From Cognatundibacterium oligocarboniphilum (GTDB lineage Bacteria > Pseudomonadota > Gammaproteobacteria > Burkholderiales > Burkholderiaceae_D): 64,000 bases of DNA. The position numbers and the translations under genes were made by a program. Shown piece by piece: positions 1 through 64,000 of this stretch. Under the pieces are notes generated by a model, which worked only from the letters and a program-made list of their open reading frames with translations, did not search any database and was not told the DNA's origin. The DNA lies in the NCBI RefSeq assembly GCF_013377855.1, contig NZ_JABXYJ010000003.1:62001-126000 (forward strand), read 5' to 3'. Position 1 is the stretch's first letter, and the number at the start of each line of letters is the position of its first letter.

Positions 1-172
1 TGCTTCAGTGCGCCAAGCCCTGCCCGGATTATGCCGATTTCATCGCAAAAACCCGGCGGATGCCACAAGACCATCCAACCCGGTTTCGATTATGCTGTGA
101 TCATGGCGCAGTTCCGGTATTTTCAGCTTTTCCAGTCTTTCCTGTATTTCTCGTATTTCTGAAAAGGACAAC

Positions 173-1141
173 ATGATGCACGATACGATGTCGATTATTG
201 ACTCTCACACCGGCGGTGAACCGACCCGGATAGTGATCTCTGGCGGCCCTGATCTGGGCGATGGCCCGCTTTCGGCACGGCTGACCTTGTTCCGTGAAAA
301 ATTTGACCGCTACCGCAGTGCGATTGTCTGCGAACCGCGCGGCTCGGATGTGCTGGTCGGGGCGCTGATCTGCGAACCATCGGACCCTGCTTGTGTTGCC
401 GGCGTCATTTTTTTTAATAATGTTGATTATCTGGGCATGTGCGGTCACGGTATGATCGGACTGGTCACCACACTGGCGCATCAGGGGAAAATCAGTCCCG
501 GCAGGCATCGCATTGAAACGCCGGTCGGCGTGGTCGAGACCGAACTGCATGCCGATCGCTCGGTCACGGTGCATAACGTCCCGGCTTATCGTTACCAGGC
601 AGCGGTCGCTGTTGATGTTCCCGGTATCGGCACCGTCAGCGGCGATATTGCCTGGGGCGGAAACTGGTTTTTCCTGATCAGCGACCACGGACAAAATCTG
701 GCGCTGACACAAGTCGAATCGTTAACGCATTACTGCTGGCAGGTGCGACAGGCATTGGAACTGCAAGGCATCACCGGCGAAAACGGCGCGCTGATCGATC
801 ACATCGAACTGTTCGGGCCACCGGTTTCCGGGAAAAATCACAACCGGAATTTTGTACTGTGCCCCGGCAAGGCATACGACCGTTCCCCTTGCGGCACCGG
901 CACCAGCGCCAAACTCGCCTGTCTGGCGGCAGACAACAAGCTGGCGCCAGGTCAGATCTGGCGTCAGGAAAGTATCATCGGCAGCGTATTTGAAGCTTCC
1001 TACGAAGCGCATGCCGATGGCCGGCGCATTCTGCCTGCATTGCGCGGCACAGCGCACGTGACGGCGGAAGCCAAATTACTGCTGCATGCTGATGATCCGT
1101 TCCGCTGGGGCATCCGTAGCGAATCACTTCAGGCCGACTGA
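173..1141 (+). CDS. Proline racemase family protein, probable 4-hydroxyproline 2-epimerase
   Basis: The 322-residue product belongs to the proline racemase / 4-hydroxyproline epimerase family of cytosolic, cofactor-independent enzymes that invert the alpha carbon with two cysteines. Both cysteines are visible: Cys90 in MCGHG and Cys240 in [10 protein letters not shown]. That pattern fits racemases and epimerases and argues against the trans-3-hydroxyproline dehydratases, which lack one cysteine. The N-terminal SHTGGEPTR motif is also typical. An AAAGGA ribosome site lies about 6 bases before the first ATG. The AraC-type regulator gene runs head-on into it and the 3' ends overlap by 13 bases. 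Proline versus hydroxyproline specificity is inferred from family resemblance; no other hydroxyproline catabolic gene is in the window. Confidence 0.85.
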
Positions 1142-1866
1142 CACAGATCGCGGTAATCGCTGGGCGTCATGCCAACCGTCGCTTTAAATACCCGGGAAAA
1201 AGCGCTGTGATCCTGATAGCCGCAGGCCAGCGCGATAACAGTGATGCTGTCGCGGCTGTCAGTCAGCAAAGCCGAAGCCGCATCGAGCCTGATTTTGACC
1301 ATCATCTGTCGCGGCGTTAGAGAAAAGATTTTATGAAAATTCCGCTCCAGCTGCGCGACCGATAATCCGGTCAGCGTCACCAGTTCCGTCATGCTGACAG
1401 GGCGGGAAAAATGTTGCCGGATATGCTGCACTGCCACGGCAATACGGGCATAGACCGGATGCTCCTGATCGGGTGCTGCCAGATCGCGGGAAATACCGGT
1501 CATGCCGATGATCTGCTGGCTGCGGTCCCGCAAAGGAAATTTCTGCGTCAGACACCAGCCCCGGGAACGATCGGGATACAGATGCAGTTCCAGCTGATCG
1601 CGCAGCTCGCGCCTGCCCTGCAACACGATCGCATCCTGCGCCGCATAACTGGCAGCCAGCGCCGCCGGAAACACATCGGCAGCACGGCAACCAAGCAGTT
1701 CGGCCTTGCTGCGCCGTCCGCAACGACGTACCAGCGTATGATTGACCACCAGGTAACGGCCATCTTTGTCTTTGACAAAAAAAACGATATCCGGCATCAC
1801 GTCAAACAGGTTTTCGGCAAAAAACGGGTCATCAAGACTGAAGGCGATTTGCTCTCGGGGCGTCAT
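1129..1866 (-). CDS. AraC-family transcriptional regulator with PAS-like sensor domain
   Basis: About 245 residues. The N-terminal half (roughly residues 10-125) reads as a PAS domain ([21 protein letters not shown] and the GMTGISRDL segment). The C-terminal 100 residues are an AraC/XylS double HTH ([21 protein letters not shown], then [18 protein letters not shown]). It is therefore probably a ligand-responsive DNA-binding activator. The open frame extends upstream to a GTG at 1908, adding 14 residues, but neither start has a clear ribosome site; the ATG at 1866 is preferred. It converges on the hydroxyproline epimerase-type gene and is separated by about 295 bases from the divergent GntR gene. 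Controlling the epimerase is an inference from adjacency. Confidence 0.8.
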
Positions 1867-2161
1867 GGCAAAGCAGGTGGAACCGGATTCCGGCACAAAA
1901 TTTATCACACTAATATATTAATATGAAAATCAATACCAGAATCCGCCTGAATCGCCTAAAAATACCCTGTAATGCGGTTTTTTCTTACAGTAACGGTGTT
2001 TCTTGAACGGCAAAACCGGTAATGATGTCGCTTTAAGATATGAGAGTAGCGAATTTAAAGTTTGTTCCAATCGATTTTAACAAGGTAAAATTCGAAGAAA
2101 TAGGGATTAGTCTCATATAAATTAAATCAATATCACCAGCATCCGTTTTAAAAGGAACCCC

Positions 2162-2848
2162 ATGTCCGCCATTCCGAATGAGCAAGCACCGCAGGCACCG
2201 AAACAACGTGCCGCCAATATTGCTTATGATGCGATAGAAAACATGATCGTGACCCTGCAGCTGAAACCGGGAGCACCGATTATCGAAGCGGAATTGCTGG
2301 AAAAAACCGGGCTGGGCCGCACACCGATGCGCGAAGCGCTGATGCGCATGTCCTCCAATGGTCTGATCCGGCCGATGCCGCGCCGCGGACTGGTGGTAAG
2401 CCAGATAGAGGCAGCCGAACACCTGCAGTTGATCGAAACCCGGCGGGTACTGGAAAACCTGATCGTCACCAGCGCCGCGCAACGGGCAGATGCAATCCAG
2501 AAACAGGAGATCATGCAATCGGCAGAAAAAATGCTGGCGGCCGCAAAGCGGCACGACCTGCATGCGTTCATGGAAGCCGATCAGAGCTTTGACCACACCC
2601 TGCATACAGCCTGCGGCAATGCTTCTGCGGTGGCGGCGGTGGTGCCGCTGGTGATTCAGTGCCGCCGTTTCTGGTATGCCTATCAGCATGAAGGTGATAT
2701 TGAAGAGGGTGCGCGCTGCCATCTGCTGGTCGCCAAGGCGGTCGCGCGCGGTCACGTGGAGCAGGCGCTGAAGTCGTCGAATGGTCTGATGGATTACCTG
2801 GAATCATTCACCCGCAAAGCGATCCCCTCTGCGGCATCAGGCAACTGA
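2162..2848 (+). CDS. GntR-family regulator, FadR/FCD subfamily
   Basis: 228 residues. An N-terminal winged helix (AYDAIENMIVTLQLKPGAPI, then EKTGLGRTPMREALMRMSSNGLI) is followed by an all-helical FCD ligand domain with metal-type histidines (MEADQSFDHTLHTACGN and CHLLVAKAV). The family usually represses catabolic genes and responds to small organic acids. An AAGGAA ribosome site precedes the ATG. It is divergent from the AraC gene, and its 3' end overlaps the convergent membrane-protein gene by 12 bases. Its target is unknown; the epimerase region is the nearest catabolic candidate. Confidence 0.85.
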   Translation: MSAIPNEQAPQAPKQRAANIAYDAIENMIVTLQLKPGAPIIEAELLEKTGLGRTPMREALMRMSSNGLIRPMPRRGLVVSQIEAAEHLQLIETRRVLENLIVTSAAQRADAIQKQEIMQSAEKMLAAAKRHDLHAFMEADQSFDHTLHTACGNASAVAAVVPLVIQCRRFWYAYQHEGDIEEGARCHLLVAKAVARGHVEQALKSSNGLMDYLESFTRKAIPSAASGN

Positions 2849-3373
2849 CGTCGCCGAGCGTGGCAGTCGTCTGACATTCGGCAATGCCTCGCTCTCCAGC
2901 CAGCGCCTGAAACGCACCATCTGATGCGTGGCGCGCCGGTGCGCAGTGCGGTTTTTCAGCAAGATCATCATTCCCGCCTCGCTGACCGCCCAGATTTGTC
3001 CATGCGGCAGATAAGCATACGACGCACCGATCACCCGCAGCTCCTGCTGACCGAGTTCCGGTACCAGCAATGCCTGTAAATCCTGTTCCGGAATCCAGAT
3101 CTGTTCCTGTTCCAGATAAAAACGCAGGTGATGGCCATCGAAACTGTAATAACAGCCGTTCCACGACTCCAGCACATCGCGCTCCGCACGACGCCGGATC
3201 GCAGGAATCAGGCTGATCAATTCTGGACTGAACAAGTGCGCCCATAACCAGGCGCTGACCAGCAGGCTCATCGGCGCTGCGCGCGGATTGAGCGCGGAAA
3301 AATAACGCCATGCCATCCATGTCACAGCCGCACAGAACAACAATCGTACAAAGAAACTGATCAGCGCAGACAT
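2837..3373 (-). CDS. Conserved hypothetical inner-membrane protein
   Basis: 178 residues and no family recognised. The first 50 residues form two hydrophobic segments (about 4-22 and 32-50). The rest is soluble, with a beta-rich stretch (SWNGCYYSFDGHHLRFYLEQEQIWIPEQDL), and ends in a basic tail. This suggests a cytoplasmic domain anchored by a hairpin, somewhat like YcxB-type proteins, but that resemblance is weak. The gene lies 9 bases downstream of the enoyl-CoA hydratase gene on the same strand, so the two may be cotranscribed. Coding potential is supported by normal amino-acid composition and tight packing with its neighbours. Confidence 0.65.
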   Translation of the reverse strand: MSALISFFVRLLFCAAVTWMAWRYFSALNPRAAPMSLLVSAWLWAHLFSPELISLIPAIRRRAERDVLESWNGCYYSFDGHHLRFYLEQEQIWIPEQDLQALLVPELGQQELRVIGASYAYLPHGQIWAVSEAGMMILLKNRTAHRRATHQMVRFRRWLESEALPNVRRLPRSATSVA

Positions 3374-3382
3374 ATCATACTT

Positions 3383-4171
3383 TCAGGCCCAGTCCGGTGG
3401 GCGCTTTTCGATGAATGCCTGCACGCCCTCCTGTGCAGATGCCTCCATCAGGTTACAGGCCATGGTCTGTCCAGCTAGCTGATAGGCGGCTTCGATGCCC
3501 ATTTCCGCCTGTTTGTAAAACAGCTGCTTGCCGATCCGGATAGCCGCTGCTGGTTTAGCCAGGATAGTTTCGCATAGCGCAGAGATCGTGTCGTCGAGTT
3601 GCGCTTCCGGTACGACGCGGTTCACCAACCCGCGCTGCAACGCGGTCTGTGCATCAATGAATTCACCGGTCAGCAGCATTTCCATCGCCTGCTTGCGCGA
3701 GAGATTGCGCGACAGGGCAACTGCCGGGGTGGAGCAGAACAGGCCGACATTGACTCCGGAAACGGCAAAGCGGGCATGGTCGGCAGCCACCGCCAGATCG
3801 CACATGGCAACCAGCTGGCAACCCGCCGCTGTCGCCAGACCGTGCACCCGTGCGATCACCGGCTGCGGCAATTTCTGGATCGCCAGCATCAGCTTGCTGC
3901 ACTGGGTAAATAAATTCTGGTAATACTTCATGTCAGGACTGGCCTGCATTTCCTTCAGGTCGTGTCCCGCGCAAAACGCTTTTCCGGCGGCTGCCAGAAC
4001 CACGACCCGTACCGCGGGATCGGCAGCGATTGCCCTGAACTGTCCGCTGAGTTCTTCCAGCACCTGTTCCGACAACACATTGAAACGCTCGCCGCGATTG
4101 AGCGTCAGTGTGGTCACACCGGCCTGGTCACTGCGCAAAACGCAAGGCAATGCAGTATCGCTGCTGCGCAT
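3383..4171 (-). CDS. Enoyl-CoA hydratase/isomerase family protein
   Basis: 262 residues with the crotonase fold. The oxyanion-hole motif AGHDLKEM is at about residues 68-75 and the second conserved loop is HGLATAAGCQLVAMCDLAVA. The position of the second catalytic glutamate is occupied by VNVGLFCSTPAVALSRN, with no Glu in the usual place, as in the ECHDC3-like branch whose hydratase activity is doubtful. Acyl-CoA chemistry is therefore likely but the reaction is uncertain. It lies 3 bases from the RbgA-type GTPase gene and probably shares its transcript. Confidence 0.85.
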   Translation of the reverse strand: MRSSDTALPCVLRSDQAGVTTLTLNRGERFNVLSEQVLEELSGQFRAIAADPAVRVVVLAAAGKAFCAGHDLKEMQASPDMKYYQNLFTQCSKLMLAIQKLPQPVIARVHGLATAAGCQLVAMCDLAVAADHARFAVSGVNVGLFCSTPAVALSRNLSRKQAMEMLLTGEFIDAQTALQRGLVNRVVPEAQLDDTISALCETILAKPAAAIRIGKQLFYKQAEMGIEAAYQLAGQTMACNLMEASAQEGVQAFIEKRPPDWA

Positions 4172-4174
4172 GAT

Positions 4175-5104
4175 TTATTCTTCCCCTTCGTCGGTTTCCA
4201 TTCCGGACTGCACGCTCTTGCCCTGCCCCAGCAACACCGGCGGCACATAGGTTGCCAGCAGATGTTCCCGGCTGGCCGGCGTTTCCAGACTGATGCGCCC
4301 CAATGCGCCGCTGCGGTAATCAATCAGCAAAGTATGCGCCGCTTTTTCAAAATCCCAGTCGCCACCCTTGAGCCGGAAACCACGCTTTTTCGCAATGCCT
4401 TCCACTACGGCGACAGCATCCATCTCCGTCAGATCAAAACCGTAACGCGCCGCCAGCGACTGCGGGTAATGCGCGATCAGCCGCTCGGCCAGAAAGACCG
4501 CGATTTCCTCTTCGATCAAGGCGTTAATACCGATGGCGTGACTGGCAGCCAGCATCAGGCCATCAGTCGGATGTTCGATCTTGGGCCACAACATGCCGGG
4601 TGTATCCGTCAGGATCATATTCTTGCCCAGATACAGCCGCTGCTGGGTCTTGGTCACGGCAGGTTCGTCGCCTACATTGGCAACCCGTTTTTTCAGCAGG
4701 GCATTCATCAACGTCGATTTACCGACGTTCGGAATCCCCATGATCATCATACGCAAGGGCTTGGTCGGTACGCCGCGATGCGGTGCGATTTTGAGCGCCA
4801 GTGCCGGAATACGCGCCACATCGGCGGGCTTTTTGCAGCTCAGCGCCACTGCGTGGACATTTTTCTGGCTGTTGTAGTAATCGAGCCAGAGCCGGGTCGC
4901 GTTCGGATCGGCGAGATCGGTTTTGTTCAGGATTTTGAGGCAAGGACGCTGACGGAAAGTGCGCAACTGCTCAACCATGGGATTGCAACTGGCTTGCGGA
5001 ATGCGGGCATCCAGCACCTCAATCACCAGATCGGTGTTTTCCATGGTTTCCGCCGCTTTCTTGCGGGCGGCGTTCATGTGGCCGGGGAACCATTGTATGG
5101 ACAT
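4175..5104 (-). CDS. Ribosome biogenesis GTPase, RbgA/YlqF family
   Basis: 309 residues with a circularly permuted GTPase domain: G4 NKTDLAD comes before the P-loop GIPNVGKSTLMN, followed by the G3 DTPGMLWP. The N-terminus MSIQWFPGHMNAARK is the family signature. Members assist late assembly of the large ribosomal subunit. The C-terminal helical domain ends in an acidic tail (TDEGEE). The gene leads a probable operon with the enoyl-CoA hydratase. The 252 bases upstream, to the deacetylase-like gene, hold no convincing gene. Confidence 0.92.
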   Translation of the reverse strand: MSIQWFPGHMNAARKKAAETMENTDLVIEVLDARIPQASCNPMVEQLRTFRQRPCLKILNKTDLADPNATRLWLDYYNSQKNVHAVALSCKKPADVARIPALALKIAPHRGVPTKPLRMMIMGIPNVGKSTLMNALLKKRVANVGDEPAVTKTQQRLYLGKNMILTDTPGMLWPKIEHPTDGLMLAASHAIGINALIEEEIAVFLAERLIAHYPQSLAARYGFDLTEMDAVAVVEGIAKKRGFRLKGGDWDFEKAAHTLLIDYRSGALGRISLETPASREHLLATYVPPVLLGQGKSVQSGMETDEGEE

Positions 5105-5356
5105 GCTTATTCTTCTTTTTACTTAATCAAAGTGATATTGTACGGAACTCTGCGCAGCGGGGGCAGAAGTTTATCCTTTGCACCTGTTTTTTCAGAAATC
5201 AGGGGGATAGACCGTTTTTTGCGTCCGGCGCACCAGATGCATTTGTCCGTTTTTCCTGAGCGCTGCCGGAAAACAGGTGGAGAGCGGCCGGAACCGGTGC
5301 CTGCGTGATCCGCCCGCTCTCCGTGGCGGCAGGCTGTATCCTGTTGCGCTCGCAGG

Positions 5357-6295
5357 TTACTCCAGATCCGCCAGCACCTTAAGGTGCGCCGTGACGCTGC
5401 GCGCCAGTGCCGACAGGTTGTAACCGCCTTCGAGACAGCTGACGATACGGCCCTGCGCATAGTCTCTGGCCACCGACATGATCTGCCGGGTCAGCCATGC
5501 ATAATCCGCTTCCACCAGCCCGAGCTGCCCCATATCGTCTTCGCGGTGCGCATCAAATCCGGCCGAAACAAACAGCATCTGCGGACGGAACGCCTGCAAC
5601 GCCGGCAGCCACTGCTGCGTCACCAGCTCACGGATCACATCGCCATAGCTGTGCGCAGGCACCGGCACATTCACCATGTTGCCGGCCTTTTGTTCCGTAC
5701 CTGAATACGGATAATACGGATGCTGGAAAAAGCTGACCATCAGCACACGCTCATCGTTACGGAAAATATCTTCCGTGCCGTTGCCGTGATGGACGTCAAA
5801 ATCAATAATCGCCACACGCTGCAGACCACGCACCTCCAGCGCATGCTTCGCCGCCACCGCCACATTATTGAACATGCAAAAACCCATCGACTCTTTGCGG
5901 GTAGCATGATGCCCCGGCGGGCGGACAGCACAAAACGCATTTTCGATCTCGGCATCAATCACCGCGTCGGTCGCCGCAATCGCCGCTCCGGCAGCCCGCA
6001 GGGATGCCTGCCAGGTATGGGCATTAAGTGAAGTATCGGCATCCAGAGGGAAATGCTGGTATTCGGAACGTTCGGTCGGGCAGTTTTCGCGGATGCGGTA
6101 AATGGCGTCGGCGGAATGCACGCGCGCCAGATCCGTTTCCTGCGCCAGCGGCGCATCGCGGTGATCCAGCAAGGTGCTGATGCGGCTGGCAATCAACTGG
6201 TCCTCAATCGCCTGCAGACGTTCGGGAGACTCGGGATGCCAGGCGCCCATTTCATGACGCTTGCAATCGGCATGGGTGTAATACGCGGTAGTCAT
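5357..6295 (-). CDS. Histone deacetylase superfamily / acetylpolyamine amidohydrolase-type protein
   Basis: 312 residues. Zinc-hydrolase motifs occur in the expected order: RPPGHHA, the metal-binding DFDVHHGNGT, and SAGFDAHREDDMG, with GGYNL near the C-terminus. The family deacetylates acetylated amines or lysines using zinc. Bacterial members act in polyamine or acetoin-type metabolism, or on unknown substrates. The protein is cytosolic, with no signal peptide. It stands alone on the minus strand, divergent from the moxR-type operon. The substrate cannot be read from sequence. Confidence 0.9.
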   Translation of the reverse strand: MTTAYYTHADCKRHEMGAWHPESPERLQAIEDQLIASRISTLLDHRDAPLAQETDLARVHSADAIYRIRENCPTERSEYQHFPLDADTSLNAHTWQASLRAAGAAIAATDAVIDAEIENAFCAVRPPGHHATRKESMGFCMFNNVAVAAKHALEVRGLQRVAIIDFDVHHGNGTEDIFRNDERVLMVSFFQHPYYPYSGTEQKAGNMVNVPVPAHSYGDVIRELVTQQWLPALQAFRPQMLFVSAGFDAHREDDMGQLGLVEADYAWLTRQIMSVARDYAQGRIVSCLEGGYNLSALARSVTAHLKVLADLE

Positions 6296-6437
6296 GTCTC
6301 ATATTGATTTTGATTTTCCTCCCAGTGTCACTCTATTTGCAGGCTTTTGCAAATGCGCTTTTTTCACTGGTGCAGGGATTGCAACAATCTGCGGCAATTC
6401 CGATTACACTGTGCGCTGCTTCTGACGCGAGGAAAAG

Positions 6438-7358
6438 ATGTTTGTCAATATTCACAAAGTAGCGACACAGGTCAACGAAATCATCATCGGTAAGCAATTG
6501 CAGGTCCGGCAGGCCCTGGTCTGCCTGCTGGCAGGCGGCCATCTGCTGATTGAAGACCTGCCCGGTGTCGGTAAGACCACACTGGCGCATGCGCTGGCGA
6601 TTTCGCTGGGGCTGAAGTTTAACCGCCTGCAGTTCACCAGCGATCTGCTGCCAGCCGATGTGGCTGGCATTTCAATTTTTGACCGGGAAAAAAATCAATT
6701 CGTATTCCATCCCGGCCCGGTCTTTGCACAAGTATTGCTGGCCGATGAAATTAACCGCGCCACCCCCAAAACCCAGTCCGCCCTGTTGGAAGCGATGGAG
6801 GAAAAACAGGTTTCGGTGGAGGGGCAGACCCGTAATCTGCCGACACCGTTTTTCGTGATTGCGACTCAGAATCCTTCCCATCAGGTGGGCACATTTCCGT
6901 TACCGGAATCGCAGCTGGACCGTTTTCTGATGTGTCTGTTGCTGGGCTACCCGGATCCGGCGGCAGAACGCGCCCTGCTCGCAGGCGACGACCGTCGGCA
7001 ATTGCTGGCCAGACTGCATCCGGTCATGCAGGTAACAGAATTACTGGAAGCACAGCAGGAACTGAAGCAGATTCATGTCTCTGCTTCACTGCTGGATTAT
7101 GTGCAGGCACTGGCGCAGGCGACCCGCAACGGCGATGTATTCGCCGAAGGGATGAGTCCGCGGGCTTCACTCGCGCTGCTGCAGGCCGCCCGCGCCTGGG
7201 CGGCGCTGGAAGGCCGCAATCATGTTTTACCCGAAGATGTGCAGGCAGTGCTGATTCCGGTCGTGGCACACCGGCTGCGGCCGTTAAAGTCGGTCAGCGG
7301 CAAAGCCAGCGCCAGCAGTGACTTGTTGCTGCAGCTGATGAAACAAATTCCGGTATAA
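6438..7358 (+). CDS. MoxR-family AAA+ ATPase
   Basis: 306 residues: Walker A GVGKTTLAHA, Walker B VLLADEINRATPKTQSALLEAMEE, sensor 1 VIATQNP, and the C-terminal lid domain. MoxR ATPases act as chaperones for the maturation of partner proteins. It is the first gene of a compact operon with a DUF58 protein and a TgpA-type transglutaminase, the usual companions of this family. A GAGGAAAAG ribosome site precedes the ATG. Confidence 0.95.
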   Translation: MFVNIHKVATQVNEIIIGKQLQVRQALVCLLAGGHLLIEDLPGVGKTTLAHALAISLGLKFNRLQFTSDLLPADVAGISIFDREKNQFVFHPGPVFAQVLLADEINRATPKTQSALLEAMEEKQVSVEGQTRNLPTPFFVIATQNPSHQVGTFPLPESQLDRFLMCLLLGYPDPAAERALLAGDDRRQLLARLHPVMQVTELLEAQQELKQIHVSASLLDYVQALAQATRNGDVFAEGMSPRASLALLQAARAWAALEGRNHVLPEDVQAVLIPVVAHRLRPLKSVSGKASASSDLLLQLMKQIPV

Positions 7359-7368
7359 GAGCAACATC

Positions 7369-8391
7369 ATGTCCTCCGCTTTGCCACCGCTTCAGCCGCC
7401 GTCCCCGCACTTGCTGGCGCGCTGGCGTCAACAATGGCGCAAGATGGTTTTTCTGGAAAAAATGCCGGAAAGCGGTGAAGTGCTGCTGACGCAAAGGCGG
7501 GTATTCACCTTGCCGAGCAAAGCAGGCTGGATGTTTTTACTGCTGCTCCTGATCCTGTTCATCAGCGCCACCAACTACAACCTGAACCTGGGTTTCGCCC
7601 TGACTTTCGTGTTGGCGGCGAGCGCCATCGTGAATGTATTTCTGAGTTTTCGCAATCTGGCTTACCTGCATCTGGCCAGCGGGCCGGTCACATCGGTATT
7701 CGCCGGGGAAGAAGCACAATTGACCATTTATCTTATCAATCGCCGCGCCCACCAGCGTTTTGCGATCTGGGCCGGCTGGCAAAACCAGCCTGAGACAGCC
7801 AGGGCAGCCGATATCGCGCCCCACAGCCAGACTGCATTGCAACTGCATTTCCATACCAGCCAGCGCGGCTGGCAACAGGTGCCGCGCATAGCGCTGCATA
7901 CCTGGTTTCCGCTGGGTTTATTGCGTGCCTGGAGCACCTGGCTGCCGGATGCCAGGGCACTGGTTTATCCTGAACCGGAAGCGCTGGCGCCACCATTGCC
8001 GATGATCAGCAAGGCAGGTAATGAAGTCAACGAACAGTCAGGCACGGAAGATTTCTCCGGTGTGCGGGCCTATCAGCCCGGCGACCCCTTAAAACATCTG
8101 GCATGGAAGCATATCGCCCGCGTTGATCCGGCCGCCGGCGGGCAACTGGTCAGCAAACAGTTTTCCGGCGGGATGGGTTCTGAAGTCATGCTTGATTTCA
8201 GCCGTCTGCCGCATCACATGGATCCGGAGCTGAAATTATCGCGGATGACGCGCTGGGTCATCGATGCCGATCTGAGCGGTATTGCTTACGGGTTTCAGCT
8301 GGGTACCGATCATCTCGCTCCGTCGCAAGGGCCAGCACACCGGGAAGCCTGCCTGCGCGCACTGGCCCTGTATCAGCTTCCCGACGCATGA
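7369..8391 (+). CDS. DUF58 domain membrane protein
   Basis: 340 residues. A hydrophobic hairpin at about 47-90 (SKAGWMFLLLLLILFIS and LGFALTFVLAASAIVNVF) precedes a beta-rich region. The DUF58 core follows, with the signature SGTEDFSGVRAYQPGDPLKHLAWKHIAR at about 223-250. The family is almost always encoded between MoxR and transglutaminase genes, as here. The gene starts 10 bases after the moxR-like stop, and its end overlaps the next start by 4 bases (ATGA), indicating translational coupling. The molecular role is unknown. Confidence 0.92.
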   Translation: MSSALPPLQPPSPHLLARWRQQWRKMVFLEKMPESGEVLLTQRRVFTLPSKAGWMFLLLLLILFISATNYNLNLGFALTFVLAASAIVNVFLSFRNLAYLHLASGPVTSVFAGEEAQLTIYLINRRAHQRFAIWAGWQNQPETARAADIAPHSQTALQLHFHTSQRGWQQVPRIALHTWFPLGLLRAWSTWLPDARALVYPEPEALAPPLPMISKAGNEVNEQSGTEDFSGVRAYQPGDPLKHLAWKHIARVDPAAGGQLVSKQFSGGMGSEVMLDFSRLPHHMDPELKLSRMTRWVIDADLSGIAYGFQLGTDHLAPSQGPAHREACLRALALYQLPDA

Positions 8392-10403
8392 ACAGACAAA
8401 ACCGTATGCGCCTGCCACGCTTTTCCTTCCCTGTCCTGAGCCGCGATAAAGCCGATACCCTGCTGCTGCTCGCCGCCTGCATCAGCATCCTGCTACCGCA
8501 TTTCCAGCATGTCAGCTGGTGGGTGACCGCCAGTTGCACCGCCTTGCTGGGTTGGCGCACCTGGCTGACCCTGCAAGGTCTGCGTCTGCCGCCGTCCTGG
8601 GTGCTGCTGCCGGTGTCGGCACTGACCATGCTCGGGGTATATCTGCAATATCATTCTTTCTTCGGACGCGAAGTCGGCGTCACCATGCTGATGCTGCTGC
8701 TGACCAGCAAGCTGTTGGAAATGCATGCCAGACGGGATTTATTTGTGGTTCTGTTTCTGAGTTTTTTCCTGATGCTGACCAGTTATTTTTATCAGCAAAA
8801 CATTGGCAGCGCCTTCCAAAGTCTGACTGGTCTCAGCCTTTTATTGACAGCACAGCTGTCATTTCAATATACAGGTCTTTACCCGTCCCTCTGGCAACGA
8901 TTCAAACTCAGTCTCAGCATTCTGGGGCTGGCGATTCCGCTGACACTGGCAGCGTTCTTCCTGCTTCCAAGGGTACAGGGGCCGTTGTGGGGTTTGCCGG
9001 GAGATGCGCACAGCGGCCGTTCAGGCTTGTCGGAGAGCATGGCGCCGGGCGGCATCAGCGAGATGGTACTGTCTGAAGACATCGTTTTCCGCGTGCAATT
9101 CGGCGGTACAATTCCCAACAAATCCCTGCTGTACTGGCGTGGCATCGTGATGGATCAGTTTGACGGCAAAACCTGGACGCATAGTCCCGGTTCGCAACCG
9201 CTGACCTATTCACCGGCGAGTTATTCCGGCCCGGCCATCGCACAAACGATTCTGCTCGAACCACAGCGCCAGCGCTGGCTGTTTGCACTGGACCTGCCTG
9301 CCAGCCTGCCGCCACCGCAGACCGGTCTGACAGCCAGTCTGAATCCGCAGATGGAATTACGCAACAGCGAGAGCATCAGCCAGCGTTTGCGCTATGAAAT
9401 CACGTCTTATCCGCAATATCGTTACCAGACTGCCCTGACCGCTGAAGAACGGGAGCAGGCTCTGCAACTGCCTTCAGGATTCAATCCGCGAACCGCCAAT
9501 TTTGCAAGCACACTGCGTCAGCGTTACGTGGAAGATGCCGATCTGATCAATGCGATCTTGCAATTTTTCCGTCAGCAAGCATTCAGTTACACGCTGGAAC
9601 CACCATTACTCGGCAGGCAGACGATTGATGATTTTTTGTTTGAAAGCCGTGCCGGGTTCTGCGAGCACTACGCCAGCACCTTTACCAACATCATGCGCTT
9701 TGCCGGAATCCCGGCCCGCATCGTCACCGGCTACCAGGGTGGCAATATCAATACTGTGGACGGCTATTTTGAAGTCAGACAGTCCGATGCCCATGCCTGG
9801 AGCGAAGTCTGGCTTAAAGAACGGGGCTGGGTACGGGTAGATCCTACCGCCGCAGTCGCGCCCGAACGCGTCATGCAAAACCTGGACCGTGCGATTCCGA
9901 AACGCGGTTTCGCAGGATTGATGAACTTCGCCTTGTCCGGTAATTCCTGGAGCCAGAATCTACGTATGCGATGGGATGCGGTAAATAACTCCTGGAACCA
10001 GTGGGTACTGAACTACAACCACCAGACACAGCTCAACCTGTTCAAATCATTTGGTCTGAAAGAAGTAGACTGGGCGCAACTCAGTCTGATTTTTTTTATC
10101 GCCGGCAGCCTGATTCTGGCGCTGATTGCACTACCTTTAATGTGGCACAGCACGCCTCAGCCGCCATTGGATAGAGTATACTTTTTATTTTGTAAAAAAA
10201 TGGCAAGAAAACAGCTGCCAAAAATGCCGGAAGAAGGGCCCCTGCACTATCTGCAAAGATTGCGCCAAAAACTTCCTGCCAAAGAATTTCAGGCAACCGA
10301 GCAATTCCTGAATCTGTATATGGCTGCCAAATACGGAAAACACGATTTTTCTGAATTCAATCTGATCAGCCGGCTGAAGAAATTATTAGCCGCCTGCCCA
10401 TAA
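8388..10403 (+). CDS. TgpA-type transglutaminase-like membrane protein (DUF3488/DUF4129)
   Basis: 671 residues. The N-terminal 200 residues hold several membrane segments. A periplasmic transglutaminase-like core follows with Cys in GFCEHYAST, His in SDAHAWSEVW and Asp in RVDPTAAV, a complete catalytic triad. One further membrane segment at about 563-582 leads to a cytoplasmic C-terminal domain of the DUF4129 type. TgpA of Pseudomonas is an essential inner-membrane protein of this class. The gene closes the MoxR-DUF58 operon and overlaps the preceding gene by 4 bases. Confidence 0.92.
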   Translation: MNRQNRMRLPRFSFPVLSRDKADTLLLLAACISILLPHFQHVSWWVTASCTALLGWRTWLTLQGLRLPPSWVLLPVSALTMLGVYLQYHSFFGREVGVTMLMLLLTSKLLEMHARRDLFVVLFLSFFLMLTSYFYQQNIGSAFQSLTGLSLLLTAQLSFQYTGLYPSLWQRFKLSLSILGLAIPLTLAAFFLLPRVQGPLWGLPGDAHSGRSGLSESMAPGGISEMVLSEDIVFRVQFGGTIPNKSLLYWRGIVMDQFDGKTWTHSPGSQPLTYSPASYSGPAIAQTILLEPQRQRWLFALDLPASLPPPQTGLTASLNPQMELRNSESISQRLRYEITSYPQYRYQTALTAEEREQALQLPSGFNPRTANFASTLRQRYVEDADLINAILQFFRQQAFSYTLEPPLLGRQTIDDFLFESRAGFCEHYASTFTNIMRFAGIPARIVTGYQGGNINTVDGYFEVRQSDAHAWSEVWLKERGWVRVDPTAAVAPERVMQNLDRAIPKRGFAGLMNFALSGNSWSQNLRMRWDAVNNSWNQWVLNYNHQTQLNLFKSFGLKEVDWAQLSLIFFIAGSLILALIALPLMWHSTPQPPLDRVYFLFCKKMARKQLPKMPEEGPLHYLQRLRQKLPAKEFQATEQFLNLYMAAKYGKHDFSEFNLISRLKKLLAACP

Positions 10404-10428
10404 CTATCATTTTTCTTCGTCATTCAGC

Positions 10429-11550
10429 ATGACTGCACCATTCCAGCATTTGAAATCCGCTTCCTCACAGCTTGCCAGACTGACCTGCTCGCTACTTTTA
10501 ACACTGTTGCTCTTACCCGGCCTGACTATTGCCGCCAGCAGTCAGAAAAAAGCTAAAAAACCCCCTGCACAGGAAACCATGCAAACGGACAATGTGCATT
10601 TTGCGCAATGGAAAGAAGTCGCCCTGTTTATCCGGCAAATGGAAGTCCAGCATCAATTCGATACCGGACAACTGGAAACCCTGTTTGAACAGGTGCGCTA
10701 TGTGGATACAGCACGACAGCTGGTGAAGCCGGCTCCGGCCGGCAAACCCAAAAACTGGAAAGCCTATCGCGCCCGCTTTATCGAACCTTACCGGATCGAA
10801 GCAGGTGTCGCGTTCTGGAATCAATATGCCGACACACTGGAGCGCGCGCAGCGGCAGTATGGCGTTCCCCCGGAAATCATTGTCGGTCTGATCGGTGTCG
10901 AAACAATTTTCGGCAAGCATACCGGAAAATTCCGCGTCATGGATACACTGACCACGCTGGCCTTTGATTACCCGAACACGCCCAACCGGGAAGCCAGAAT
11001 GCAGTTTTTCAGGAAAGAGCTGGAGAATATGCTGCTGCTGGCCAGAGACGCCGGTGTTGATCCTCTGTTGTTCAAAGGTTCTTATGCCGGTGCAATCGGC
11101 TGGTCACAATTCATGCCTGGCAGTATTCGTCAGTATGCCGTTGATTTTGACAGTGATGGCCGGATTAATCTCACCGATTCTCCAGTTGATGCCATTGGCA
11201 GCGTCGCCAACTACTTGGCACAACACGGCTGGAAACAGCAATTACCCGTTGCCTTTCCCGCCACTTTGCTGACAGAAAGCAGCCATCCCCTGCTGGTCGA
11301 AGCACTCGGCCGTGGCTTACGCGCCACGTATTCCAGGCAGGACCTGAAAGACGTCATCAGCACCGCCAGTGCCGAAGCGCCGGAAAATATCCTGTACGGG
11401 GTGATTGATTTGCAAAACGGCGAAGATGCGCCGGAATACTGGCTGGGCACCGATAATTTCTACGCGATCACCCAATACAATCGCAGTTATTTCTACGCCA
11501 TGTCTGTTTTTGAACTGGGACGCATCATCAAACTTGCCCGGGAAAAATAA
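10429..11550 (+). CDS. mltB: Lytic murein transglycosylase B
   Basis: 373 residues of the MltB/SLT3 family, which cleaves the MurNAc-GlcNAc bond of peptidoglycan to leave 1,6-anhydromuropeptides. An N-terminal hydrophobic segment (about residues 18-36, ending TIAAS) is a signal peptide. No lipobox cysteine follows it, so the protein may be soluble in the periplasm rather than a lipoprotein. The catalytic Glu158 is in GVETIFGKHTG, and the downstream GSYAGAIGWSQFMPGS is the family signature. It starts 25 bases after the transglutaminase gene and may be read from the same transcript. Confidence 0.93.
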   Translation: MTAPFQHLKSASSQLARLTCSLLLTLLLLPGLTIAASSQKKAKKPPAQETMQTDNVHFAQWKEVALFIRQMEVQHQFDTGQLETLFEQVRYVDTARQLVKPAPAGKPKNWKAYRARFIEPYRIEAGVAFWNQYADTLERAQRQYGVPPEIIVGLIGVETIFGKHTGKFRVMDTLTTLAFDYPNTPNREARMQFFRKELENMLLLARDAGVDPLLFKGSYAGAIGWSQFMPGSIRQYAVDFDSDGRINLTDSPVDAIGSVANYLAQHGWKQQLPVAFPATLLTESSHPLLVEALGRGLRATYSRQDLKDVISTASAEAPENILYGVIDLQNGEDAPEYWLGTDNFYAITQYNRSYFYAMSVFELGRIIKLAREK

Positions 11551-11904
11551 AAACGAGATATAAAACAAAAATTTTTTAACAATATGTTTCGTTTTCACTA
11601 ATTGATTTCAGGAACTTTTTGCTCAATACTGTTCATGCAAGCAATTGCACACATGCAAATAAAAGAATTAACTCACAACATTCTTTTTTTAAAACAAGTA
11701 TTGCGATTCATTATGAATTAAACTACAGTGATGTTATCTTATTGATATAAAAGCATTATCAGCATTTGATATGTCAATAGATTTAACAATGTTTTGCTAT
11801 TTTTCTCGTAAGCAAATTTCATTTTAAAGATACAATATTACCGTTTGATTAATTCTCATTGAAGCAATTAATTCAGCATCAATAGACTAGACAGCGAGGT
11901 AATT
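11551..11904. other. AT-rich intergenic region upstream of small HTH gene
   Basis: A 354-base gene-free stretch that is strongly AT-rich compared with its neighbours. It holds runs of T and A, several TTG/TATAAT-like words (for example TACAAT about 70 bases before the next gene) and a GAGGT ribosome site just before 11905. No ORF, RNA gene or strong terminator hairpin is apparent. It is most likely an extended promoter/regulatory region for the small HTH protein. Confidence 0.5.
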
Positions 11905-12204
11905 ATGGCCAATCTGACCCAGCTTGAATCAGATGAAATCGACTACGATCCAAATAATCTTTTGGATACTCTGATTAAACAATTGCACCTGAAAAATGAC
12001 GCAGCGTTGTCCCGTGCGTTGGAAGTTGCTCCACCCGTTATCAGTAAAATCAGGCACCGCCGCTTGCCGGTTGGCGCTTCTCTGCTGATTCGTATGCACG
12101 AAATCAGCGATGTCAGCATCAAAGAATTACGTGAATTAATGGGTGACCGTCGCGCGAAATTCCGCATCAGCGACAAACAATTCAAACCCAAAGATGCTGC
12201 ATAA
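11905..12204 (+). CDS. Small helix-turn-helix protein of unknown function
   Basis: 99 residues. The centre (LIKQLHLKNDAALSRALEVA, then PPVISKIRHRRLPVGASLLIRMHEISDVSIKEL) has the spacing of a Cro/C1-type HTH: a DAALSRAL turn and a PPVISKIR recognition helix. The C-terminus is basic (DRRAKFRISDKQFKPK). It is therefore probably a DNA-binding protein. A GAGG ribosome site lies close before the ATG, and a 354-base AT-rich region precedes it. A strong terminator follows at 12261. The family is not recognised by name. Confidence 0.75.
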   Translation: MANLTQLESDEIDYDPNNLLDTLIKQLHLKNDAALSRALEVAPPVISKIRHRRLPVGASLLIRMHEISDVSIKELRELMGDRRAKFRISDKQFKPKDAA

Positions 12205-12260
12205 GTTTTGAACAAATGAACATATGCACGGGAGCCGTTGAAACTACATGGCTCCGGGCA

Positions 12261-12303
12261 AAATACCGAAACCGTTTATCCAGACAGTTTCGGTATTTTT
12301 TTA
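12261..12303 (+). terminator. Intrinsic terminator, probably bidirectional
   Basis: An 11-bp stem (AATACCGAAAC pairing with GTTTCGGTATT) with a 14-base loop is followed by a run of T residues. It lies between two convergent genes (small HTH protein and cysM). Read the other way, the stem is followed by a shorter T run, so it may serve both. Confidence 0.85.
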
Positions 12304-12320
12304 TCCGGATCAACAAACTT

Positions 12321-13232
12321 TTAGGCTGGAAAGACGCCCGTTGACAGGTAACGGTCTCCCCGGTCACAGACGATAAAAACAATCGTTGCATTCTCGACGG
12401 TCTCGGCGACCCGCAGGGCAATCTCACACGCCCCTGCAGCTGAAATACCGCAAAAAATTCCCTCTTCCGCAGCCAGGCGACGCGCCATATGTTCGGCATC
12501 GGACTGACTGACCGATTCAGTCCTGTCAATTCTGGCCTTGTCATAAATTTTCGGCATATAAGCTTCCGGCCATTTGCGAATACCCGGAATCTGCGATCCC
12601 TCTTCCGGCTGCGCGCCAACAATCTGTATCTGTGGATTTTGCTGCTTCAGATAAGCGGAAACACCCATAATCGTACCGGTCGTCCCCATTGCGGACACGA
12701 AATGCGTTACGCGTCCGCTCGTATCTCGCCAGATTTCGGGGCCAGTTCCCTCAAAATGCGCCAAAGGATTATCCGGATTCGCAAACTGATCGAGGATCAC
12801 ACCTTTGCCTTCTTTCTGCATCTGTTCTGCCAGATCGCGGGCGTATTCCATGCCACCAGTTTTCGGTGTCAGAATAATTTTAGCGCCATAAGCAGCCATA
12901 CTCTGACGACGCTCTATAGTCAGGTTTTCAGGCATCAGCAACAGCATTTTGTATCCCCGCATCGCCGCTGCCATCGCGAGGGCAATTCCGGTATTGCCAC
13001 TGGTCGCTTCGATCAGGGTATCACCCGGCTTGATCTGCCCGCGTTCTTCGGCACGCTTGATCATGGACAGCGCTGGCCTGTCTTTGACGGAACCGGCAGG
13101 ATTATTTCCTTCCAGCTTTCCTAAAATGATGTTATTGCGACGTACATTTTCAGCACCGGGGATACGCTGCAATCTTACCAGCGGCGTGTTTCCTATCGTG
13201 TCTTCAATGGTCAGGTAAGGCATATCTTTCAT
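12321..13232 (-). CDS. cysM: Cysteine synthase B
   Basis: 303 residues of the PLP-dependent O-acetylserine sulfhydrylase family, which makes cysteine from O-acetylserine and sulfide or thiosulfate. The PLP lysine is in NNPAGSVKDRPAL, the phosphate/substrate loop is TSGNTG, and the C-terminal FCGISAAGA motif is present. The length and the N-terminus YLTIEDTIGNTPLVRLQR favour CysM over CysK. The ATG at 13232 is chosen; a GTG two codons upstream is also possible. It faces the small HTH gene across a shared terminator. Confidence 0.93.
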   Translation of the reverse strand: MKDMPYLTIEDTIGNTPLVRLQRIPGAENVRRNNIILGKLEGNNPAGSVKDRPALSMIKRAEERGQIKPGDTLIEATSGNTGIALAMAAAMRGYKMLLLMPENLTIERRQSMAAYGAKIILTPKTGGMEYARDLAEQMQKEGKGVILDQFANPDNPLAHFEGTGPEIWRDTSGRVTHFVSAMGTTGTIMGVSAYLKQQNPQIQIVGAQPEEGSQIPGIRKWPEAYMPKIYDKARIDRTESVSQSDAEHMARRLAAEEGIFCGISAAGACEIALRVAETVENATIVFIVCDRGDRYLSTGVFPA

Positions 13233-13423
13233 AATCACTCATAGTTTCCTGAAACAGAGCACCATTCTAAACGCAGACGCACTGTTTCGCCGTCTCATCT
13301 GCAGCCCGGAATCCGGAACCCGGATGCTGTATATGCCGGAAAACTCTGGCGCGCAGAGGGAAAAGCAAGCAATCTGCTCCGGAAATCAGGAAAAACCTTT
13401 CTTATATACATTTTGCATAAGCT

Positions 13424-13461
13424 AATAAAAAAAGCCTCTGACAGGTTCATCAGAGGCTTTT
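13424..13461 (-). terminator. Intrinsic terminator of the comEA-like gene
   Basis: A 12-13 bp stem (AAGCCTCTGA paired with TCAGAGGCTT) with an 8-base loop. On the minus strand it is followed by a T run. It lies 60 bases past the stop of the minus-strand ComEA-like gene. Confidence 0.85.
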
Positions 13462-13520
13462 CTTGATACTGGTCAAGGCAAACCAGTTATTCGACGGGGG
13501 AACGATTCCCCTGAACCTGC

Positions 13521-14027
13521 TTATTTCGTTTTGCCTTCTTTCGCGCTGACAGCTGCCTTGGAAGCACTGGTTGCGGCGGCATCAGCCTTCATTGCCTTTT
13601 TAGAGGTTTTATCCGCTTTTTCAGCAGCTTTATCTGCAGTTTTTTCTGCTTTAGCAGGAGCTGCTTCTGGCATCGCATCGGCTTTCGCGGCTTTGTCAGC
13701 CTTCGCTGCTTTTGCTGGCTTGGCATCAGCCGCTGGTTTTGCTGCCGGAGCACCGGATTTAGCCTGTCCGTTCACGGTCAGTCCGGCTTCCGATAACTTC
13801 ACAGAGTTTTTGTCACCAATGCCTTTAACGCGGGTCTGAAAATCAGCCCAGTCTTTAAAACTGCCATTTTTTGTACGCTCTTCGATAATCGCCTTCGCTT
13901 TAACCGGGCCGATTCCTTTCACGCCATCCAGGGCAGCCTGATCTGCCTTATTCACATCCACATCAGCAAATGCAAAATTCATTGTTGCCATCAAGGCGAT
14001 CAGGGCGAGCAATAATTTCTTCAACAT
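13521..14027 (-). CDS. ComEA-like helix-hairpin-helix protein with lysine/alanine-rich tail
   Basis: 168 residues from the ATG at 14027, which has an AAGGAG ribosome site 6 bases upstream; an upstream in-frame start at 14057 lacks one. A signal peptide (MLKKLLLALIALMATMNFAFA) precedes a compact ComEA-type HhH DNA-binding domain (VDVNKADQAALDGVKGIGPVKAKAI, residues about 22-85). The remaining 80 residues are low-complexity Ala/Lys/Pro, with repeated KADKAAKAD-like units that resemble a histone H1 tail. ComEA binds incoming DNA in the periplasm. No other competence gene is nearby, so transformation is only a possibility. Confidence 0.85.
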   Translation of the reverse strand: MLKKLLLALIALMATMNFAFADVDVNKADQAALDGVKGIGPVKAKAIIEERTKNGSFKDWADFQTRVKGIGDKNSVKLSEAGLTVNGQAKSGAPAAKPAADAKPAKAAKADKAAKADAMPEAAPAKAEKTADKAAEKADKTSKKAMKADAAATSASKAAVSAKEGKTK

Positions 14028-14152
14028 AGAAAACTCCTTAAATAAGTAATCAGTCATGGTGATGTTTAAGCTTGGTATTACCGAAAGAAGGCTGGTGCCG
14101 TTCTGTCATCTTTAACGATACCATACAAAAAAGGTTGACCGAATTTTACTTT

Positions 14153-15085
14153 TCAGGAAATTTCATGTTCTCCAAATAATTCCACTCTGGAAACAGTTGC
14201 CGTACCAAGCTTACCTACCACGATGCCGCCAGCCCGATTAGCAATCGCCACAGCATCCTGCATCGACATGCCGTTTGCCATCATGACCGCCATAGTCGCA
14301 ATCACCGTGTCCCCTGCGCCGGACACATCGAAAACCTCTCTTGCCATCGCAGGCACATGCGTCACATCCGCTTCGGTGAAGAGCGTCATGCCCTCTTCTG
14401 AACGGGTCAGCAGCAAGCCCTGCAACCCCAGTTCGCGACGCAGATTCTGGGCTTTTTCTGTCAACATATCTTCCCCAGACCATTCGCCGATGATCTGACG
14501 CAATTCAGCCTTGTTCGGTGTCAATAGCGTGGCACCAGCATAACGGCTGAAATCACTCCCTTTCGGATCCACCAGCACCGGTTTTCCTGCAGCCAGCGCG
14601 GCTTGTATCATCATGCAGACATTTGTGAGCCCCCCCTTGGCATAGTCCGACAAAACCACCAGATCAGAAGCGCTGAGCAATGCGTTAAAACGATTGAGTT
14701 TATCGCGCAGGATATGCTCGGTCGGCCGCTCTTCAAAGTCGATACGGATCAGTTGCTGTTGTCGGCCGATGACACGGAGTTTAATGATGGTTGAAATCTG
14801 CCGGTCCCGGCTCAGATAACTGTCGATGCCGGATTTTTTCAACAACTGCTCAATGGTTTCACCTGCTTCATCGTCACCGATCACGCCCATCAGACCTGCA
14901 CTGACGCCAAGAGCGACCGCATTCAACGCCACATTCGCGGCACCTCCCAGGCGCTCTTCGCGACGCTCAACGCGCACAATCGGGACAGGTGCTTCCGGCG
15001 AAATCCGGTTAACTTCGCCAAACCAGTAACGATCCAGCATCACATCACCAGCAATCAGGATGCGTTTTTTCAACGGTTGATTCAC
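14153..15085 (-). CDS. rfaE1: D-glycero-beta-D-manno-heptose-7-phosphate kinase
   Basis: 310 residues with the PfkB/ribokinase fold. The N-terminus ILIAGDVMLDRYWFGEVNRISPEAPVPIV is characteristic of HldE domain 1/HldA, and the catalytic signature VFDVSGAGDTVIA is near the C-terminus. The enzyme phosphorylates heptose 7-phosphate in ADP-heptose synthesis for LPS core. The nucleotidyltransferase half of bifunctional HldE is absent, so this is the split form. The start is GTG. It lies 19 bases downstream of ugd and is part of an LPS-related gene row with lapB and lapA. Confidence 0.93.
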   Translation of the reverse strand: MNQPLKKRILIAGDVMLDRYWFGEVNRISPEAPVPIVRVERREERLGGAANVALNAVALGVSAGLMGVIGDDEAGETIEQLLKKSGIDSYLSRDRQISTIIKLRVIGRQQQLIRIDFEERPTEHILRDKLNRFNALLSASDLVVLSDYAKGGLTNVCMMIQAALAAGKPVLVDPKGSDFSRYAGATLLTPNKAELRQIIGEWSGEDMLTEKAQNLRRELGLQGLLLTRSEEGMTLFTEADVTHVPAMAREVFDVSGAGDTVIATMAVMMANGMSMQDAVAIANRAGGIVVGKLGTATVSRVELFGEHEIS

Positions 15086-15104
15086 TGCATGACCCCGATT
15101 CTTG

Positions 15105-16478
15105 TTATTGATGTGTCAGAACCGAGCGGCCAATACCGTGATATTCGATTCCCAGTTCATTCATCACTGTCGGATCAAACAGATTGCGGCCATCAAAAAT
15201 CACAGGCTGCTTCAGGCGTGCCTTAAGCTGATCAAAATCAGGACTACGGAATGCTTTCCACTCCGTCACAATCGCGAGTGCGTCGGCCTGATCCAGCGCA
15301 TCCATCGGACTGGAAGCGTAACGGATTGCGTCGAGCAATTCCGGTGCATCGTAAAAATCGAGTTCAAACACCCTTCTTGCCTCGGCCATGGATACCGGAT
15401 CGTAAACAGCAACGGTTGCGCCGCTGCGCAGCAATTCACCCAGTAACACACGGGAAGAGGCGGCGCGCATATCATCTGTATTCGGCTTGAATGCGAGTCC
15501 CCAGATAGCAAAATGTTTACCGACCAGTTTGTTATCAAAACGCTTCAGAATTTTATTTCCAAGAATCTGCTTTTGCCGCGCATTCACGGCTTCAACCGCA
15601 TTCAGAATCAGTAAATTCAGCCCGTAATCCTGTGCGGTGCGCTCCAGTGCCTGTACATCTTTGGGAAAACAGGAGCCACCGTAACCGCAGCCGGCATATA
15701 AAAAACTGTGTCCGATGCGTGGGTCAGAGCCAATCCCATGGCGCACAGCCTCGATATCGGCACCGACATGATCGGCCAGATTCGCCAGCTCATTCATGAA
15801 GGAAATACGGGTTGCCAGCATGGCATTGGCGGCATATTTGGTGAATTCAGCTGAACGCACATCCATCCAGAAAGTCCGTTCATGATTCCGGTTAAAAGGC
15901 GCATAGAGTTTTTTCATCATGCTGCGTGCTTTATCGCCCTGCGCAGAAGAATCGCAGCCGATTACGATACGATCCGGACGCATGAAATCTTCTACTGCGG
16001 CGCCTTCTTTCAGAAATTCCGGATTCGAAACTACCGAAAAATCCGCATGACTCTGACGTGCTGTCAGTTCCTCGCGCAATGCCGCACTGACACGGTCTGC
16101 AGTACCGACCGGAACCGTCGATTTATCGACGACGACTTTAAAACCTGTCATGTATTGGCCAATATTGCGCGCTGCTGCCAGCACATATTTGAGATCGGCA
16201 GAACCATCCTCATCCGGTGGCGTGCCGACGGCAATAAACTGAACATCGCCATGCGCCACACTGGCCTCAATATCTGTGGAAAAACGTATCCGGCCGGCGG
16301 CACGATTCCGCGCAACAATTTCTTCCAGACCAGGTTCATGAATCGGGATACCGCCATTATTCAGAATATCAATCTTGCTCTTGTCCACATCCAGGCAAAA
16401 TACGTCGTTTCCCAGCTCAGCCAGACAGGCCCCCGTCACGAGTCCCACATAACCGGTACCAATAATAGTAATTTTCAT
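15105..16478 (-). CDS. ugd: UDP-glucose 6-dehydrogenase
   Basis: 457 residues. The N-terminal Rossmann motif is [21 protein letters not shown]. The catalytic segment [14 protein letters not shown] contains the active-site cysteine, and the C-terminal UDP-binding domain follows ([16 protein letters not shown]). It oxidises UDP-glucose to UDP-glucuronate for polysaccharide or LPS modification. The gene sits between lapB and the heptose kinase gene on the minus strand, a common betaproteobacterial order. Confidence 0.95.
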
Positions 16479-16555
16479 TTTGCGATCACAATCTTAAAAA
16501 ATCCATCATGCCGGAGCGGTAGAAAACATATCCTTACGCCATCCGGCATCATCAG

Positions 16556-17731
16556 TTAATTCATCACATTCAATTCTTCAGTACGGCGCGGCGGATAAGT
16601 TTCCCAGCGGCTGCAGCCGGGGCAATGCCAGTAAAACTGACGTGCCTTGAAGCCGCAATGCGAACACTGGTAGCGCGCCAGTTTCTGCGCATAGCCATGT
16701 ACCAGATTTTTGACCATGCCGAGTTCTGGCCGGACTTCCGGTGGTGCCGTCATTAAGCGTGCATCCAGCAATTTATCCAGACCCAGCAATGTCGGCGTGC
16801 GGCGTAATTCGTCACTGACCAACTGATTCGCGGCATCCACCCCATCCAGTTCGACCATCGCCTTGAATACGACTTCCAGCAGATCAATCGAAGGCGCTTC
16901 TTCCAGATAAGTCTTCAGCAGATTAAGTCCTTCCTGTGGCCGTTCCAGCTTGCGGTAACCATCCATCAGGCGTTGTGCCACCAGCGCCACATGCGGCACG
17001 CTTTGCTGCTCCACGCGACGCCAGGTCGTGACCGCCTTTTCGGTATCGCCGGCAGACTGATAGACATCGCCAGTGAGAATCACAGCTCGGACACTATGCC
17101 GGTCTGTCGCCAGTGCTTTATCCAGCATCGTCAAGGCCTGTTCGGTATTGGAGCGAACCAGTTCGTCCTGCGCAATCTCGCAATAAAACTGCGCAATTTC
17201 TTTTTGACGCCCGCCGGCACCTGCTTCTTGCAGCGCGTAGGCGGCATCAATCGCACGAGCCCACTCTTTTTCTCGCTGATATATTTCTAGCAAAGCACGT
17301 CTTGCCTGCGCTTCATGCGGATCTGAAATCAATTGATGGAAAGTTTCCTCTGCCCGATCCAGTAATCCGGCTTTCAGATAGTCCTGCCCCAGTTCAAACA
17401 TCGCCTGGGTTTTCTGGTCAGCAGGTAAATCAGGGCGCGACAGCAGATTCTGATGCACCCGGATCGCACGTTCGGTTTCACCTCGGCGGCGAAACAGGTT
17501 GCCCAGTGCAAAATGCAATTCAACAGCTTCCGGGTCGAGCCTGACAATATCAATGAAGGCATCAATCGCCTTGTCAGGTTGCTCATTCAGCAGAAAATTC
17601 AATCCTTTGAAGTAACCGCGCGGCAAACTTCTGGATTCCGCGAGAAGTTGCCGGATATCAATCCGCGCAGCCATCCAGCCCAGTGTAAAAAACAGGGGAA
17701 TCCCCAGCAGCCACCAAATTTCAAATTCCAT
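16556..17731 (-). CDS. lapB: Lipopolysaccharide assembly protein B
   Basis: 391 residues with one N-terminal membrane segment (WWLLGIPLFFTLGWMAARID), a long TPR superhelix (for example VELHFALGNLFRRRGETERAIRVH) and a C-terminal rubredoxin-like metal knuckle with two CxxC pairs (CSHCGF and CPGC). In E. coli LapB/YciM directs FtsH to degrade LpxC and so limits LPS synthesis. The gene is downstream of lapA, as in other proteobacteria. Confidence 0.95.
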   Translation of the reverse strand: MEFEIWWLLGIPLFFTLGWMAARIDIRQLLAESRSLPRGYFKGLNFLLNEQPDKAIDAFIDIVRLDPEAVELHFALGNLFRRRGETERAIRVHQNLLSRPDLPADQKTQAMFELGQDYLKAGLLDRAEETFHQLISDPHEAQARRALLEIYQREKEWARAIDAAYALQEAGAGGRQKEIAQFYCEIAQDELVRSNTEQALTMLDKALATDRHSVRAVILTGDVYQSAGDTEKAVTTWRRVEQQSVPHVALVAQRLMDGYRKLERPQEGLNLLKTYLEEAPSIDLLEVVFKAMVELDGVDAANQLVSDELRRTPTLLGLDKLLDARLMTAPPEVRPELGMVKNLVHGYAQKLARYQCSHCGFKARQFYWHCPGCSRWETYPPRRTEELNVMN

Positions 17732-17845
17732 TTTTTCTTATATTCTTTCGCAACCCAACTCTGGGCATGGCACTGACAACAGAGTTTTATTCTTATCACC
17801 CGAACTGGTCCGGCAGATACCGGTCCGGTTCATCAACATAGCGCA

Positions 17846-18157
17846 TTATTGCTGAATGTTATCAGGCTGTGGCGCCTGTGTCCCCGCTTGCTGCACTGCA
17901 TCTCTTTCTTTCTGGATTTCTGCCAGTGTTTTCTTATGCCGGGATAAATCCCGGCGATGCCTGAAAATCATGGGCACCATCGCCAATGCGCCCAACACTG
18001 CGCCACCGACAAAAAATGCCAGCAGCATAATCACCAGCGGGGCAGATTGCTGGTAACCGAAGAAATACTGCAAAGTCACGATCTGATCATTTTTCAGGGC
18101 AAAGCCAAAAAAGATAATGAACAATATTGCGGCAATCAGTCTGGAGAGGTATTTCAT
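17846..18157 (-). CDS. lapA: LapA family (DUF1049) membrane protein
   Basis: 103 residues with two hydrophobic segments (about 5-23 and 42-66, ALVIMLLAFFVGGAVLGALAMVPMIF) and a charged coiled-coil-like C-terminus ending in a Gln/Pro-rich tail. It matches the LapA layout by topology and by position between ihfB and lapB. It acts with LapB in LPS assembly control. Confidence 0.88.
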   Translation of the reverse strand: MKYLSRLIAAILFIIFFGFALKNDQIVTLQYFFGYQQSAPLVIMLLAFFVGGAVLGALAMVPMIFRHRRDLSRHKKTLAEIQKERDAVQQAGTQAPQPDNIQQ

Positions 18158-18235
18158 GAGGCATCCTTATCGTGTAACAGCGCATACGCGGCTAACTTAG
18201 CATTAAGTCACGCTTCCGGCAAACGATACATTGTA

Positions 18236-18277
18236 CTGAAAAAAAACGGCATACCGGGAAAACCGGTATGCCGTTTT
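18236..18277 (-). terminator. Intrinsic terminator downstream of ihfB
   Basis: A 15-bp perfect stem (AAAACGGCATACCGG with its complement) and a 5-base loop; on the minus strand a run of T follows. It separates ihfB from lapA, so lapA-lapB probably have their own promoter in the 18158-18230 gap. Confidence 0.9.
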
Positions 18278-18310
18278 ATGGTGCGTCAACCACAAGGCGC
18301 AATGCCTCGT

Positions 18311-18616
18311 CTAATCATCGTGTATAGGCTGCCCTACCATCGCATCCACCCGTTCCCGCAATTCTTTGCCCGGCTTAAAATGCGGCACCCTTTTTTCAGG
18401 CACCATCACTTTATCCCCGGATTTAGGATTGCGGCCAATACGTGGCGGACGACTGTTGAGAGCAAAACTGCCAAAACCGCGAATTTCAATGCGCTGCCCT
18501 GTTGCCAGGGCATCCGACATCGCATCCAGAATGGTTTTGACAGCGATATCCACATCTTTAGCAACCAGTTGTGGATAGCGCTCCGCCAGACGAGCTATCA
18601 GCTCCGACTTCGTCAT
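18311..18616 (-). CDS. ihfB: Integration host factor subunit beta
   Basis: 101 residues of the HU/IHF family. The N-terminus is [15 protein letters not shown] and the DNA-intercalating arm signature is [24 protein letters not shown] bends DNA as a heterodimer with IhfA, which is not in this window. It lies 31 bases after rpsA, its usual neighbour, on the same strand. Confidence 0.96.
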
Positions 18617-18647
18617 ATTTTATAAAACCTGATGACTAAGATTGAGC

Positions 18648-20363
18648 TTAGTTTTTGTTGTCGAGCTTCGCCTTCAACAATGCGCCCAGGCTGGTTGTGC
18701 CGGATGCAGCGTTAGCGTCGGTAGACATTTTTTGCATGGCTTCCTGTGTGTCAGCAGAATCTTTTGCCTTGACAGACAACTGGATAGAACGTGCCTTGCG
18801 GTCAATATTCAATACCAGTGCTTCAACGCTATCGCCGACTTTCAGGTGAGTACCGGCATCTTCCACGCGATCGCGGGAGATTTCGGATGCGCGCAGATAG
18901 CCTTCAACGTCGTCAGCCAGCTGGATCACTGCGCCTTTTGGCTCAACAGATTTCACTGTACCTGTAACCACTGCACCTTTGTCGTTCATTGCGCAGTAGT
19001 TGTTGAATGGGTCGCCTTCCAGTTGCTTAACGCCCAGGGAAACGCGCTCACGCTCAACGTCGATTGCCAGAACAACGGCTTCCAGTTCGTCACCTTTCTT
19101 GAACTTGCGAACTGCTTCTTCGCCTGTTTCGTTCCAGGACAGGTCAGACAAATGAACCAGACCGTCGATGTTACCGGACAAGCCAATGAATACGCCGAAG
19201 TCAGTGATCGATTTGATCGCGCCACGTACTTTGTCGCCTTTCTTGTGATTGATCGCGAAATCATCCCAAGGATTAGCTTTACATTGTTTCATGCCCAGGC
19301 TGATACGACGACGTTCTTCGTCGATTTCCAGAACCATAACTTCAACTTCGTCGCCCAATTGAACAACTTTGTTTGGAGCAACGTTTTTGTTTGTCCAGTC
19401 CATTTCGGAAACGTGAACCAGACCTTCGATACCTTGTTCTACTTCAACGAACGCACCGTAGTCGGTCAGGTTAGTCACTTTACCGAACAGACGTGTGTTC
19501 GCTGGGTAACGACGGGACAAGCCTGTCCATGGATCGTCGCCCAATTGTTTTACGCCCAGGGACACGCGGTTTTTCTCTTGGTCGAACTTCAATACTTTTG
19601 CAGTGATTTCCTGACCAACTGTCAACACCTCGGAAGGGTGACGTACACGGCGCCATGCCAGGTCGGTGATGTGCAACAAGCCATCGATGCCGCCCAGATC
19701 AACGAACGCGCCGTAGTCAGTGATGTTTTTAACAACGCCAGTAACCACTGTGCCTTCTTTCAGGGTTTCCATCAGTTTTTGACGCTCTTCGCCCATAGAC
19801 GCTTCAACCACAGCGCGGCGGGACAGCACAACGTTGTTACGTTTGCGATCCAGCTTGATCACTTTGAATTCCATGGTTTTGCCTTCGTAAGGAGTGGTAT
19901 CCTTCACTGGGCGTGTATCAACCAAAGAACCTGGCAGGAAAGCGCGGATGCCGTTCGTCAGAACAGTCAGACCACCTTTAACTTTACCATTAACTGTACC
20001 GGTAACGATTTCGCCAGATTCCAGCGCTTTTTCCAAAGCAAGCCAGGAAGCCAGACGTTTCGCTTTGTCACGGGACAAAATTGTGTCGCCAAAGCCGTTT
20101 TCCAGCGAATCAATCGCTACGGAAACGAAATCGCCGATATTCACTTCCAGGTCGCCCTGGTCGTTTTTGAATTCTTCAACAGGGATGAAGGCTTCAGACT
20201 TCAAGCCTGCGTTCACGATCACGAAGTTGTGGTCGATACGAACGACTTCAGCAGAAATCACTTCACCGGAACGCATATCCTGACGTGACAGGGACTCTTC
20301 GAACAAAGCTGCGAAGCTGTCTGCACCGGTTGCGAAATCTTGGGACATGAATACAGTAGACAT
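18648..20363 (-). CDS. rpsA: 30S ribosomal protein S1
   Basis: 571 residues with six S1 RNA-binding repeats (for example [20 protein letters not shown] and [18 protein letters not shown]). The first two repeats are divergent and bind the ribosome; the later four bind mRNA. The first ATG is at 20363, with another at codon 6. The 147-base leader toward cmk is a candidate for the autoregulation by S1 known in other proteobacteria. Codon use is biased, as expected for a highly expressed gene. Confidence 0.97.
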
Positions 20364-20510
20364 AATATTTACGAGTTAGCCGGAACGGTGCAAAGGCGCC
20401 ATTTACCGGGTTAGGTTGAACAACCCCCTGAATAAACTTGCTTTACTCAAGGGACTTACCTGCACAAAAAACCACACTTTAAGATTGAAACAAGCAATCA
20501 CGAAGGAATT

Positions 20511-21179
20511 TCAGGCTTTCTGTACATTTGCATACCATTCCAGTACTTGCTGCACCGCCTGATCTGCGGCCATGTCAGAAGTATCCAGAATCTGTGCATC
20601 TGGCGCAGGTTTGAGGGGAGCGGTTGCGCGGGCACTGTCCCTTGCATCGCGTTCCATCAAATCTTTTACCAAGTCTTTCATATTAGCAGGAATTCCCTTT
20701 TCAATCAATTGCTTATATCGACGCTGCGCCCTGGCCTCGGCGCTGGCAGTCAGAAATATTTTTAAATTGGCATCAGGAAAGATTACGGTACCCATATCGC
20801 GCCCGTCCGCCACCAGTCCGGGCGGCTGGCGGAATGAGACTTGCAGGTCCGTCAGTGCCTGGCGCACGGCGGGCAACACCGCGATGCGCGAGGCCGCCAC
20901 ACCGATCGCTTCCGCGCGTACGGCGTCCGTCACATCTTGCCCATCCAACAATACATGACCATGCTGAAAACGGCAGGGCAAAGTTCTTGCCAGGGCAACA
21001 ATGGCAGGTTCGTCCTCCAGATCGGCTTGTCGCCAGATCGCCAACAAGGCGGTCAGTCGGTACAGCGCCCCGGAATCCAGATACTGAAAACCTAACTGTT
21101 TTGCTACACGGTGCGCCACGGTTCCCTTACCTGACGCGGTGGGTCCATCAATCGTAATTACTGCAGGATTTGAGTTCAT
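20511..21179 (-). CDS. cmk: Cytidylate kinase
   Basis: 222 residues from the ATG at 21179 ([13 protein letters not shown]). The open frame runs 19 codons further, but that extension is not family-like. The P-loop GPTASGKGT, the LDSGALYR segment and the [15 protein letters not shown] motif identify CMP/dCMP kinase. It lies between aroA and rpsA, the standard order. Confidence 0.95.
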
Positions 21180-21253
21180 TTCAGGGAGTATCCTTAAAAT
21201 CGTGGCTCTCGCCCACATAAACAAAGGTCTTCTCAATATACTCAGAGGGAGTA

Positions 21254-22597
21254 TTAAAACAGTTCCTGATGATTAATCTGAGCAAATACCTCAAAATAAT
21301 CCGGAAAGGTTTTCGCAACACATTGCGGATCATTAATCCGCATCACCGCACCACGCCGCGCTTTACCATCCAGACTGGCGAGCGAAAAGCACATCGCCAT
21401 ACGGTGATCATCATACGTGGCAATGCTGGCAGGCAGCATCTGCGCCGGTGGTGTGACGACCATGTAATCCGCACCCTCCTCTACCGTTGCCCCGACTTTA
21501 CGCAATTCGGTTGCCATCGCCGATAAACGATCGGTTTCCTTCACACGCCAGCTGGCAATATTGCGTAACGTAGTCGGGCCATTGGCATATAAGGCAGCAA
21601 CGGCAATTGTCATGGCCGCATCCGGAATATGATTGAAATCCATATCAATGGCTTGTAACGTACCGCCGGAACGGGCTTCGATCCAGTTATCGCCACGGGT
21701 GATGATCGCACCCATTTTTTCCAACGCTTCGGCAAAACGGACGTCACCCTGAATGCTGTCACGACCGACACCTTCCACCCGCACTGGTCCGCCTGCAATC
21801 GCACCGGCCGCCAGGAAATACGACGCCGACGAAGCATCGCCTTCGACATGCATCACGCCCGGTGACACATAATGCTGACCAGCCTTGATGGTAAATGTCT
21901 GCCAGCCATCGCGCTCTACGACAACACCGAAGCGCGCCATCAGGTTCAGCGTGATTTCTATATAGGGCTTGGAAATCAGCTCACCAATCACTTGAATACG
22001 AACATCATGTACGGTCGCCATCAATGGTGCTGCCATCAGCAAGGCAGTCAGGAACTGGCTGGACACATTACCCTTGACCTGCAATTCCTGCGCATGCAAA
22101 TGACCGCGATGGATATGTAAAGGCGGATATCCGGGATTGCCGGTGTAGTCGATCTGTGCACCCGCCACATTCAGCGCATCCACCAGATCGCCAATCGGAC
22201 GCTCATGCATACGAGATACGCCATGCACCGTGTAATCGCCGCCGAGCACCGCCAGCGCGGCAACCAGCGGACGAATCGCCGTACCAGCATTACCCATAAA
22301 CAAATCAGCATGCTGGTGCGGAAAATGACCTTTCACTCCATGCACCCGATAATTTTGCGTATCGCCCTCCTGCTCCCAGTGCACGCCGAGTTTTTGCAGG
22401 GCATTCAGCATCACCAGCGTATCGTCAGAAGCCAGCAGATCCTTGATTTCAGTCACGCCTTCCGATAAGGCAGCCAACAGCAGAGTGCGGTTTGAGATAC
22501 TTTTGGAACCGGGCAACCGCACCGTTCCCTGCACCTGCATGACCGGTTGCAGATCAAGGTAATGCGGATAATGTTTGCTGTGTTTTGTCATGGTCAT
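21254..22597 (-). CDS. aroA: 3-phosphoshikimate 1-carboxyvinyltransferase (EPSP synthase)
   Basis: 447 residues. The signatures [20 protein letters not shown] (N-terminal), [13 protein letters not shown] and [11 protein letters not shown] (C-terminal) are complete. It joins shikimate-3-phosphate and phosphoenolpyruvate on the way to chorismate. It has the family's usual single-domain-pair length and is not fused to tyrA. A 191-base gap separates it from tyrA. Confidence 0.96.
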
Positions 22598-22788
22598 CTG
22601 ATCTTGAATGGAACGCGGAGACTGGTGTTAAGTCTGCTGTTACGTATTAGGGCTGATGCTAAGTTTGATATTGAGTCTGATTTAAATCCGGTAGCGTGAG
22701 CGCCGCTGAATCACAAGTAAAGTCTGATACTGCATTCATCCGATCGAAAACGCCAGATGGAACGGGACGCAACGGCACGGCATAATAT

Positions 22789-23706
22789 TCAGTCTCCTCC
22801 TTCGCGCTGTTGTTTTTCCGCGGCTTCAATCGCGCTGATCCAGTTATGACGGGCTTTTTGCGCGTTCGCATAAATTCCTTCAATGCCCGCCGCATCGGCA
22901 GTTAACAGGCATTCGCGCAGCACCTGCAATCTTGCCGTGTAAGAATCCAACTCCTGCAGCATCGCTTGCCGGTTCGCCAGCGTGATATCGCGCCACATTT
23001 CGGGCGACGATCCGGCAATCCGCGTAAAGTCTCGAAAACCACTGGCTGCATACTGAAACAACAAATCCGCATGCGGTTTACGAGCGATATCATCCACTAA
23101 TGCATAGGCCAGTAAATGCGGCAAATGACTGACTGCCGCAAAGACAGCATCGTGCCGCTCAGGCTGCAGATAATGAATGATGGCGCCACATTGCTCCCAC
23201 ACCTGGGCAACGCGCGCGACATCTGCATCACTGTTTTCCGGCAATCGGGTAATCACTGCTTTTTTACCGACGTACAAGTCGGATAACGCCGCATCAGGAC
23301 CATTCAGCTCGCGTCCGGCAATCGGGTGTGCCGGGACAAACTGCGCAAGCTTGACACCGAGTGCAGCGCGTGCCGCCAGCACTACATCCGACTTGGTACT
23401 ACCCGCATCTGTCACTACGGTTCCTGGTTGCAAATGCGGCGCTATTGCACTAAGAATCGCTTGTGTTTGTGCGACCGGCGCGGCAATCAGCACCAGATCG
23501 ACATCTTTGACTGCGATTTCTGCAGACGTTGCAATACTATCGATAATACCAAGCTGCAAGGCTCGCTCTAATGACGCGTAACTACGCCCCACACCGACAA
23601 TATGACCGACAGCACCAGCCTTTTTCAATGCCAGTGCAAACGAACCACCGATCAGACCAACGCCAAAAATCGCAATACGCTTAACAACATTCGACACGTT
23701 CGGCAT
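22789..23706 (-). CDS. tyrA: Prephenate dehydrogenase
   Basis: 305 residues from the ATG at 23706, 7 bases past the pheA stop; a longer frame begins at 23766 but would overlap pheA. The NAD-binding motif is RIAIFGVGLIGGSFALALKKAG. The downstream PVAQTQAILS, VTDAGSTKSD and FVPAHPIAGRE segments and the C-terminal helical dimerisation domain fit prephenate or arogenate dehydrogenase for tyrosine synthesis. Confidence 0.93.
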   Translation of the reverse strand: MPNVSNVVKRIAIFGVGLIGGSFALALKKAGAVGHIVGVGRSYASLERALQLGIIDSIATSAEIAVKDVDLVLIAAPVAQTQAILSAIAPHLQPGTVVTDAGSTKSDVVLAARAALGVKLAQFVPAHPIAGRELNGPDAALSDLYVGKKAVITRLPENSDADVARVAQVWEQCGAIIHYLQPERHDAVFAAVSHLPHLLAYALVDDIARKPHADLLFQYAASGFRDFTRIAGSSPEMWRDITLANRQAMLQELDSYTARLQVLRECLLTADAAGIEGIYANAQKARHNWISAIEAAEKQQREGGD

Positions 23707-23713
23707 CACAGTC

Positions 23714-24787
23714 TCACAACGTGCAGGGATAAGAACCCAGGACTTTGAAGAAAGCCGCCTTCGCATCGAGTTCCGCCATCGCCGCCGCTACCTTGGCATC
23801 CATCACATGGCCTTCAACATCGACGTAAAAATAGTATTCCCAGTTACCTGTTCGTGCTGGGCGTGATTCAAATCGAGTCATCGAAACGCCATGTTTGGAT
23901 AAGGGGGCCAGCAAATCGTACACCGCACCGGCCTTGTTCGGCGTCGCCAGCACGATCGACGTCTGGTCTTTGCCGCTCGGCGTGGTGTGCAGACGACCAA
24001 TCACCGCAAAGCGTGTGCGGTTATGCGGATCATCCTGAATGTGCGCGCTGACGATGCCGAGATTGTATTGCGTACCGGCGATTTCACTGGCAATCGCAGC
24101 AACCGTGTAATCACCACTTGCCATGCGTGCAGCTTCGGCATTGGATGCCACCGCCTGACGTTCAATGTGCGGGAAATGCTGGTTCAGCCACGCCTGACAT
24201 TGCGCCAGCGCCTGTGAATGGGCGCAAATACGGCTCACGCCTTCCATATTGCCGGACTTGCTCATCAGACTATGCTGCACCGGAATCGCCAGCTCGCCGC
24301 TGATCGCCAGACTGGTTTGCAGCAATAAATCGAGTGTACGATTGATCGCGCCTTCGGACGAATTTTCAATCGGCACGACGCCAAAATCTGCCGTACCCGC
24401 TTCAGTTGCACGGAAAACTTCGTCTATCGAAACGCAAGGCAAAGCCTGAATCGCATGACCGAACTGCTTGTACACCGCCTGTTCGCTGAAGGTACCGACC
24501 GGACCTAAAAATGCCACCACCACACGCCGTTCCAGTGCGCGACAGGCGGACATAATTTCGCGGAAAATCAGCTGAATATCTTCATTCAGTAAAGGGCCAG
24601 GATTGCGCTCAGCCACGCCGCGCAATACCTGCGCCTCGCGCTCAGGACGAAATACCGGCGCGTTGGTCTCTGCTTTCACATGACCGACTTCTTCGGCGAC
24701 GCGAGCGCGCTGGTTCAGCAAATCGAGAATCTGGGCATCGATCGCATCAATCTTAATGCGCAGGGGGAGTAATTTATTGTCGCTCAT
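23714..24787 (-). CDS. pheA: Bifunctional chorismate mutase / prephenate dehydratase (P-protein)
   Basis: 357 residues. The N-terminal chorismate mutase AroQ domain (residues about 6-90, LRIKIDAIDAQILDLLNQRARVAEEVG) precedes prephenate dehydratase (VAFLGPVGTFSEQA and the catalytic region TADFGVVPIENSSEGAI). A C-terminal ACT domain with the phenylalanine-binding GAVYDLL and ESRPAR motifs closes it, predicting feedback inhibition by phenylalanine. It lies downstream of serC and 7 bases upstream of tyrA. Confidence 0.95.
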   Translation of the reverse strand: MSDNKLLPLRIKIDAIDAQILDLLNQRARVAEEVGHVKAETNAPVFRPEREAQVLRGVAERNPGPLLNEDIQLIFREIMSACRALERRVVVAFLGPVGTFSEQAVYKQFGHAIQALPCVSIDEVFRATEAGTADFGVVPIENSSEGAINRTLDLLLQTSLAISGELAIPVQHSLMSKSGNMEGVSRICAHSQALAQCQAWLNQHFPHIERQAVASNAEAARMASGDYTVAAIASEIAGTQYNLGIVSAHIQDDPHNRTRFAVIGRLHTTPSGKDQTSIVLATPNKAGAVYDLLAPLSKHGVSMTRFESRPARTGNWEYYFYVDVEGHVMDAKVAAAMAELDAKAAFFKVLGSYPCTL

Positions 24788-24989
24788 ACTTTACCTAAAA
24801 ACCGTGTTTGTTTGGATAGCGCAAGGCCTTGCAAAAAGAGCGATATGCGTCGCTGTAAATTGCAATGCCTGGGCCATAGACTGCTGTATGCTTACTGCCA
24901 GGCTTGTGATCCGGCCCGTCAGCGCCACGGTTTCCAGGTGATGGTGTTGTGCCATGCTCAGAAAGGGCTGACGGAAAAGCAAGCAGAAA

Positions 24990-26090
24990 TCAGGAATGCT
25001 GGCGGGCAAATTCCTGCATAAAACTGACCAACGCCTGTACGCCTTCCATTGGCATGGCGTTATAAATCGAAGCACGCATACCGCCAACCGATTTATGTCC
25101 TTTTAACTGCAACAGGCCGTTGGCTTTGGCTTCTGCCAGAAAAACCGTATTCAGACTTTCGTCTTTCAGGAAAAACGGCACATTCATCCGCGAACGGCTA
25201 TTTTTCTCTACCCGATTTTCATAGAAATCCGTAGAGTCAAGATAATCGTAAAGCAACTTTGCCTTGGCAATGTTTTTTTGCTCCATCGCGGCGACACCGC
25301 CCTGACGCTTCAGCCATTGGAACACCAGACCGGCGATATAAATCGCATACGTCGGTGGCGTGTTGTACATAGAACCGTTATCGGCAATGATTTTCCAGTC
25401 AAAGGCGGACGGGCAGACCGGCAAACTGTGGCCTAGCAAATCCTCTCGCACAATCGCAATCGTCAGGCCGGCAGGTCCGATATTTTTCTGTGCGCCACCA
25501 AAGATGACATCGTATTTCGACACATCAATCTGACGCGACAGAATATGAGAAGACATATCCACCACCAGCGGCGCACCGTTTGTATCCGCCGCGATCTCGG
25601 GCGCAAACTGAAATTCAACGCCATCAATGGTTTCATTGGTACAGATATGCACATACGCCGCATCCGGCGTGAGATTCCACTCAGCACGCGGTGGAATCGT
25701 GGTAAATCCGCTGGCAGCAGCAGACGCAGCGACATGCACTTTGCCATATTTCTGCGCTTCCTTGATCGACTTCCCACTCCACGAGCCGGTGTGAATGAAA
25801 TCAATGGTCGCTTCAGGGCGTTTGCCCATCAGATTCATCGGTACAATGGCATTTTCACCCAGACCGCCGCCTTGCAAAAACAGGATTTGATAATTAGCCG
25901 GCACTGCCAGCAAATCACGCAAATCTTTTTGCGCAGCGTCCATGATGGACATGAATTCGGCACCGCGATGGCTCATTTCCATCACGGACATGCCGCTGCC
26001 ATGCCAATCCAGCATTTCAGCAGCGGCCTGTTGCAATACCTCTTTTGGCAACACCGCCGGACCTGCGGAAAAATTATAAATCGTCGTCAT
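24990..26090 (-). CDS. serC: Phosphoserine aminotransferase
   Basis: 366 residues from the ATG at 26090 ([19 protein letters not shown]). The ATG is 4 bases after the gyrA stop and has a GGAG ribosome site inside the gyrA tail, so a longer in-frame start is rejected. The PLP-lysine region [12 protein letters not shown] and the C-terminal [20 protein letters not shown] are conserved. The enzyme makes phosphoserine in serine synthesis and also serves the pyridoxine pathway. The 202 bases between serC and pheA hold no supported gene. Confidence 0.95.
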
Positions 26091-26094
26091 GACT

Positions 26095-28743
26095 TCACTC
26101 CGTAACACCGGCTTCCGGTGTACTGGTATCGGCATCTTCAGCAGTTTCAGTGTTATCGGGATCGGCATCGGTTTCGACAATGCGCTGCAAGCCGGACAGC
26201 TTGGTGCCATCTTCCACAGCGATCAGCGTCACGCCTTGCGTTGCGCGACCCATTTCGCGAATCTCAGAAACACGGGTGCGGATCAGTACGCCGCCGGTAG
26301 TAATCAGCATGATTTCGTCGCTGGTTTCCACCAGTGTCGCAGCGACAACCTTGCCATTGCGCTCGGAAGTCTGGATTGCAATCATGCCCTTGGTACCACG
26401 ACCATGGCGGGTATATTCAGTGATCGGCGTTCGTTTGCCGAAGCCGTTTTCAGTAGCGGTCAAGACAGACTGTTGTTCATTTTCTGCCACCAGCAAGGCG
26501 ATGACCTGCTGACCTTCATCCAGGTTCATGCCGCGCACACCACGGGCAGTACGCCCCATAGGACGCACATCGTTTTCGTCAAAACGCACGGCTTTACCGG
26601 CGTCAGAGAACAGCATCACGTCGTGCTGCCCATCGGTCAGCGCAGCGCCGATCAGGAAATCGCCCTCATCCAGATCGACCGCAATGATGCCGGCTTTGCG
26701 TGGATTACTGAAATCGGTCAACGGTGTTTTCTTGACGGTACCGAGGCTGGTTGCCATGAACACGTAATGGTCTTCAGGGAAGCTGCGATTGTCGCCTGAT
26801 AAAGGCAGGATCACGGTGATTTTTTCGCCGTCCTGCAGCGGGAACATATTGACAATCGGTTTGCCGCGCGAGGTACGGGAACCTTGCGGTACTTCCCAGA
26901 CTTTCAGCCAATACAGGCGTCCACGATTGCTGAAACAGAGGATGTAATCATGTGTATTGGCGACGAATAATTGCTCAATCCAGTCATCATCTTTGGTTGC
27001 CGTGGCCTGCTTGCCGCGACCACCGCGCTTTTGCGCCCGGTATTCGGACAAAGGCTGAGATTTCATATAGCCGGTGTGCGACAAGGTCACCACCATATCC
27101 TGCGGCGTGATCAGGTCTTCGGTTTCCAGGTCGGTCGCATTATGCGAAATCTCGGAACGACGCACGTCTTTGTTGCCTTCACCGTATTCATTACGTGCCA
27201 GCGTCAACTCATCCGTGATGATCACGGTAACACGTTCAGGTTTAGCCAGAATATCAAGCAGATCAGCGATTTCCGCCATCACGTCTTTATACTCATTGAC
27301 AATCTTGTCCTGCTCCAGACCAGTCAGGCGCTGCAAACGCATTTGCAGAATTTCCTGCGCCTGATCATCGGACAATTTATACATGCCGTCGGCCTGAATG
27401 CCGTAATGCTTAGGCAGATTTTCAGGACGGAAGGCTTCGATACCGCCGGGATTATCAGCCGCAGTACGCGTCAGCATTTCACGCACCATCGAACTGTCCC
27501 ACGCACGGGTCATCAACTCCTGTTTCGCAATCGGCGGTGTTGGTGCGGCCTTGATGATCGCGATGAAATCATCGATATTCGCCAGTGCAACCGCCAGACC
27601 TTCGAGCACGTGACCACGCTCACGCGCCTTGCGCAATTCGAACACGGTGCGGCGTGTGACCACTTCCCGGCGATGCGACAGGAAGCAGGACAGCATTTCC
27701 TTCAGGTTCAGCAGTTTTGGCTGACCATTGACCAATGCCACCATGTTCATACCGAAGGTATCTTGCAATTGTGTTTGCTTGTACAGATTGTTCAGCACGA
27801 CATCCGGTACTTCGCCGCGCTTGAGTTCAATCACGACCCGCATGCCGGATTTGTCGGACTCATCGCGGATGTCGGAAATACCGTCAAGCTTTTTGTCCCG
27901 CACCAGCTCCGCAATCCGTTCCAGCAAGGATTTCTTATTAACCTGGTACGGCAGCTCATCAATGATCAGCGCGGTACGGTTGTCTTTACCAAATTCTTCA
28001 AAGTGCGTTTTCGCACGCATCACGACACGACCACGACCAGTGCGATAGCCGTCGCGCACGCCGGATACGCCGTAAATGATGCCGCCGGTCGGGAAATCCG
28101 GTGCGGGAATCAGTTCAATCAGCTCATCGACCGAGCAATCCTGATTGCGCAGCAAATGCAGCGCGCCGTTAATGATTTCAGTAATATTATGCGGTGGAAT
28201 ATTGGTCGCCATTCCCACCGCGATACCAGACGCACCGTTGATCAGCAGATTCGGAATCCGGGTGGGCAGGACGGAAGGTTCTTTTTCCTTACCATCATAG
28301 TTGGGAACAAAATCAACAGTTTCTTTTTCGATATCGGCCAGAATTTCATTTGCAATTTTGTCGAGACGGCACTCGGTGTAACGCATCGCCGCCGCGTTAT
28401 CACCATCAATCGAACCAAAGTTACCCTGCCCATCGACCAGCGTATAACGCAGCGAGAAATCCTGCGCCATGCGCACCAGCGTATCGTAAATCGAGGCATC
28501 ACCATGCGGGTGATATTTACCCATGACTTCACCGACCACGCGCGCGCATTTGACGAATGGCCGGTTATACACGTTGTTCATTTCGTGCATGGCAAACAAA
28601 ACACGACGATGCACAGGCTTCAGTCCATCACGCACGTCCGGCAAGGCACGCCCGACGATGACGCTCATCGCGTAATCGAGGTAGCTCTTGCGCATTTCTT
28701 CTTCAAGGGAAATCGGGAGTGTTTCTTTGGCGAATTGATCCAT
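26095..28743 (-). CDS. gyrA: DNA gyrase subunit A
   Basis: 882 residues. Catalytic Tyr122 is in [11 protein letters not shown], with numbering that matches E. coli exactly. The quinolone-determining region reads [11 protein letters not shown], so position 83 is Ala and position 87 is Asp. The C-terminal pinwheel domain includes the GyrA box QKRGGRGK, needed for wrapping and negative supercoiling. An acidic tail follows. It heads the serC-pheA-tyrA gene row; the spacing of 4 bases to serC suggests coupling. Confidence 0.97.
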
Positions 28744-29089
28744 TGGCAGGCTGGCAAATTAAAGCTTGGTTGAATGATGACGCGACCATAACCGGACTCA
28801 GGGAGAAACTCTTCCAATCCTGGATAAGCGGGCGCTACCGGAAGCGGCTGGCAGAGTCCCTCTGTTTTCATCCTGAGCCCCGGAATGTTTCGGGCGTTTA
28901 ACGTTTGATTCTAACATGCCGCGATGTGCTTCAGCGCCATTCCTGGCAAAACACTGTACAGAATGCAACCTTCGGACAGCATTGCTAAATATCTGCCTGA
29001 CTGTCGTCAAGATGACAACCGGCAGGCAATGCCCGTGATTTAATCAACAGACACAACAACTTCACGACAACAACAAAGGGAGATTCATC
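28744..29089. other. Divergent promoter region between gyrA and the first OmpA-family gene
   Basis: A 346-base gene-free spacer that must carry promoters for gyrA (minus) and the OmpA-family gene (plus). The plus-strand gene has a clear AAAGGGAG ribosome site. No terminator, repeat or RNA gene was seen; short open frames inside it have no coding character. Confidence 0.5.
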
Positions 29090-29767
29090 ATGAAAAAACT
29101 GATCTTATCCATTTCAGCCGTCTTTCTGGCAGGCAGTGCGTGGGCACAGAGCGACATTTCCCTCAGCCGGCAAGATGGTGCCTATGCACAGGACAGCAGA
29201 ACAACCGCAGTCCGGAGCAGCAGCGGTCTGTGCTGGCACACAGGCAGCTGGACAACACAGGCTGCCGTGGCCGGCTGCGACGGCCCGCTGACGCCACCTG
29301 TCAATTCCCCCGAAAAACCTGCGGTTGTCATACCAGCCCCAGTCACTGCACCGGTGGTCGCGGCCAGCGCATCAGCCCCAAAGCGTTGCGATTTCAGTAT
29401 TACCCTGCAAAATGACGAGAGCTTTGATTTCAACCAGTACGCACTGAAAACAGCCGCAAAACAGCGCATTGACAAAGATCTCATCGGCAAGATCGCTCAG
29501 TGCGCAAAGCTCGATATCATCATCGTGACCGGCCATACGGATCTGATCGGAAATCAGCAATACAACCAGAAACTATCTGAAAAAAGAGCTGATGCTGTTG
29601 CCAGCTATCTCACCAGCCGGGGAGTCAAGGCCATGATCGACACCATGGGCATGGGAAAAACACAACAGATTAAAGCGTGTGACGAACATCTTCCGACAAA
29701 ACAATTACAAGCATGCCTGGCACCGAACCGGCGCGTTGTCATTGAAGTTAAAGGGCTGCAAAAATAA
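29090..29767 (+). CDS. OmpA-family protein with periplasmic peptidoglycan-binding domain
   Basis: 225 residues with a signal peptide (MKKLILSISAVFLAGSAWAQ). A short motif LCWHTGSWTTQAAVAGCDGPL is followed by a Pro-rich linker and a C-terminal OmpA domain (about residues 110-222). That domain binds meso-diaminopimelate peptidoglycan (VTGHTDLIGNQQYNQKLSEKRADAVASYL, NRRVVIEV). No eight-strand barrel is present, so it is a soluble or peripheral envelope protein. It is a paralogue of the next gene and carries extra cysteines (CDFSI, AQCAKLD, KACDEHLP, LQACLAPN) that suggest disulphides. Confidence 0.88.
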   Translation: MKKLILSISAVFLAGSAWAQSDISLSRQDGAYAQDSRTTAVRSSSGLCWHTGSWTTQAAVAGCDGPLTPPVNSPEKPAVVIPAPVTAPVVAASASAPKRCDFSITLQNDESFDFNQYALKTAAKQRIDKDLIGKIAQCAKLDIIIVTGHTDLIGNQQYNQKLSEKRADAVASYLTSRGVKAMIDTMGMGKTQQIKACDEHLPTKQLQACLAPNRRVVIEVKGLQK

Positions 29768-29907
29768 CAGCTACACAAAAGACTCAAACTGGTATGAGAT
29801 ATGATTAAGCTGCTTTAAATGCTTTTCTTTTAAGAAAAATCTACAATTCCGTTGCCGCCACACGACATTATTGGAGAACAGAGTATTGAGTAAATTGGCA
29901 ATGCATC

Positions 29908-29943
29908 TGGCACAATTGTGATTTATGGCACAATGTTGATTTA
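29908..29943. repeat. Two tandem 18-bp imperfect repeats upstream of the second OmpA-family gene
   Basis: Two adjacent copies of TGGCACAATTGTGATTTA differ at two neighbouring positions (16 of 18 identical). They lie about 120 bases upstream of the highly expressed-looking OmpA gene. The first copy contains the palindrome CACAATTGTG. They could be regulator-binding sites; sigma-54 spacing does not fit. Confidence 0.55.
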
Positions 29944-30059
29944 TAGCAGTTCACTGTTTGACGAAATAGTAATGTCATCAACCACGTGGTATCATCTGGT
30001 TTTATGCAGTCATTTGCGCAGTTTATCTGCGGTAATTCAATCTCAGTCGAGAGGATAAT

Positions 30060-30719
30060 ATGAAAAATTTAGTTAAACTCGTTATCGCAGCGTCCGCAGT
30101 GGCATCCTTTTCCGCTTCTGCACAACAAGACATCAAGGCAAGCACACCTACCAGCGGTTACGTACAAGACGGCCGTGGCGTGATTGCACGTGATCCATTC
30201 GGTCTGTGCTGGCGTACAGGTTACTGGACACCTGCTGACGCAGTGGCCGGTTGCGATGCTCCCCTGGTCAAAGAAGCTGCACCAGCTCCTGCGCCAGCTC
30301 CTGCACCAGTTGCAGCTCCGGCCCCAGTTAAGCCAGCAGCTCCTGTAGCACCGACTTCCGAAAAAGTGACTTTCGCTGCCAGCGCACTGTTCGACTTCGA
30401 CAAGTCTGTTCTGAAGCCAGAAGGCAAAGCACAACTGGATGACATGGCATCCAAGCTCAAAGCAATCAATCTGGAAGTTGTTATTGCTGTTGGTCATACT
30501 GACTCTGTCGGTACAGATACTTACAACCAAAAACTGTCTGTACGCCGTGCAGAAGCAGTTAAAGCATATCTGGTCAGCAAAGGCATCGATGCTAACCGTG
30601 TTTACACTGAAGGCAAGGGCAAAAAACAACCAGTTGCTGATAACAAAACTTCCGAAGGCCGTGCTAAAAACCGCCGCGTTGAAATCGAAGTGGTTGGTAC
30701 ACGCAACGTTGCTAAGTAA
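30060..30719 (+). CDS. OmpA-family outer envelope protein
   Basis: 219 residues: signal peptide (MKNLVKLVIAASAVASFSASA), the conserved motif LCWRTGYWTPADAVAGCDAPL shared with the preceding paralogue, an Ala-Pro linker (residues about 77-100), and a C-terminal OmpA domain (ALFDFDKSVLKPEGKAQLDD, AVGHTDSVGTDTYNQKLSVRRAEAV, NRRVEIEV). Codon choice is strongly biased (GTA/GTT, CTG, GCA), suggesting high expression, and the ribosome site GAGG is close to the ATG. A strong terminator follows. The role is anchoring or stabilising the envelope, by family. Confidence 0.92.
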   Translation: MKNLVKLVIAASAVASFSASAQQDIKASTPTSGYVQDGRGVIARDPFGLCWRTGYWTPADAVAGCDAPLVKEAAPAPAPAPAPVAAPAPVKPAAPVAPTSEKVTFAASALFDFDKSVLKPEGKAQLDDMASKLKAINLEVVIAVGHTDSVGTDTYNQKLSVRRAEAVKAYLVSKGIDANRVYTEGKGKKQPVADNKTSEGRAKNRRVEIEVVGTRNVAK

Positions 30720-30738
30720 TCAGATCTGATTGCTTACA

Positions 30739-30770
30739 CAAACCCCGCTGCGGCGGGGTTTCTTGTTTTT
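30739..30770 (+). terminator. Intrinsic terminator of the OmpA-family gene
   Basis: A GC-rich stem AAACCCCGC / GCGGGGTTT with a 4-base TGCG loop is followed by TCTTGTTTTT, 20 bases after the stop codon. Confidence 0.9.
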
Positions 30771-30869
30771 AGGTCATGCTTTGACACCGGCTAATGCCTC
30801 CGGCCAGTCCTTCGCCTACAATACGGTTTTACTCTTTTGCGTTCTACGCACTCTCCGATTAAATACATC

Positions 30870-31574
30870 ATGTCCACATTGAATGCAGATCCGGCAGAAA
30901 TCCAGAAATTCAGCGAACTGGCTCACCGCTGGTGGGATCCCAGCTCAGAATTCCGTCCCTTGCACGAAATTAATCCCCTACGACTTGAGTGGATCAATCA
31001 GCGCATCCCGTTGCATGGCAAAAGGGTGATCGATGTCGGCTGTGGCGGTGGTATTCTGGCTGAGTCTATGGCAAAAAAAGGCGCTACGGTAACCGGTATT
31101 GATTTATCGGAGAAAGCATTAAAAGTCGCTGATCTGCACAGCCTCGAATCAGGCGTGAATATCCGCTATCAAAAAATTTCCGCGGAAGAAATGGCGCAAG
31201 CGGAACCTGCCCAGTTTGATGTCGTCACTTGCATGGAAATGCTGGAGCACGTTCCCGATCCGGCCTCCGTGATCCGTGCCTGCGCGCAGATGGTCAAACC
31301 TGGCGGAAGCGTCTTTTTCTCAACACTCAACAGAAATCTGAAGTCTTACCTGTTCGCGGTTATCGGAGCAGAATACTTGCTGCAGTTATTACCAAAAGGA
31401 ACACATGACTACGCCAAATTCATCACTCCGGCCGAACTATCTCAGGACGTGCGTAATGCCGGCCTGGAATTGCAGACGATGAAAGGATTGAGCTATAACC
31501 CGCTCACCAAAATTTACTCACTGAACAACGACACCAGTGTGAACTATATGATTGCCTGCCAGCGCCCCGGCTGA
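30870..31574 (+). CDS. ubiG: Ubiquinone biosynthesis O-methyltransferase
   Basis: 234 residues from the ATG at 30870; an upstream in-frame TTG is rejected. The SAM-binding motif is [20 protein letters not shown]. The N-terminal [30 protein letters not shown] and the central [13 protein letters not shown] are UbiG hallmarks. It performs both O-methylations in ubiquinone synthesis. It lies directly upstream of gph, a common pairing. Confidence 0.95.
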
Positions 31575-31601
31575 TTATTGTCCACATTACTTTCTGTTTT
31601 T

Positions 31602-32279
31602 ATGTATATCCCACAAGCAATCTTATTCGATCTGGACGGCACACTGGCAGATACCGCACCAGATCTGGCTGCAGCAATCAATGCTATGCGCAGCAAAAGA
31701 AATCTTCCTGCGGTCAACTATCACAGCCTGCGGCCATTTGCCTCTGCCGGAGCAAGAGGATTGCTCGGCGCCGGTTTTAATATCAGCCAGGAAGATGAAA
31801 CTTACGAGCCAATGCGGATTGAATTTTTAAATCAGTACGAATCTGCGCTCGCAATCCATAGTCGTCTGTTCGATCATGTCCGGACGCTGCTCAGAGGGCT
31901 GGACGATCTGGGCATCAGCTGGGGCATTGTGACCAACAAAGCCATGCGCTTCACCAATCCGCTGATCCCATTGCTCGATTTACAAGAAGCGCGCTGCGTC
32001 GTATCCGGCGACACCACGCCGCATGCGAAACCACATCCGGCACCGCTGCTGGAAGCAGCAAGAAGATTAGGGGTACGGTCAGAATACTGCTGGTACATCG
32101 GCGATGACTTGCGCGACATACAGGCAGCAGAAGCGGCCGGTATGACCAGCGTTGCGGCGGCCTGGGGCTATTGTGGAGCAACCGAACCCAAACACTGGAA
32201 AGCCGATGCCATCATCGACAGCCCACTGGAATTGCTGGAACTGGTCCGAGCCAAACATTTACAGGCAGTAGGCTCTTGA
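31602..32279 (+). CDS. gph: Phosphoglycolate phosphatase (HAD family)
   Basis: 225 residues from the ATG at 31602. HAD motif I is ILFDLDGTLADTAPDL, motif II VTNK, motif III is the lysine in AKPHPAPLLEA, and motif IV GDDLRDIQAAEAAG. It removes phosphate from 2-phosphoglycolate, a DNA-repair by-product. It follows ubiG by 27 bases and ends just before the tmRNA promoter. Confidence 0.92.
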   Translation: MYIPQAILFDLDGTLADTAPDLAAAINAMRSKRNLPAVNYHSLRPFASAGARGLLGAGFNISQEDETYEPMRIEFLNQYESALAIHSRLFDHVRTLLRGLDDLGISWGIVTNKAMRFTNPLIPLLDLQEARCVVSGDTTPHAKPHPAPLLEAARRLGVRSEYCWYIGDDLRDIQAAEAAGMTSVAAAWGYCGATEPKHWKADAIIDSPLELLELVRAKHLQAVGS

Positions 32280-32282
32280 AAC

Positions 32283-32312
32283 TTTCGCTCCGATCCACAC
32301 ATAGGATATACT
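32283..32312 (+). promoter_or_regulatory. Probable tmRNA promoter
   Basis: A TATACT -10 box lies 11 bases before the mature tmRNA 5' end, with a weak TTTCGC -35 box 18 bases upstream. It begins right after the gph stop codon. Confidence 0.5.
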
Positions 32313-32323
32313 AACGAAACCTT

Positions 32324-32683
32324 GGGGTCGACCTGGTTTCGACAGGGGTTGCAAAGCAGCGCAGGGCATACCGAGGCCAGACTACCTCGTAAATACAATC
32401 TGAACTATATAACTGCAAACGATAACTCGTACGCATTAGCCGCTTAATACCGGTTAACCTTACACCACCTCTTCCCTAGGGTGGGCTGGCAACAGCAGTA
32501 AGGACATTCATAGGGAATCGTCCTGAACCGGGTTACTTGGCGCAGGATTAAACTTAAGGTAACTCGTCCTGCCGCAGCGTGTGCGTCCGCGTCGTCAGGA
32601 TTAAATCAAATGGCAGCACTAAGTATGTAGAACTGTCTGTAGAGTGCTTCTGGACGCGGGTTCGATTCCCGCCGACTCCACCA
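32324..32683 (+). ncRNA. ssrA: Transfer-messenger RNA, one-piece
   Basis: About 360 nt. The 5' end (GGGGTCGACCTGGTTTCGAC) and the 3' end (GGTTCGATTCCCGCCGACTC then CACCA) form the tRNA-like domain; the acceptor stem pairs over seven positions. The resume codon GCA is at 32415, and the tag frame to TAA at 32447 reads ANDNSYALAA, a typical betaproteobacterial degradation tag. It rescues stalled ribosomes with SmpB. The gene is not permuted. An intrinsic terminator follows. Confidence 0.97.
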
Positions 32684-32690
32684 ATATTTG

Positions 32691-32720
32691 AAGGCCAACC
32701 ACTCTCGGTTGGCCTTTTTT
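32691..32720 (+). terminator. Intrinsic terminator of ssrA
   Basis: A 10-bp stem AAGGCCAACC / GGTTGGCCTT with a 6-base loop and a run of six or more T, beginning 7 bases after the tmRNA CCA end. Confidence 0.92.
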
Positions 32721-32971
32721 CTTGCGGGTTCCCGCGTGGTCGCGGGGGTTCGTGCGGATTCCTGCGGACTGCACCAACTGGCCATCCGGCCCATTCAGGG
32801 CCACATTCGGCTCTCTCCTGGCCATTCTTCTCTCCGCCCCCACATCCCGCCAAAGGGCCGAAGTCCGCAAAGACCGGCGCATACGCCGTTATGAATCAAT
32901 GGGTTACGCGCGGACGATTCAAGCGGTTTGATTGCGTCATTGGTCGGGCCAAAGGGAATGGCTAGGCATTG
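32721..32971. other. GC-rich gene-free stretch at the left edge of the accessory segment
   Basis: Composition shifts sharply to GC-rich after the tmRNA terminator. The first 60 bases hold short GCGGG/CCCGC palindromes and repeated GCGGATTCC-like words. A frame ending at 32931 closes with RRIRRYESMGYARTIQAV, which may be a remnant of a foreign gene. No intact gene or recognisable transposon end was found on this side. Confidence 0.4.
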
Positions 32972-33001
32972 TTATCGTTCTTCGATATCGAAATGCGATA
33001 A
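32972..33001. promoter_or_regulatory. 30-bp palindromic operator candidate upstream of chrA
   Basis: A perfect 12-bp inner palindrome TTCGATATCGAA is flanked symmetrically by TTATCG and CGATAA. The whole 30-bp site matches its own complement at 24 positions. A TAATAT -10-like word overlaps its right end. It lies 30 bases before the leader ORF of chrA, so the PadR-type regulator downstream is the obvious candidate ligand. Confidence 0.65.
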
Positions 33002-33030
33002 TATGACAATCCACACCCAACGGAGCCGTC

Positions 33031-33102
33031 ATGAAACCGCTCATTCACGCACCGATCCCTCCACTGACCAATCAGCGATACAACCTTGGTCGCAAGCCAT
33101 GA
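33031..33102 (+). CDS. Short leader ORF translationally coupled to chrA
   Basis: 23 residues (MKPLIHAPIPP followed by LTNQRYNLGRKP). It starts at an ATG with a CGGAG ribosome site 5 bases upstream. Its TGA stop overlaps the chrA ATG by 4 bases (ATGA), in a different frame. chrA itself has no good ribosome site, so translation of the leader probably feeds chrA. No similarity is recognised; a regulatory leader peptide is the likeliest role. Confidence 0.55.
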   Translation: MKPLIHAPIPPLTNQRYNLGRKP

Positions 33103-34331
33103 CGACGATACGCCAAGCAACTCCGCTAGCCGCCGAGAGCCGCGATCAGAAGGAAAGCGTATGGGGCGTGTTTCTGGTGTTCCTGCGACTGGGCCTGACC
33201 TCCTTTGGCGGACCGATTGCACACCTCAGCTACTTCCGCGATGAGTTCGTCAATCGGCGCCGCTGGCTGAGCGAACGTAGCTATGCCGACCTGGTCGCCC
33301 TTTGCCAATTTCTGCCGGGGCCAGCCAGCAGCCAGGTCGGCATGGCCTTGGGCCTCTCGCGTCACGGTTACAGCGGAGCTTTCGCCGCATGGGCCGGGTT
33401 CACCCTGCCTTCGGCGATTGCCCTGATCCTCTTCGCTCTCGGTCTTTCAAGCCATGCCACCACGATCCCTGTGGGCGCGTTGCATGGCCTCAAGGTGGTG
33501 GCGGTCGCCGTGGTTGCGCAGGCGGTGTGGGGGATGGCAAAAAACCTATGCACGGACACAGCTCGGGTCACGATCATGGCGGTTGCAGCCTGCATCGCCC
33601 TGCTTGTGCCGTCTGCTTTTGGGCAGGTCGGCGTCATCGCTGCTGCTGGCGTCGCGGGACTTCTCCTGTTCAAGCCGGAACCGGCCAAAGACCATGAGCC
33701 GCTGCCCGTCACCGTCAGGCACCGTGCCGGTGTGCTATGGCTGACGTTGTTCTTCGGCCTGCTAGTCGGCCTGCCCATGCTGACCGCGCTGCTGCCTTAC
33801 CAAGTCATCGCAGACGTAAGCGCGTTCTTCCGTTCGGGGGCGCTGGTCTTTGGTGGCGGCCACGTCGTGCTGCCCCTGCTGCAAGCTGCTGTCGTGCCTC
33901 CGGGCTGGGTCAGCAATGACGCCTTCCTCGCGGGCTACGGCGTAGCGCAGGCCGTGCCCGGTCCGCTGTTCACCTTCGCGGCCTTCTTGGGAGCTTCGAT
34001 GAACGTCGCCCCTTCGGGGTGGATCGGCGGCATGGTTTGCCTGTTGGCGATCTTCGCGCCGTCCTTCCTGTTGGTAACGGGGGCCTTGCCATTCTGGGAG
34101 CGGCTGCGCCGCAACGTGCGCACGCAAGCAGCACTGATGGGCGTCAACGCAGCAGTGGTCGGTCTGTTGTTGGCCGCGCTCTATCACCCGGTATGGACAA
34201 GCGCCATCCATGCGCCGCGAGACTTCTGCATCGCGGTCATCGCTTTCGTCGCCCTGATGTTCTGGAAGCTGCCGCCTTGGCTCGTCGTGGTTGGCTGCGG
34301 TGTGGCAGGTTGGCTGGTAAGCCTCGTTTGA
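33099..34331 (+). CDS. chrA: Chromate transporter, two-domain CHR family
   Basis: 410 residues from the ATG at 33099 (MTTIRQATPLAAESRD); the open frame extends further up without support. Two homologous halves each carry the CHR signature: FLRLGLTSFGGPIAHLSYFRDEF and FLPGPASSQVG in the first, SGALVFGGGHVVLPLL and GVAQAVPGPLFTFAAFLGA in the second. About 10 membrane segments are likely. It exports chromate using the membrane potential. GC-rich codon use differs from the surrounding genome. A padR gene follows by 10 bases, an arrangement known from mobile, integron-associated chrA loci. Confidence 0.93.
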   Translation: MTTIRQATPLAAESRDQKESVWGVFLVFLRLGLTSFGGPIAHLSYFRDEFVNRRRWLSERSYADLVALCQFLPGPASSQVGMALGLSRHGYSGAFAAWAGFTLPSAIALILFALGLSSHATTIPVGALHGLKVVAVAVVAQAVWGMAKNLCTDTARVTIMAVAACIALLVPSAFGQVGVIAAAGVAGLLLFKPEPAKDHEPLPVTVRHRAGVLWLTLFFGLLVGLPMLTALLPYQVIADVSAFFRSGALVFGGGHVVLPLLQAAVVPPGWVSNDAFLAGYGVAQAVPGPLFTFAAFLGASMNVAPSGWIGGMVCLLAIFAPSFLLVTGALPFWERLRRNVRTQAALMGVNAAVVGLLLAALYHPVWTSAIHAPRDFCIAVIAFVALMFWKLPPWLVVVGCGVAGWLVSLV

Positions 34332-34341
34332 TCGTCGAGCG

Positions 34342-34647
34342 ATGACCGACAAAGATCTCTATGGTGGGCTGATCCGCCTACACATCCTGCATCACGCAGG
34401 CGAAGGCCCAGTGTTCGGACTGGGCATCATCGAAGAACTGCGCCACCACGGCTATGAATTGAGCGCCGGAACGCTATACCCCATGTTGCACGGCATGGAA
34501 AAGAAGGGCTATCTCACCTCTCGTCATGAGCGCACAGGTCGGCGAGACCGACGGATATATGAAATCACTGTCCAAGGGCGGGTCGCCTTGGCCGCCGCAA
34601 AGACTAAGGTGCGTGAGCTTTTTGGGGAACTGATCGAGGGCAAATGA
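34342..34647 (+). CDS. padR: PadR-family transcriptional regulator of chrA
   Basis: 101 residues forming a single winged-helix PadR domain (GPVFGLGIIEELRHHGYELSAGTLYPMLHGMEKKGYL, then a wing with RRDRRIYEITVQG). It lacks the C-terminal extension of long PadR proteins. It lies 10 bases after chrA in the same GC-rich block. PadR proteins usually repress the operon they belong to and release on a chemical signal; chromate response is inferred from context. Its stop is 12 bases from the inner repeat of a transposon end. Confidence 0.9.
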   Translation: MTDKDLYGGLIRLHILHHAGEGPVFGLGIIEELRHHGYELSAGTLYPMLHGMEKKGYLTSRHERTGRRDRRIYEITVQGRVALAAAKTKVRELFGELIEGK

Positions 34648-34659
34648 CGGCCTCACGTG

Positions 34660-34709
34660 TAGTGCAGACGAGTCCTGACATTTCATGCATTCGCCCTCTG
34701 AAAACGACA
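34660..34709 (-). mobile_element. Terminal end of a Tn402/Tn5053-family transposon
   Basis: On the minus strand the outer 25 bases begin TGTCGTTTTCAGA and resemble the 25-bp terminal repeat IRi of class 1 integrons and Tn402, as recalled, at about 19 of 25 positions. After a 5-base gap a second repeat reads GTCAGGACTCGTCTGCACTA, matching the inner 19-bp transposase-binding repeat with the same spacing. The element points left, so chrA-padR lies inside it. No matching left end and no tni genes are visible, so only a remnant is present. Confidence 0.65.
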
Positions 34710-34724
34710 GGAGACCGCCAGTAA

Positions 34725-34966
34725 CTACTTGAGTCTGGCGTGCTGCTCATCCCAAAGTGCGGGCGGATCGACCACCAAATCGAACAGCGTGACGTGGTTC
34801 GGCATCGCGTCGTCGAGGATGGCGCCAGCGTGGTCAGGTTGACCATTCGGCTGATGTAGCTGTTGTCGACTCCTTCGGCGGCGATCTCCTTGAGGGACAC
34901 CACCCATCCACATACCCTTACGCTTGCTGGCGGCGATCTTGTCGCGAATGCGTTCGCCGGTGTGGG
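34725..34966 (-). pseudogene. Remnant of a large serine recombinase
   Basis: On the minus strand, starting near 34961, TGERIRDKIAASKRKGMWMGG is a hallmark segment of large serine recombinases. It is then joined to a C-terminal piece in another frame (LKEIAAEGVDNSYISRMVNL), and after a further frame change to ILDDAMPNHVTLFDL and PPALWDEQHARLK, ending at 34725. The catalytic domain and the middle are missing. At least one internal deletion and one frameshift make this a dead gene. It begins 16 bases from the transposon end. Confidence 0.75.
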
Positions 34967-34969
34967 CTC

Positions 34970-35674
34970 ACCGCTTTTCCGTCATTACGCCTTTGCTATA
35001 TATCTACTTGGCGCACAACTTATCGCCCAGCTTTGTTTCAACTTTGAAGCTACCCGTTTTGTGGTGAAATGGGCGAAACTTGCGAACGCCGTGATTCTGC
35101 TGCCAGGTATATGCGTTATCAACGGATAACATCTATCAGCAAAACCATTTTTTTGTGAAACTGGAAGAAACCGGTGGAACCGGAAAAATGCCTGTTGCGA
35201 TGAATGAGATGGCAAGCGAAGCGCTGACGCAGCATATAAATGAATTTTATATTTTCCCTGAATGGGGATTTATGATGCCTTTTTGCATTCCTCACCGGAA
35301 ATCAGTTTGCATATGCAGTTGATTTTAATGCGTTCACAAAAAATCCTGACAGGACAAACTTTAAACGCGTTAACGTCCTCTATTGGAATCAGAAAGATAC
35401 TGAAAAATACCGGGTGCAATTGACTACACTAGGCGCATTGAATACGGAAATCAAAACTTATCTGAGAAAAGACGGACAACCCGCATTCTATTTGCTCTCA
35501 GCCACCTTGCCTTGAAGTTGATACGGTGCCGGCTCGCTATAAACGAACAGCTACAAGAAGGAGAGGTGGTGCGCGAATAAACTGTCCGGAAAAATCCCGG
35601 AACAGTTCATCAATATCGGAGGCGTTATTCAGTATCAGTAAGGTGATGTGCCAGTCTCACTGATCGAAAAGGCT
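34970..35674. other. AT-richer stretch with decayed coding sequence
   Basis: About 700 bases with no intact gene. Three protein-like stretches lie in different plus-strand frames: 35088-35290 (contains ALSTDNIYQQNHFFVKLEET and EALTQHINEFYIFPEWGF); 35276-35515 (LFAFLTGNQFAYAVDFNAFT, reminiscent of a signal-peptide end, then KRVNVLYWNQKDTEKYRVQL); and 35590-35640 (KLSGKIPEQFINIGGVIQYQ, like the last strand of an outer-membrane protein). No start codon serves the second. Together they look like eroded remains of one or more envelope genes. Confidence 0.45.
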
Positions 35675-36580
35675 TTATGCTGCAGCCAAAGGTTGACCGG
35701 CATTTGCCTGCAGATAATCCAGAAATCCTTTGGCAACCGGCGACAGCCGTTTTCCCTGCAAATGCACCGCAAACCAGTTTTCCTGCAATGGAAAATCCAG
35801 TACATCCAGTATCGCCAGTGCATGATTTTTCAGGTTTGTATTGAGCGCATGACGGGATAACACGCTCAATCCCATATCACCGGCCACTGCTTGTTTGATA
35901 GCTTCGTTACTACCCAGCTCCATCCGGACCTGAGGTAAAAAATCACGGCTGGCAAAATACCAGTCACAGGCAAGCCGGGTGCCGGAGCCTGTTTCGCGCA
36001 GGATAAATCGCTCCCCGCAGAGTTTTTCCAGTCGCAATCCCTGTTGCCCGGCAAAGGGATGTGTCTGCGATGCGATCATGACCAGCGGATTGGGCATCAA
36101 AGTGTGCCTCACGATATCCATGTCGTCCGGCGGTATCGACATAATGCAGAAATCATCACGATTTTCTCTCAGGCGTTGCAAAATTACTTCACGATTCTGT
36201 ACCTCCAGTGCGATATCCACTTCAGGATACGTCTTACTGAAAGCAGCCAGCAGACAAGGCATGAAATATTTGGCGGTACCGACAACGGCGATGCTCAGAT
36301 GCCCGCAGGTCAGTCCCTTCATTCCGGCAATACACTGCTCATAGGCACGCCATTCATCTTCCATCACCTTTGCTGTTCTGGCCAACTCATCCCCGGCAGA
36401 AGTCAGGTACAAACGCTTTCCGATCACTTCATACAACGGCAAACCCACTTCGTCGCTGAGTTCGCGCATTTGCATGGATACCGTTGGCTGTGTCACCTGA
36501 AAATGACGCGCAACACCGCTGATACTGCGCTGATTTGCCAGTTCAAGGAATAAGCGTAATTGTCGGAAGGTTACATTCAT
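35675..36580 (-). CDS. LysR-family transcriptional regulator
   Basis: 301 residues from the ATG at 36580 (MNVTFRQLRLFLELANQRS); an upstream in-frame start at 36673 is rejected. The N-terminal winged HTH is SISGVARHFQVTQPTVSMQMRELSDEVG. The effector domain resembles the CbbR/CysB-like branch (GHLSIAVVGTAKYFMPCLLAAF, GSGTRLACDWYF). No obvious divergent partner gene is present: the 272-base upstream spacer leads to a DUF218 gene. The target is unknown. Confidence 0.88.
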   Translation of the reverse strand: MNVTFRQLRLFLELANQRSISGVARHFQVTQPTVSMQMRELSDEVGLPLYEVIGKRLYLTSAGDELARTAKVMEDEWRAYEQCIAGMKGLTCGHLSIAVVGTAKYFMPCLLAAFSKTYPEVDIALEVQNREVILQRLRENRDDFCIMSIPPDDMDIVRHTLMPNPLVMIASQTHPFAGQQGLRLEKLCGERFILRETGSGTRLACDWYFASRDFLPQVRMELGSNEAIKQAVAGDMGLSVLSRHALNTNLKNHALAILDVLDFPLQENWFAVHLQGKRLSPVAKGFLDYLQANAGQPLAAA

Positions 36581-36852
36581 AAATCGGCCTGAGATGGCAT
36601 GGGTGGCATGATGCCAATGAGACTGCTGACGATCGTTCAACGGCAGGTATCCGTCAGAATTACACTCCGGCAATTACATGGGAATCCCCTTCCTGATGCC
36701 AGCACATTGTCGCCGCTCAGTACATCTGTGACCTTGACATCCCTCAAATGAAGCCTAGCTAATTCGGCAACCGTTCACAAAATTAAGCGGACAGCATCAA
36801 CCGTGCATAAGTCTTTGCAATCTGTGCTCAGGAAGAAACCTCATTTACAATC

Positions 36853-37695
36853 ATGCCCATTTCAATCAGATCAAGACGCCTCATGCCTCTCGCAGACAGC
36901 CATCAACGTGCGCTCAGGAAGATTCAACCCTTCATCCTGTTGCTGAGCGGTTTTCTGCTAACGGGTGATGCCATCCTGGTGAGCATATCGGAGCCTGTCA
37001 GTTTCGGCGTTCTTTTTCCAGCGGCGCTGGGAATTGCGCTCGGCTATTGCGGCTGGCGCTGGCATACCTTGCAACAATGGCGCCGGCGCAGCGTCACCCA
37101 TGCCCGGCTATGGTTATGGGGCTGGACGCTGTTCATGCTCTGGTTACTGAGTCTGGCGGTATTTTCCTGTGTCATACCATACCGTGAAGAAACTCTGGCG
37201 GTCGCATCACAACCGGCGCCTGTGGCAATCATCATTCTCGGTGCCGGTCCCAAGGACTGCACACCGTCCGCGGTATTAACAGAAAGGCTGAACAAAGGAT
37301 TGCAGGCAGCGCATATCTTTCCGGCAGCCGCAATCGTGGTCAGTGGTGGCAAGCTGCGGCATCATAACTGCACAGAAGCACAGATTATGAGCGACTATCT
37401 GCGCACAAAAGGTGTGGCGCCATCACGGATTCTGACGGAAGACCGCAGTACCAGCACCTATGAAAATTTCAAATTCAGCCTGCCGGTTTTATCTCAGCAC
37501 AGAATTTCCCCTGAGTCTGTCATGCTCATTGTCAGCAGTGATTTTCACGTATTACGCGCCAGCTACATTGCCCATCGGGCAGGTTTCCCGAATACCCGGC
37601 TGGCTGGCGCAGAAACACCGCTGCTAGTCCGTTACAATGCCCGATTAAGAGAATATTTTGCCTTTATCAGCGGATTCATCTTGCGGGAATATTAA
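36853..37695 (+). CDS. DUF218 (YdcF/ElyC-type) membrane protein
   Basis: 280 residues. Three hydrophobic segments in the first 115 residues (about 27-46, 50-67 and 92-112) precede a periplasmic DUF218 domain. That domain has the usual motifs: IIILGAGPKD, VSGGK, RILTEDRSTSTYENF and VSSDFHVLRASYIAHRAGF. ElyC and SanA proteins of this fold take part in envelope integrity; the reaction is unproven. Confidence 0.85.
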   Translation: MPISIRSRRLMPLADSHQRALRKIQPFILLLSGFLLTGDAILVSISEPVSFGVLFPAALGIALGYCGWRWHTLQQWRRRSVTHARLWLWGWTLFMLWLLSLAVFSCVIPYREETLAVASQPAPVAIIILGAGPKDCTPSAVLTERLNKGLQAAHIFPAAAIVVSGGKLRHHNCTEAQIMSDYLRTKGVAPSRILTEDRSTSTYENFKFSLPVLSQHRISPESVMLIVSSDFHVLRASYIAHRAGFPNTRLAGAETPLLVRYNARLREYFAFISGFILREY

Positions 37696-37814
37696 AATTT
37701 TCATCTTTCGGTAGTCATCAGATATTCGTTTTTCTTTGGCACATCAGTTAATCTGCCCGCACAGAAAATTTTCTTTATGACGACGATCATCGAACAGCAT
37801 CAGAGACTGAAATC

Positions 37815-38347
37815 ATGACAACCCAAGGTTTCCATCCGCTTTCCGCCATCGTGCACTGGGTGATGTTTGTGCTCATTGCCGTCGGACTGGCCACCATTGA
37901 AATTCGTAGCGATATCCCGAAAGGTGATCTGCTGCGCGACACGCTGAGAAACTGGCATATGCTGGCAGGACAGCTGGTGTTTTATGTTTGTTGGTCAGGA
38001 TTGCTGCCAGAATCCGTTATCCGGCTCCACCGGCCTTGCCTGCGCCACGCTGGCAGACAGGCAGTGCCCATCTGGTGCACGGCGTGCTGTATCTGCTGAT
38101 GCTGGCCATTCCTGTAACCGGGGTGCTGTTTTATCAGGCCGGAGGACGGGAGGTCAGTTTCTTCGGAATGGTGTTACCCACCTTGATTGCCCCTAATCCG
38201 GATCTGAAACAAAACATCAGAGAATTTCATGAATTGATGGGCAATGCCGTCTATGTCGTAGTCGGCATCCATATTCTGGGAGTGCTATATCACCAGTTCA
38301 TACAGAAGGACGGCACACTGCTGCGCATGCTGCCCTGGAAAAAATAA
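37815..38347 (+). pseudogene. Cytochrome b561, frameshifted
   Basis: The first frame (37815 to about 37990) gives FHPLSAIVHWVMFVLIAVGL and NWHMLAGQLVF, the first heme-binding helix and the start of the second. The sense continues in the +2 frame with LVRIAARIRYPAPP, AHLVHGVLYLLMLAIPVTGV and ELMGNAVYVVVGIHILGVLYHQF to 38347. The change falls near 37986-37990 in GTTTGTTGG; one missing T would restore a single protein of about 178 residues. All heme histidines survive, so this is a recent mutation or a sequencing error. Confidence 0.8.
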
Positions 38348-38400
38348 TTTCCGCTCACACTGGCAGCCCGACGTCTGCTGTCGGTAGCCAGGCTGACGAC

Positions 38401-40374
38401 TTACTGCATTGTCGGCCTGGTTTTGTGAAATACCAGCGGGCTATACGGCACAGAAGAAGGCGGCGGTGATTGCAGGATATGCTTTTTCATCGCGCCGATG
38501 ATGTGCATCTCACACGGCTTGCAATCAAATTTCAGCGTATAGGTCTCGCTGCCACTGACCAGTGTCATCGGATCAGCCCTGACCTGCCCCTGCACACCTT
38601 TCACTCCTTTTGCCTGTTTCGGGCACAGGTTGAATGAAAAACGCAGGCAATGCTTGGTGATCATCAGGGGCACTTCACCGGCTTCCTCATGCGCCTCGTA
38701 AGCCGCTGCGATCAGCTGCACACCATGTTTGTGATAAAACGCCCGCGCCTTGCTGTTGTACACATTTGCCAGATAACTCAGCGTGGTTTCCGGATAAGGA
38801 ACCGGCGGTTCGACGGCTGGTGTGCGGGCCGGACGCTGCCAGGCAGCAATGCGAGCCGCCTCGTGCGCTGTTACGGCATCCCGACGCAATGCATTGATCA
38901 CCGATGCCGGAACAAACCATGCCTGTTTCAGTTGCAATGTGATCTGTTCAGCGCGGAACATGGTGCCGCCCAGTTTCGCCAGACTGTCATGTAGAGCAGC
39001 CCCGGCTTTCTCTGCCTGCTGCGCCGCTTCCAGCGGAAGATCCATGCTGACCTGAGACTGCACGCCGTCTTCATCCATCAGCGACAAGCGCAAACCTTGT
39101 TCGGTATCCGTCAGCGTCATCCAGAGCGGAATTCTGCGCTCGGCGGATTTTTTGGTCAGCGCCTGCTCCCAACGCTGATCACGGTTACGATTAAGCGGCA
39201 TACCGGGTTTCAGGCCGGGCAAATCCGTGATTTTTTCATTCGGCACGATCCGCCAGATTTCGCCATGCTCGTTGCTGCCGGTACGCTCAGCCGTGTTCGC
39301 CTGAATCCCGATGACTTCCCGTTTGTGCATGTAATTCAGACCATCGCCGTTTGCCATTGCTTCCGTGGTTTCCAGCTCCAGCCAGTTGGTGCCGATCCGG
39401 CTGATATAGCCGAGATGCAGTCCTACATACTTCGGCGAATCAAACGCACCGATATTGTCGAGCCGCCCATTGGCAAAATAATCGGTATGACCGCGATGAA
39501 AATTTTTATCCACGTCCGGGTTGAAGGCAATCTGACTTTGCCCGCTGGAAGCTCGGGTGAATTCAGGGCGCTTTTCCAGAATCTCATCCAGCAACAGGCG
39601 GTAATGGGCCGTGATATTTTTGACATAGCCCATGTCTTTATAACGTCCCTCAATTTTCAAGGACTGCACACCGGCATCCAGCAAAGCCTCCAGATTACGA
39701 CTCTGATCATTATCTTTCATTGACAGCAAATGCTTTTCGTAAGCGACCACCCGGCCTTCGTCATCAGTCAGCGTATAAGGCAAGCGGCAAGCCTGGGAAC
39801 AATCACCGCGATTGGCACTGCGCCCGTTGTCGGCATGAGAAATGTAGCACTGACCGGAGAAGGCCACGCACAGAGCACCGTGTACAAAATACTCCAGTGG
39901 AGTGCGGACTTCCGCCTTGATCGCACGGATCTGCTCGATGGTCAGCTCACGCGCCAGCACCAGTTGAGAAAATCCGACGCCATCCAGAAAGCGTGCTTTT
40001 TCGATAGTGCGGATATCGCATTGCGTGCTGGCATGTAGCTGAATCGGTGGAATATCCAGCTCCAGAATTCCCATGTCCTGCACAATCAGCGCATCCACCC
40101 CGGCCTCGTACAGCTGGCTAATCTGGCGCCGCGCCGGCTCCAGTTCGGATTCATGCAGAATCGTGTTCATCGTCACAAAAATCCTGGCGTGATACCGGTG
40201 CGCAAACTGCACCAGCTCCGCAATCTCGCTGATTTCATTGCTCGCGTTATGCCGCGCGCCAAATGAGGGCCCACCGATGTAGACGGCATCTGCGCCATGT
40301 AGGATCGCTTCCTTACCAATGGCGATATTCTTGGCGGGAGAGAGTAATTCAATTTGGCGAGGCAACAGGCTCAT
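38401..40374 (-). CDS. rlhA: Peptidase U32 family protein, probable 23S rRNA 5-hydroxycytidine synthase
   Basis: 657 residues, close to the 653 of E. coli RlhA (YdcP), which hydroxylates C2501 of 23S rRNA. The U32 core begins IELLSPAKNIAIGKEAILHGADAVYIGG. The cysteine cluster that binds iron-sulphur is visible (CVAFSGQCYISH, RGDCSQACRLPY), followed by MKDNDQ and SLKIEGRYKDMGYVKNI. The long C-terminal extension, with further cysteines (KHCLRFSFNLCP, FDCKPCEM), is the feature of the RlhA branch rather than of UbiU/V or TrhP. Confidence 0.85.
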   Translation of the reverse strand: MSLLPRQIELLSPAKNIAIGKEAILHGADAVYIGGPSFGARHNASNEISEIAELVQFAHRYHARIFVTMNTILHESELEPARRQISQLYEAGVDALIVQDMGILELDIPPIQLHASTQCDIRTIEKARFLDGVGFSQLVLARELTIEQIRAIKAEVRTPLEYFVHGALCVAFSGQCYISHADNGRSANRGDCSQACRLPYTLTDDEGRVVAYEKHLLSMKDNDQSRNLEALLDAGVQSLKIEGRYKDMGYVKNITAHYRLLLDEILEKRPEFTRASSGQSQIAFNPDVDKNFHRGHTDYFANGRLDNIGAFDSPKYVGLHLGYISRIGTNWLELETTEAMANGDGLNYMHKREVIGIQANTAERTGSNEHGEIWRIVPNEKITDLPGLKPGMPLNRNRDQRWEQALTKKSAERRIPLWMTLTDTEQGLRLSLMDEDGVQSQVSMDLPLEAAQQAEKAGAALHDSLAKLGGTMFRAEQITLQLKQAWFVPASVINALRRDAVTAHEAARIAAWQRPARTPAVEPPVPYPETTLSYLANVYNSKARAFYHKHGVQLIAAAYEAHEEAGEVPLMITKHCLRFSFNLCPKQAKGVKGVQGQVRADPMTLVSGSETYTLKFDCKPCEMHIIGAMKKHILQSPPPSSVPYSPLVFHKTRPTMQ

Positions 40375-40720
40375 GGCAACGACCGTGAAAAGCGAGAAAG
40401 GACGAAATTATAACGAAATCAAAGGCTTATGTCATAAAAAAGCTTTTTTCAAAAGAGGTTTCCCTGTGAAAAAATATCTCGTTTTAGCCTAAAGAATCAT
40501 ACCCGGATAGCATCCTAAAGACCTTACCTAAAGTGAATACAGTACGCCATATCACCATCGGTATACATGGCAGTCAGATCGCTGTAAATTCTGTATTGTA
40601 TGAAATACTGTTACGAGCATACTGTCAGGCATCACTGTGACACGCCCGGCCAGCGGCTGCTCTGATGATGTGCTGCTTTCATCCATTTCAATCCGTCTCT
40701 GGCATTGTGCTGAAAATGAT
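40375..40720. other. Divergent intergenic region between rlhA-like and dacB genes
   Basis: A 346-base spacer between divergently transcribed genes. AT-rich near 40410-40490, with TTATAACGAAA and AAAAAAGCTTTTTTC, a small AT palindrome that could act in either direction. An in-frame GTG at 40637 would lengthen DacB but lacks signal-peptide character. No RNA gene or repeat was seen. Confidence 0.4.
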
Positions 40721-42160
40721 ATGTCCATGTTAAAAATTGCCTTACGTCTCTTCTGCCTGGTTGTATCCTCTGCTGCGTTGGCACAGACCCCGGACACCTC
40801 TTTGCCAGCGTCAGCCCAGCGTATACTCGATCAGGCAGGCATCCCCGCAAGCGCGGTCAGCATCGTCGCATTGTCTGCCAATACGAATAAAGCCGTGCTG
40901 TCAGTTAATCCGGAAGCCGGCTTCAGTCCTGCCTCCACCATGAAACTGCTGACCAGTCTGGTAGCGCTGGAAGAACTGGGGCCAGCCTTCCGCTGGAAAA
41001 CGCAACTACTCACTGACAGCCCGGTCAGAAAAGATGTGCTGAATGGCGACCTCTATCTGCGTGGCGGCGGCGACCCTGATCTGAACTGGGAAAAATTCAG
41101 CGTCATGCTGCGGGCATTGCGTAATCAGGGAATACGAAAAATCCGCGGCAATCTGATCCTGGACCGCAGCTATTTCCAGCCTTCCCGCCCCGACCTCGGC
41201 GCACCGGCATTCGATGAATTTCCCGATGCCTATTACAACGTGGTTCCGGATCCGCTGCTGATCAACAGCAATCTCAGCAGTATCGGTATCGAATCCACCG
41301 GCCAGAAAATCGAGGCTCACCTGCTGACACCACTCGATAAAATTTCTTTCTCCAATCATCTGCATTTTAATGACAAGTCTTGCGCAGAATGGGAAAGCGA
41401 GTGGAAAATCCCGCAAATCAGTATCCAGCGGCGGAATCAGATTGACATCCTGCTGCGCGGCGGTTTTCCCCGTTACTGTAAAATCACCGCACACCTGAAT
41501 CTGCTCGATCGCAATCAATACATTGCCCATCTGTTTCGCCGTCTGTGGCAGGAAATGGGCGGCAGCTGGCAAGGACAGGTGCAGGACGGTACAGCACCGG
41601 AAGATGCGATTGTCCTATATGAGCACCAGTCTGCCACGCTGGCGGAAACCCTGCGCACCGTCAATAAGCAATCAGACAACGGTATGGCACGTATGCTGTA
41701 TCTGACACTGGGGGCGGAATCGCCTCAAAAAACAGAAGATCATCTGCAGGCTGCAAGTTTGCGGATACGCCGCTGGCTGCAGCAGCATCAGATCAATGAC
41801 AGCGGACTGGTGCTGGAGAACGGGTCCGGCCTGTCCCGTACAGAAAAAATCAGCGCGAGCCAGATGGCCGCCGTGTTACAGGCTGGAATGCGCAGTAACT
41901 GGAATGCCGAATTTCTGAGCAGCCTGCCGATTGCCGCACTTGATGGCACCATGCGCAAGCGCCTGAAAGGAAGCGCCGCAGAGCAACGCGCGCGCATCAA
42001 AACAGGTTCGCTGCGCGACACTGCAGCCATCGCCGGTTATGTCAGGGACAATCAGGATCAATCCTGGGTGATCGTCGCCATGATCAACAGCGAGTTTGCC
42101 TCCAAAGCCAGACCGGCGCTGGACGAAATCCTGAACTGGATTGCCGCGGGCCGCCCCTGA
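40721..42160 (+). CDS. dacB: D-alanyl-D-alanine carboxypeptidase/endopeptidase (PBP4)
   Basis: 479 residues from the ATG at 40721. The signal peptide is MSMLKIALRLFCLVVSSAALAQ. The penicillin-binding motifs are SxxK in SPASTMKLLTS, SDN in NKQSDNGMARM and KTG in RIKTGSLRDTAA. The domain insertion between the first two motifs is typical of class C PBPs. It trims pentapeptides and cuts D-Ala-mDAP cross-links in the periplasm. Confidence 0.93.
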   Translation: MSMLKIALRLFCLVVSSAALAQTPDTSLPASAQRILDQAGIPASAVSIVALSANTNKAVLSVNPEAGFSPASTMKLLTSLVALEELGPAFRWKTQLLTDSPVRKDVLNGDLYLRGGGDPDLNWEKFSVMLRALRNQGIRKIRGNLILDRSYFQPSRPDLGAPAFDEFPDAYYNVVPDPLLINSNLSSIGIESTGQKIEAHLLTPLDKISFSNHLHFNDKSCAEWESEWKIPQISIQRRNQIDILLRGGFPRYCKITAHLNLLDRNQYIAHLFRRLWQEMGGSWQGQVQDGTAPEDAIVLYEHQSATLAETLRTVNKQSDNGMARMLYLTLGAESPQKTEDHLQAASLRIRRWLQQHQINDSGLVLENGSGLSRTEKISASQMAAVLQAGMRSNWNAEFLSSLPIAALDGTMRKRLKGSAAEQRARIKTGSLRDTAAIAGYVRDNQDQSWVIVAMINSEFASKARPALDEILNWIAAGRP

Positions 42161-42224
42161 CCGTACTTCTGCCTGTCTGCGGCAATTCACCGTCAAACGC
42201 GGATACCGGTAAAAGTCAAACGGA

Positions 42225-43085
42225 TTACTGCTTGAAATAGACCACCTGCGTGGTCGTCGCCAGCAGATTTCCGGATGGTGTCCAGATTTCTGCCGATTGA
42301 TCAAAATAATTATTGTAAAACCGGCTGGCGCGGGCGTACCCCAGCAATTCCTGCACACCGTGTGCTGCCAGCATTACGCTATCGGCATGAAAATAAATCG
42401 TCATCGACACCGTTCCGGCCGGCACATGCTCCCGACGGCGGACAAACACGCGCGGGAAAAATGCATCGCAGATCGCCGTCAGTGAACAAAAATCCAGCGC
42501 ACGGCGCGGTTCATCGCGTATCCATTGCATACTGACAGAATCACCGGACGGCGGCTGTTCGGGCGCCATGAATCCTGGCATGCCGCGTATCACCTGAATG
42601 TCGTAACGCTGTACCCACGCCGGTAGCCGGTGCACCGGCATGGCTGCTGTCTGGTTCGCGGGCTGATCCTGCAGCAAAGGAAAACTGGCTTCCGTGGCAG
42701 ACCATGTTTCACGCCGGGTAGCAAACAGAGCTGTTGCCAGCGTCACGGTCTCACCCTGCTGTTGCATTTCTATCGACCAGTGCTGTGTGGAACGGTTGGT
42801 TCGGACGGCCCTGGCAATAATCTGAAATTCACCATCCGCGACCGGCGCAGCAAAGTTCACGGTCAGCGACAAAGGCTCGCCGATCCGCTGTGGATGCTGC
42901 ATCACAGCCTGCAACAACACCGCTGCAGTAATGCCGCCAAATGGTCCGACCATATTGCCGTAAGCTGCCGAAGTGCCGCCATAAAACAGATCGGGTTGTA
43001 TGTCGTCGCGGCGCAGCTGTATCGCTTCGTCAAACGGGTGTGCCGCTGCAGGCAAGAGGGCTTCCGATGAATTCATCGCTGTCAT
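42225..43085 (-). CDS. Acyl-CoA thioesterase, double hot-dog (TesB-like)
   Basis: 286 residues with two hot-dog halves: an N-terminal half with FYGGTSAAYGNMVGPFGGITAAVLLQAVMQHP and a C-terminal half with TVSMTIYFHADSVMLAAHGVQELLGYARASRFYNNYFDQSAEIW. The pattern matches the thioesterase family proteins related to TesB and acts on acyl-CoA. The substrate is not evident. The gene stands alone; the 240 bases upstream carry a long inverted repeat. Confidence 0.82.
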   Translation of the reverse strand: MTAMNSSEALLPAAAHPFDEAIQLRRDDIQPDLFYGGTSAAYGNMVGPFGGITAAVLLQAVMQHPQRIGEPLSLTVNFAAPVADGEFQIIARAVRTNRSTQHWSIEMQQQGETVTLATALFATRRETWSATEASFPLLQDQPANQTAAMPVHRLPAWVQRYDIQVIRGMPGFMAPEQPPSGDSVSMQWIRDEPRRALDFCSLTAICDAFFPRVFVRRREHVPAGTVSMTIYFHADSVMLAAHGVQELLGYARASRFYNNYFDQSAEIWTPSGNLLATTTQVVYFKQ

Positions 43086-43241
43086 AGTTCAGAATCAGGT
43101 TGTCAGTTCAGTGTATCGACCATGTGTATCGATTAAGTGTCGGCTCAGTATGTCCGTGTATTGCTGGCTACTACTGGCTGTTTCAGCAAGCTGCAGCAAA
43201 CAGGCTGAGTGTATCTGCATCAGCCAATTTTTGCAGAAAGC

Positions 43242-43281
43242 CGCTCCATATCCCGCGAACGTCATAGCGGGATATGGAGCG
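43242..43281. repeat. Perfect 15-bp inverted repeat with 10-base loop
   Basis: CGCTCCATATCCCGC is followed by GAACGTCATA and then its exact complement. The stem is fully paired, but no T run follows on either strand, so it is not a standard terminator. It lies between two minus-strand genes. No second copy was noticed in the window. Confidence 0.75.
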
Positions 43282-43329
43282 GGATACATTCAGCATGCAA
43301 GAACCGCAGGAATGGGCGAATGGACTGGC

Positions 43330-43701
43330 TCAGGCTATTTTGCAATGAATCAGCGCGTCCTCGTCCACACTGTAAATGGCGCACAGACGATGATAGCCAT
43401 CAGCGATGACCACTTTGCCATTGGCCGTATCACGGCACAATAGCAGTGGTGACAAAGGTGTCTGGTTCTTGATTTTTTTGCGGTCTTTTTCTACATGCGA
43501 ATTACTGACGCCGAGCAAAGATAATTGCGAGGCGCGGAAAATATCTTTTGCCTTGAACTGGCTGAGACCCGTTGCCCGCAACTGACTGACCAGTCTGGCG
43601 GTAGTCGCATCATCGTAAATCAGGTTCAGGTAGGAAGCAGCAGCCGGATAGTCATGCTCTTCGACGTCGGCCAACCATTTGATGCCTGTTTTGTTTTCCA
43701 T
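43330..43701 (-). CDS. Hypothetical protein with ParB/Srx-like fold signature
   Basis: 123 residues from the ATG at 43701, which has an AAAGGTG ribosome site. The C-terminal segment LSPLLLCRDTANGKVVIADGYHRLCAIYSVDEDALIHCKIA matches the ParB/sulfiredoxin-like nucleotide-binding motif (ADGYHRL in place of DGxHR). The protein is too short and the neighbourhood wrong for a partition ParB. It lies 88 bases downstream of the dioxygenase gene on the same strand. The function is unknown. Confidence 0.7.
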   Translation of the reverse strand: MENKTGIKWLADVEEHDYPAAASYLNLIYDDATTARLVSQLRATGLSQFKAKDIFRASQLSLLGVSNSHVEKDRKKIKNQTPLSPLLLCRDTANGKVVIADGYHRLCAIYSVDEDALIHCKIA

Positions 43702-43789
43702 ATCGATACACCTTTCAAATTGACGCATGCCGATACCATACCGGCATTGCGATTGCTCAACTCTCTGAAAAAATCTCTCCGCTGCGGAT

Positions 43790-44629
43790 TCAGAGAAATC
43801 CGCGCACCGGAAAATCCGGCGTGCGCTGTATCCAGTTCAGCGGCGAATAGGCGGTACTGCCATCCGTCACATGCAGCGTATAAGCATGGCGCGACACCGG
43901 TGAACGGTTAGGTGCGCTGTAATGCGGCAACAAACCGTGGAAGCACACCAGACTGCCCGCCCGCACTTCCAGCGGAACGGCGCTGCGATCATCCGGCCAG
44001 GGCAGATCAGATAATTTTTCTACTCTGATCTGATCCCCATCTCGGACAAAGCGCTCCCGCATCGGCGTGTGGTGCCCGCCGGGTTCCGCCCACAGACAGC
44101 CATTGTCGAGCGTCGCATCCTCCAGCGCAAACCAGAAGGTAGTAACGCTGACCGGATTCGTATCGAAATAGGTGGCGTCCTGATGCCAGCGTACTTCGCC
44201 ACCGATGCCGGGCTGCTTGAAGATATACATCGACTGCCAGATCTGCGGCTGTTTCAGACCGATATCCGTCGCAACCTGCGCCAGTGCGGGGCCGCGGGAA
44301 AATTCACTGAATACCGGGTCCAGATCATGCATTGCATGGCCGATCTTGTTGATGGAAAGCGCTTTTTCCTGTCGCAGCACTCCGTCGGCACCAAATGCTT
44401 CTTCCTCGAAAAAACAGCTGACTCTATTAGCAGAGTCGAGAAAATAATGGTCGACCTGTTTTTCCTGTTCCCTGGTAGTGAAAATAGTGCGGGATGCCTC
44501 GAGATCAAATGCATCGACAATCTGCGCCGCACGTATGCGCAGTGCGGTGATTTCTGCGGCGGTTTTAAAATTAGGCAGAATCAGGTAACCCACTTCCTGA
44601 AACTGCTGCAGCTGTTGGTCGGTCAGCAT
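43790..44629 (-). CDS. Phytanoyl-CoA dioxygenase family protein
   Basis: 279 residues from the ATG at 44629, which has a GGAG ribosome site; a longer frame to 44671 is less likely. The Fe(II)/2-oxoglutarate site is visible: the HxD pair in RWHQDATYFDTN, the distal His in CFHGLLPHYSAPN, and the 2-oxoglutarate Arg in RSPVSRHAYTLHV. The family hydroxylates varied small molecules; the substrate is not predictable. Confidence 0.87.
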   Translation of the reverse strand: MLTDQQLQQFQEVGYLILPNFKTAAEITALRIRAAQIVDAFDLEASRTIFTTREQEKQVDHYFLDSANRVSCFFEEEAFGADGVLRQEKALSINKIGHAMHDLDPVFSEFSRGPALAQVATDIGLKQPQIWQSMYIFKQPGIGGEVRWHQDATYFDTNPVSVTTFWFALEDATLDNGCLWAEPGGHHTPMRERFVRDGDQIRVEKLSDLPWPDDRSAVPLEVRAGSLVCFHGLLPHYSAPNRSPVSRHAYTLHVTDGSTAYSPLNWIQRTPDFPVRGFL

Positions 44630-45045
44630 ACAGACTCCGGTCATTGTCAGGGGTAACCGGCATGCACACAACTACGGTGCATCCGGGGTGCATAAATGGA
44701 AAGTATGCCATGTAATTCCCGCCTGCACCGGTTTGTCTGCCGGATATCATTCACGATGATGTTCATCAGCAATAACCTTGGCTTATATCCCTGTGATAAA
44801 AAATCAATCGCCCTGCACTGGTATTTTTCCTTAAGATAAACCTGACTTGTTGGTGTCATCAGGTCATCCTCAGACATCCCTCAAGATGAATGGGATTTTT
44901 GACAGGGCGCGCAAGCGCCCTTTTTTTTTCGCCACTCAGTGTCACCGCGTTTATGGCGAAAAACCCTGACAGCGGAAATACTGGCTCGTCTCGCCCGAAT
45001 ACAGTAGCATCTGGACTCTTTTGTTTTAAAGATGACGCCAGCCGC
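44630..45045. other. Intergenic region with an orphan terminator
   Basis: A 416-base stretch between the divergent dioxygenase and GHL10 genes. It contains a strong plus-strand terminator at 44904-44929 without any plus-strand gene before it. The open frame of the GHL10 gene extends back across this hairpin to 44890, which argues that the true start is later. A small RNA or attenuated leader is possible. Confidence 0.5.
44904..44929 (+). terminator. Strong intrinsic terminator without an upstream gene
   Basis: GGGCGC, GCAA tetraloop and GCGCCC are followed by nine T residues. The next upstream plus-strand gene is more than 2 kb away, so it must end an unannotated transcript or act as an attenuator in the leader of the following lipoprotein gene. 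Confidence 0.85.
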
Positions 45046-46656
45046 ATGTTTCCGTTTTTCCGCCTGACTGCTCTGTTCCACCGTTTCCGACACAACATCC
45101 GTGCTGGCGGCAAACTCGCCTTACTCTGTGCCGTACTGCTTGCAGCCTGTACGGTAACGCCTGAACCCGCACAGCGCCAGACGGTAACGGTTACCAGTCA
45201 TACGTCGCAAACACCGCCCCGCCCCGGCCAGCAGCTACCGCCGGTGCCACGCGAATTCCGTGCGGTCTGGGTATCCACGGTCGCCAATATCGACTGGCCA
45301 AGCCGGCGCGACCTCAGCAGCGAACAGCAAAAGGCCGAGATCATCAGCATCCTCAATCATGCCGCGCAGATGAATCTGAATGCCATCGTGCTGCAAGTCC
45401 GACCTGCTGCCGATGCAATCTATCCATCCGCCATTGAACCGTGGTCGGAATTTCTGACCGGTGAACAGGGAAAGCCGCCGTCGCCTTATTATGATCCGCT
45501 GCAATTCTGGGTCGAGCAGGCCCATGAGCGCGGCCTGGAGCTTCACGCCTGGTTCAACCCTTACCGGGCCCGCACACCGCAGGCTAAAACAGCGGCCGCT
45601 AAAAATCATATCAGCCGAACCTGGCCGGAAGCCGTGAAACAATATGGTGACCTGCAATGGATGGACCCCGGTGAACCGGCTGCGATGCAGCAAACGCTGG
45701 ACGTGATCCGTGATGTGGTGAAACGTTACGACATCGACGGCGTGCATATCGACGACTACTTTTATCCTTATCCCATCAAGGCAGCGAACGGTGCGGATCT
45801 GGATTTTCCTGACGATGCGGCATGGCTGCGCTACCTGCAAAGCGGTGGCAATCTGAACCGGGCCGACTGGCGTCGCGAGAACGTGAACCGGCTGGTCAGC
45901 GCCATCAATCAGCAAGTGCACCAGGAAAAAAGCTGGATCAAATTCGGTATCAGTCCGTTTGGCATCGGCCGCCCGGATCGCCTGCCCGCCGGCATCAGCG
46001 GCTTCAGCCAGTATGACAAACTGTATGCAGATGTAGAGCTGTGGCTGAGTCAGGGCTGGCTCGACTATCTGGCGCCGCAACTGTACTGGCCGATCCAGCA
46101 AAGCGCGCAGGCATTCAAAGTACTGCACAGTTACTGGATTGCGCAAAACACGCAGCAGCGCTATATCTGGCCCGGCCTGTACACCAGCCGTATCGACCAC
46201 AGCGACAAATCCTGGCCCGCCGAGGAAATCCTGAATCAGGTTGATGCAGTGCGCGAACAAAACGGCAGCGGGCATCTGCATTTCAGCATGATCAGCCTGC
46301 AGCAAAACCGCAAAGACATCCGCCAGCGGCTGGCCGCCGAAAAATATACCATGCCCGCAGTCATTCCGGCGACGCCCTGGCTGGATGGCAGCACCCTGCC
46401 CACCATGCCGCAACTCGAACTGGATGGCGATCAGCAATCAGTCACCGTCAAACCCGGCAGCGATGTCGCAGCAGTGCGTCTGCTGGCGATCTGGAAACGT
46501 ACTGACCAGCAGTGGCTATTCTCCGTACAGTCCGCATCAAAAACAGGTATCTCCCTGACCGGCACGCCCCAGACCGGTGCGATTCGTGAAATTGCCGTCA
46601 TCGCCATCGGCCGCAATGGCATGGAAAGTCAGACAGCAAGACTTTCCTTTCCCTGA
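45046..46656 (+). CDS. GHL10-family glycoside hydrolase-like lipoprotein
   Basis: 536 residues from the ATG at 45046. A signal peptide ends in a lipobox LLAAC with Cys35, so the protein is lipid-anchored. The GHL10 domain (DUF187) starts EFRAVWVSTVANIDWPS. It includes LNAIVLQVRPAADAIYPS, GLELHAWFNPYRA, DGVHIDDYFYP with probable catalytic acids, and DYLAPQLYWPI. Relatives include YngK and the peptidoglycan glycosidase DigH, which cleaves denuded glycan strands. That role fits the several other cell-wall genes in this window but is not shown. A Pro-rich linker precedes the domain. Confidence 0.88.
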   Translation: MFPFFRLTALFHRFRHNIRAGGKLALLCAVLLAACTVTPEPAQRQTVTVTSHTSQTPPRPGQQLPPVPREFRAVWVSTVANIDWPSRRDLSSEQQKAEIISILNHAAQMNLNAIVLQVRPAADAIYPSAIEPWSEFLTGEQGKPPSPYYDPLQFWVEQAHERGLELHAWFNPYRARTPQAKTAAAKNHISRTWPEAVKQYGDLQWMDPGEPAAMQQTLDVIRDVVKRYDIDGVHIDDYFYPYPIKAANGADLDFPDDAAWLRYLQSGGNLNRADWRRENVNRLVSAINQQVHQEKSWIKFGISPFGIGRPDRLPAGISGFSQYDKLYADVELWLSQGWLDYLAPQLYWPIQQSAQAFKVLHSYWIAQNTQQRYIWPGLYTSRIDHSDKSWPAEEILNQVDAVREQNGSGHLHFSMISLQQNRKDIRQRLAAEKYTMPAVIPATPWLDGSTLPTMPQLELDGDQQSVTVKPGSDVAAVRLLAIWKRTDQQWLFSVQSASKTGISLTGTPQTGAIREIAVIAIGRNGMESQTARLSFP

Positions 46657-47002
46657 TCCGATGCGGCATGATGCGCCGCACTGTGTGGTTTTTTTGATTG
46701 TCCGGACGCCTGTTCCGGCAATCAAAACGCAGGCATCTCTTCTGCTCCCGCCGCGGACAACACCGTCACCACAGCAGCTGACGACAACGTGTAACAAACC
46801 ATATCTTTAAGTTATTATCTGAGTAAAAATTTTCATTTGTCACCTGACAACTGGAAACCCTAGTCTCAATCTGGAAGTGCATATTGTTATAACTATTTAA
46901 TGCGATTGCAGCCTGTCCGGACTGGTGTAAAAAAATCCTATAACAAATCCCGCCAGCACAGCCGCTCCCGCGGGAGATAACGTATGACATGAGGAGAACA
47001 CA
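46657..47002. other. Intergenic region upstream of TonB-dependent receptor
   Basis: 346 bases. Near the left end a weak hairpin (TGCGGC / GCCGCA at 46662-46680) has a T run 8 bases later and may end the lipoprotein transcript. The right half, around 46800-46960, is AT-rich with several TTATAAC/TATAAC words suited to a promoter. No gene or repeat was seen. Confidence 0.4.
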
Positions 47003-49843
47003 GTGAAATTGAAAACGATTGCCCATTGCATTGCCATCATCGGTCTGGCCAACGGGGCCGCAGCCTGGGCTCAGGAAAAAGCCAGTGACGGCGCCGCCGC
47101 GCAGCGGGTAGAAATTACCGGCAGCAGCATCAAACGCATCGCTGCCGAAGGCGCACTGCCGGTCGAGGTGATTACCCGCAAGCAGCTCGAAGCTGCCGGC
47201 ATCGTGACCGCGGAACAGTTGATCTCTACTCTCAATATCAACGGCAACGGTTCGGACAATCTCGCCAGTAATGCCGACGTTACATCCGGTGCGCAGCGTG
47301 GTAATAATGGTGCCACCTCGGCCAATCTGCGTGGTCAGGGCTCGGACAGCACACTGGTGTTGCTGAATGGCCGCCGCATCGCCACCCACGGCATGAAAGG
47401 CTCAGCAGTCGATTTGAACTCGGTCCCGATGGCAGCAGTCGAGCGCGTGGAAGTGCTGAAGGACGGCGCCTCCGCAATCTACGGTACGGATGCGATCGGT
47501 GGTGTGATCAATTTCATCCTGCGCAAAAATTACACCGGGCTGGAAGCCCAGGCATTCACCGATCTGACCCAGCAAAGCGGCGGTGATATTCACCGCGTGT
47601 CCGTGGTTGGCGGCTTCGGTAATCTGGACAGCGATGGCTATAATGTGCTGCTGACCGGCACCCACAGCGAAAACCAGGCGCTGCGCGGCAATCAGCGCTC
47701 GTTTGTGAACACCTTCCAGCCAGACCGCGGCCTGTCGGTCGACACGCGCGGCACACCGTTTGCCACGGTATTTGCCACTTCGCTGGCCAATACCATCATG
47801 AGCAACAAGAGCAATACCGGCCCGGTTTATCCCGGCACCACGCAGGCCATGAATGCCGTCAACGTGCTGAACCTGCCGGGCGGCGCGGGCTGCGGATCAG
47901 TGGACGGCATGGCCGCTTATGACTATAAAATCTGGGATGTCGCCTCTTCTAAATATGCCTGCGCCTGGGACACCGGCCGGGCTGCCGTTTTGCAGCAACC
48001 TGTCACAAACGATAATTTTGTTTCACGGGCGACCTTCAAAATTGGCGAACACCAGCTGTTTGCCGAACTGGTCGGCTCCCGTGTGGAAGTCGCCAAGAGC
48101 TTCTCACCAAATCAGGTTTCCCCCGGCTTGAACTTCCCGGCTTCGTCCTTCTATCCCAAAACCGGTGCCGCCTATGACTCAGTATTCAATGCCATTGCCG
48201 CCGTATTCCCCAACATCAAATCTAATTATGGATTACCGATTGCCTACCGCTGGCGCTGCATGGAATGCGGCAACCGGGAAATCTCCACCAAAACTGATGC
48301 GGCACGCCTGCAACTCGGCGCAGATGGTCAGATCGACAAATGGGATTACCGCGTCGGCCTGTCACGTGCTTACAGCGAATCGCAATCCACGCTGGGCAAT
48401 GGCTATCACTACACCGTGGCACTGGCGAACGCACTCGGCAGCGGCATCATCAATCCTTTCCTGATGCCAGGACAAAAACAAAGTCAGGCAGCAATGGACC
48501 TGATCGCCAGCACCTCTGCCAAAGGCGTTGTGCTATACGGCGGAAAAACCACGCTGACGCAGGCTGATGCCGCAGTATCCGGTGAGATTTTCAAATTGCC
48601 GGCAGGTGCCGTGATGGCTGCGATCGGTACCGATCTGCGTAAGGAAGAATATTCCTTTAACGGCGATGCCCGTGCCGCCAGTGCGCGTCCGGCCATCCTG
48701 AATGCACCGTTCGATGATGCCAATGCGCTGCCATCCGTCAGCCGCGATATTCGCGCCCTGTACGCCGAGTTCCTGGTTCCGCTCACCAAATCACTGGAAG
48801 TCACGCTTGCGGGCAGACAGGATCATTACAGCGGCTTTGGCAACACCTTCAATCCGAAAGTGGCTTTCCGTTTCACACCGGTAGAACAGCTGCTGTTCCG
48901 CGGTTCTTACAATACCGGCTTTCGTGCGCCATCGTTCAACCAGCTGTTTAACGGCGTCACCGAATCACCTTATTCCGGCAAGGATCTGGTTGATCCCGCG
49001 ACCTGCCCGAGCCTGAAAGCAGACAGCACCAAACCCGGCTGCGGTGTCATCACACCAAATACCCTGACCGGCGGCAAACCGAATCTGGGACCGGAAACGG
49101 CCAAGCAGGGCAGCATCGGTGTGGTCTGGGCGCCCAACCGCAGCTTCAGCGCCAATATGGACTTGTGGGAAATCCATAAGGAAAACACCATCACCTCGCT
49201 TGACCTGACGACCCTGCTGCAAAACTACAACTTGTTCCAGGCACAGTTCATCCGTGATGCCAGCGGCGCCATCGTGCAGATTGACCAGCGCTGGGTGAAT
49301 GCAGGCTCCAGCATCACACGGGGCATTGAAGTGGGTGCCAACGCCAATGGCGCTATCTGGAACGGAAAATGGACCGCAGCGATAGACGGCTCTTATCTGC
49401 TGGAGAAAAAATCACGCCCGAACGCCAATACCCCTTATGGCGCCAGCGAAGTCGGCCGTTTCATTTTCACCGGCGATCTCGGCCTGCGCTGGAAACACAC
49501 TGCCTATGTCACGTACTCAGAAGGCAGCTGGACGACGATGTTCTCGCAGATTTACCGATCCGGCTACAAGGATCAGGTACTGCCGGGTGTGGCAAACGGC
49601 CTGGTCACACCATCCAATTACAATCCGGATGTCAAACCATATTCGGTCTTCAATCTGAGCGTATCTTACAGCGGCATTAAAAACATGACGCTGATCGGCG
49701 GTATTAAAAACCTGCTGAACACCGATCCGCCATTTGCCATCACTTACGACAGCAATACCGGAGCCGGCAGCTCGTGGGAACCACGGGTCGCCGACCCGCG
49801 TGGCCGCTCATTCACGCTGATGGCGAATTACAAGTTCATGTAA
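47003..49843 (+). CDS. TonB-dependent outer-membrane receptor
   Basis: 946 residues with a signal peptide (MKLKTIAHCIAIIGLANGAAAWAQ). A TonB-box-like stretch (RVEITGSSIKRI) and a plug domain (EGALPVEVITRKQLEAAGIVTAEQLIST, NLRGQGSDSTLVLLNGRRI, ERVEVLKDGASAIYGTDAIGGVINFI) precede a 22-strand-type barrel. An extracellular cysteine pair is suggested by GAGCGSVDG and YACAWD. The barrel ends in NYKFM, not the usual terminal Phe. No adjacent uptake genes reveal the ligand; a terminator follows directly, so it is monocistronic. Confidence 0.94.
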   Translation: MKLKTIAHCIAIIGLANGAAAWAQEKASDGAAAQRVEITGSSIKRIAAEGALPVEVITRKQLEAAGIVTAEQLISTLNINGNGSDNLASNADVTSGAQRGNNGATSANLRGQGSDSTLVLLNGRRIATHGMKGSAVDLNSVPMAAVERVEVLKDGASAIYGTDAIGGVINFILRKNYTGLEAQAFTDLTQQSGGDIHRVSVVGGFGNLDSDGYNVLLTGTHSENQALRGNQRSFVNTFQPDRGLSVDTRGTPFATVFATSLANTIMSNKSNTGPVYPGTTQAMNAVNVLNLPGGAGCGSVDGMAAYDYKIWDVASSKYACAWDTGRAAVLQQPVTNDNFVSRATFKIGEHQLFAELVGSRVEVAKSFSPNQVSPGLNFPASSFYPKTGAAYDSVFNAIAAVFPNIKSNYGLPIAYRWRCMECGNREISTKTDAARLQLGADGQIDKWDYRVGLSRAYSESQSTLGNGYHYTVALANALGSGIINPFLMPGQKQSQAAMDLIASTSAKGVVLYGGKTTLTQADAAVSGEIFKLPAGAVMAAIGTDLRKEEYSFNGDARAASARPAILNAPFDDANALPSVSRDIRALYAEFLVPLTKSLEVTLAGRQDHYSGFGNTFNPKVAFRFTPVEQLLFRGSYNTGFRAPSFNQLFNGVTESPYSGKDLVDPATCPSLKADSTKPGCGVITPNTLTGGKPNLGPETAKQGSIGVVWAPNRSFSANMDLWEIHKENTITSLDLTTLLQNYNLFQAQFIRDASGAIVQIDQRWVNAGSSITRGIEVGANANGAIWNGKWTAAIDGSYLLEKKSRPNANTPYGASEVGRFIFTGDLGLRWKHTAYVTYSEGSWTTMFSQIYRSGYKDQVLPGVANGLVTPSNYNPDVKPYSVFNLSVSYSGIKNMTLIGGIKNLLNTDPPFAITYDSNTGAGSSWEPRVADPRGRSFTLMANYKFM

Positions 49844-49880
49844 CTCTTTCAACGCCATCCAGGATGTATTGAAAACAGCG

Positions 49881-49909
49881 CGGCAAGGAGAAATCCTTGC
49901 CGTTTTTTT
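49881..49909 (+). terminator. Intrinsic terminator of the TonB receptor gene
   Basis: A 9-bp stem CGGCAAGGA / TCCTTGCCG with a GAAA loop is followed by seven T. Confidence 0.93.
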
Positions 49910-50023
49910 ATAATTTTTTCCTCCACATCGCATCATCACCGCACAGGCAACGTGGAAGTCCGCTGTCAACATAGCGAAAAGACACGATCCCGTCATGATC
50001 GCTTGCTAAACTCACGATGTCGT

Positions 50024-50054
50024 CTATTTGCACCAATTATATTTGTCCAAATAG
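50024..50054. promoter_or_regulatory. Inverted-repeat operator candidate before the MarR gene
   Basis: CTATTTG and CAAATAG are separated by 17 bases (24-bp centre to centre) and overlap the likely promoter (TACACT -10 word at 50061). They lie just upstream of the marR-type start, where autorepression would be expected. Confidence 0.35.
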
Positions 50055-50086
50055 ATATGCTACACTAGCAGGATAGGAGGATTTGC

Positions 50087-50629
50087 ATGCCAAGAAAAGC
50101 TGTCGCGCAAAAAAAACCGTCGGCCAATCTGTTGTCAGAGCAGGAAAATGCACAGAGTGCAGCGCCGGATTTGCGTCTGGAAACGCTCAAAAAAATCCGG
50201 ATTATGATTCGAGCAGCACAACAGCATTCGCTCTGGATAGAAAAGCAGTGCGGCATCAATGGTGCCCAGCTGTGGATTATCCAGGAATTGCAGGAAGCAG
50301 CCGGTTTGCGGGTGGGTGAAATTGCGAAACGTTTGTCCATCCACCAGACGACCACCAGCAATCTGCTCGATGGACTGGTGAAAAAAGGGTATGTAAATAA
50401 AGAGCGCGATCCGGAAGATCAGCGGGTAGTGAAAGTGCATCTGACCAGTCAGGGAAAATCTCTGCTGAAACGTGCGCCGCAACCAGCCAGAGGACTGCTG
50501 CCGGAAGCCATGCGGAAAATGAGTGACGACAGCATCGTCAGCCTGCATGCGGGATTGCAGGAAATACTCGACAGCATGGATGCGCTGGATGAAGGATTCG
50601 CCCTGTTGCCACTACCCTTCACGATGTAG
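50087..50629 (+). CDS. MarR-family transcriptional regulator
   Basis: 180 residues. The winged helix is QLWIIQELQEAAGLRVGEIAKRLSIHQTTTSNLLDGLVKKGYVNKERDPEDQRVVKVHLT, with the conserved DxR in the wing (DPEDQR). A 30-residue N-terminal extension is basic and then Gln/Ala-rich. A GGAGGA sequence lies about 12 bases upstream. It stands alone between the TonB receptor and a Pal-like gene; the target is unknown and may be itself. Confidence 0.9.
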   Translation: MPRKAVAQKKPSANLLSEQENAQSAAPDLRLETLKKIRIMIRAAQQHSLWIEKQCGINGAQLWIIQELQEAAGLRVGEIAKRLSIHQTTTSNLLDGLVKKGYVNKERDPEDQRVVKVHLTSQGKSLLKRAPQPARGLLPEAMRKMSDDSIVSLHAGLQEILDSMDALDEGFALLPLPFTM

Positions 50630-50759
50630 GGCAGCAGCAAGGTGTCAAGGTTTGCAGTAAAAAGTCACGACTGATTTGAGGGAATTCAGCCGTGACCTGT
50701 TCTGATAACGGTCAGAAATTGTTATTCCCCAAAACCAGATCCCAAAAGAGGAAATTTCC

Positions 50760-51287
50760 ATGCGCTCTATTTATCAGGTATCCACCATCAGCCTCGCAGC
50801 ATTATTCATGGCAGCCTGCAGCTCGCCAGTGAAAGTCGCTGAACAGCCCGCAGCTCCAGTTGCCACCGTGGCAAAACCAGCACCGGACACACGTGCCGTT
50901 GCTCCCGTCACCGCACCAGTTGTCGATCCGCTGGATGATCCGAAAAACATCCTGTCCAAGCGCAGCGTTTATTTCGACTTCGATAAATACAATGTGAAGC
51001 CTGAATTCAATGCGCTGGTCGAAGCACACGGCAAATACGTCAGCAGCAGCAAAACCAAAAAAGTTATGATCCAGGGTAATACGGATGAACGCGGCGGCAG
51101 CGAATACAATCTGGCGCTCGGTCAGAAGCGCGCTGAAGCAGTGCGTAAAGCAATGGTAATCTCCGGTGCGGCAGATGCCCAGCTGGAATCCGTCTCTTAC
51201 GGTAAAGAAAAGCCAAAAGCAGCTGGTCATGATGAAGCGGCATGGGCAGAAAACCGCCGTGCAGATATCGTCTACGTCGCCAAGTAA
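50760..51287 (+). CDS. Pal-like OmpA-family lipoprotein
   Basis: 175 residues. The lipoprotein signal ends MAAC with Cys20, followed by an Ala/Pro linker. The OmpA/Pal domain (VYFDFDKYNVKPEFNALVEAHGKYV, IQGNTDERGGSEYNLALGQKRAEAVRKAM, NRRADIVY) binds peptidoglycan. TDERGGSEYN is close to Pal itself. The tol-pal genes that normally accompany pal are not beside it, so it is either a second copy or a displaced pal. A strong hairpin follows. Confidence 0.88.
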   Translation: MRSIYQVSTISLAALFMAACSSPVKVAEQPAAPVATVAKPAPDTRAVAPVTAPVVDPLDDPKNILSKRSVYFDFDKYNVKPEFNALVEAHGKYVSSSKTKKVMIQGNTDERGGSEYNLALGQKRAEAVRKAMVISGAADAQLESVSYGKEKPKAAGHDEAAWAENRRADIVYVAK

Positions 51288-51297
51288 TTTTGGAAAC

Positions 51298-51326
51298 CCC
51301 ATCGCGGCGCGCGTCGCCGCGATGGG
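51298..51326 (+). other. Strong GC hairpin after the Pal-like gene
   Basis: A 12-bp perfect stem (CCCATCGCGGCG and its complement) with a 5-base loop lies 11 bases after the stop. No T run follows, so it may stabilise the mRNA 3' end or act as a weak terminator. Confidence 0.6.
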
Positions 51327-51400
51327 CAAGGTTACTACTCCATCACCGGCCAACCGGCCACCAGCCCATTTTCAATGCGCAAAATGGCGCATGAAAATAC

Positions 51401-51916
51401 TCATTGCACAGACACAGACTGCGCTTCCGGATTCAATGCCGTGATCGCATGGTGAATGGCATTTTTCTCCAGCATTGGCAAAGGTAATGCCACAAAATTG
51501 CTGACACAGCCCATGATTTGCCGGAACACGTGATGAAAAGCGGCACGCTTTACTTCATCACTACCCTCTGCCAACGCCGGATCAGCAAATCCCCAGTGCG
51601 CCGTCAATGGATGGCCTGGCCAGACCGGGCAAATTTCTCCCGCAGCATCGTCGCAGACCGTGATAATAAAATCCATCTCCGGCACATCCGTTGCTGCAAA
51701 TTCATTCCAGCTTTTGCTACGCAGATTCTGCAAGGGATAAGATGTCTCCCGAATCTGCTCAAGCGCCAGCGGATGCACCACGCCAGTCGGAAAACTGCCT
51801 GCAGAAAATCCGCGGAACCGGCCATGCCCCATGGTATTCAGCAGCGCCTCTGCCATAATACTGCGCGCTGAATTGCCGGTGCACAAAAACAATACGTTAT
51901 AGACTTTGTCGCTCAT
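51401..51916 (-). CDS. arsC: Arsenate reductase, low-molecular-weight phosphatase type
   Basis: 171 residues from the ATG at 51916. The P-loop is FLCTGNSARSIMAE with nucleophile Cys12. The downstream WNEFAATDVPEMDFIITVCDD, then EICPVWPGHPLTAHWGFADPA, is typical of proteobacterial ArsC of the LMW-phosphatase fold. It reduces arsenate to arsenite. No ars regulator, efflux pump or ArsH gene is adjacent, so it is an orphan; a tyrosine-phosphatase role is a weaker alternative. Confidence 0.88.
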   Translation of the reverse strand: MSDKVYNVLFLCTGNSARSIMAEALLNTMGHGRFRGFSAGSFPTGVVHPLALEQIRETSYPLQNLRSKSWNEFAATDVPEMDFIITVCDDAAGEICPVWPGHPLTAHWGFADPALAEGSDEVKRAAFHHVFRQIMGCVSNFVALPLPMLEKNAIHHAITALNPEAQSVSVQ

Positions 51917-52133
51917 TGCGTTCTCTTTTTTTGATTGATTTTTTACTCTGATCAGCATCCGGTTTTTGCGCATCAGGAGCAAACGGTCTTTGCAGAATCA
52001 GATTCTGCCCAACATGATAAGGCTGACTGTTTCTGATATTAGAAATAATTTACGTACTTGTCACGTAATGATTGCGTGAAGCAGCACAGAGATTCGCTAC
52101 AGCGATGGTGATCGCAGCCGCTGCGACCGGTTT

Positions 52134-52712
52134 TTAATGCGCGTTTTCAGCGAGCATCTGTTCCAGCCCGGCTTCACCGATCAAGACAGCTGTTCCGGGA
52201 CCGATCCGGTCGAACAGGGTAATAATGTCTGCCGAACGCATACGGATACAACCGTAGCTGGCCGGAGTGCCAAGCAGGCTTTCCTGCGGTGTGCCGTGGA
52301 TATAGATGAAGCGTGCATACGCATTCTGGTTACGCTCTTCGGTACCGCGCAACCACAAAATCCGGGTCACCACCGGATCGCGGCCCGGCGCATCAATCCC
52401 CACAATTTCACCGGTCGGGATACGGTCTTTGAATACGGTTCCGGCGGGCGTATCACCACCGATTTTTTCCGCCACCTCCATCCTGCCGCCGGGTGTCATA
52501 TAACTATCCGGCATATCACCGATCCCGCGCTGTGCCGTCGAAACAGGATAAAGTGCGACAATCTTCCCGTCTTCCAGTAATGCCATCTGCTGTTCCGGCA
52601 CGGAAATCAGTAACCGGTGGCGCTGGTCGCGCAACATCTCACCAGTCGGCAACTGGCATGCAGACAGGAAAACCGCCATCAGCAGCAACGGAAAGCAACG
52701 GGGACACCGCAT
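52134..52712 (-). CDS. L,D-transpeptidase (YkuD) lipoprotein
   Basis: 192 residues. The lipobox LSAC has Cys19. The YkuD domain runs from about residue 33 (LISVPEQQMALLEDGKIVALYPVSTAQRG) and ends with the catalytic pair HGTP and SYGCIRM. Such enzymes form 3-3 cross-links or attach lipoproteins to peptidoglycan; some act as hydrolases. A GGAG ribosome site precedes the ATG. It is divergent from murQ, with 176 bases between, and marks the left edge of the cell-wall locus. Confidence 0.9.
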   Translation of the reverse strand: MRCPRCFPLLLMAVFLSACQLPTGEMLRDQRHRLLISVPEQQMALLEDGKIVALYPVSTAQRGIGDMPDSYMTPGGRMEVAEKIGGDTPAGTVFKDRIPTGEIVGIDAPGRDPVVTRILWLRGTEERNQNAYARFIYIHGTPQESLLGTPASYGCIRMRSADIITLFDRIGPGTAVLIGEAGLEQMLAENAH

Positions 52713-52888
52713 GGAATATTCTCCGGATCAGAAGATGGTGACGATACAGCATAACGAAGCGTGATTGCGATGGCTAATGTTGATTTCCCGGTGTTGCATT
52801 ACCTGCGGTTATGACTGCGTGATCAGCTTTCATTGGTTGACTACCGATCGCAACGTTAAGGTAAAAGGGTTTGACGGAGAAAGACACC

Positions 52889-53824
52889 ATGCTGAATACG
52901 GAAACCCCCAGCAGCCTGCATACGGCACTGGACACCTACCCGACCGCAACGCTGACGGCGGTGCTGATCGACGATCAGTATCATGCGGTACGGGCAGTCC
53001 GTGCAGTCGCTGCCCGGATTGCACAGGCCGTCGATGCGGCATTGCCACGGATACAGGCCGGTGGACGGCTGATTTATGCCGGTGCCGGCACATCAGGCAG
53101 GCTCGGCGTATTGGATGGTGTGGAACTGCTGCCAACCTTTTCCTGGCCCAATGAACGCGCCATCGGCCTGTTAGCCGGCGGGCAGCAGGCAATGTTCATC
53201 GCTATCGAGGGTGCCGAAGACAATACGGAACAGGGTGCCGCAGATATCGCTCATCTGCAGCCGCAAGCGGACGATGTGGTGCTGCTGATTGCCGCATCCG
53301 GCACGACGCCATACGTTCTCGGTGCACTGCATGCTGCACGCGCCGCCGGTGCGTTGACCATCGGGCTGGCGAATAATCCAGCCACACCGCTGCTGCTGAC
53401 GGCGGAAATCGGCATCGGATTAGATACCGGCAATGAACTGATTTCCGGCAGTACCCGATTAAAGGCTGGCACCGCTCAGAAAATAGCATTGAACACGTTT
53501 TCCACCGCACTGATGGTGAAGCTGCACAAGGTTTACGGCAACCTGATGGTGGATGTGAAACCGACCAATGTGAAGCTGCTGCGCCGTACCGTCAGCCTCA
53601 CCATGCATGCGACAGGGCATGATGAGAAAACCTGCCGCCGGATTCTGGAAGAATGCGATTTCCACGTCAAGACGGCCATCGTAGCGCTGCAGCGCCGTAT
53701 CAGCGTCAGCGCTGCCGGGCAATTACTGGAACAGCATCGGGGTGACGTGCGCAGTGCGCTGGAATCAGCCATTCCAGATGCGCCGCACATGTACCATCGT
53801 GCGGATGAAAAGCTTTCACCGTAA
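52889..53824 (+). CDS. murQ: N-acetylmuramic acid 6-phosphate etherase
   Basis: 311 residues from the ATG at 52889, with GGAG 9 bases upstream; a TTG at 52871 is less likely. The SIS domain is GRLIYAGAGTSGRLGVLDGVELLPTF. Glu79 and Glu110 correspond to the catalytic glutamates of E. coli MurQ. Further motifs are LLIAASGTTPYVLGAL, ISGSTRLKAGTAQKIALNTFST and the C-terminal helical UBA-like part. It splits MurNAc-6-phosphate into GlcNAc-6-phosphate and lactate in the cytosol. A LysR gene follows on the same strand. Confidence 0.95.
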   Translation: MLNTETPSSLHTALDTYPTATLTAVLIDDQYHAVRAVRAVAARIAQAVDAALPRIQAGGRLIYAGAGTSGRLGVLDGVELLPTFSWPNERAIGLLAGGQQAMFIAIEGAEDNTEQGAADIAHLQPQADDVVLLIAASGTTPYVLGALHAARAAGALTIGLANNPATPLLLTAEIGIGLDTGNELISGSTRLKAGTAQKIALNTFSTALMVKLHKVYGNLMVDVKPTNVKLLRRTVSLTMHATGHDEKTCRRILEECDFHVKTAIVALQRRISVSAAGQLLEQHRGDVRSALESAIPDAPHMYHRADEKLSP

Positions 53825-53898
53825 CGGTCACGGCAACAATCCGCGCTGCAGGTACAATCGCGGAACGGACACATCTCATTTCAGCCATTCACGCCACC

Positions 53899-54807
53899 AT
53901 GCGATTACGCCACATTGAAGTTTTTCATGCAATTATGCAGGCGGGCACCATCAGCGGAGCCGCACAGTTACTGAATATTTCCCAGCCTGCCGCCACCAAG
54001 GTATTACAGCATTGCGAACTGCAACTCGGTCTGAAACTGTTTGAGCGCATCAAAGGCAAACTGCATCCGACACCGGAAGCACATCAGCTGTTTATCGAAG
54101 TCGATAAGCTCAACCGCGATCTGCAATCAGTGCGCCGCCTTGCCAATAATCTCAAGAACCATCCGGATGAAGCGGTACGGCTGGCATCGACACCCACCTT
54201 GTCGGTCACGGTGATTCCGGCTGCCCTGGCCGCATGGCGCGCCAGATTTCCACAAATTCACTGCACGCTCGCAACCCATCACACCAGCGATATGGTCAAT
54301 GCCTTGCTGCTTGGCGATGTGGATTTTGCGTTTTCGCTCTACGACCCGTGCCATCCGAATCTGGCTTCCGAGCCGCTGGTACGCGGCAGCATGACAGCGA
54401 TTGCACCGATGGGCAGCTGGTCGCGCAAGCTGGACAATCAGCCGCTGCCAGTCGCCGACTTGCCGAAAAACCTGATTACGCTTGATCTCGACGATCATCT
54501 GGTCAGCCGCGTCATGGATACCTGTGAAGAACAAGGTATCCGTTTTAATTCCTATACCGAGGTGCAGACTTATGTACTGGCGCGCACACTGGTCGAGCTG
54601 GGTGCCGGCGCAGCAGTCATCGATCCGTTTACTGCCGCCACCGCCAATCACGATAAAGTACAATGCCGCCCGATGTCACCACAGGTTCCTGTCGATTTAT
54701 TTTTGCTAACGAAAAAATCGACTCCCCTATCCCGTTCAGCCCGCGCATTTGTCGACTGCGTGCAGATGGCAGGCAGCACCTGCATCGCCAGAACAAGCGG
54801 AGAATAA
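53899..54807 (+). CDS. LysR-family transcriptional regulator linked to murQ
   Basis: 302 residues. The HTH is MRLRHIEVFHAIMQAGTISGAAQLLNISQPAATKVLQHCE; the effector domain follows (RLASTPTLSVTVIPAALAAWRARFP). It lies 74 bases after murQ on the same strand and tail-to-tail with the serine hydrolase gene. E. coli murQ is controlled by the RpiR-type MurR, so a LysR here would be a different control logic. The effector may be a muropeptide or amino sugar (inference). Confidence 0.9.
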   Translation: MRLRHIEVFHAIMQAGTISGAAQLLNISQPAATKVLQHCELQLGLKLFERIKGKLHPTPEAHQLFIEVDKLNRDLQSVRRLANNLKNHPDEAVRLASTPTLSVTVIPAALAAWRARFPQIHCTLATHHTSDMVNALLLGDVDFAFSLYDPCHPNLASEPLVRGSMTAIAPMGSWSRKLDNQPLPVADLPKNLITLDLDDHLVSRVMDTCEEQGIRFNSYTEVQTYVLARTLVELGAGAAVIDPFTAATANHDKVQCRPMSPQVPVDLFLLTKKSTPLSRSARAFVDCVQMAGSTCIARTSGE

Positions 54808-54852
54808 TTTATCCGGCACGTACCGCCGGTACCGTAGCAAACCTGCTCGTCT

Positions 54853-56214
54853 TCAGTACAAAGTCTCTGCCAGGACACCCAGAATCTGCTCTTCCCAGCG
54901 GTTCATGCTGGAATACAGGCCGGGATTCTGTTCCGGATCGGCACCGGTACCGCCAGTCATATAAATGATGCCATTGCGCTGCACCGGATCAAAGATAAAA
55001 CCGGACTGCAAACCATAAGCAAAACCCAGATGACCGACGCCGGTCATCCCTTGCGGTTGACCCGGCAATGGCGGCGTCATACGGTCGCCGTGCGCACCGT
55101 CGCGGGTGCCGGTGAATACCTGCATGCCCAGCGCCCATGACTGAAACAAACCATGATAACTGTCACCATTCGTCTGGGCATCTGCCTGATAACGCCATTG
55201 CGGTGCGATCATCGTCCGGACCGAAGCAGGCTGCAGCAGACGGACGCCATCCAGCTCCCCCTGCTGCATCAACATCAGCATGATGCGGCTCAATCCGCGT
55301 GCGCTGATGCGCAGCCCGCCCTGCGGACTGAACAGAGTCGCATTGCTGCCCGGCTGATAATCCAGCAGATAGGGCCTGGCCGCGGGTGCCTGCTGATGGT
55401 AGTCATCGACTTGTGCAACCCAGGGACCAGCGCTATCCCAGCGCTCCTGCACCTGTTTGCGGTACAGCGTCGCTAACTGTGCGAGCTGCGCCGGAGCCAG
55501 ATTCGCCGGATGAAAACTGCCGCAGATCTGCAGCGGTTCCAGCACCAGTTGCTGCATCAGCAGATCAAAACGCTGACCGGAAACCGCCTCCATGACAGAA
55601 CCGATGACGCCCCAGTTCAGATTCACATAGCTGAAGAAGCTGCCGGGCCGGAAATCGCGTCCGCTGGCATCCGGTGCTGCCCACGGCGAAGCATCGCTGC
55701 CAGCCGCGCCCTGCAAGACGCGCCGCAAGCTCATGTCTGGCGGGAAGTTATAACCGGCATCATCTCTCAACGAAGAAGTGTGACTCAGCAGCATGCGCAG
55801 CGTGATCGCTGAATCAGGATAATGCGGATTACGCACTCGATATCCCAGATAGCGGCTGATATCTTCATCCAGATCGAGACTGTGCTGCTCCACCAGGCGC
55901 ATCACACCTATTGCCGTTACCATTTTAGAGACCGAGGCAACGCGGTACAGGGTTGCTGCATTCGCAGGCAGATGGTGGGCAGACTGTGTCGGATCGATAT
56001 AACGCTCGCCGAATTGTTGTTCATACACAATCTGTCCATTGCGTATCGTCAGCACCGACAGACTTGCCAACGGCCGTTGCGGATCACGCTGGATGGCGCG
56101 CAGTTTTTCAGTCACAGTCGGAAAGAATGTGCGGAGCGCCTCGTCGTCCGCCGACTGAGCCGATGAAATCATCATCAACGTGACAAGTACAGAGAATGTT
56201 GTCCGCATCATCAA
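54853..56214 (-). CDS. Serine hydrolase of the beta-lactamase/PBP fold
   Basis: 453 residues with a signal peptide ending near SSAQSA. SxxK is in YRVASVSKMVTAIGVMRLVEQ, and the tyrosine-type second motif is in SYVNLNWGVIGSVME. The third region is not a classical KTG; HLGFAYG may replace it. The family (class C beta-lactamase, AmpH, D-aminopeptidase, esterase) acts on D-Ala-containing peptides or esters in the periplasm. Its start overlaps the upstream VanX-type gene by 4 bases, linking it to D-Ala-D-Ala metabolism. Confidence 0.87.
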   Translation of the reverse strand: MMMRTTFSVLVTLMMISSAQSADDEALRTFFPTVTEKLRAIQRDPQRPLASLSVLTIRNGQIVYEQQFGERYIDPTQSAHHLPANAATLYRVASVSKMVTAIGVMRLVEQHSLDLDEDISRYLGYRVRNPHYPDSAITLRMLLSHTSSLRDDAGYNFPPDMSLRRVLQGAAGSDASPWAAPDASGRDFRPGSFFSYVNLNWGVIGSVMEAVSGQRFDLLMQQLVLEPLQICGSFHPANLAPAQLAQLATLYRKQVQERWDSAGPWVAQVDDYHQQAPAARPYLLDYQPGSNATLFSPQGGLRISARGLSRIMLMLMQQGELDGVRLLQPASVRTMIAPQWRYQADAQTNGDSYHGLFQSWALGMQVFTGTRDGAHGDRMTPPLPGQPQGMTGVGHLGFAYGLQSGFIFDPVQRNGIIYMTGGTGADPEQNPGLYSSMNRWEEQILGVLAETLY

Positions 56215-56810
56215 TCAATGCGCAGGTATGTCTGGCGAACCAGCGTCGGGTCGCCGCAATTGAAATGCCACCACTCGCTGTTGATGCCGCGAAACCCGCC
56301 GTGAAACATGGCAGCCCTCAATATATTGCGGTTGGCCTGCTGTGCATGACTGATCTGACCTTCAGCCAGCATCCTTTCTTCCAGTGCAGGATGCGACTTT
56401 TCTACCAGCTCATCGAAAGCGCTACCCATATCCAGTTCCTGCCCTGCTGCATCCAGCAGAGTCGCATCAACCGCCATGCCGAAAGAATGAATAGACCCGC
56501 GGGCCGGATCTGCCACATACATTTGCAGACGGGTGCCATCCAGATGCTGCCAAAGCATTTCCTGAACGCGGTGCGGACGCAACGCATCCAGCACCAGAAT
56601 ACGCATTCCCGGCGCATGCTGCGCCAGATAGCGCACTGCCCGCTGCAAGGCATCAGCCGCTTCATGATGCAGCCAGGCGCAATCGAGCTCGCCATACAGG
56701 TCGCGCCCGACAAAATTGTCTGCGCCGATATAACGCAAATCAACAGTCACACCATCTATCGTATTCAGGCGACGAAAATCGGGATGACCGGCAATCAATT
56801 CACAACGCAT
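56211..56810 (-). CDS. ddpX: D-alanyl-D-alanine dipeptidase, VanX/DdpX family
   Basis: 199 residues of the M15D family. Zinc ligands are His108 and Asp115 in SIHSFGMAVD and His182 in EWWHF; the catalytic base is Glu179, and Arg78 in LDALRPHRVQ matches the VanX active-site arginine. No signal peptide, so it is cytosolic. It hydrolyses D-Ala-D-Ala to D-alanine. The neighbours are peptidoglycan genes rather than vanHA, so a salvage role is more likely than glycopeptide resistance. Confidence 0.92.
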   Translation of the reverse strand: MRCELIAGHPDFRRLNTIDGVTVDLRYIGADNFVGRDLYGELDCAWLHHEAADALQRAVRYLAQHAPGMRILVLDALRPHRVQEMLWQHLDGTRLQMYVADPARGSIHSFGMAVDATLLDAAGQELDMGSAFDELVEKSHPALEERMLAEGQISHAQQANRNILRAAMFHGGFRGINSEWWHFNCGDPTLVRQTYLRID

Positions 56811-56990
56811 GTACAGCTTCTCCAGATAAAACGGACAGCAACCATCCGCGGAAAATATCAGAATTTTTCATCGCACAGAATAAAATCAGACGGCAAGGTA
56901 TACCAATGAAACTTTACCCGGTGCATATAACCGCAACTCATTTCCCGGTGCGCCGGACTATTTTTTTACAGCGTCCGGCGCCGCATGCCG

Positions 56991-58793
56991 TCAATGCAGA
57001 TTCTGCTGTGCATCCGGCGCAATATCGAGATAACGCCAGTTTGTAAGTTCCACCGGATGGTGCTGGTAATTGCGCACCCAGGGCTGCACCACATCGGCAG
57101 ACAATGGATGAATTCGCGGAATCCATGGGTTATACGCATGCATCAGTAACGCCATCTGCTGATACAGCCGCCTGCGTTCCGGTGAATCGGTCATAAGCCT
57201 GGACTGCTCATAGAGCTGATTGAATGCCGGCAGATTAAAGCGGGCATAGTTTGCCCGTCCGGTATTGGGTCCATACAGCAGCTGATAAAAATTTTCACCG
57301 TCAGGAAAATCCGCAATCCAGTTTGCTTCCGTCATCTGCACCTTGCCGAGACGGGATGCGCGGATGATCTCTGAATGTTTATCGGTTTTAAAACTGATAC
57401 GGATTCCCAGCGCATCCAGACTTTTACGCCAAAGCTCATCCCGCAGGCGCCCTGTGGTATTCGCCTGAGAATACATTTCCAGCCGCAGTGGCTGGCCGCC
57501 GGGCAGCGTACGGTAACCATCTGCTGCGCGCCGGTATCCGAATCGATCCAGCAAGGCATTGGCCAGCGGCAGGTCATGCGGAACCGGATTTTTCAGGTTC
57601 GGGTCATAGCCCAGCACATTCGGCGGCAGCGGTGAGTGCGCCGGAATCGCCAGCCCTTTTTCCATCAGACGGATATCTTCCGCACTGTCATAACTCATGG
57701 CAATCGCCCGCCGCAAGGCAATCTTGTCCGGCGTGTAACCCCCGATTACCGGATCTTCCATATTCATCCAGACATAGTAAGTCTGCAAAGGTGAAAACAA
57801 CGATAAGCGCACGCCCTGCTGCTGCAATTCCGGTTTCAATTGACCGTCGCGCAGCACCATTTCTGCCAGCGGCGGCGGCACCTGCTCCAGCACATCGAGT
57901 TCACGGTTCAGAAAAGCCAGTACACGCGCCTGCTGTTCTTCAATGATATGAATCACCACCTGGCTGACCAGTGGCAAGCGCTGTCCCCGCAACGCCGCTG
58001 CCATTGCCTGGGCAGCAGGATCACTCCCCGGCTGATCCTGAAAAATCACCTGACGGTATTGGGGATTGGCCTTCAACACCAGTCGAAAACTGCGTTGCCA
58101 CTCACTCAATACAAATGGTCCTGTACCAGTCGGATGATTACCCGCCTGATTACCATATGCTTCCATCACTTCCCGCGCCACCGCCGCCGTTGCGCCGGTC
58201 GCCAGAATAAAAGGAAAATTCTTGTCGGGCGCAGTCAGCCGGATCTGCAAGGTGTAAGTATCGAGCACCTGCAAACCCTCAATGGTAAGCCGGGGGTCTG
58301 TGGCCCCCAGTCCTTGCGGCGGCTGGCGCAATTGTTCATCGCCCAGCAGTTTTCCTTCAAACATAAACAGCCATGGCGACTTCAGAACCGGATCGTACAG
58401 GCGGCGAATGCTGTAAGCATAATCTGCCGCTGTCAGCTCACGCGCACGTCCCTTGAAAACCGGATCGGGAGAGAAAAAAATCCCCGGCTGCAGATGAAGG
58501 ATATAGGTCTTGCCGCCATCCCGTACTTCCGGCATCGACTTCAGGGTATTGGGCCGCAGCTGCAATGGTCGCGCCAGATAGTCATAACGCAGCATGGGTT
58601 CGAAAATGTTTTCATTGATACTGAGCGTGGCAATATCCGATGCCACTGCCGGGTCCAGCGCACTTTCCGGCGTCGTCAGCAACACGCTCAGCGTCTTGCC
58701 TGCCGCTTGAGCCGGGAACGTCGGCAGCCAGACCGTCACGCTCAATAGGGCGCTGAACAACCAGTATCCGGCAGGCAAGGAAAATAATTTCAT
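56991..58793 (-). CDS. Family-5 extracellular solute-binding protein
   Basis: 600 residues, longer than typical OppA (about 540). A signal peptide (FSLPAGYWLFSALLSVTVWLPTFPAQA) is followed by the SBP_bac_5 domain (TTPESALDPAVASDIATLSINENIFEPML; RPNTLKSMPEVRDGGKTYILHLQPGIFF; GTGPFVLSEW). MppA and OppA of this family bind murein tripeptide and other peptides. No permease or ATPase genes are nearby. Its start overlaps the M14 gene stop by 4 bases (ATGA), so the two are translated together. Confidence 0.9.
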   Translation of the reverse strand: MKLFSLPAGYWLFSALLSVTVWLPTFPAQAAGKTLSVLLTTPESALDPAVASDIATLSINENIFEPMLRYDYLARPLQLRPNTLKSMPEVRDGGKTYILHLQPGIFFSPDPVFKGRARELTAADYAYSIRRLYDPVLKSPWLFMFEGKLLGDEQLRQPPQGLGATDPRLTIEGLQVLDTYTLQIRLTAPDKNFPFILATGATAAVAREVMEAYGNQAGNHPTGTGPFVLSEWQRSFRLVLKANPQYRQVIFQDQPGSDPAAQAMAAALRGQRLPLVSQVVIHIIEEQQARVLAFLNRELDVLEQVPPPLAEMVLRDGQLKPELQQQGVRLSLFSPLQTYYVWMNMEDPVIGGYTPDKIALRRAIAMSYDSAEDIRLMEKGLAIPAHSPLPPNVLGYDPNLKNPVPHDLPLANALLDRFGYRRAADGYRTLPGGQPLRLEMYSQANTTGRLRDELWRKSLDALGIRISFKTDKHSEIIRASRLGKVQMTEANWIADFPDGENFYQLLYGPNTGRANYARFNLPAFNQLYEQSRLMTDSPERRRLYQQMALLMHAYNPWIPRIHPLSADVVQPWVRNYQHHPVELTNWRYLDIAPDAQQNLH

Positions 58794-59782
58794 GACTGCG
58801 ACTCCATTGCGCGCTCAATCCGATCACTGTGGCGGGTCACATAAAACCATTCCTCACCAGCCTGGGCGGCACTGTCGGGAAAGATCATGCGCCCACCGAA
58901 TTCGGCACGCACTTCGCTGCCGTCATAGCGAATACCGATGAGATCGCCGGCTTGCAACTTATCGAAACTGCGCCACGCGCGCACAAAACGATCATCGGCA
59001 TGGAACTTGTCGATCACGTCGTAAATGCGCAAGCCCTCCATCTCATGCATGACTACCGGGCTACTACCTTCTATCATGCCGAGATGGATCAGTGTATTGA
59101 TAATCGCACGGTACGCAACTTCCGGCGCCTCCGGCGCCTGATGCTGGCCGCATTCCAAAGTCACGGCATAACCACCGGTGGAGCGCATATATTCCGTGGT
59201 TCCGACACCAAACCGGGCGGCATTCGCCATAGCCACCGGATCTGCGTCCGGCCCCAGCCTTTGCTGGCGACGGGCAACGCCGCACGCGTAGGTGCTGAGC
59301 CAACCATCCACCATGCGGCGCACGCCAAGCCGCATCGCCATCGCGAGCTCGGCAGCGGCATGGGTAAATGGTTCGATCGCGCCCTGATTATTTTCCGGCC
59401 CGACCAGTACGAATGCCTCGCCTTCGCCACGGAATGAATGCAGGTCAAGCAATACCTCATGTTCTGCCAGCAAGGGGCAAAGCCAGTTTGCGACATGATC
59501 TTCGAATTCGGCCGGAGTCACTGTCGGAATCAGACGCCGGTTCAGGTTGCGATCACCCTGCCGCTGTCCGCGCTGATACGCCAGCGGATTGGCAACCGGC
59601 ACCAGCGTCAGAAAGCCGCTGCGTAACACAATTCGGCCAGCAGCCATCTCCGCCATCAGTCGCCGGATTGCCACCGTACCGCAGGTTTCATTGCCGTGTA
59701 CGGCGCCAGTCACGATCAGGCGTGGCCCGGCCTGCAATGATGTGTAGCGATGCGATTCAAAAAAAAGGGGTGTGGCATTCAT
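58790..59782 (-). CDS. M14 zinc hydrolase, succinylglutamate desuccinylase/aspartoacylase family
   Basis: 330 residues. Zinc ligands are His29 and Glu32 in VTGAVHGNETCGT and His115 in VLLDLHSFRGEG; the DRNLNRR motif at 77-83 binds the substrate carboxylate, and the catalytic Glu is probably in YAVTLECGQHQ. No signal peptide. The family removes acyl groups from amino acids; a distant relative, MpaA, cuts gamma-D-Glu-mDAP in murein peptides. Given its place between an AmpG-type permease and a peptide-binding protein, a muropeptide-directed role is inferred. An AGGAA ribosome site precedes the ATG. Confidence 0.85.
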   Translation of the reverse strand: MNATPLFFESHRYTSLQAGPRLIVTGAVHGNETCGTVAIRRLMAEMAAGRIVLRSGFLTLVPVANPLAYQRGQRQGDRNLNRRLIPTVTPAEFEDHVANWLCPLLAEHEVLLDLHSFRGEGEAFVLVGPENNQGAIEPFTHAAAELAMAMRLGVRRMVDGWLSTYACGVARRQQRLGPDADPVAMANAARFGVGTTEYMRSTGGYAVTLECGQHQAPEAPEVAYRAIINTLIHLGMIEGSSPVVMHEMEGLRIYDVIDKFHADDRFVRAWRSFDKLQAGDLIGIRYDGSEVRAEFGGRMIFPDSAAQAGEEWFYVTRHSDRIERAMESQS

Positions 59783-59826
59783 CGGTATTCCTATTTATTT
59801 TCAGAGCGTTTTTTCATCTGGGTTGA

Positions 59827-61146
59827 TTACTTGATTTTTTCATCGGTCTTTTTACCAAATGAGGGATCAACCTCAATCAGCGCCGTTACAATCAGCGTCG
59901 GTACAGCGGCGACGCAAATCCAGATGAAAAAATGACTGTATCCCAGCCAGGACTGCAGCCAGCCGCTGAACATACCGGGCAGCATCATGCTGGCCGCCAT
60001 GAATCCGGTACAGATCGCATAATGCGCAGTCTTGTGTTCGCCATCTGCGACCATGATCATGTACAGTACGTAGGCAGTGAAGCCGAAGCCATAACCCATC
60101 TGTTCCAGCGCAACCGCCGCGCCGACCAGATACAGATTCTGCGGTTGCACCAGTGCCAGATACACATACACCAGATGCGGCACATTAATTGCCAGCGCCA
60201 TCGGCCACAGACACTTTTTCAATCCATAGCGGGCAATCAGCGCACCACCTGCCAACCCGCCGGCCGTCAGTGCGATCATTCCCATGGTGCCGTAGACAAT
60301 ACCGACAGCCTGGGTTGACAGACCCAGCCCGCCTTTGTCCAGCCCGTCGAGCAAAAACGGCGGCGCCATTTTGACCAGCTGCGCTTCGCCAAAGCGGTAC
60401 AGCAGCAAAAACGCCAGCGTGATCAGGATATTTTTCTTGCGGATGAACTGGCCAAAAATCGTGAAGAAAGTTGTCATCACCTGATCCGGATCTCCATGCG
60501 CAGAGTCACTCTCCGGTACCGGCAAAGCCCAGCGGTGATAGAGCGACAAGCTGATGAACATCAAAGCCAGCACGCCAAAAACCACAATCCAGCCCAGTGC
60601 AATATTGCCCGTGACATCGCGCAGGGTACCGGCCAGATACACCAGTGCGCCCTGTCCGGTCAGCATGGAAATCCGGAAAAACATGCTGCGCACCCCGACT
60701 AATGCCGCTTGCTGATGCTGTTCCAGCGCCAGCATATAAAAACCGTCCGTGCTGATGTCGTGCGTCGCAGCGGCAAACCCCAGCAGCCAGAATACTGCCA
60801 GCGTCGCCTGAAAATAAGCAGCCACCGGAATTGTCAGCGCCACCAGACCGAACAATCCACCGATCAGCAGTTCCAGCGTAATGATCCAGAACCGTTTGGT
60901 GCGGAACATATCGACAAACGGCGACCACAAAGGCTTGATCACGAAAGGCAGGTACAGCCAGCTGGTATACAAAGCGATATCCGCATTGGATATCCCCATA
61001 TTTTTGTACATGATCACTGACAGCGTCATGACCGCGACATACGGTATCCCCTGGCCGAAATACAGCGTCGGAATCCAGCGCCAGCTATGACCGGCATCGC
61101 TCTCAGAATGGGCATCGGTATCGTGAATGGCAGTGTCTCTGGTCAT
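59827..61146 (-). CDS. ampG: AmpG-type muropeptide permease (MFS)
   Basis: 439 residues with about 12 membrane segments. The N-terminus WRWIPTLYFGQGIPYVAVMTLSVIMYKNMGISNADIALYTSWLYLPFVIKPLWSP is the AmpG-family pattern, with the GFAAATHDISTDGFYM segment at about 130. AmpG imports GlcNAc-anhydroMurNAc-peptides using the proton gradient. It leads the minus-strand unit ampG, M14, solute-binding protein, and is divergent from the kinase-amidase unit across a 290-base spacer that must hold both promoters. Confidence 0.88.
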   Translation of the reverse strand: MTRDTAIHDTDAHSESDAGHSWRWIPTLYFGQGIPYVAVMTLSVIMYKNMGISNADIALYTSWLYLPFVIKPLWSPFVDMFRTKRFWIITLELLIGGLFGLVALTIPVAAYFQATLAVFWLLGFAAATHDISTDGFYMLALEQHQQAALVGVRSMFFRISMLTGQGALVYLAGTLRDVTGNIALGWIVVFGVLALMFISLSLYHRWALPVPESDSAHGDPDQVMTTFFTIFGQFIRKKNILITLAFLLLYRFGEAQLVKMAPPFLLDGLDKGGLGLSTQAVGIVYGTMGMIALTAGGLAGGALIARYGLKKCLWPMALAINVPHLVYVYLALVQPQNLYLVGAAVALEQMGYGFGFTAYVLYMIMVADGEHKTAHYAICTGFMAASMMLPGMFSGWLQSWLGYSHFFIWICVAAVPTLIVTALIEVDPSFGKKTDEKIK

Positions 61147-61436
61147 TATGATGTTTTCTTAATCGGTATTACCTTATACTGCTTTCTGTACGTCGGGATT
61201 TTCCCCATTGAGCGCACGGAAAACGATTGAATTTTTGCCTTCTGCTTATAGAGAAAAGTTATACGCTGTGCCGATCTTTTCATTTCTGCAAGCGGAGCAA
61301 AGCAACCTATGATAAACGATCAATACCCTGTGCGATACCGCCGGAAACAGGCGGACACCTCTTTCACCTGAAGTGATGATACCGTTCGCAGTCGCGCCTG
61401 CTGTTGCCGGTCTGCGCTGCCGGACGAATTAGCCGT

Positions 61437-62387
61437 ATGATGAATCCGATACCGTCTCCGCCTCATTCCGCCGTCCTGTCCCGACTGGGTCTGGGCATTG
61501 ATACCGGTGGAACGCAGACACGCTGGGCCATTGCCACCATCGATGGAAAAATCGTCGCCAGCGGCACCACCGCCGGACTGACCGCACTGCAACTCAATAC
61601 CCTGCAAGGACAGGCCGAATTTGGCCAGGTATTCGCCGGTCTGGCCGCCACCGCACATGCGCATGGCAGCCTGCAAAGCGTCCGGGCAGGCATCACCGGT
61701 TTCGGCGATCAGGCGCATCATGTCCTGCTGCAAAGGATGCTGACCGATATCCTGCATCTTCCATCACAGGCAATTCATCTGAGTAATGATATTGAAATTG
61801 CCTATCTGGATAATTTCCAGCCTGGCACAGGCTATCTGATTTATGCCGGCACCGGTTCGATTGCCGCATTCATCGATGAGACAGGTCAGTTTCACCGTGC
61901 CGGCGGGCGCGGCTATCTGCTGGATGACGGCGGCAGTGGCTTCTGGATTGCGCGCGAGGCGTTGCGCCATATCTGGCGCAGCGAGGATGAAGATCCGGGA
62001 TGGAGCGAGCATTCACGGCTGGCACAGGAAATGTTTAAGGCGCTGGGCGGCGGCAGTTGGGACGTTTCTAAAAATTTCATTTATCATCGCAGTCGTGGTG
62101 AAATCGGGACGCTGGCGCTGGCAGTCGCCGCAGCAGCCGATCACGACGAAACCGCAACGCGGATTCTGAAACAGGCGGGTGCGGAACTGGCACGGCTGGG
62201 TTTGGCAATGTGCCGCCGTTTCGGTGACAAACCGATGGTGTTGAGCGGACGGGTACAGGAACTGCACCCGCTGATCGCAGATTCGCTACGCCAGCATTTG
62301 CCGCCACATATCAGCCTGCGGCGCAGCGTCTGTCAGGCGCACTTTTCGGCAGCCAGGCTGGCTGCCAGACAACTCAGGACTTTATGA
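61437..62387 (+). CDS. BadF/BadG/BcrA/BcrD-type amino-sugar kinase (NagK/MurK-like)
   Basis: 316 residues from the ATG at 61437. The ASKHA phosphate-1 motif is GLGIDTGGTQTRWAIATIDG. The phosphate-2 motif is YLIYAGTGSIAAFI, followed by GRGYLLDDGGSGFWIAREALR. The family includes GlcNAc kinases and the Clostridium MurK that phosphorylates MurNAc and GlcNAc. With murQ 7.6 kb away and no AnmK or MurP here, it is a good candidate for supplying MurNAc-6-phosphate (inference). It overlaps the amidase start by 4 bases. Confidence 0.88.
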   Translation: MMNPIPSPPHSAVLSRLGLGIDTGGTQTRWAIATIDGKIVASGTTAGLTALQLNTLQGQAEFGQVFAGLAATAHAHGSLQSVRAGITGFGDQAHHVLLQRMLTDILHLPSQAIHLSNDIEIAYLDNFQPGTGYLIYAGTGSIAAFIDETGQFHRAGGRGYLLDDGGSGFWIAREALRHIWRSEDEDPGWSEHSRLAQEMFKALGGGSWDVSKNFIYHRSRGEIGTLALAVAAAADHDETATRILKQAGAELARLGLAMCRRFGDKPMVLSGRVQELHPLIADSLRQHLPPHISLRRSVCQAHFSAARLAARQLRTL

Positions 62388-63187
62388 TGAAAAACTGGTT
62401 ACTGATCGGCATTCTCGCCATCCTGCTGAGCGCTTGTTCTACCGTTCCCCGGCGCGATATTGATGCCAGCATTTCGGCCAAAAGTCAGGAAGACCGCGTG
62501 CAATTTCTGGTTCTGCATTACACCGCGATTGACCAGCCGACCTCGCTGCGTGTACTCAGTCAGCAGGGCGTCAGCAGCCATTATCTGGTGGGAAATGAGT
62601 CGCCCGTTAAAGTATGGCAACTGGTGGACGAAAACCGCATGTCCTATCACGCCGGGCTCAGCGACTGGAAAGGCTACAGCCGCTTAAATGCCAGCTCCAT
62701 TGGTATTGAAATCGTGAATCTCGGCTTTAAAGATACACCGGAAGGGCGCGTCTATTTCCCATTTCCCCAGGAACAGATTGACCGGGTGATTGCCCTGGTC
62801 AGGGAGATTGCGGCCAGGCATCAGATTCGCCCGGAATACATTCTCGGTCATTCGGACATCGCCCCACAGCGCAAATCGGATCCCGGCCCAATGTTCCCGT
62901 GGAAGCAGCTGGCCGATGCCGGTCTGATTCCCTGGCCGGATGCCGCCGAAGTGGCGCAGCGCACACCGTTATATGAAGCGCAATTGCCGGACGTTTTCTG
63001 GTTCCAGCAAAAACTGGCACGGCACGGCTATGCGGTACCGCAGACCGGCGTACTGGATGAAGCGACCAAAAATGTGCTGATTGCCTTTCAGACCAAATAC
63101 CGGCCTGCAAAGTTTGACGGCATTCCGGATGCAGAGACCGCAGCCATACTCGATGTGCTGGTCACCAATACCAATAAAGTGCATTGA
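62384..63187 (+). CDS. amiD: N-acetylmuramoyl-L-alanine amidase, AmiD-type lipoprotein
   Basis: 267 residues. The lipobox LLSACS has Cys18. The Amidase_2 domain begins FLVLHYTAIDQPTSLRVLSQ with zinc ligand His45; SSHYLVG, then MSYHAGLSDWKG, ILGHSDIAPQRKSDPGPMFPW follow. A C-terminal peptidoglycan-binding domain (about residues 200-260, FWFQQKLARHGYAVPQTG) completes the AmiD layout. AmiD removes peptides from anhydro- and normal MurNAc at the outer membrane. It is cotranscribed with the kinase. Confidence 0.93.
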   Translation: MMKNWLLIGILAILLSACSTVPRRDIDASISAKSQEDRVQFLVLHYTAIDQPTSLRVLSQQGVSSHYLVGNESPVKVWQLVDENRMSYHAGLSDWKGYSRLNASSIGIEIVNLGFKDTPEGRVYFPFPQEQIDRVIALVREIAARHQIRPEYILGHSDIAPQRKSDPGPMFPWKQLADAGLIPWPDAAEVAQRTPLYEAQLPDVFWFQQKLARHGYAVPQTGVLDEATKNVLIAFQTKYRPAKFDGIPDAETAAILDVLVTNTNKVH

Positions 63188-63417
63188 CTGCAGCAAACAC
63201 CGACGCCAGGTCTGAATAACCAATATCACCGAAATACAAATCCTGACGCAAGAGTTCCCATCCTGAGGATTCAGACATTGCCTGACTGACCGGCGCTTCA
63301 TCCCGTCTGCAAGCATTCTGTTCCGCACAAACTGCATTTGGTCGCCAGCACCTGTCATTCTGACTGCGGAATGATTACAGTGCACTGACCGGAACACGAC
63401 AGGAAAGGGGCTGTATC

Positions 63418-63507
63418 ATGAAACTTGCTGCGAATATGGAAGGCATACTGCTGGCGGCAATCGGGCTGGTGATGCTGAGCAATCTGCTGCGACCGTTATT
63501 TATCTGA
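63418..63507 (+). CDS. 29-residue small membrane protein
   Basis: MKLAANMEGILLAAIGLVML, then SNLLRPLFI. One hydrophobic helix; the AGGAAAGGGG ribosome site is strong. The stop is 7 bases before the next small gene, suggesting an operon. No family recognised. Confidence 0.6.
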   Translation: MKLAANMEGILLAAIGLVMLSNLLRPLFI

Positions 63508-63514
63508 GGTGATG

Positions 63515-63709
63515 ATGCTGACACTGATGCTGTGGCTGATTCTGCTGGTATTCTGCTGGCCGCTGGCCTTGCTGGTACTGATGCTGTATCCGCTGGTCTG
63601 GCTGTTGTTGCTCCCATTCCGGATCATCGGCATTGCCGTGGATGGCGTTCTGGAGTTATTGCGGACAATCATCATGCTGCCGGTCCGGCTGTTACGTGCC
63701 GGCAGCTGA
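63515..63709 (+). CDS. 64-residue small membrane protein
   Basis: Two hydrophobic segments (LTLMLWLILLVFCWPLAL and LYPLVWLLLLPFRIIGIAV), then an amphipathic basic tail (LLRTIIMLPVRLLRAGS). The GAGG ribosome site overlaps the end of the preceding 29-residue gene; an ATG at 63512 is an alternative start. It is probably an inner-membrane protein of unknown role, coupled to the preceding small gene. Confidence 0.6.
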   Translation: MLTLMLWLILLVFCWPLALLVLMLYPLVWLLLLPFRIIGIAVDGVLELLRTIIMLPVRLLRAGS

Positions 63710-63850
63710 CTCAGCTGGCTGAATTTATCTGAATGCACTCCTCCGGATTGAGCAATAGCAGCGGATGGTTGACGGAAACGCGCTCAATCATCCCTTATGA
63801 CTGTGAAAATGGCTTCAGCAAGGTGTTAAAGCATATCCGCAACCCGGCTC

Positions 63851-64000
63851 TCAGTGCACGTGGTTGAATAATTCGTGCAGCTCTTCCAGACGGTCTTCCA
63901 GCTCATCGCTTGCCAGACCGAGGAAATCAAGCGCCTGCTGGCCGCCCTTCTCCCATTCGGCGAGCGTTTCCTGCCCATGATATTTGTGAATGGCGTACTC
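63851..64000 (-). CDS. C-terminal part of an unidentified gene
   Basis: The last 49 codons of a minus-strand gene that begins beyond the window: EYAIHKYHGQETLAEWEKGG, then QQALDFLGLASDELEDRLEE and LHELFNHVH, stop at 63851. The sequence is helical and acidic with good codon character. The family is not recognised. Confidence 0.6.
   Translation of the reverse strand, partial: EYAIHKYHGQETLAEWEKGGQQALDFLGLASDELEDRLEELHELFNHVH

Follow-up and report, generated by a model that had tools for sequence, protein, structure and literature searches.

The 64,000-nucleotide stretch of Cognatundibacterium oligocarboniphilum DNA analysed here (the window) very probably contains a one-ended relic of a res-site hunter of the Tn5053/Tn402 family, namely the cargo-side end (IRi) of a transposon with a chromate-resistance operon in its cargo. 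The complete form of such an element would run IRi - padR - chrA - further cargo - tniR - tniQ - tniB - tniA - IRt, set within a res-like site between the two copies of a 5-bp duplication. One copy would have ended up next to an ssrA-linked serine-recombinase gene, and everything to the left of a palindrome preceding chrA (most of the cargo, the tni genes, IRt and the left flank) would have been lost, most simply by deletion, leaving the palindrome, a remnant ORF of 23 aa, open chrA and padR genes, and IRi (Table 1). Because most of the cargo, the tni genes and IRt are missing, the remaining piece should be unable to move by itself.

Table 1. Features of the chrA-padR insert and its surroundings, in window positions
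Feature	Position	Strand	Evidence
ssrA (tmRNA) gene, landmark beside the insert	32324..32683	+	Rfam RF00023, 216 bits; ARAGORN
Stretch 3' of ssrA common to G029, ~75-77% identity	32684..32947		Alignment
Left junction of the insert, without IRt	32948..32971		G029 homology ends at 32947; cargo similarity starts at ~32972
Operator-like palindrome	32972..33001	+	L135 and G696 have a similar palindrome ahead of the operon
23-aa ORF overlapping the chrA start	33031..33102	+	C-terminus matches that of the cytochrome-like gene preceding chrA in L135 and G696
chrA, chromate efflux transporter, 410 aa	33099..34331	+	TIGR00937, 348 bits (cut-off 171.7); PF02417; no internal stop
padR, PadR-family regulator, 101 aa	34342..34647	+	PF03551; no internal stop
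Inner 19-bp repeat of IRi	34661..34679	-	Comparison with R751 and random sequences
Outer 25-bp terminal repeat (IRi), tip at 34709	34685..34709	-	R751 comparison; random sequences; G640/G696 alignment
Decayed remnant of serine recombinase and HTH ORF	34710..34960	-	Pieces match G011
Decayed 3' part and downstream region of a gene open in G029 (541 aa)	34961..35660	+	G029 alignment

The transposon end behind padR

Window positions 34661-34709 carry, on the minus strand, a Tn402/Tn5053-type IRi made up of a 25-bp outer repeat, a 5-bp spacer and a 19-bp inner repeat, which read TGTCGTTTTCAGAGGGCGAATGCAT, GAAAT and GTCAGGACTCGTCTGCACT from 34709 to 34661; the IRi of R751 (Tn402) reads TGTCGTTTTCAGAAGACGGCTGCAC, TGAAC and GTCAGAAGCCGACTGCACT. 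Both have the 25-5-19 layout, and they differ at 5 of the 25 outer positions and at 12 of all 49, as against a minimum of 17 mismatches (mean 21.6) for the best ungapped match to the R751 IRi in 100 random 64-kb sequences (order-3 Markov). Two repeats serve to recognise Tn5053/Tn402 res-site hunters, a 25-bp terminal repeat of the TGTCRTTTTCAGAAG type, present here at one end, and a 19-bp inner repeat at the cargo end, present here and arranged as in R751. In this family the inner repeat serves as a TniA site. The original prediction, of a Tn402/Tn5053-type end directly behind chrA-padR with 25-bp and inner 19-bp repeats and the 5-base spacing of the integron IRi, is borne out by the R751 alignment, whose identity is better than chance; the distance from padR, predicted as 12 bases, is corrected to 13 (counted from the padR end at 34647).

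The repeat is a true Tn402/Tn5053-type end, and we consider the probability of a chance resemblance to be negligible. The first 13 bases of the outer repeat, taken alone and with up to 3 mismatches allowed, do occur at chance level (19 matches in the window against a shuffle mean of 14.9, with 15 of 100 shuffles reaching as many), but the comparison over all 49 bases, the breaking off of homology at the tip in independent contexts, and the presence of both ends and a duplication in the relative described below all speak against chance. The exact 13-base match occurs only once in the window, in the repeat at 34709.

Homology with other copies ends at the IRi tip or no more than 2 bases from it, indicating that the tip is a real boundary. 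It stops exactly at the tip in two genomes from the family-wide search (G640 and G696), and the matches to Enterobacter hormaechei and Citrobacter plasmids (L001 and L002) run 2 and 1 bases past it. Plasmid pBCEN1232 of Burkholderia cenocepacia (L070) bears a relic like that of the window, with padR and the repeat 87% identical (297/342) and a match that runs exactly to the final base of the repeat, the tip being situated 163 bp upstream of a gene annotated as a recombinase; unlike the window, it matches in only a 231-base piece of chrA, and neither an IRt (up to 6 mismatches) nor TniA, TniB or TniQ was found in 18 kb of this plasmid. A plasmid search gave matches to 2267 records, and 11 of the 40 listed (H1-H11) extend through the repeat, the others stopping earlier.

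The ChrA encoded just inside this end has two PF02417 (CHR) stretches and scores above the TIGR00937 cut-off, which places it among the two-CHR-domain transporters. Pairwise dN/dS against L135 and G696 is 0.10 and 0.11 for chrA and 0.08 and 0.06 for padR, values that cover the whole divergence and are no proof of selection in the window lineage after truncation. Because their reading frames are open and constrained, chrA and padR most likely form a still working PadR-controlled chromate efflux unit. Sequences related to the window palindrome precede chrA in L001, L106 and L096, and the palindrome is a possible PadR site; the 23-aa ORF may be the product of an in-frame internal deletion of a cytochrome-like gene.

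The complete relative in G696

The form that the window element may once have had is illustrated by a genome of the same family and another genus. When 294 genomes of the family were searched with padR and the repeat, 13 matched, the window's own included; in G640 and G696 the match (88%) covers padR and continues through the tip, and the others match in padR only, in the repeat only or in short pieces. The G696 element extends over 11,156 bp from IRi (L195:1223) to IRt (L195:12378) and includes tniABQR. Its gene order from IRi is padR, a PAP2-like gene, chrA, a 162-aa cytochrome-like gene, then methyltransferase-like, MFS-like, MBL-fold-like, DsrE-like and ArsR-rhodanese-like genes, followed by tniR, tniQ, tniB and tniA (the cargo names except chrA, padR and tni are readings of the ORFs, as is the Tn3-type transposase beside the element). 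A perfect 5-bp duplication, CAGGT, lies on both sides, and the flanks, when joined, contain a Tn21-type res-like motif, the element having on one side a gene of resolvase type (38% to TniR) and on the other an ORF of 997 aa resembling a Tn3-type transposase. We take this motif to be that of Tn21 res; here it stands for the sequence common to G696, L001, L071 and L108.

The window shares with this transposon the IRi with its inner repeat, padR, chrA, a similar palindrome and the C-terminus of the cytochrome-like protein. DNA identity is 86.7% over chrA and the 43 bases before it and 88.1% over padR and IRi, and the proteins are 89.7% (ChrA) and 93.1% (PadR) identical. Unlike the window, G696 has IRt, tniABQR, the 5-bp duplication and the res-like site, and in its cargo chrA and padR are separated by a PAP2-like gene, the cytochrome-like gene is full-length and five further ORFs precede tniR; left of the window palindrome no match to the G696 element was found. 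Given that the PAP2-like gene of G696 and L135 is absent from the window, the latter would descend from a relative of G696 rather than from that exact form. The short gap between chrA and padR in the window resembles that of L001, and because of this and of the absent PAP2-like gene the window seems to keep the older chrA-padR arrangement. G640 has the same cargo side as G696, with TniB down to a 73-residue match and neither TniA nor IRt up to the contig end.

The ssrA locus and the second end

No matching left end, IRt or other, was found between ssrA and the repeat using three 25-mer queries at up to 9 mismatches, and tblastn gave no match to TniA, TniB or TniQ in window positions 30001-38000, in agreement with the earlier remark that no tni genes and no second end are visible. 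The absences from the 34-contig draft genome are softer: TniA gave no match in a search without a control, and TniQ gave two matches, both below the family cut-off, in a search for which 9 of 14 control genomes matched, only below the cut-off, so that it has no good positive control. A search of the whole genome with the repeat pattern returned 24 hits, 23 of them with 2-3 mismatches, against 18 for the reversed-pattern control, and these hits were set aside because the count is near that of the control. Lacking a partner end, the window IRi is expected to be inert, and with a single end remaining, insertion of the window copy by transposition, together with its duplication, cannot be demonstrated.

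The insert is near-complete only in its own genome among the 43 genus genomes searched (its own included). Four of these have any match, the three others being G020, in which part of chrA is matched at 67%, and G022 and G011, with short matches; a search of 369 class-wide genomes with padR and IRi likewise gave four, the own genome and three in which only short parts of padR matched. In GC content the cassette (61.2%) differs from the window as a whole (53.7%), in keeping with the transposon reading. The near relative G029 has both flanks (to 32947 and from 34961 in window positions) around ~5.5 kb of other sequence, and its 541-aa gene at the right-hand flank encodes what appears, from reading of the ORF, to be a membrane-like protein. 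The comparison with relatives lacking the insert, proposed with the original prediction, shows the insert in near-complete form in one of the 43 genus genomes searched and another stretch at the same ssrA locus in G029.

On the right, a pair of ORFs that is open in G011, one for a serine recombinase and one with an HTH, is matched by pieces of 34710-34960, and the window tip is therefore adjacent to a decayed recombinase. It is located 15 bases past the 3' end of the recombinase-linked ORF, and not within the res site that would precede a resolvase gene, a point against the relic reading. A plasmid search for distantly related DNA with the recombinase remnant gave one short match, and G011 accounts better for the remnant. 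The ssrA gene seems to be a busy spot in the genus (window 32324-32683, L076): the G011 pair adjoins it, and several relatives have short repeats of the ssrA 3' end kilobases to tens of kilobases downstream.

These surroundings bear on whether the element jumped in this genome at all, since the fragment might have arrived already broken inside an ssrA-linked serine-recombinase island that has since decayed. The position of the tip against the recombinase remnant, the open relative beside ssrA in G011, the similar GC contents of remnant and cassette (60.6% and 61.2%) and the occurrence of a near-complete insert in 1 of 43 genus genomes are all consistent with such an arrival. It is nevertheless rather doubtful, as what precedes chrA on the left (32684-32947) is like the flank in G029 and unlike the G011 island, and island and fragment are found together in none of the 43 genus genomes, save for the remnant in the window itself.

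A different course of events would be the movement of a tni-less mini-transposon, with two ends and cargo only, by tni functions supplied in trans, the left end being lost later. Two-ended relatives without tniABQ do exist, one of them with chrA-padR (L106, with IRt at 9666 and IRi at 11610) and two with perfect 5-bp duplications (L072 and L194), and tni-defective Tn6606 elements moved with tni in trans are described in the accessible text of PMC7765201. With no IRt in the window, and with tni genes present in G696 as its closest complete relative, we consider this course distinctly unlikely, and favour the loss of the tni side from a complete transposon.

Chromate operons in integrons and in transposons

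Related chrA loci were collected as the best 80 of 252 places. Within these 80, an inward IRi-type repeat (up to 6 mismatches) lies behind chrA in five (L098, L100, L106, L130 and L110), with local alignments in agreement; L130 has the outer repeat and a broken padR, and L110 has the outer repeat and no inner one. Four others (L101, L103, L104 and L108) have an opposite-facing IRt behind padR at the same threshold. The gap from the padR stop to the inner repeat is 13-16 bases in the copies counted, with both types of ChrA. For the trees, 101 loci and the window segment were used, 98 having a ChrA match of sufficient length; 13 locus ids were listed as duplicates or near-duplicates, and the large ChrA tree kept 86 rows. 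Smaller trees comprised 38 ChrA sequences (from the rows that have padR, and from L130 in addition) and 39 PadR sequences, with two places omitted as duplicates, and G696 is absent from the trees.

In the 86-row tree, the window ChrA groups with L135, L092 and L121 (100/99), L135 being the closest among the tree rows (92%); the order within this group is weak (87/44, 88/58). The ChrA proteins of IRi-bearing E. hormaechei, Citrobacter, Pseudomonas, Castellaniella, Parapusillimonas and Crenobacter copies belong to another branch of 44 rows (95/96), and integron ChrA forms a third (96/98). The PadR tree is poorly resolved (4 of 26 inner branches starred) and nothing is drawn from it. Because the window ChrA and the other IRi-bearing ChrA fall in separate parts of the tree, at least two ChrA lineages sit inside IRi.

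The original prediction had linked the window end to the chromate genes of class 1 integrons, as a perhaps ancestral or degenerate copy. The IRi layout is indeed that of R751 (Tn402), and chrA-padR is found in class 1 integrons too. However, directly inside the window IRi are padR and chrA, both identified by profiles, and not intI1; and the integron chrA region of pETN48 (L071), which like the window has chrA and then padR, belongs to the separate integron ChrA clade, and its padR is followed not by an IRi but by res-like sequence cut by IRt. As far as the accessible text goes, the integron chrA region has been derived from a Tn21-like transposon in pCNB1 (PMC6737455), and an IRLchrA-chrA-orf98 structure is described for integrons (PMC5034289). 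The ChrA tree and the sequence behind padR in pETN48 led us to reject a class 1 integron origin, and an integron remnant is a highly improbable description of the window. The copy is degenerate, as had been suggested, but the idea of an ancestral copy is not supported, a better parent being a chromate-carrying Tn5053-type transposon as in G696. The pETN48 junction (L071:5484-5526), where padR runs into Tn21-type res-like sequence cut by IRt, is in itself a clue to how chrA-padR arrived there.

The E. hormaechei plasmid pEh25_3 has a chromate transposon (L001:451-7553) of the order IRt-tniABQR-TauE-chrA-padR-IRi, whose PadR is 88% identical to that of the window and whose ChrA, unlike that of the window, is of the other clade (77% identical); its IRt lies in sequence resembling what we take to be Tn21 res, and its 5-bp flanks do not match. 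Chromate operons may have entered res-site hunters at least twice, from different ChrA lineages, as an E. hormaechei/Pseudomonas/Castellaniella type and as a window/G696/pBCEN1232 type; the short and similar distance from padR to the inner repeat in both would imply either a preserved padR-IRi module with an exchangeable chrA or a benefit of having the regulator at the transposon end, a suggestion that we make tentatively. The G696 cargo is almost completely present in L135 (6446 aligned bases, 86%), and no inverted repeat (up to 6 mismatches) and no TniA, TniB or TniQ were found in 21 kb there; the cargo therefore persists also without ends, a state that speaks against a simple one-way history.

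Several further copies with two ends were observed. The Castellaniella element (L106:9666-11610) contains part of TauE, chrA and padR without tni genes, and its flanks, GCGCA and GCGCT, are alike at 4 of 5 positions. On a Pseudomonas aeruginosa plasmid (L072:6003-7481), IRi and IRt with no tniABQ annotated between them enclose a recombinase gene and a RelB/YafQ-type pair, and GAGCC on both sides forms a perfect 5-bp duplication; the element is situated 100 bp upstream of a second recombinase gene. At L194:4939-6538, 1.6 kb lies between two Tn402-type ends, includes a match to a TniR-like recombinase (38%) and is flanked by a perfect 5-bp duplication, CCGGC, and at L078:4883-5170 IRt and IRi bound 288 bp in the manner of a miniature element, with unlike 5-bp flanks.

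Tn402 (R751) and Tn5053 have 25-bp ends and tniABQR, with the 19-bp inner repeat observed in R751; the cargo of Tn402 is an integron, unlike the chromate cargo of the window, and that of Tn5053 is the mer operon (PMC8248536; PMC7765201). In PMC7765201, Tn5053 and Tn402 are described as res-site hunters with 25-bp ends and the order tniABQ-res-tniR, and fewer than 10 distinctive members of the Tn5053 family are recognised, all with a captured mer module; mer-defective Tn6606 elements and tni-defective two-ended elements with 5-bp repeats are also reported there, and Tn5045, an integron-containing chromate-resistance transposon, is treated as a Tn1013-like carrier. Elsewhere, Tn5053 and Tn5058 are described with 5-bp repeats near a resolvase gene (PMC3960245), Tn6048 is placed in the Tn5053 family (PMC6210171) and a truncated Tn5053 with mer is described (PMC8248536). 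In the literature that we searched, available in part and including few subscription papers, we met neither a chromate-carrying Tn5053-type transposon nor a name for the G696 element.

Together, the window and G696 point to a chromate-carrying branch of the Tn5053 group, and the complete example in G696, with its ends, transposition genes, duplication and res-like target, opens this branch to direct study. The comparison also separates two look-alike histories, that of the chromate genes of class 1 integrons, with a Tn21-type source, and that of chromate genes inside Tn5053-type transposons. How a chromate cargo can persist in a chromosome once its transposon is broken is seen in the window copy.
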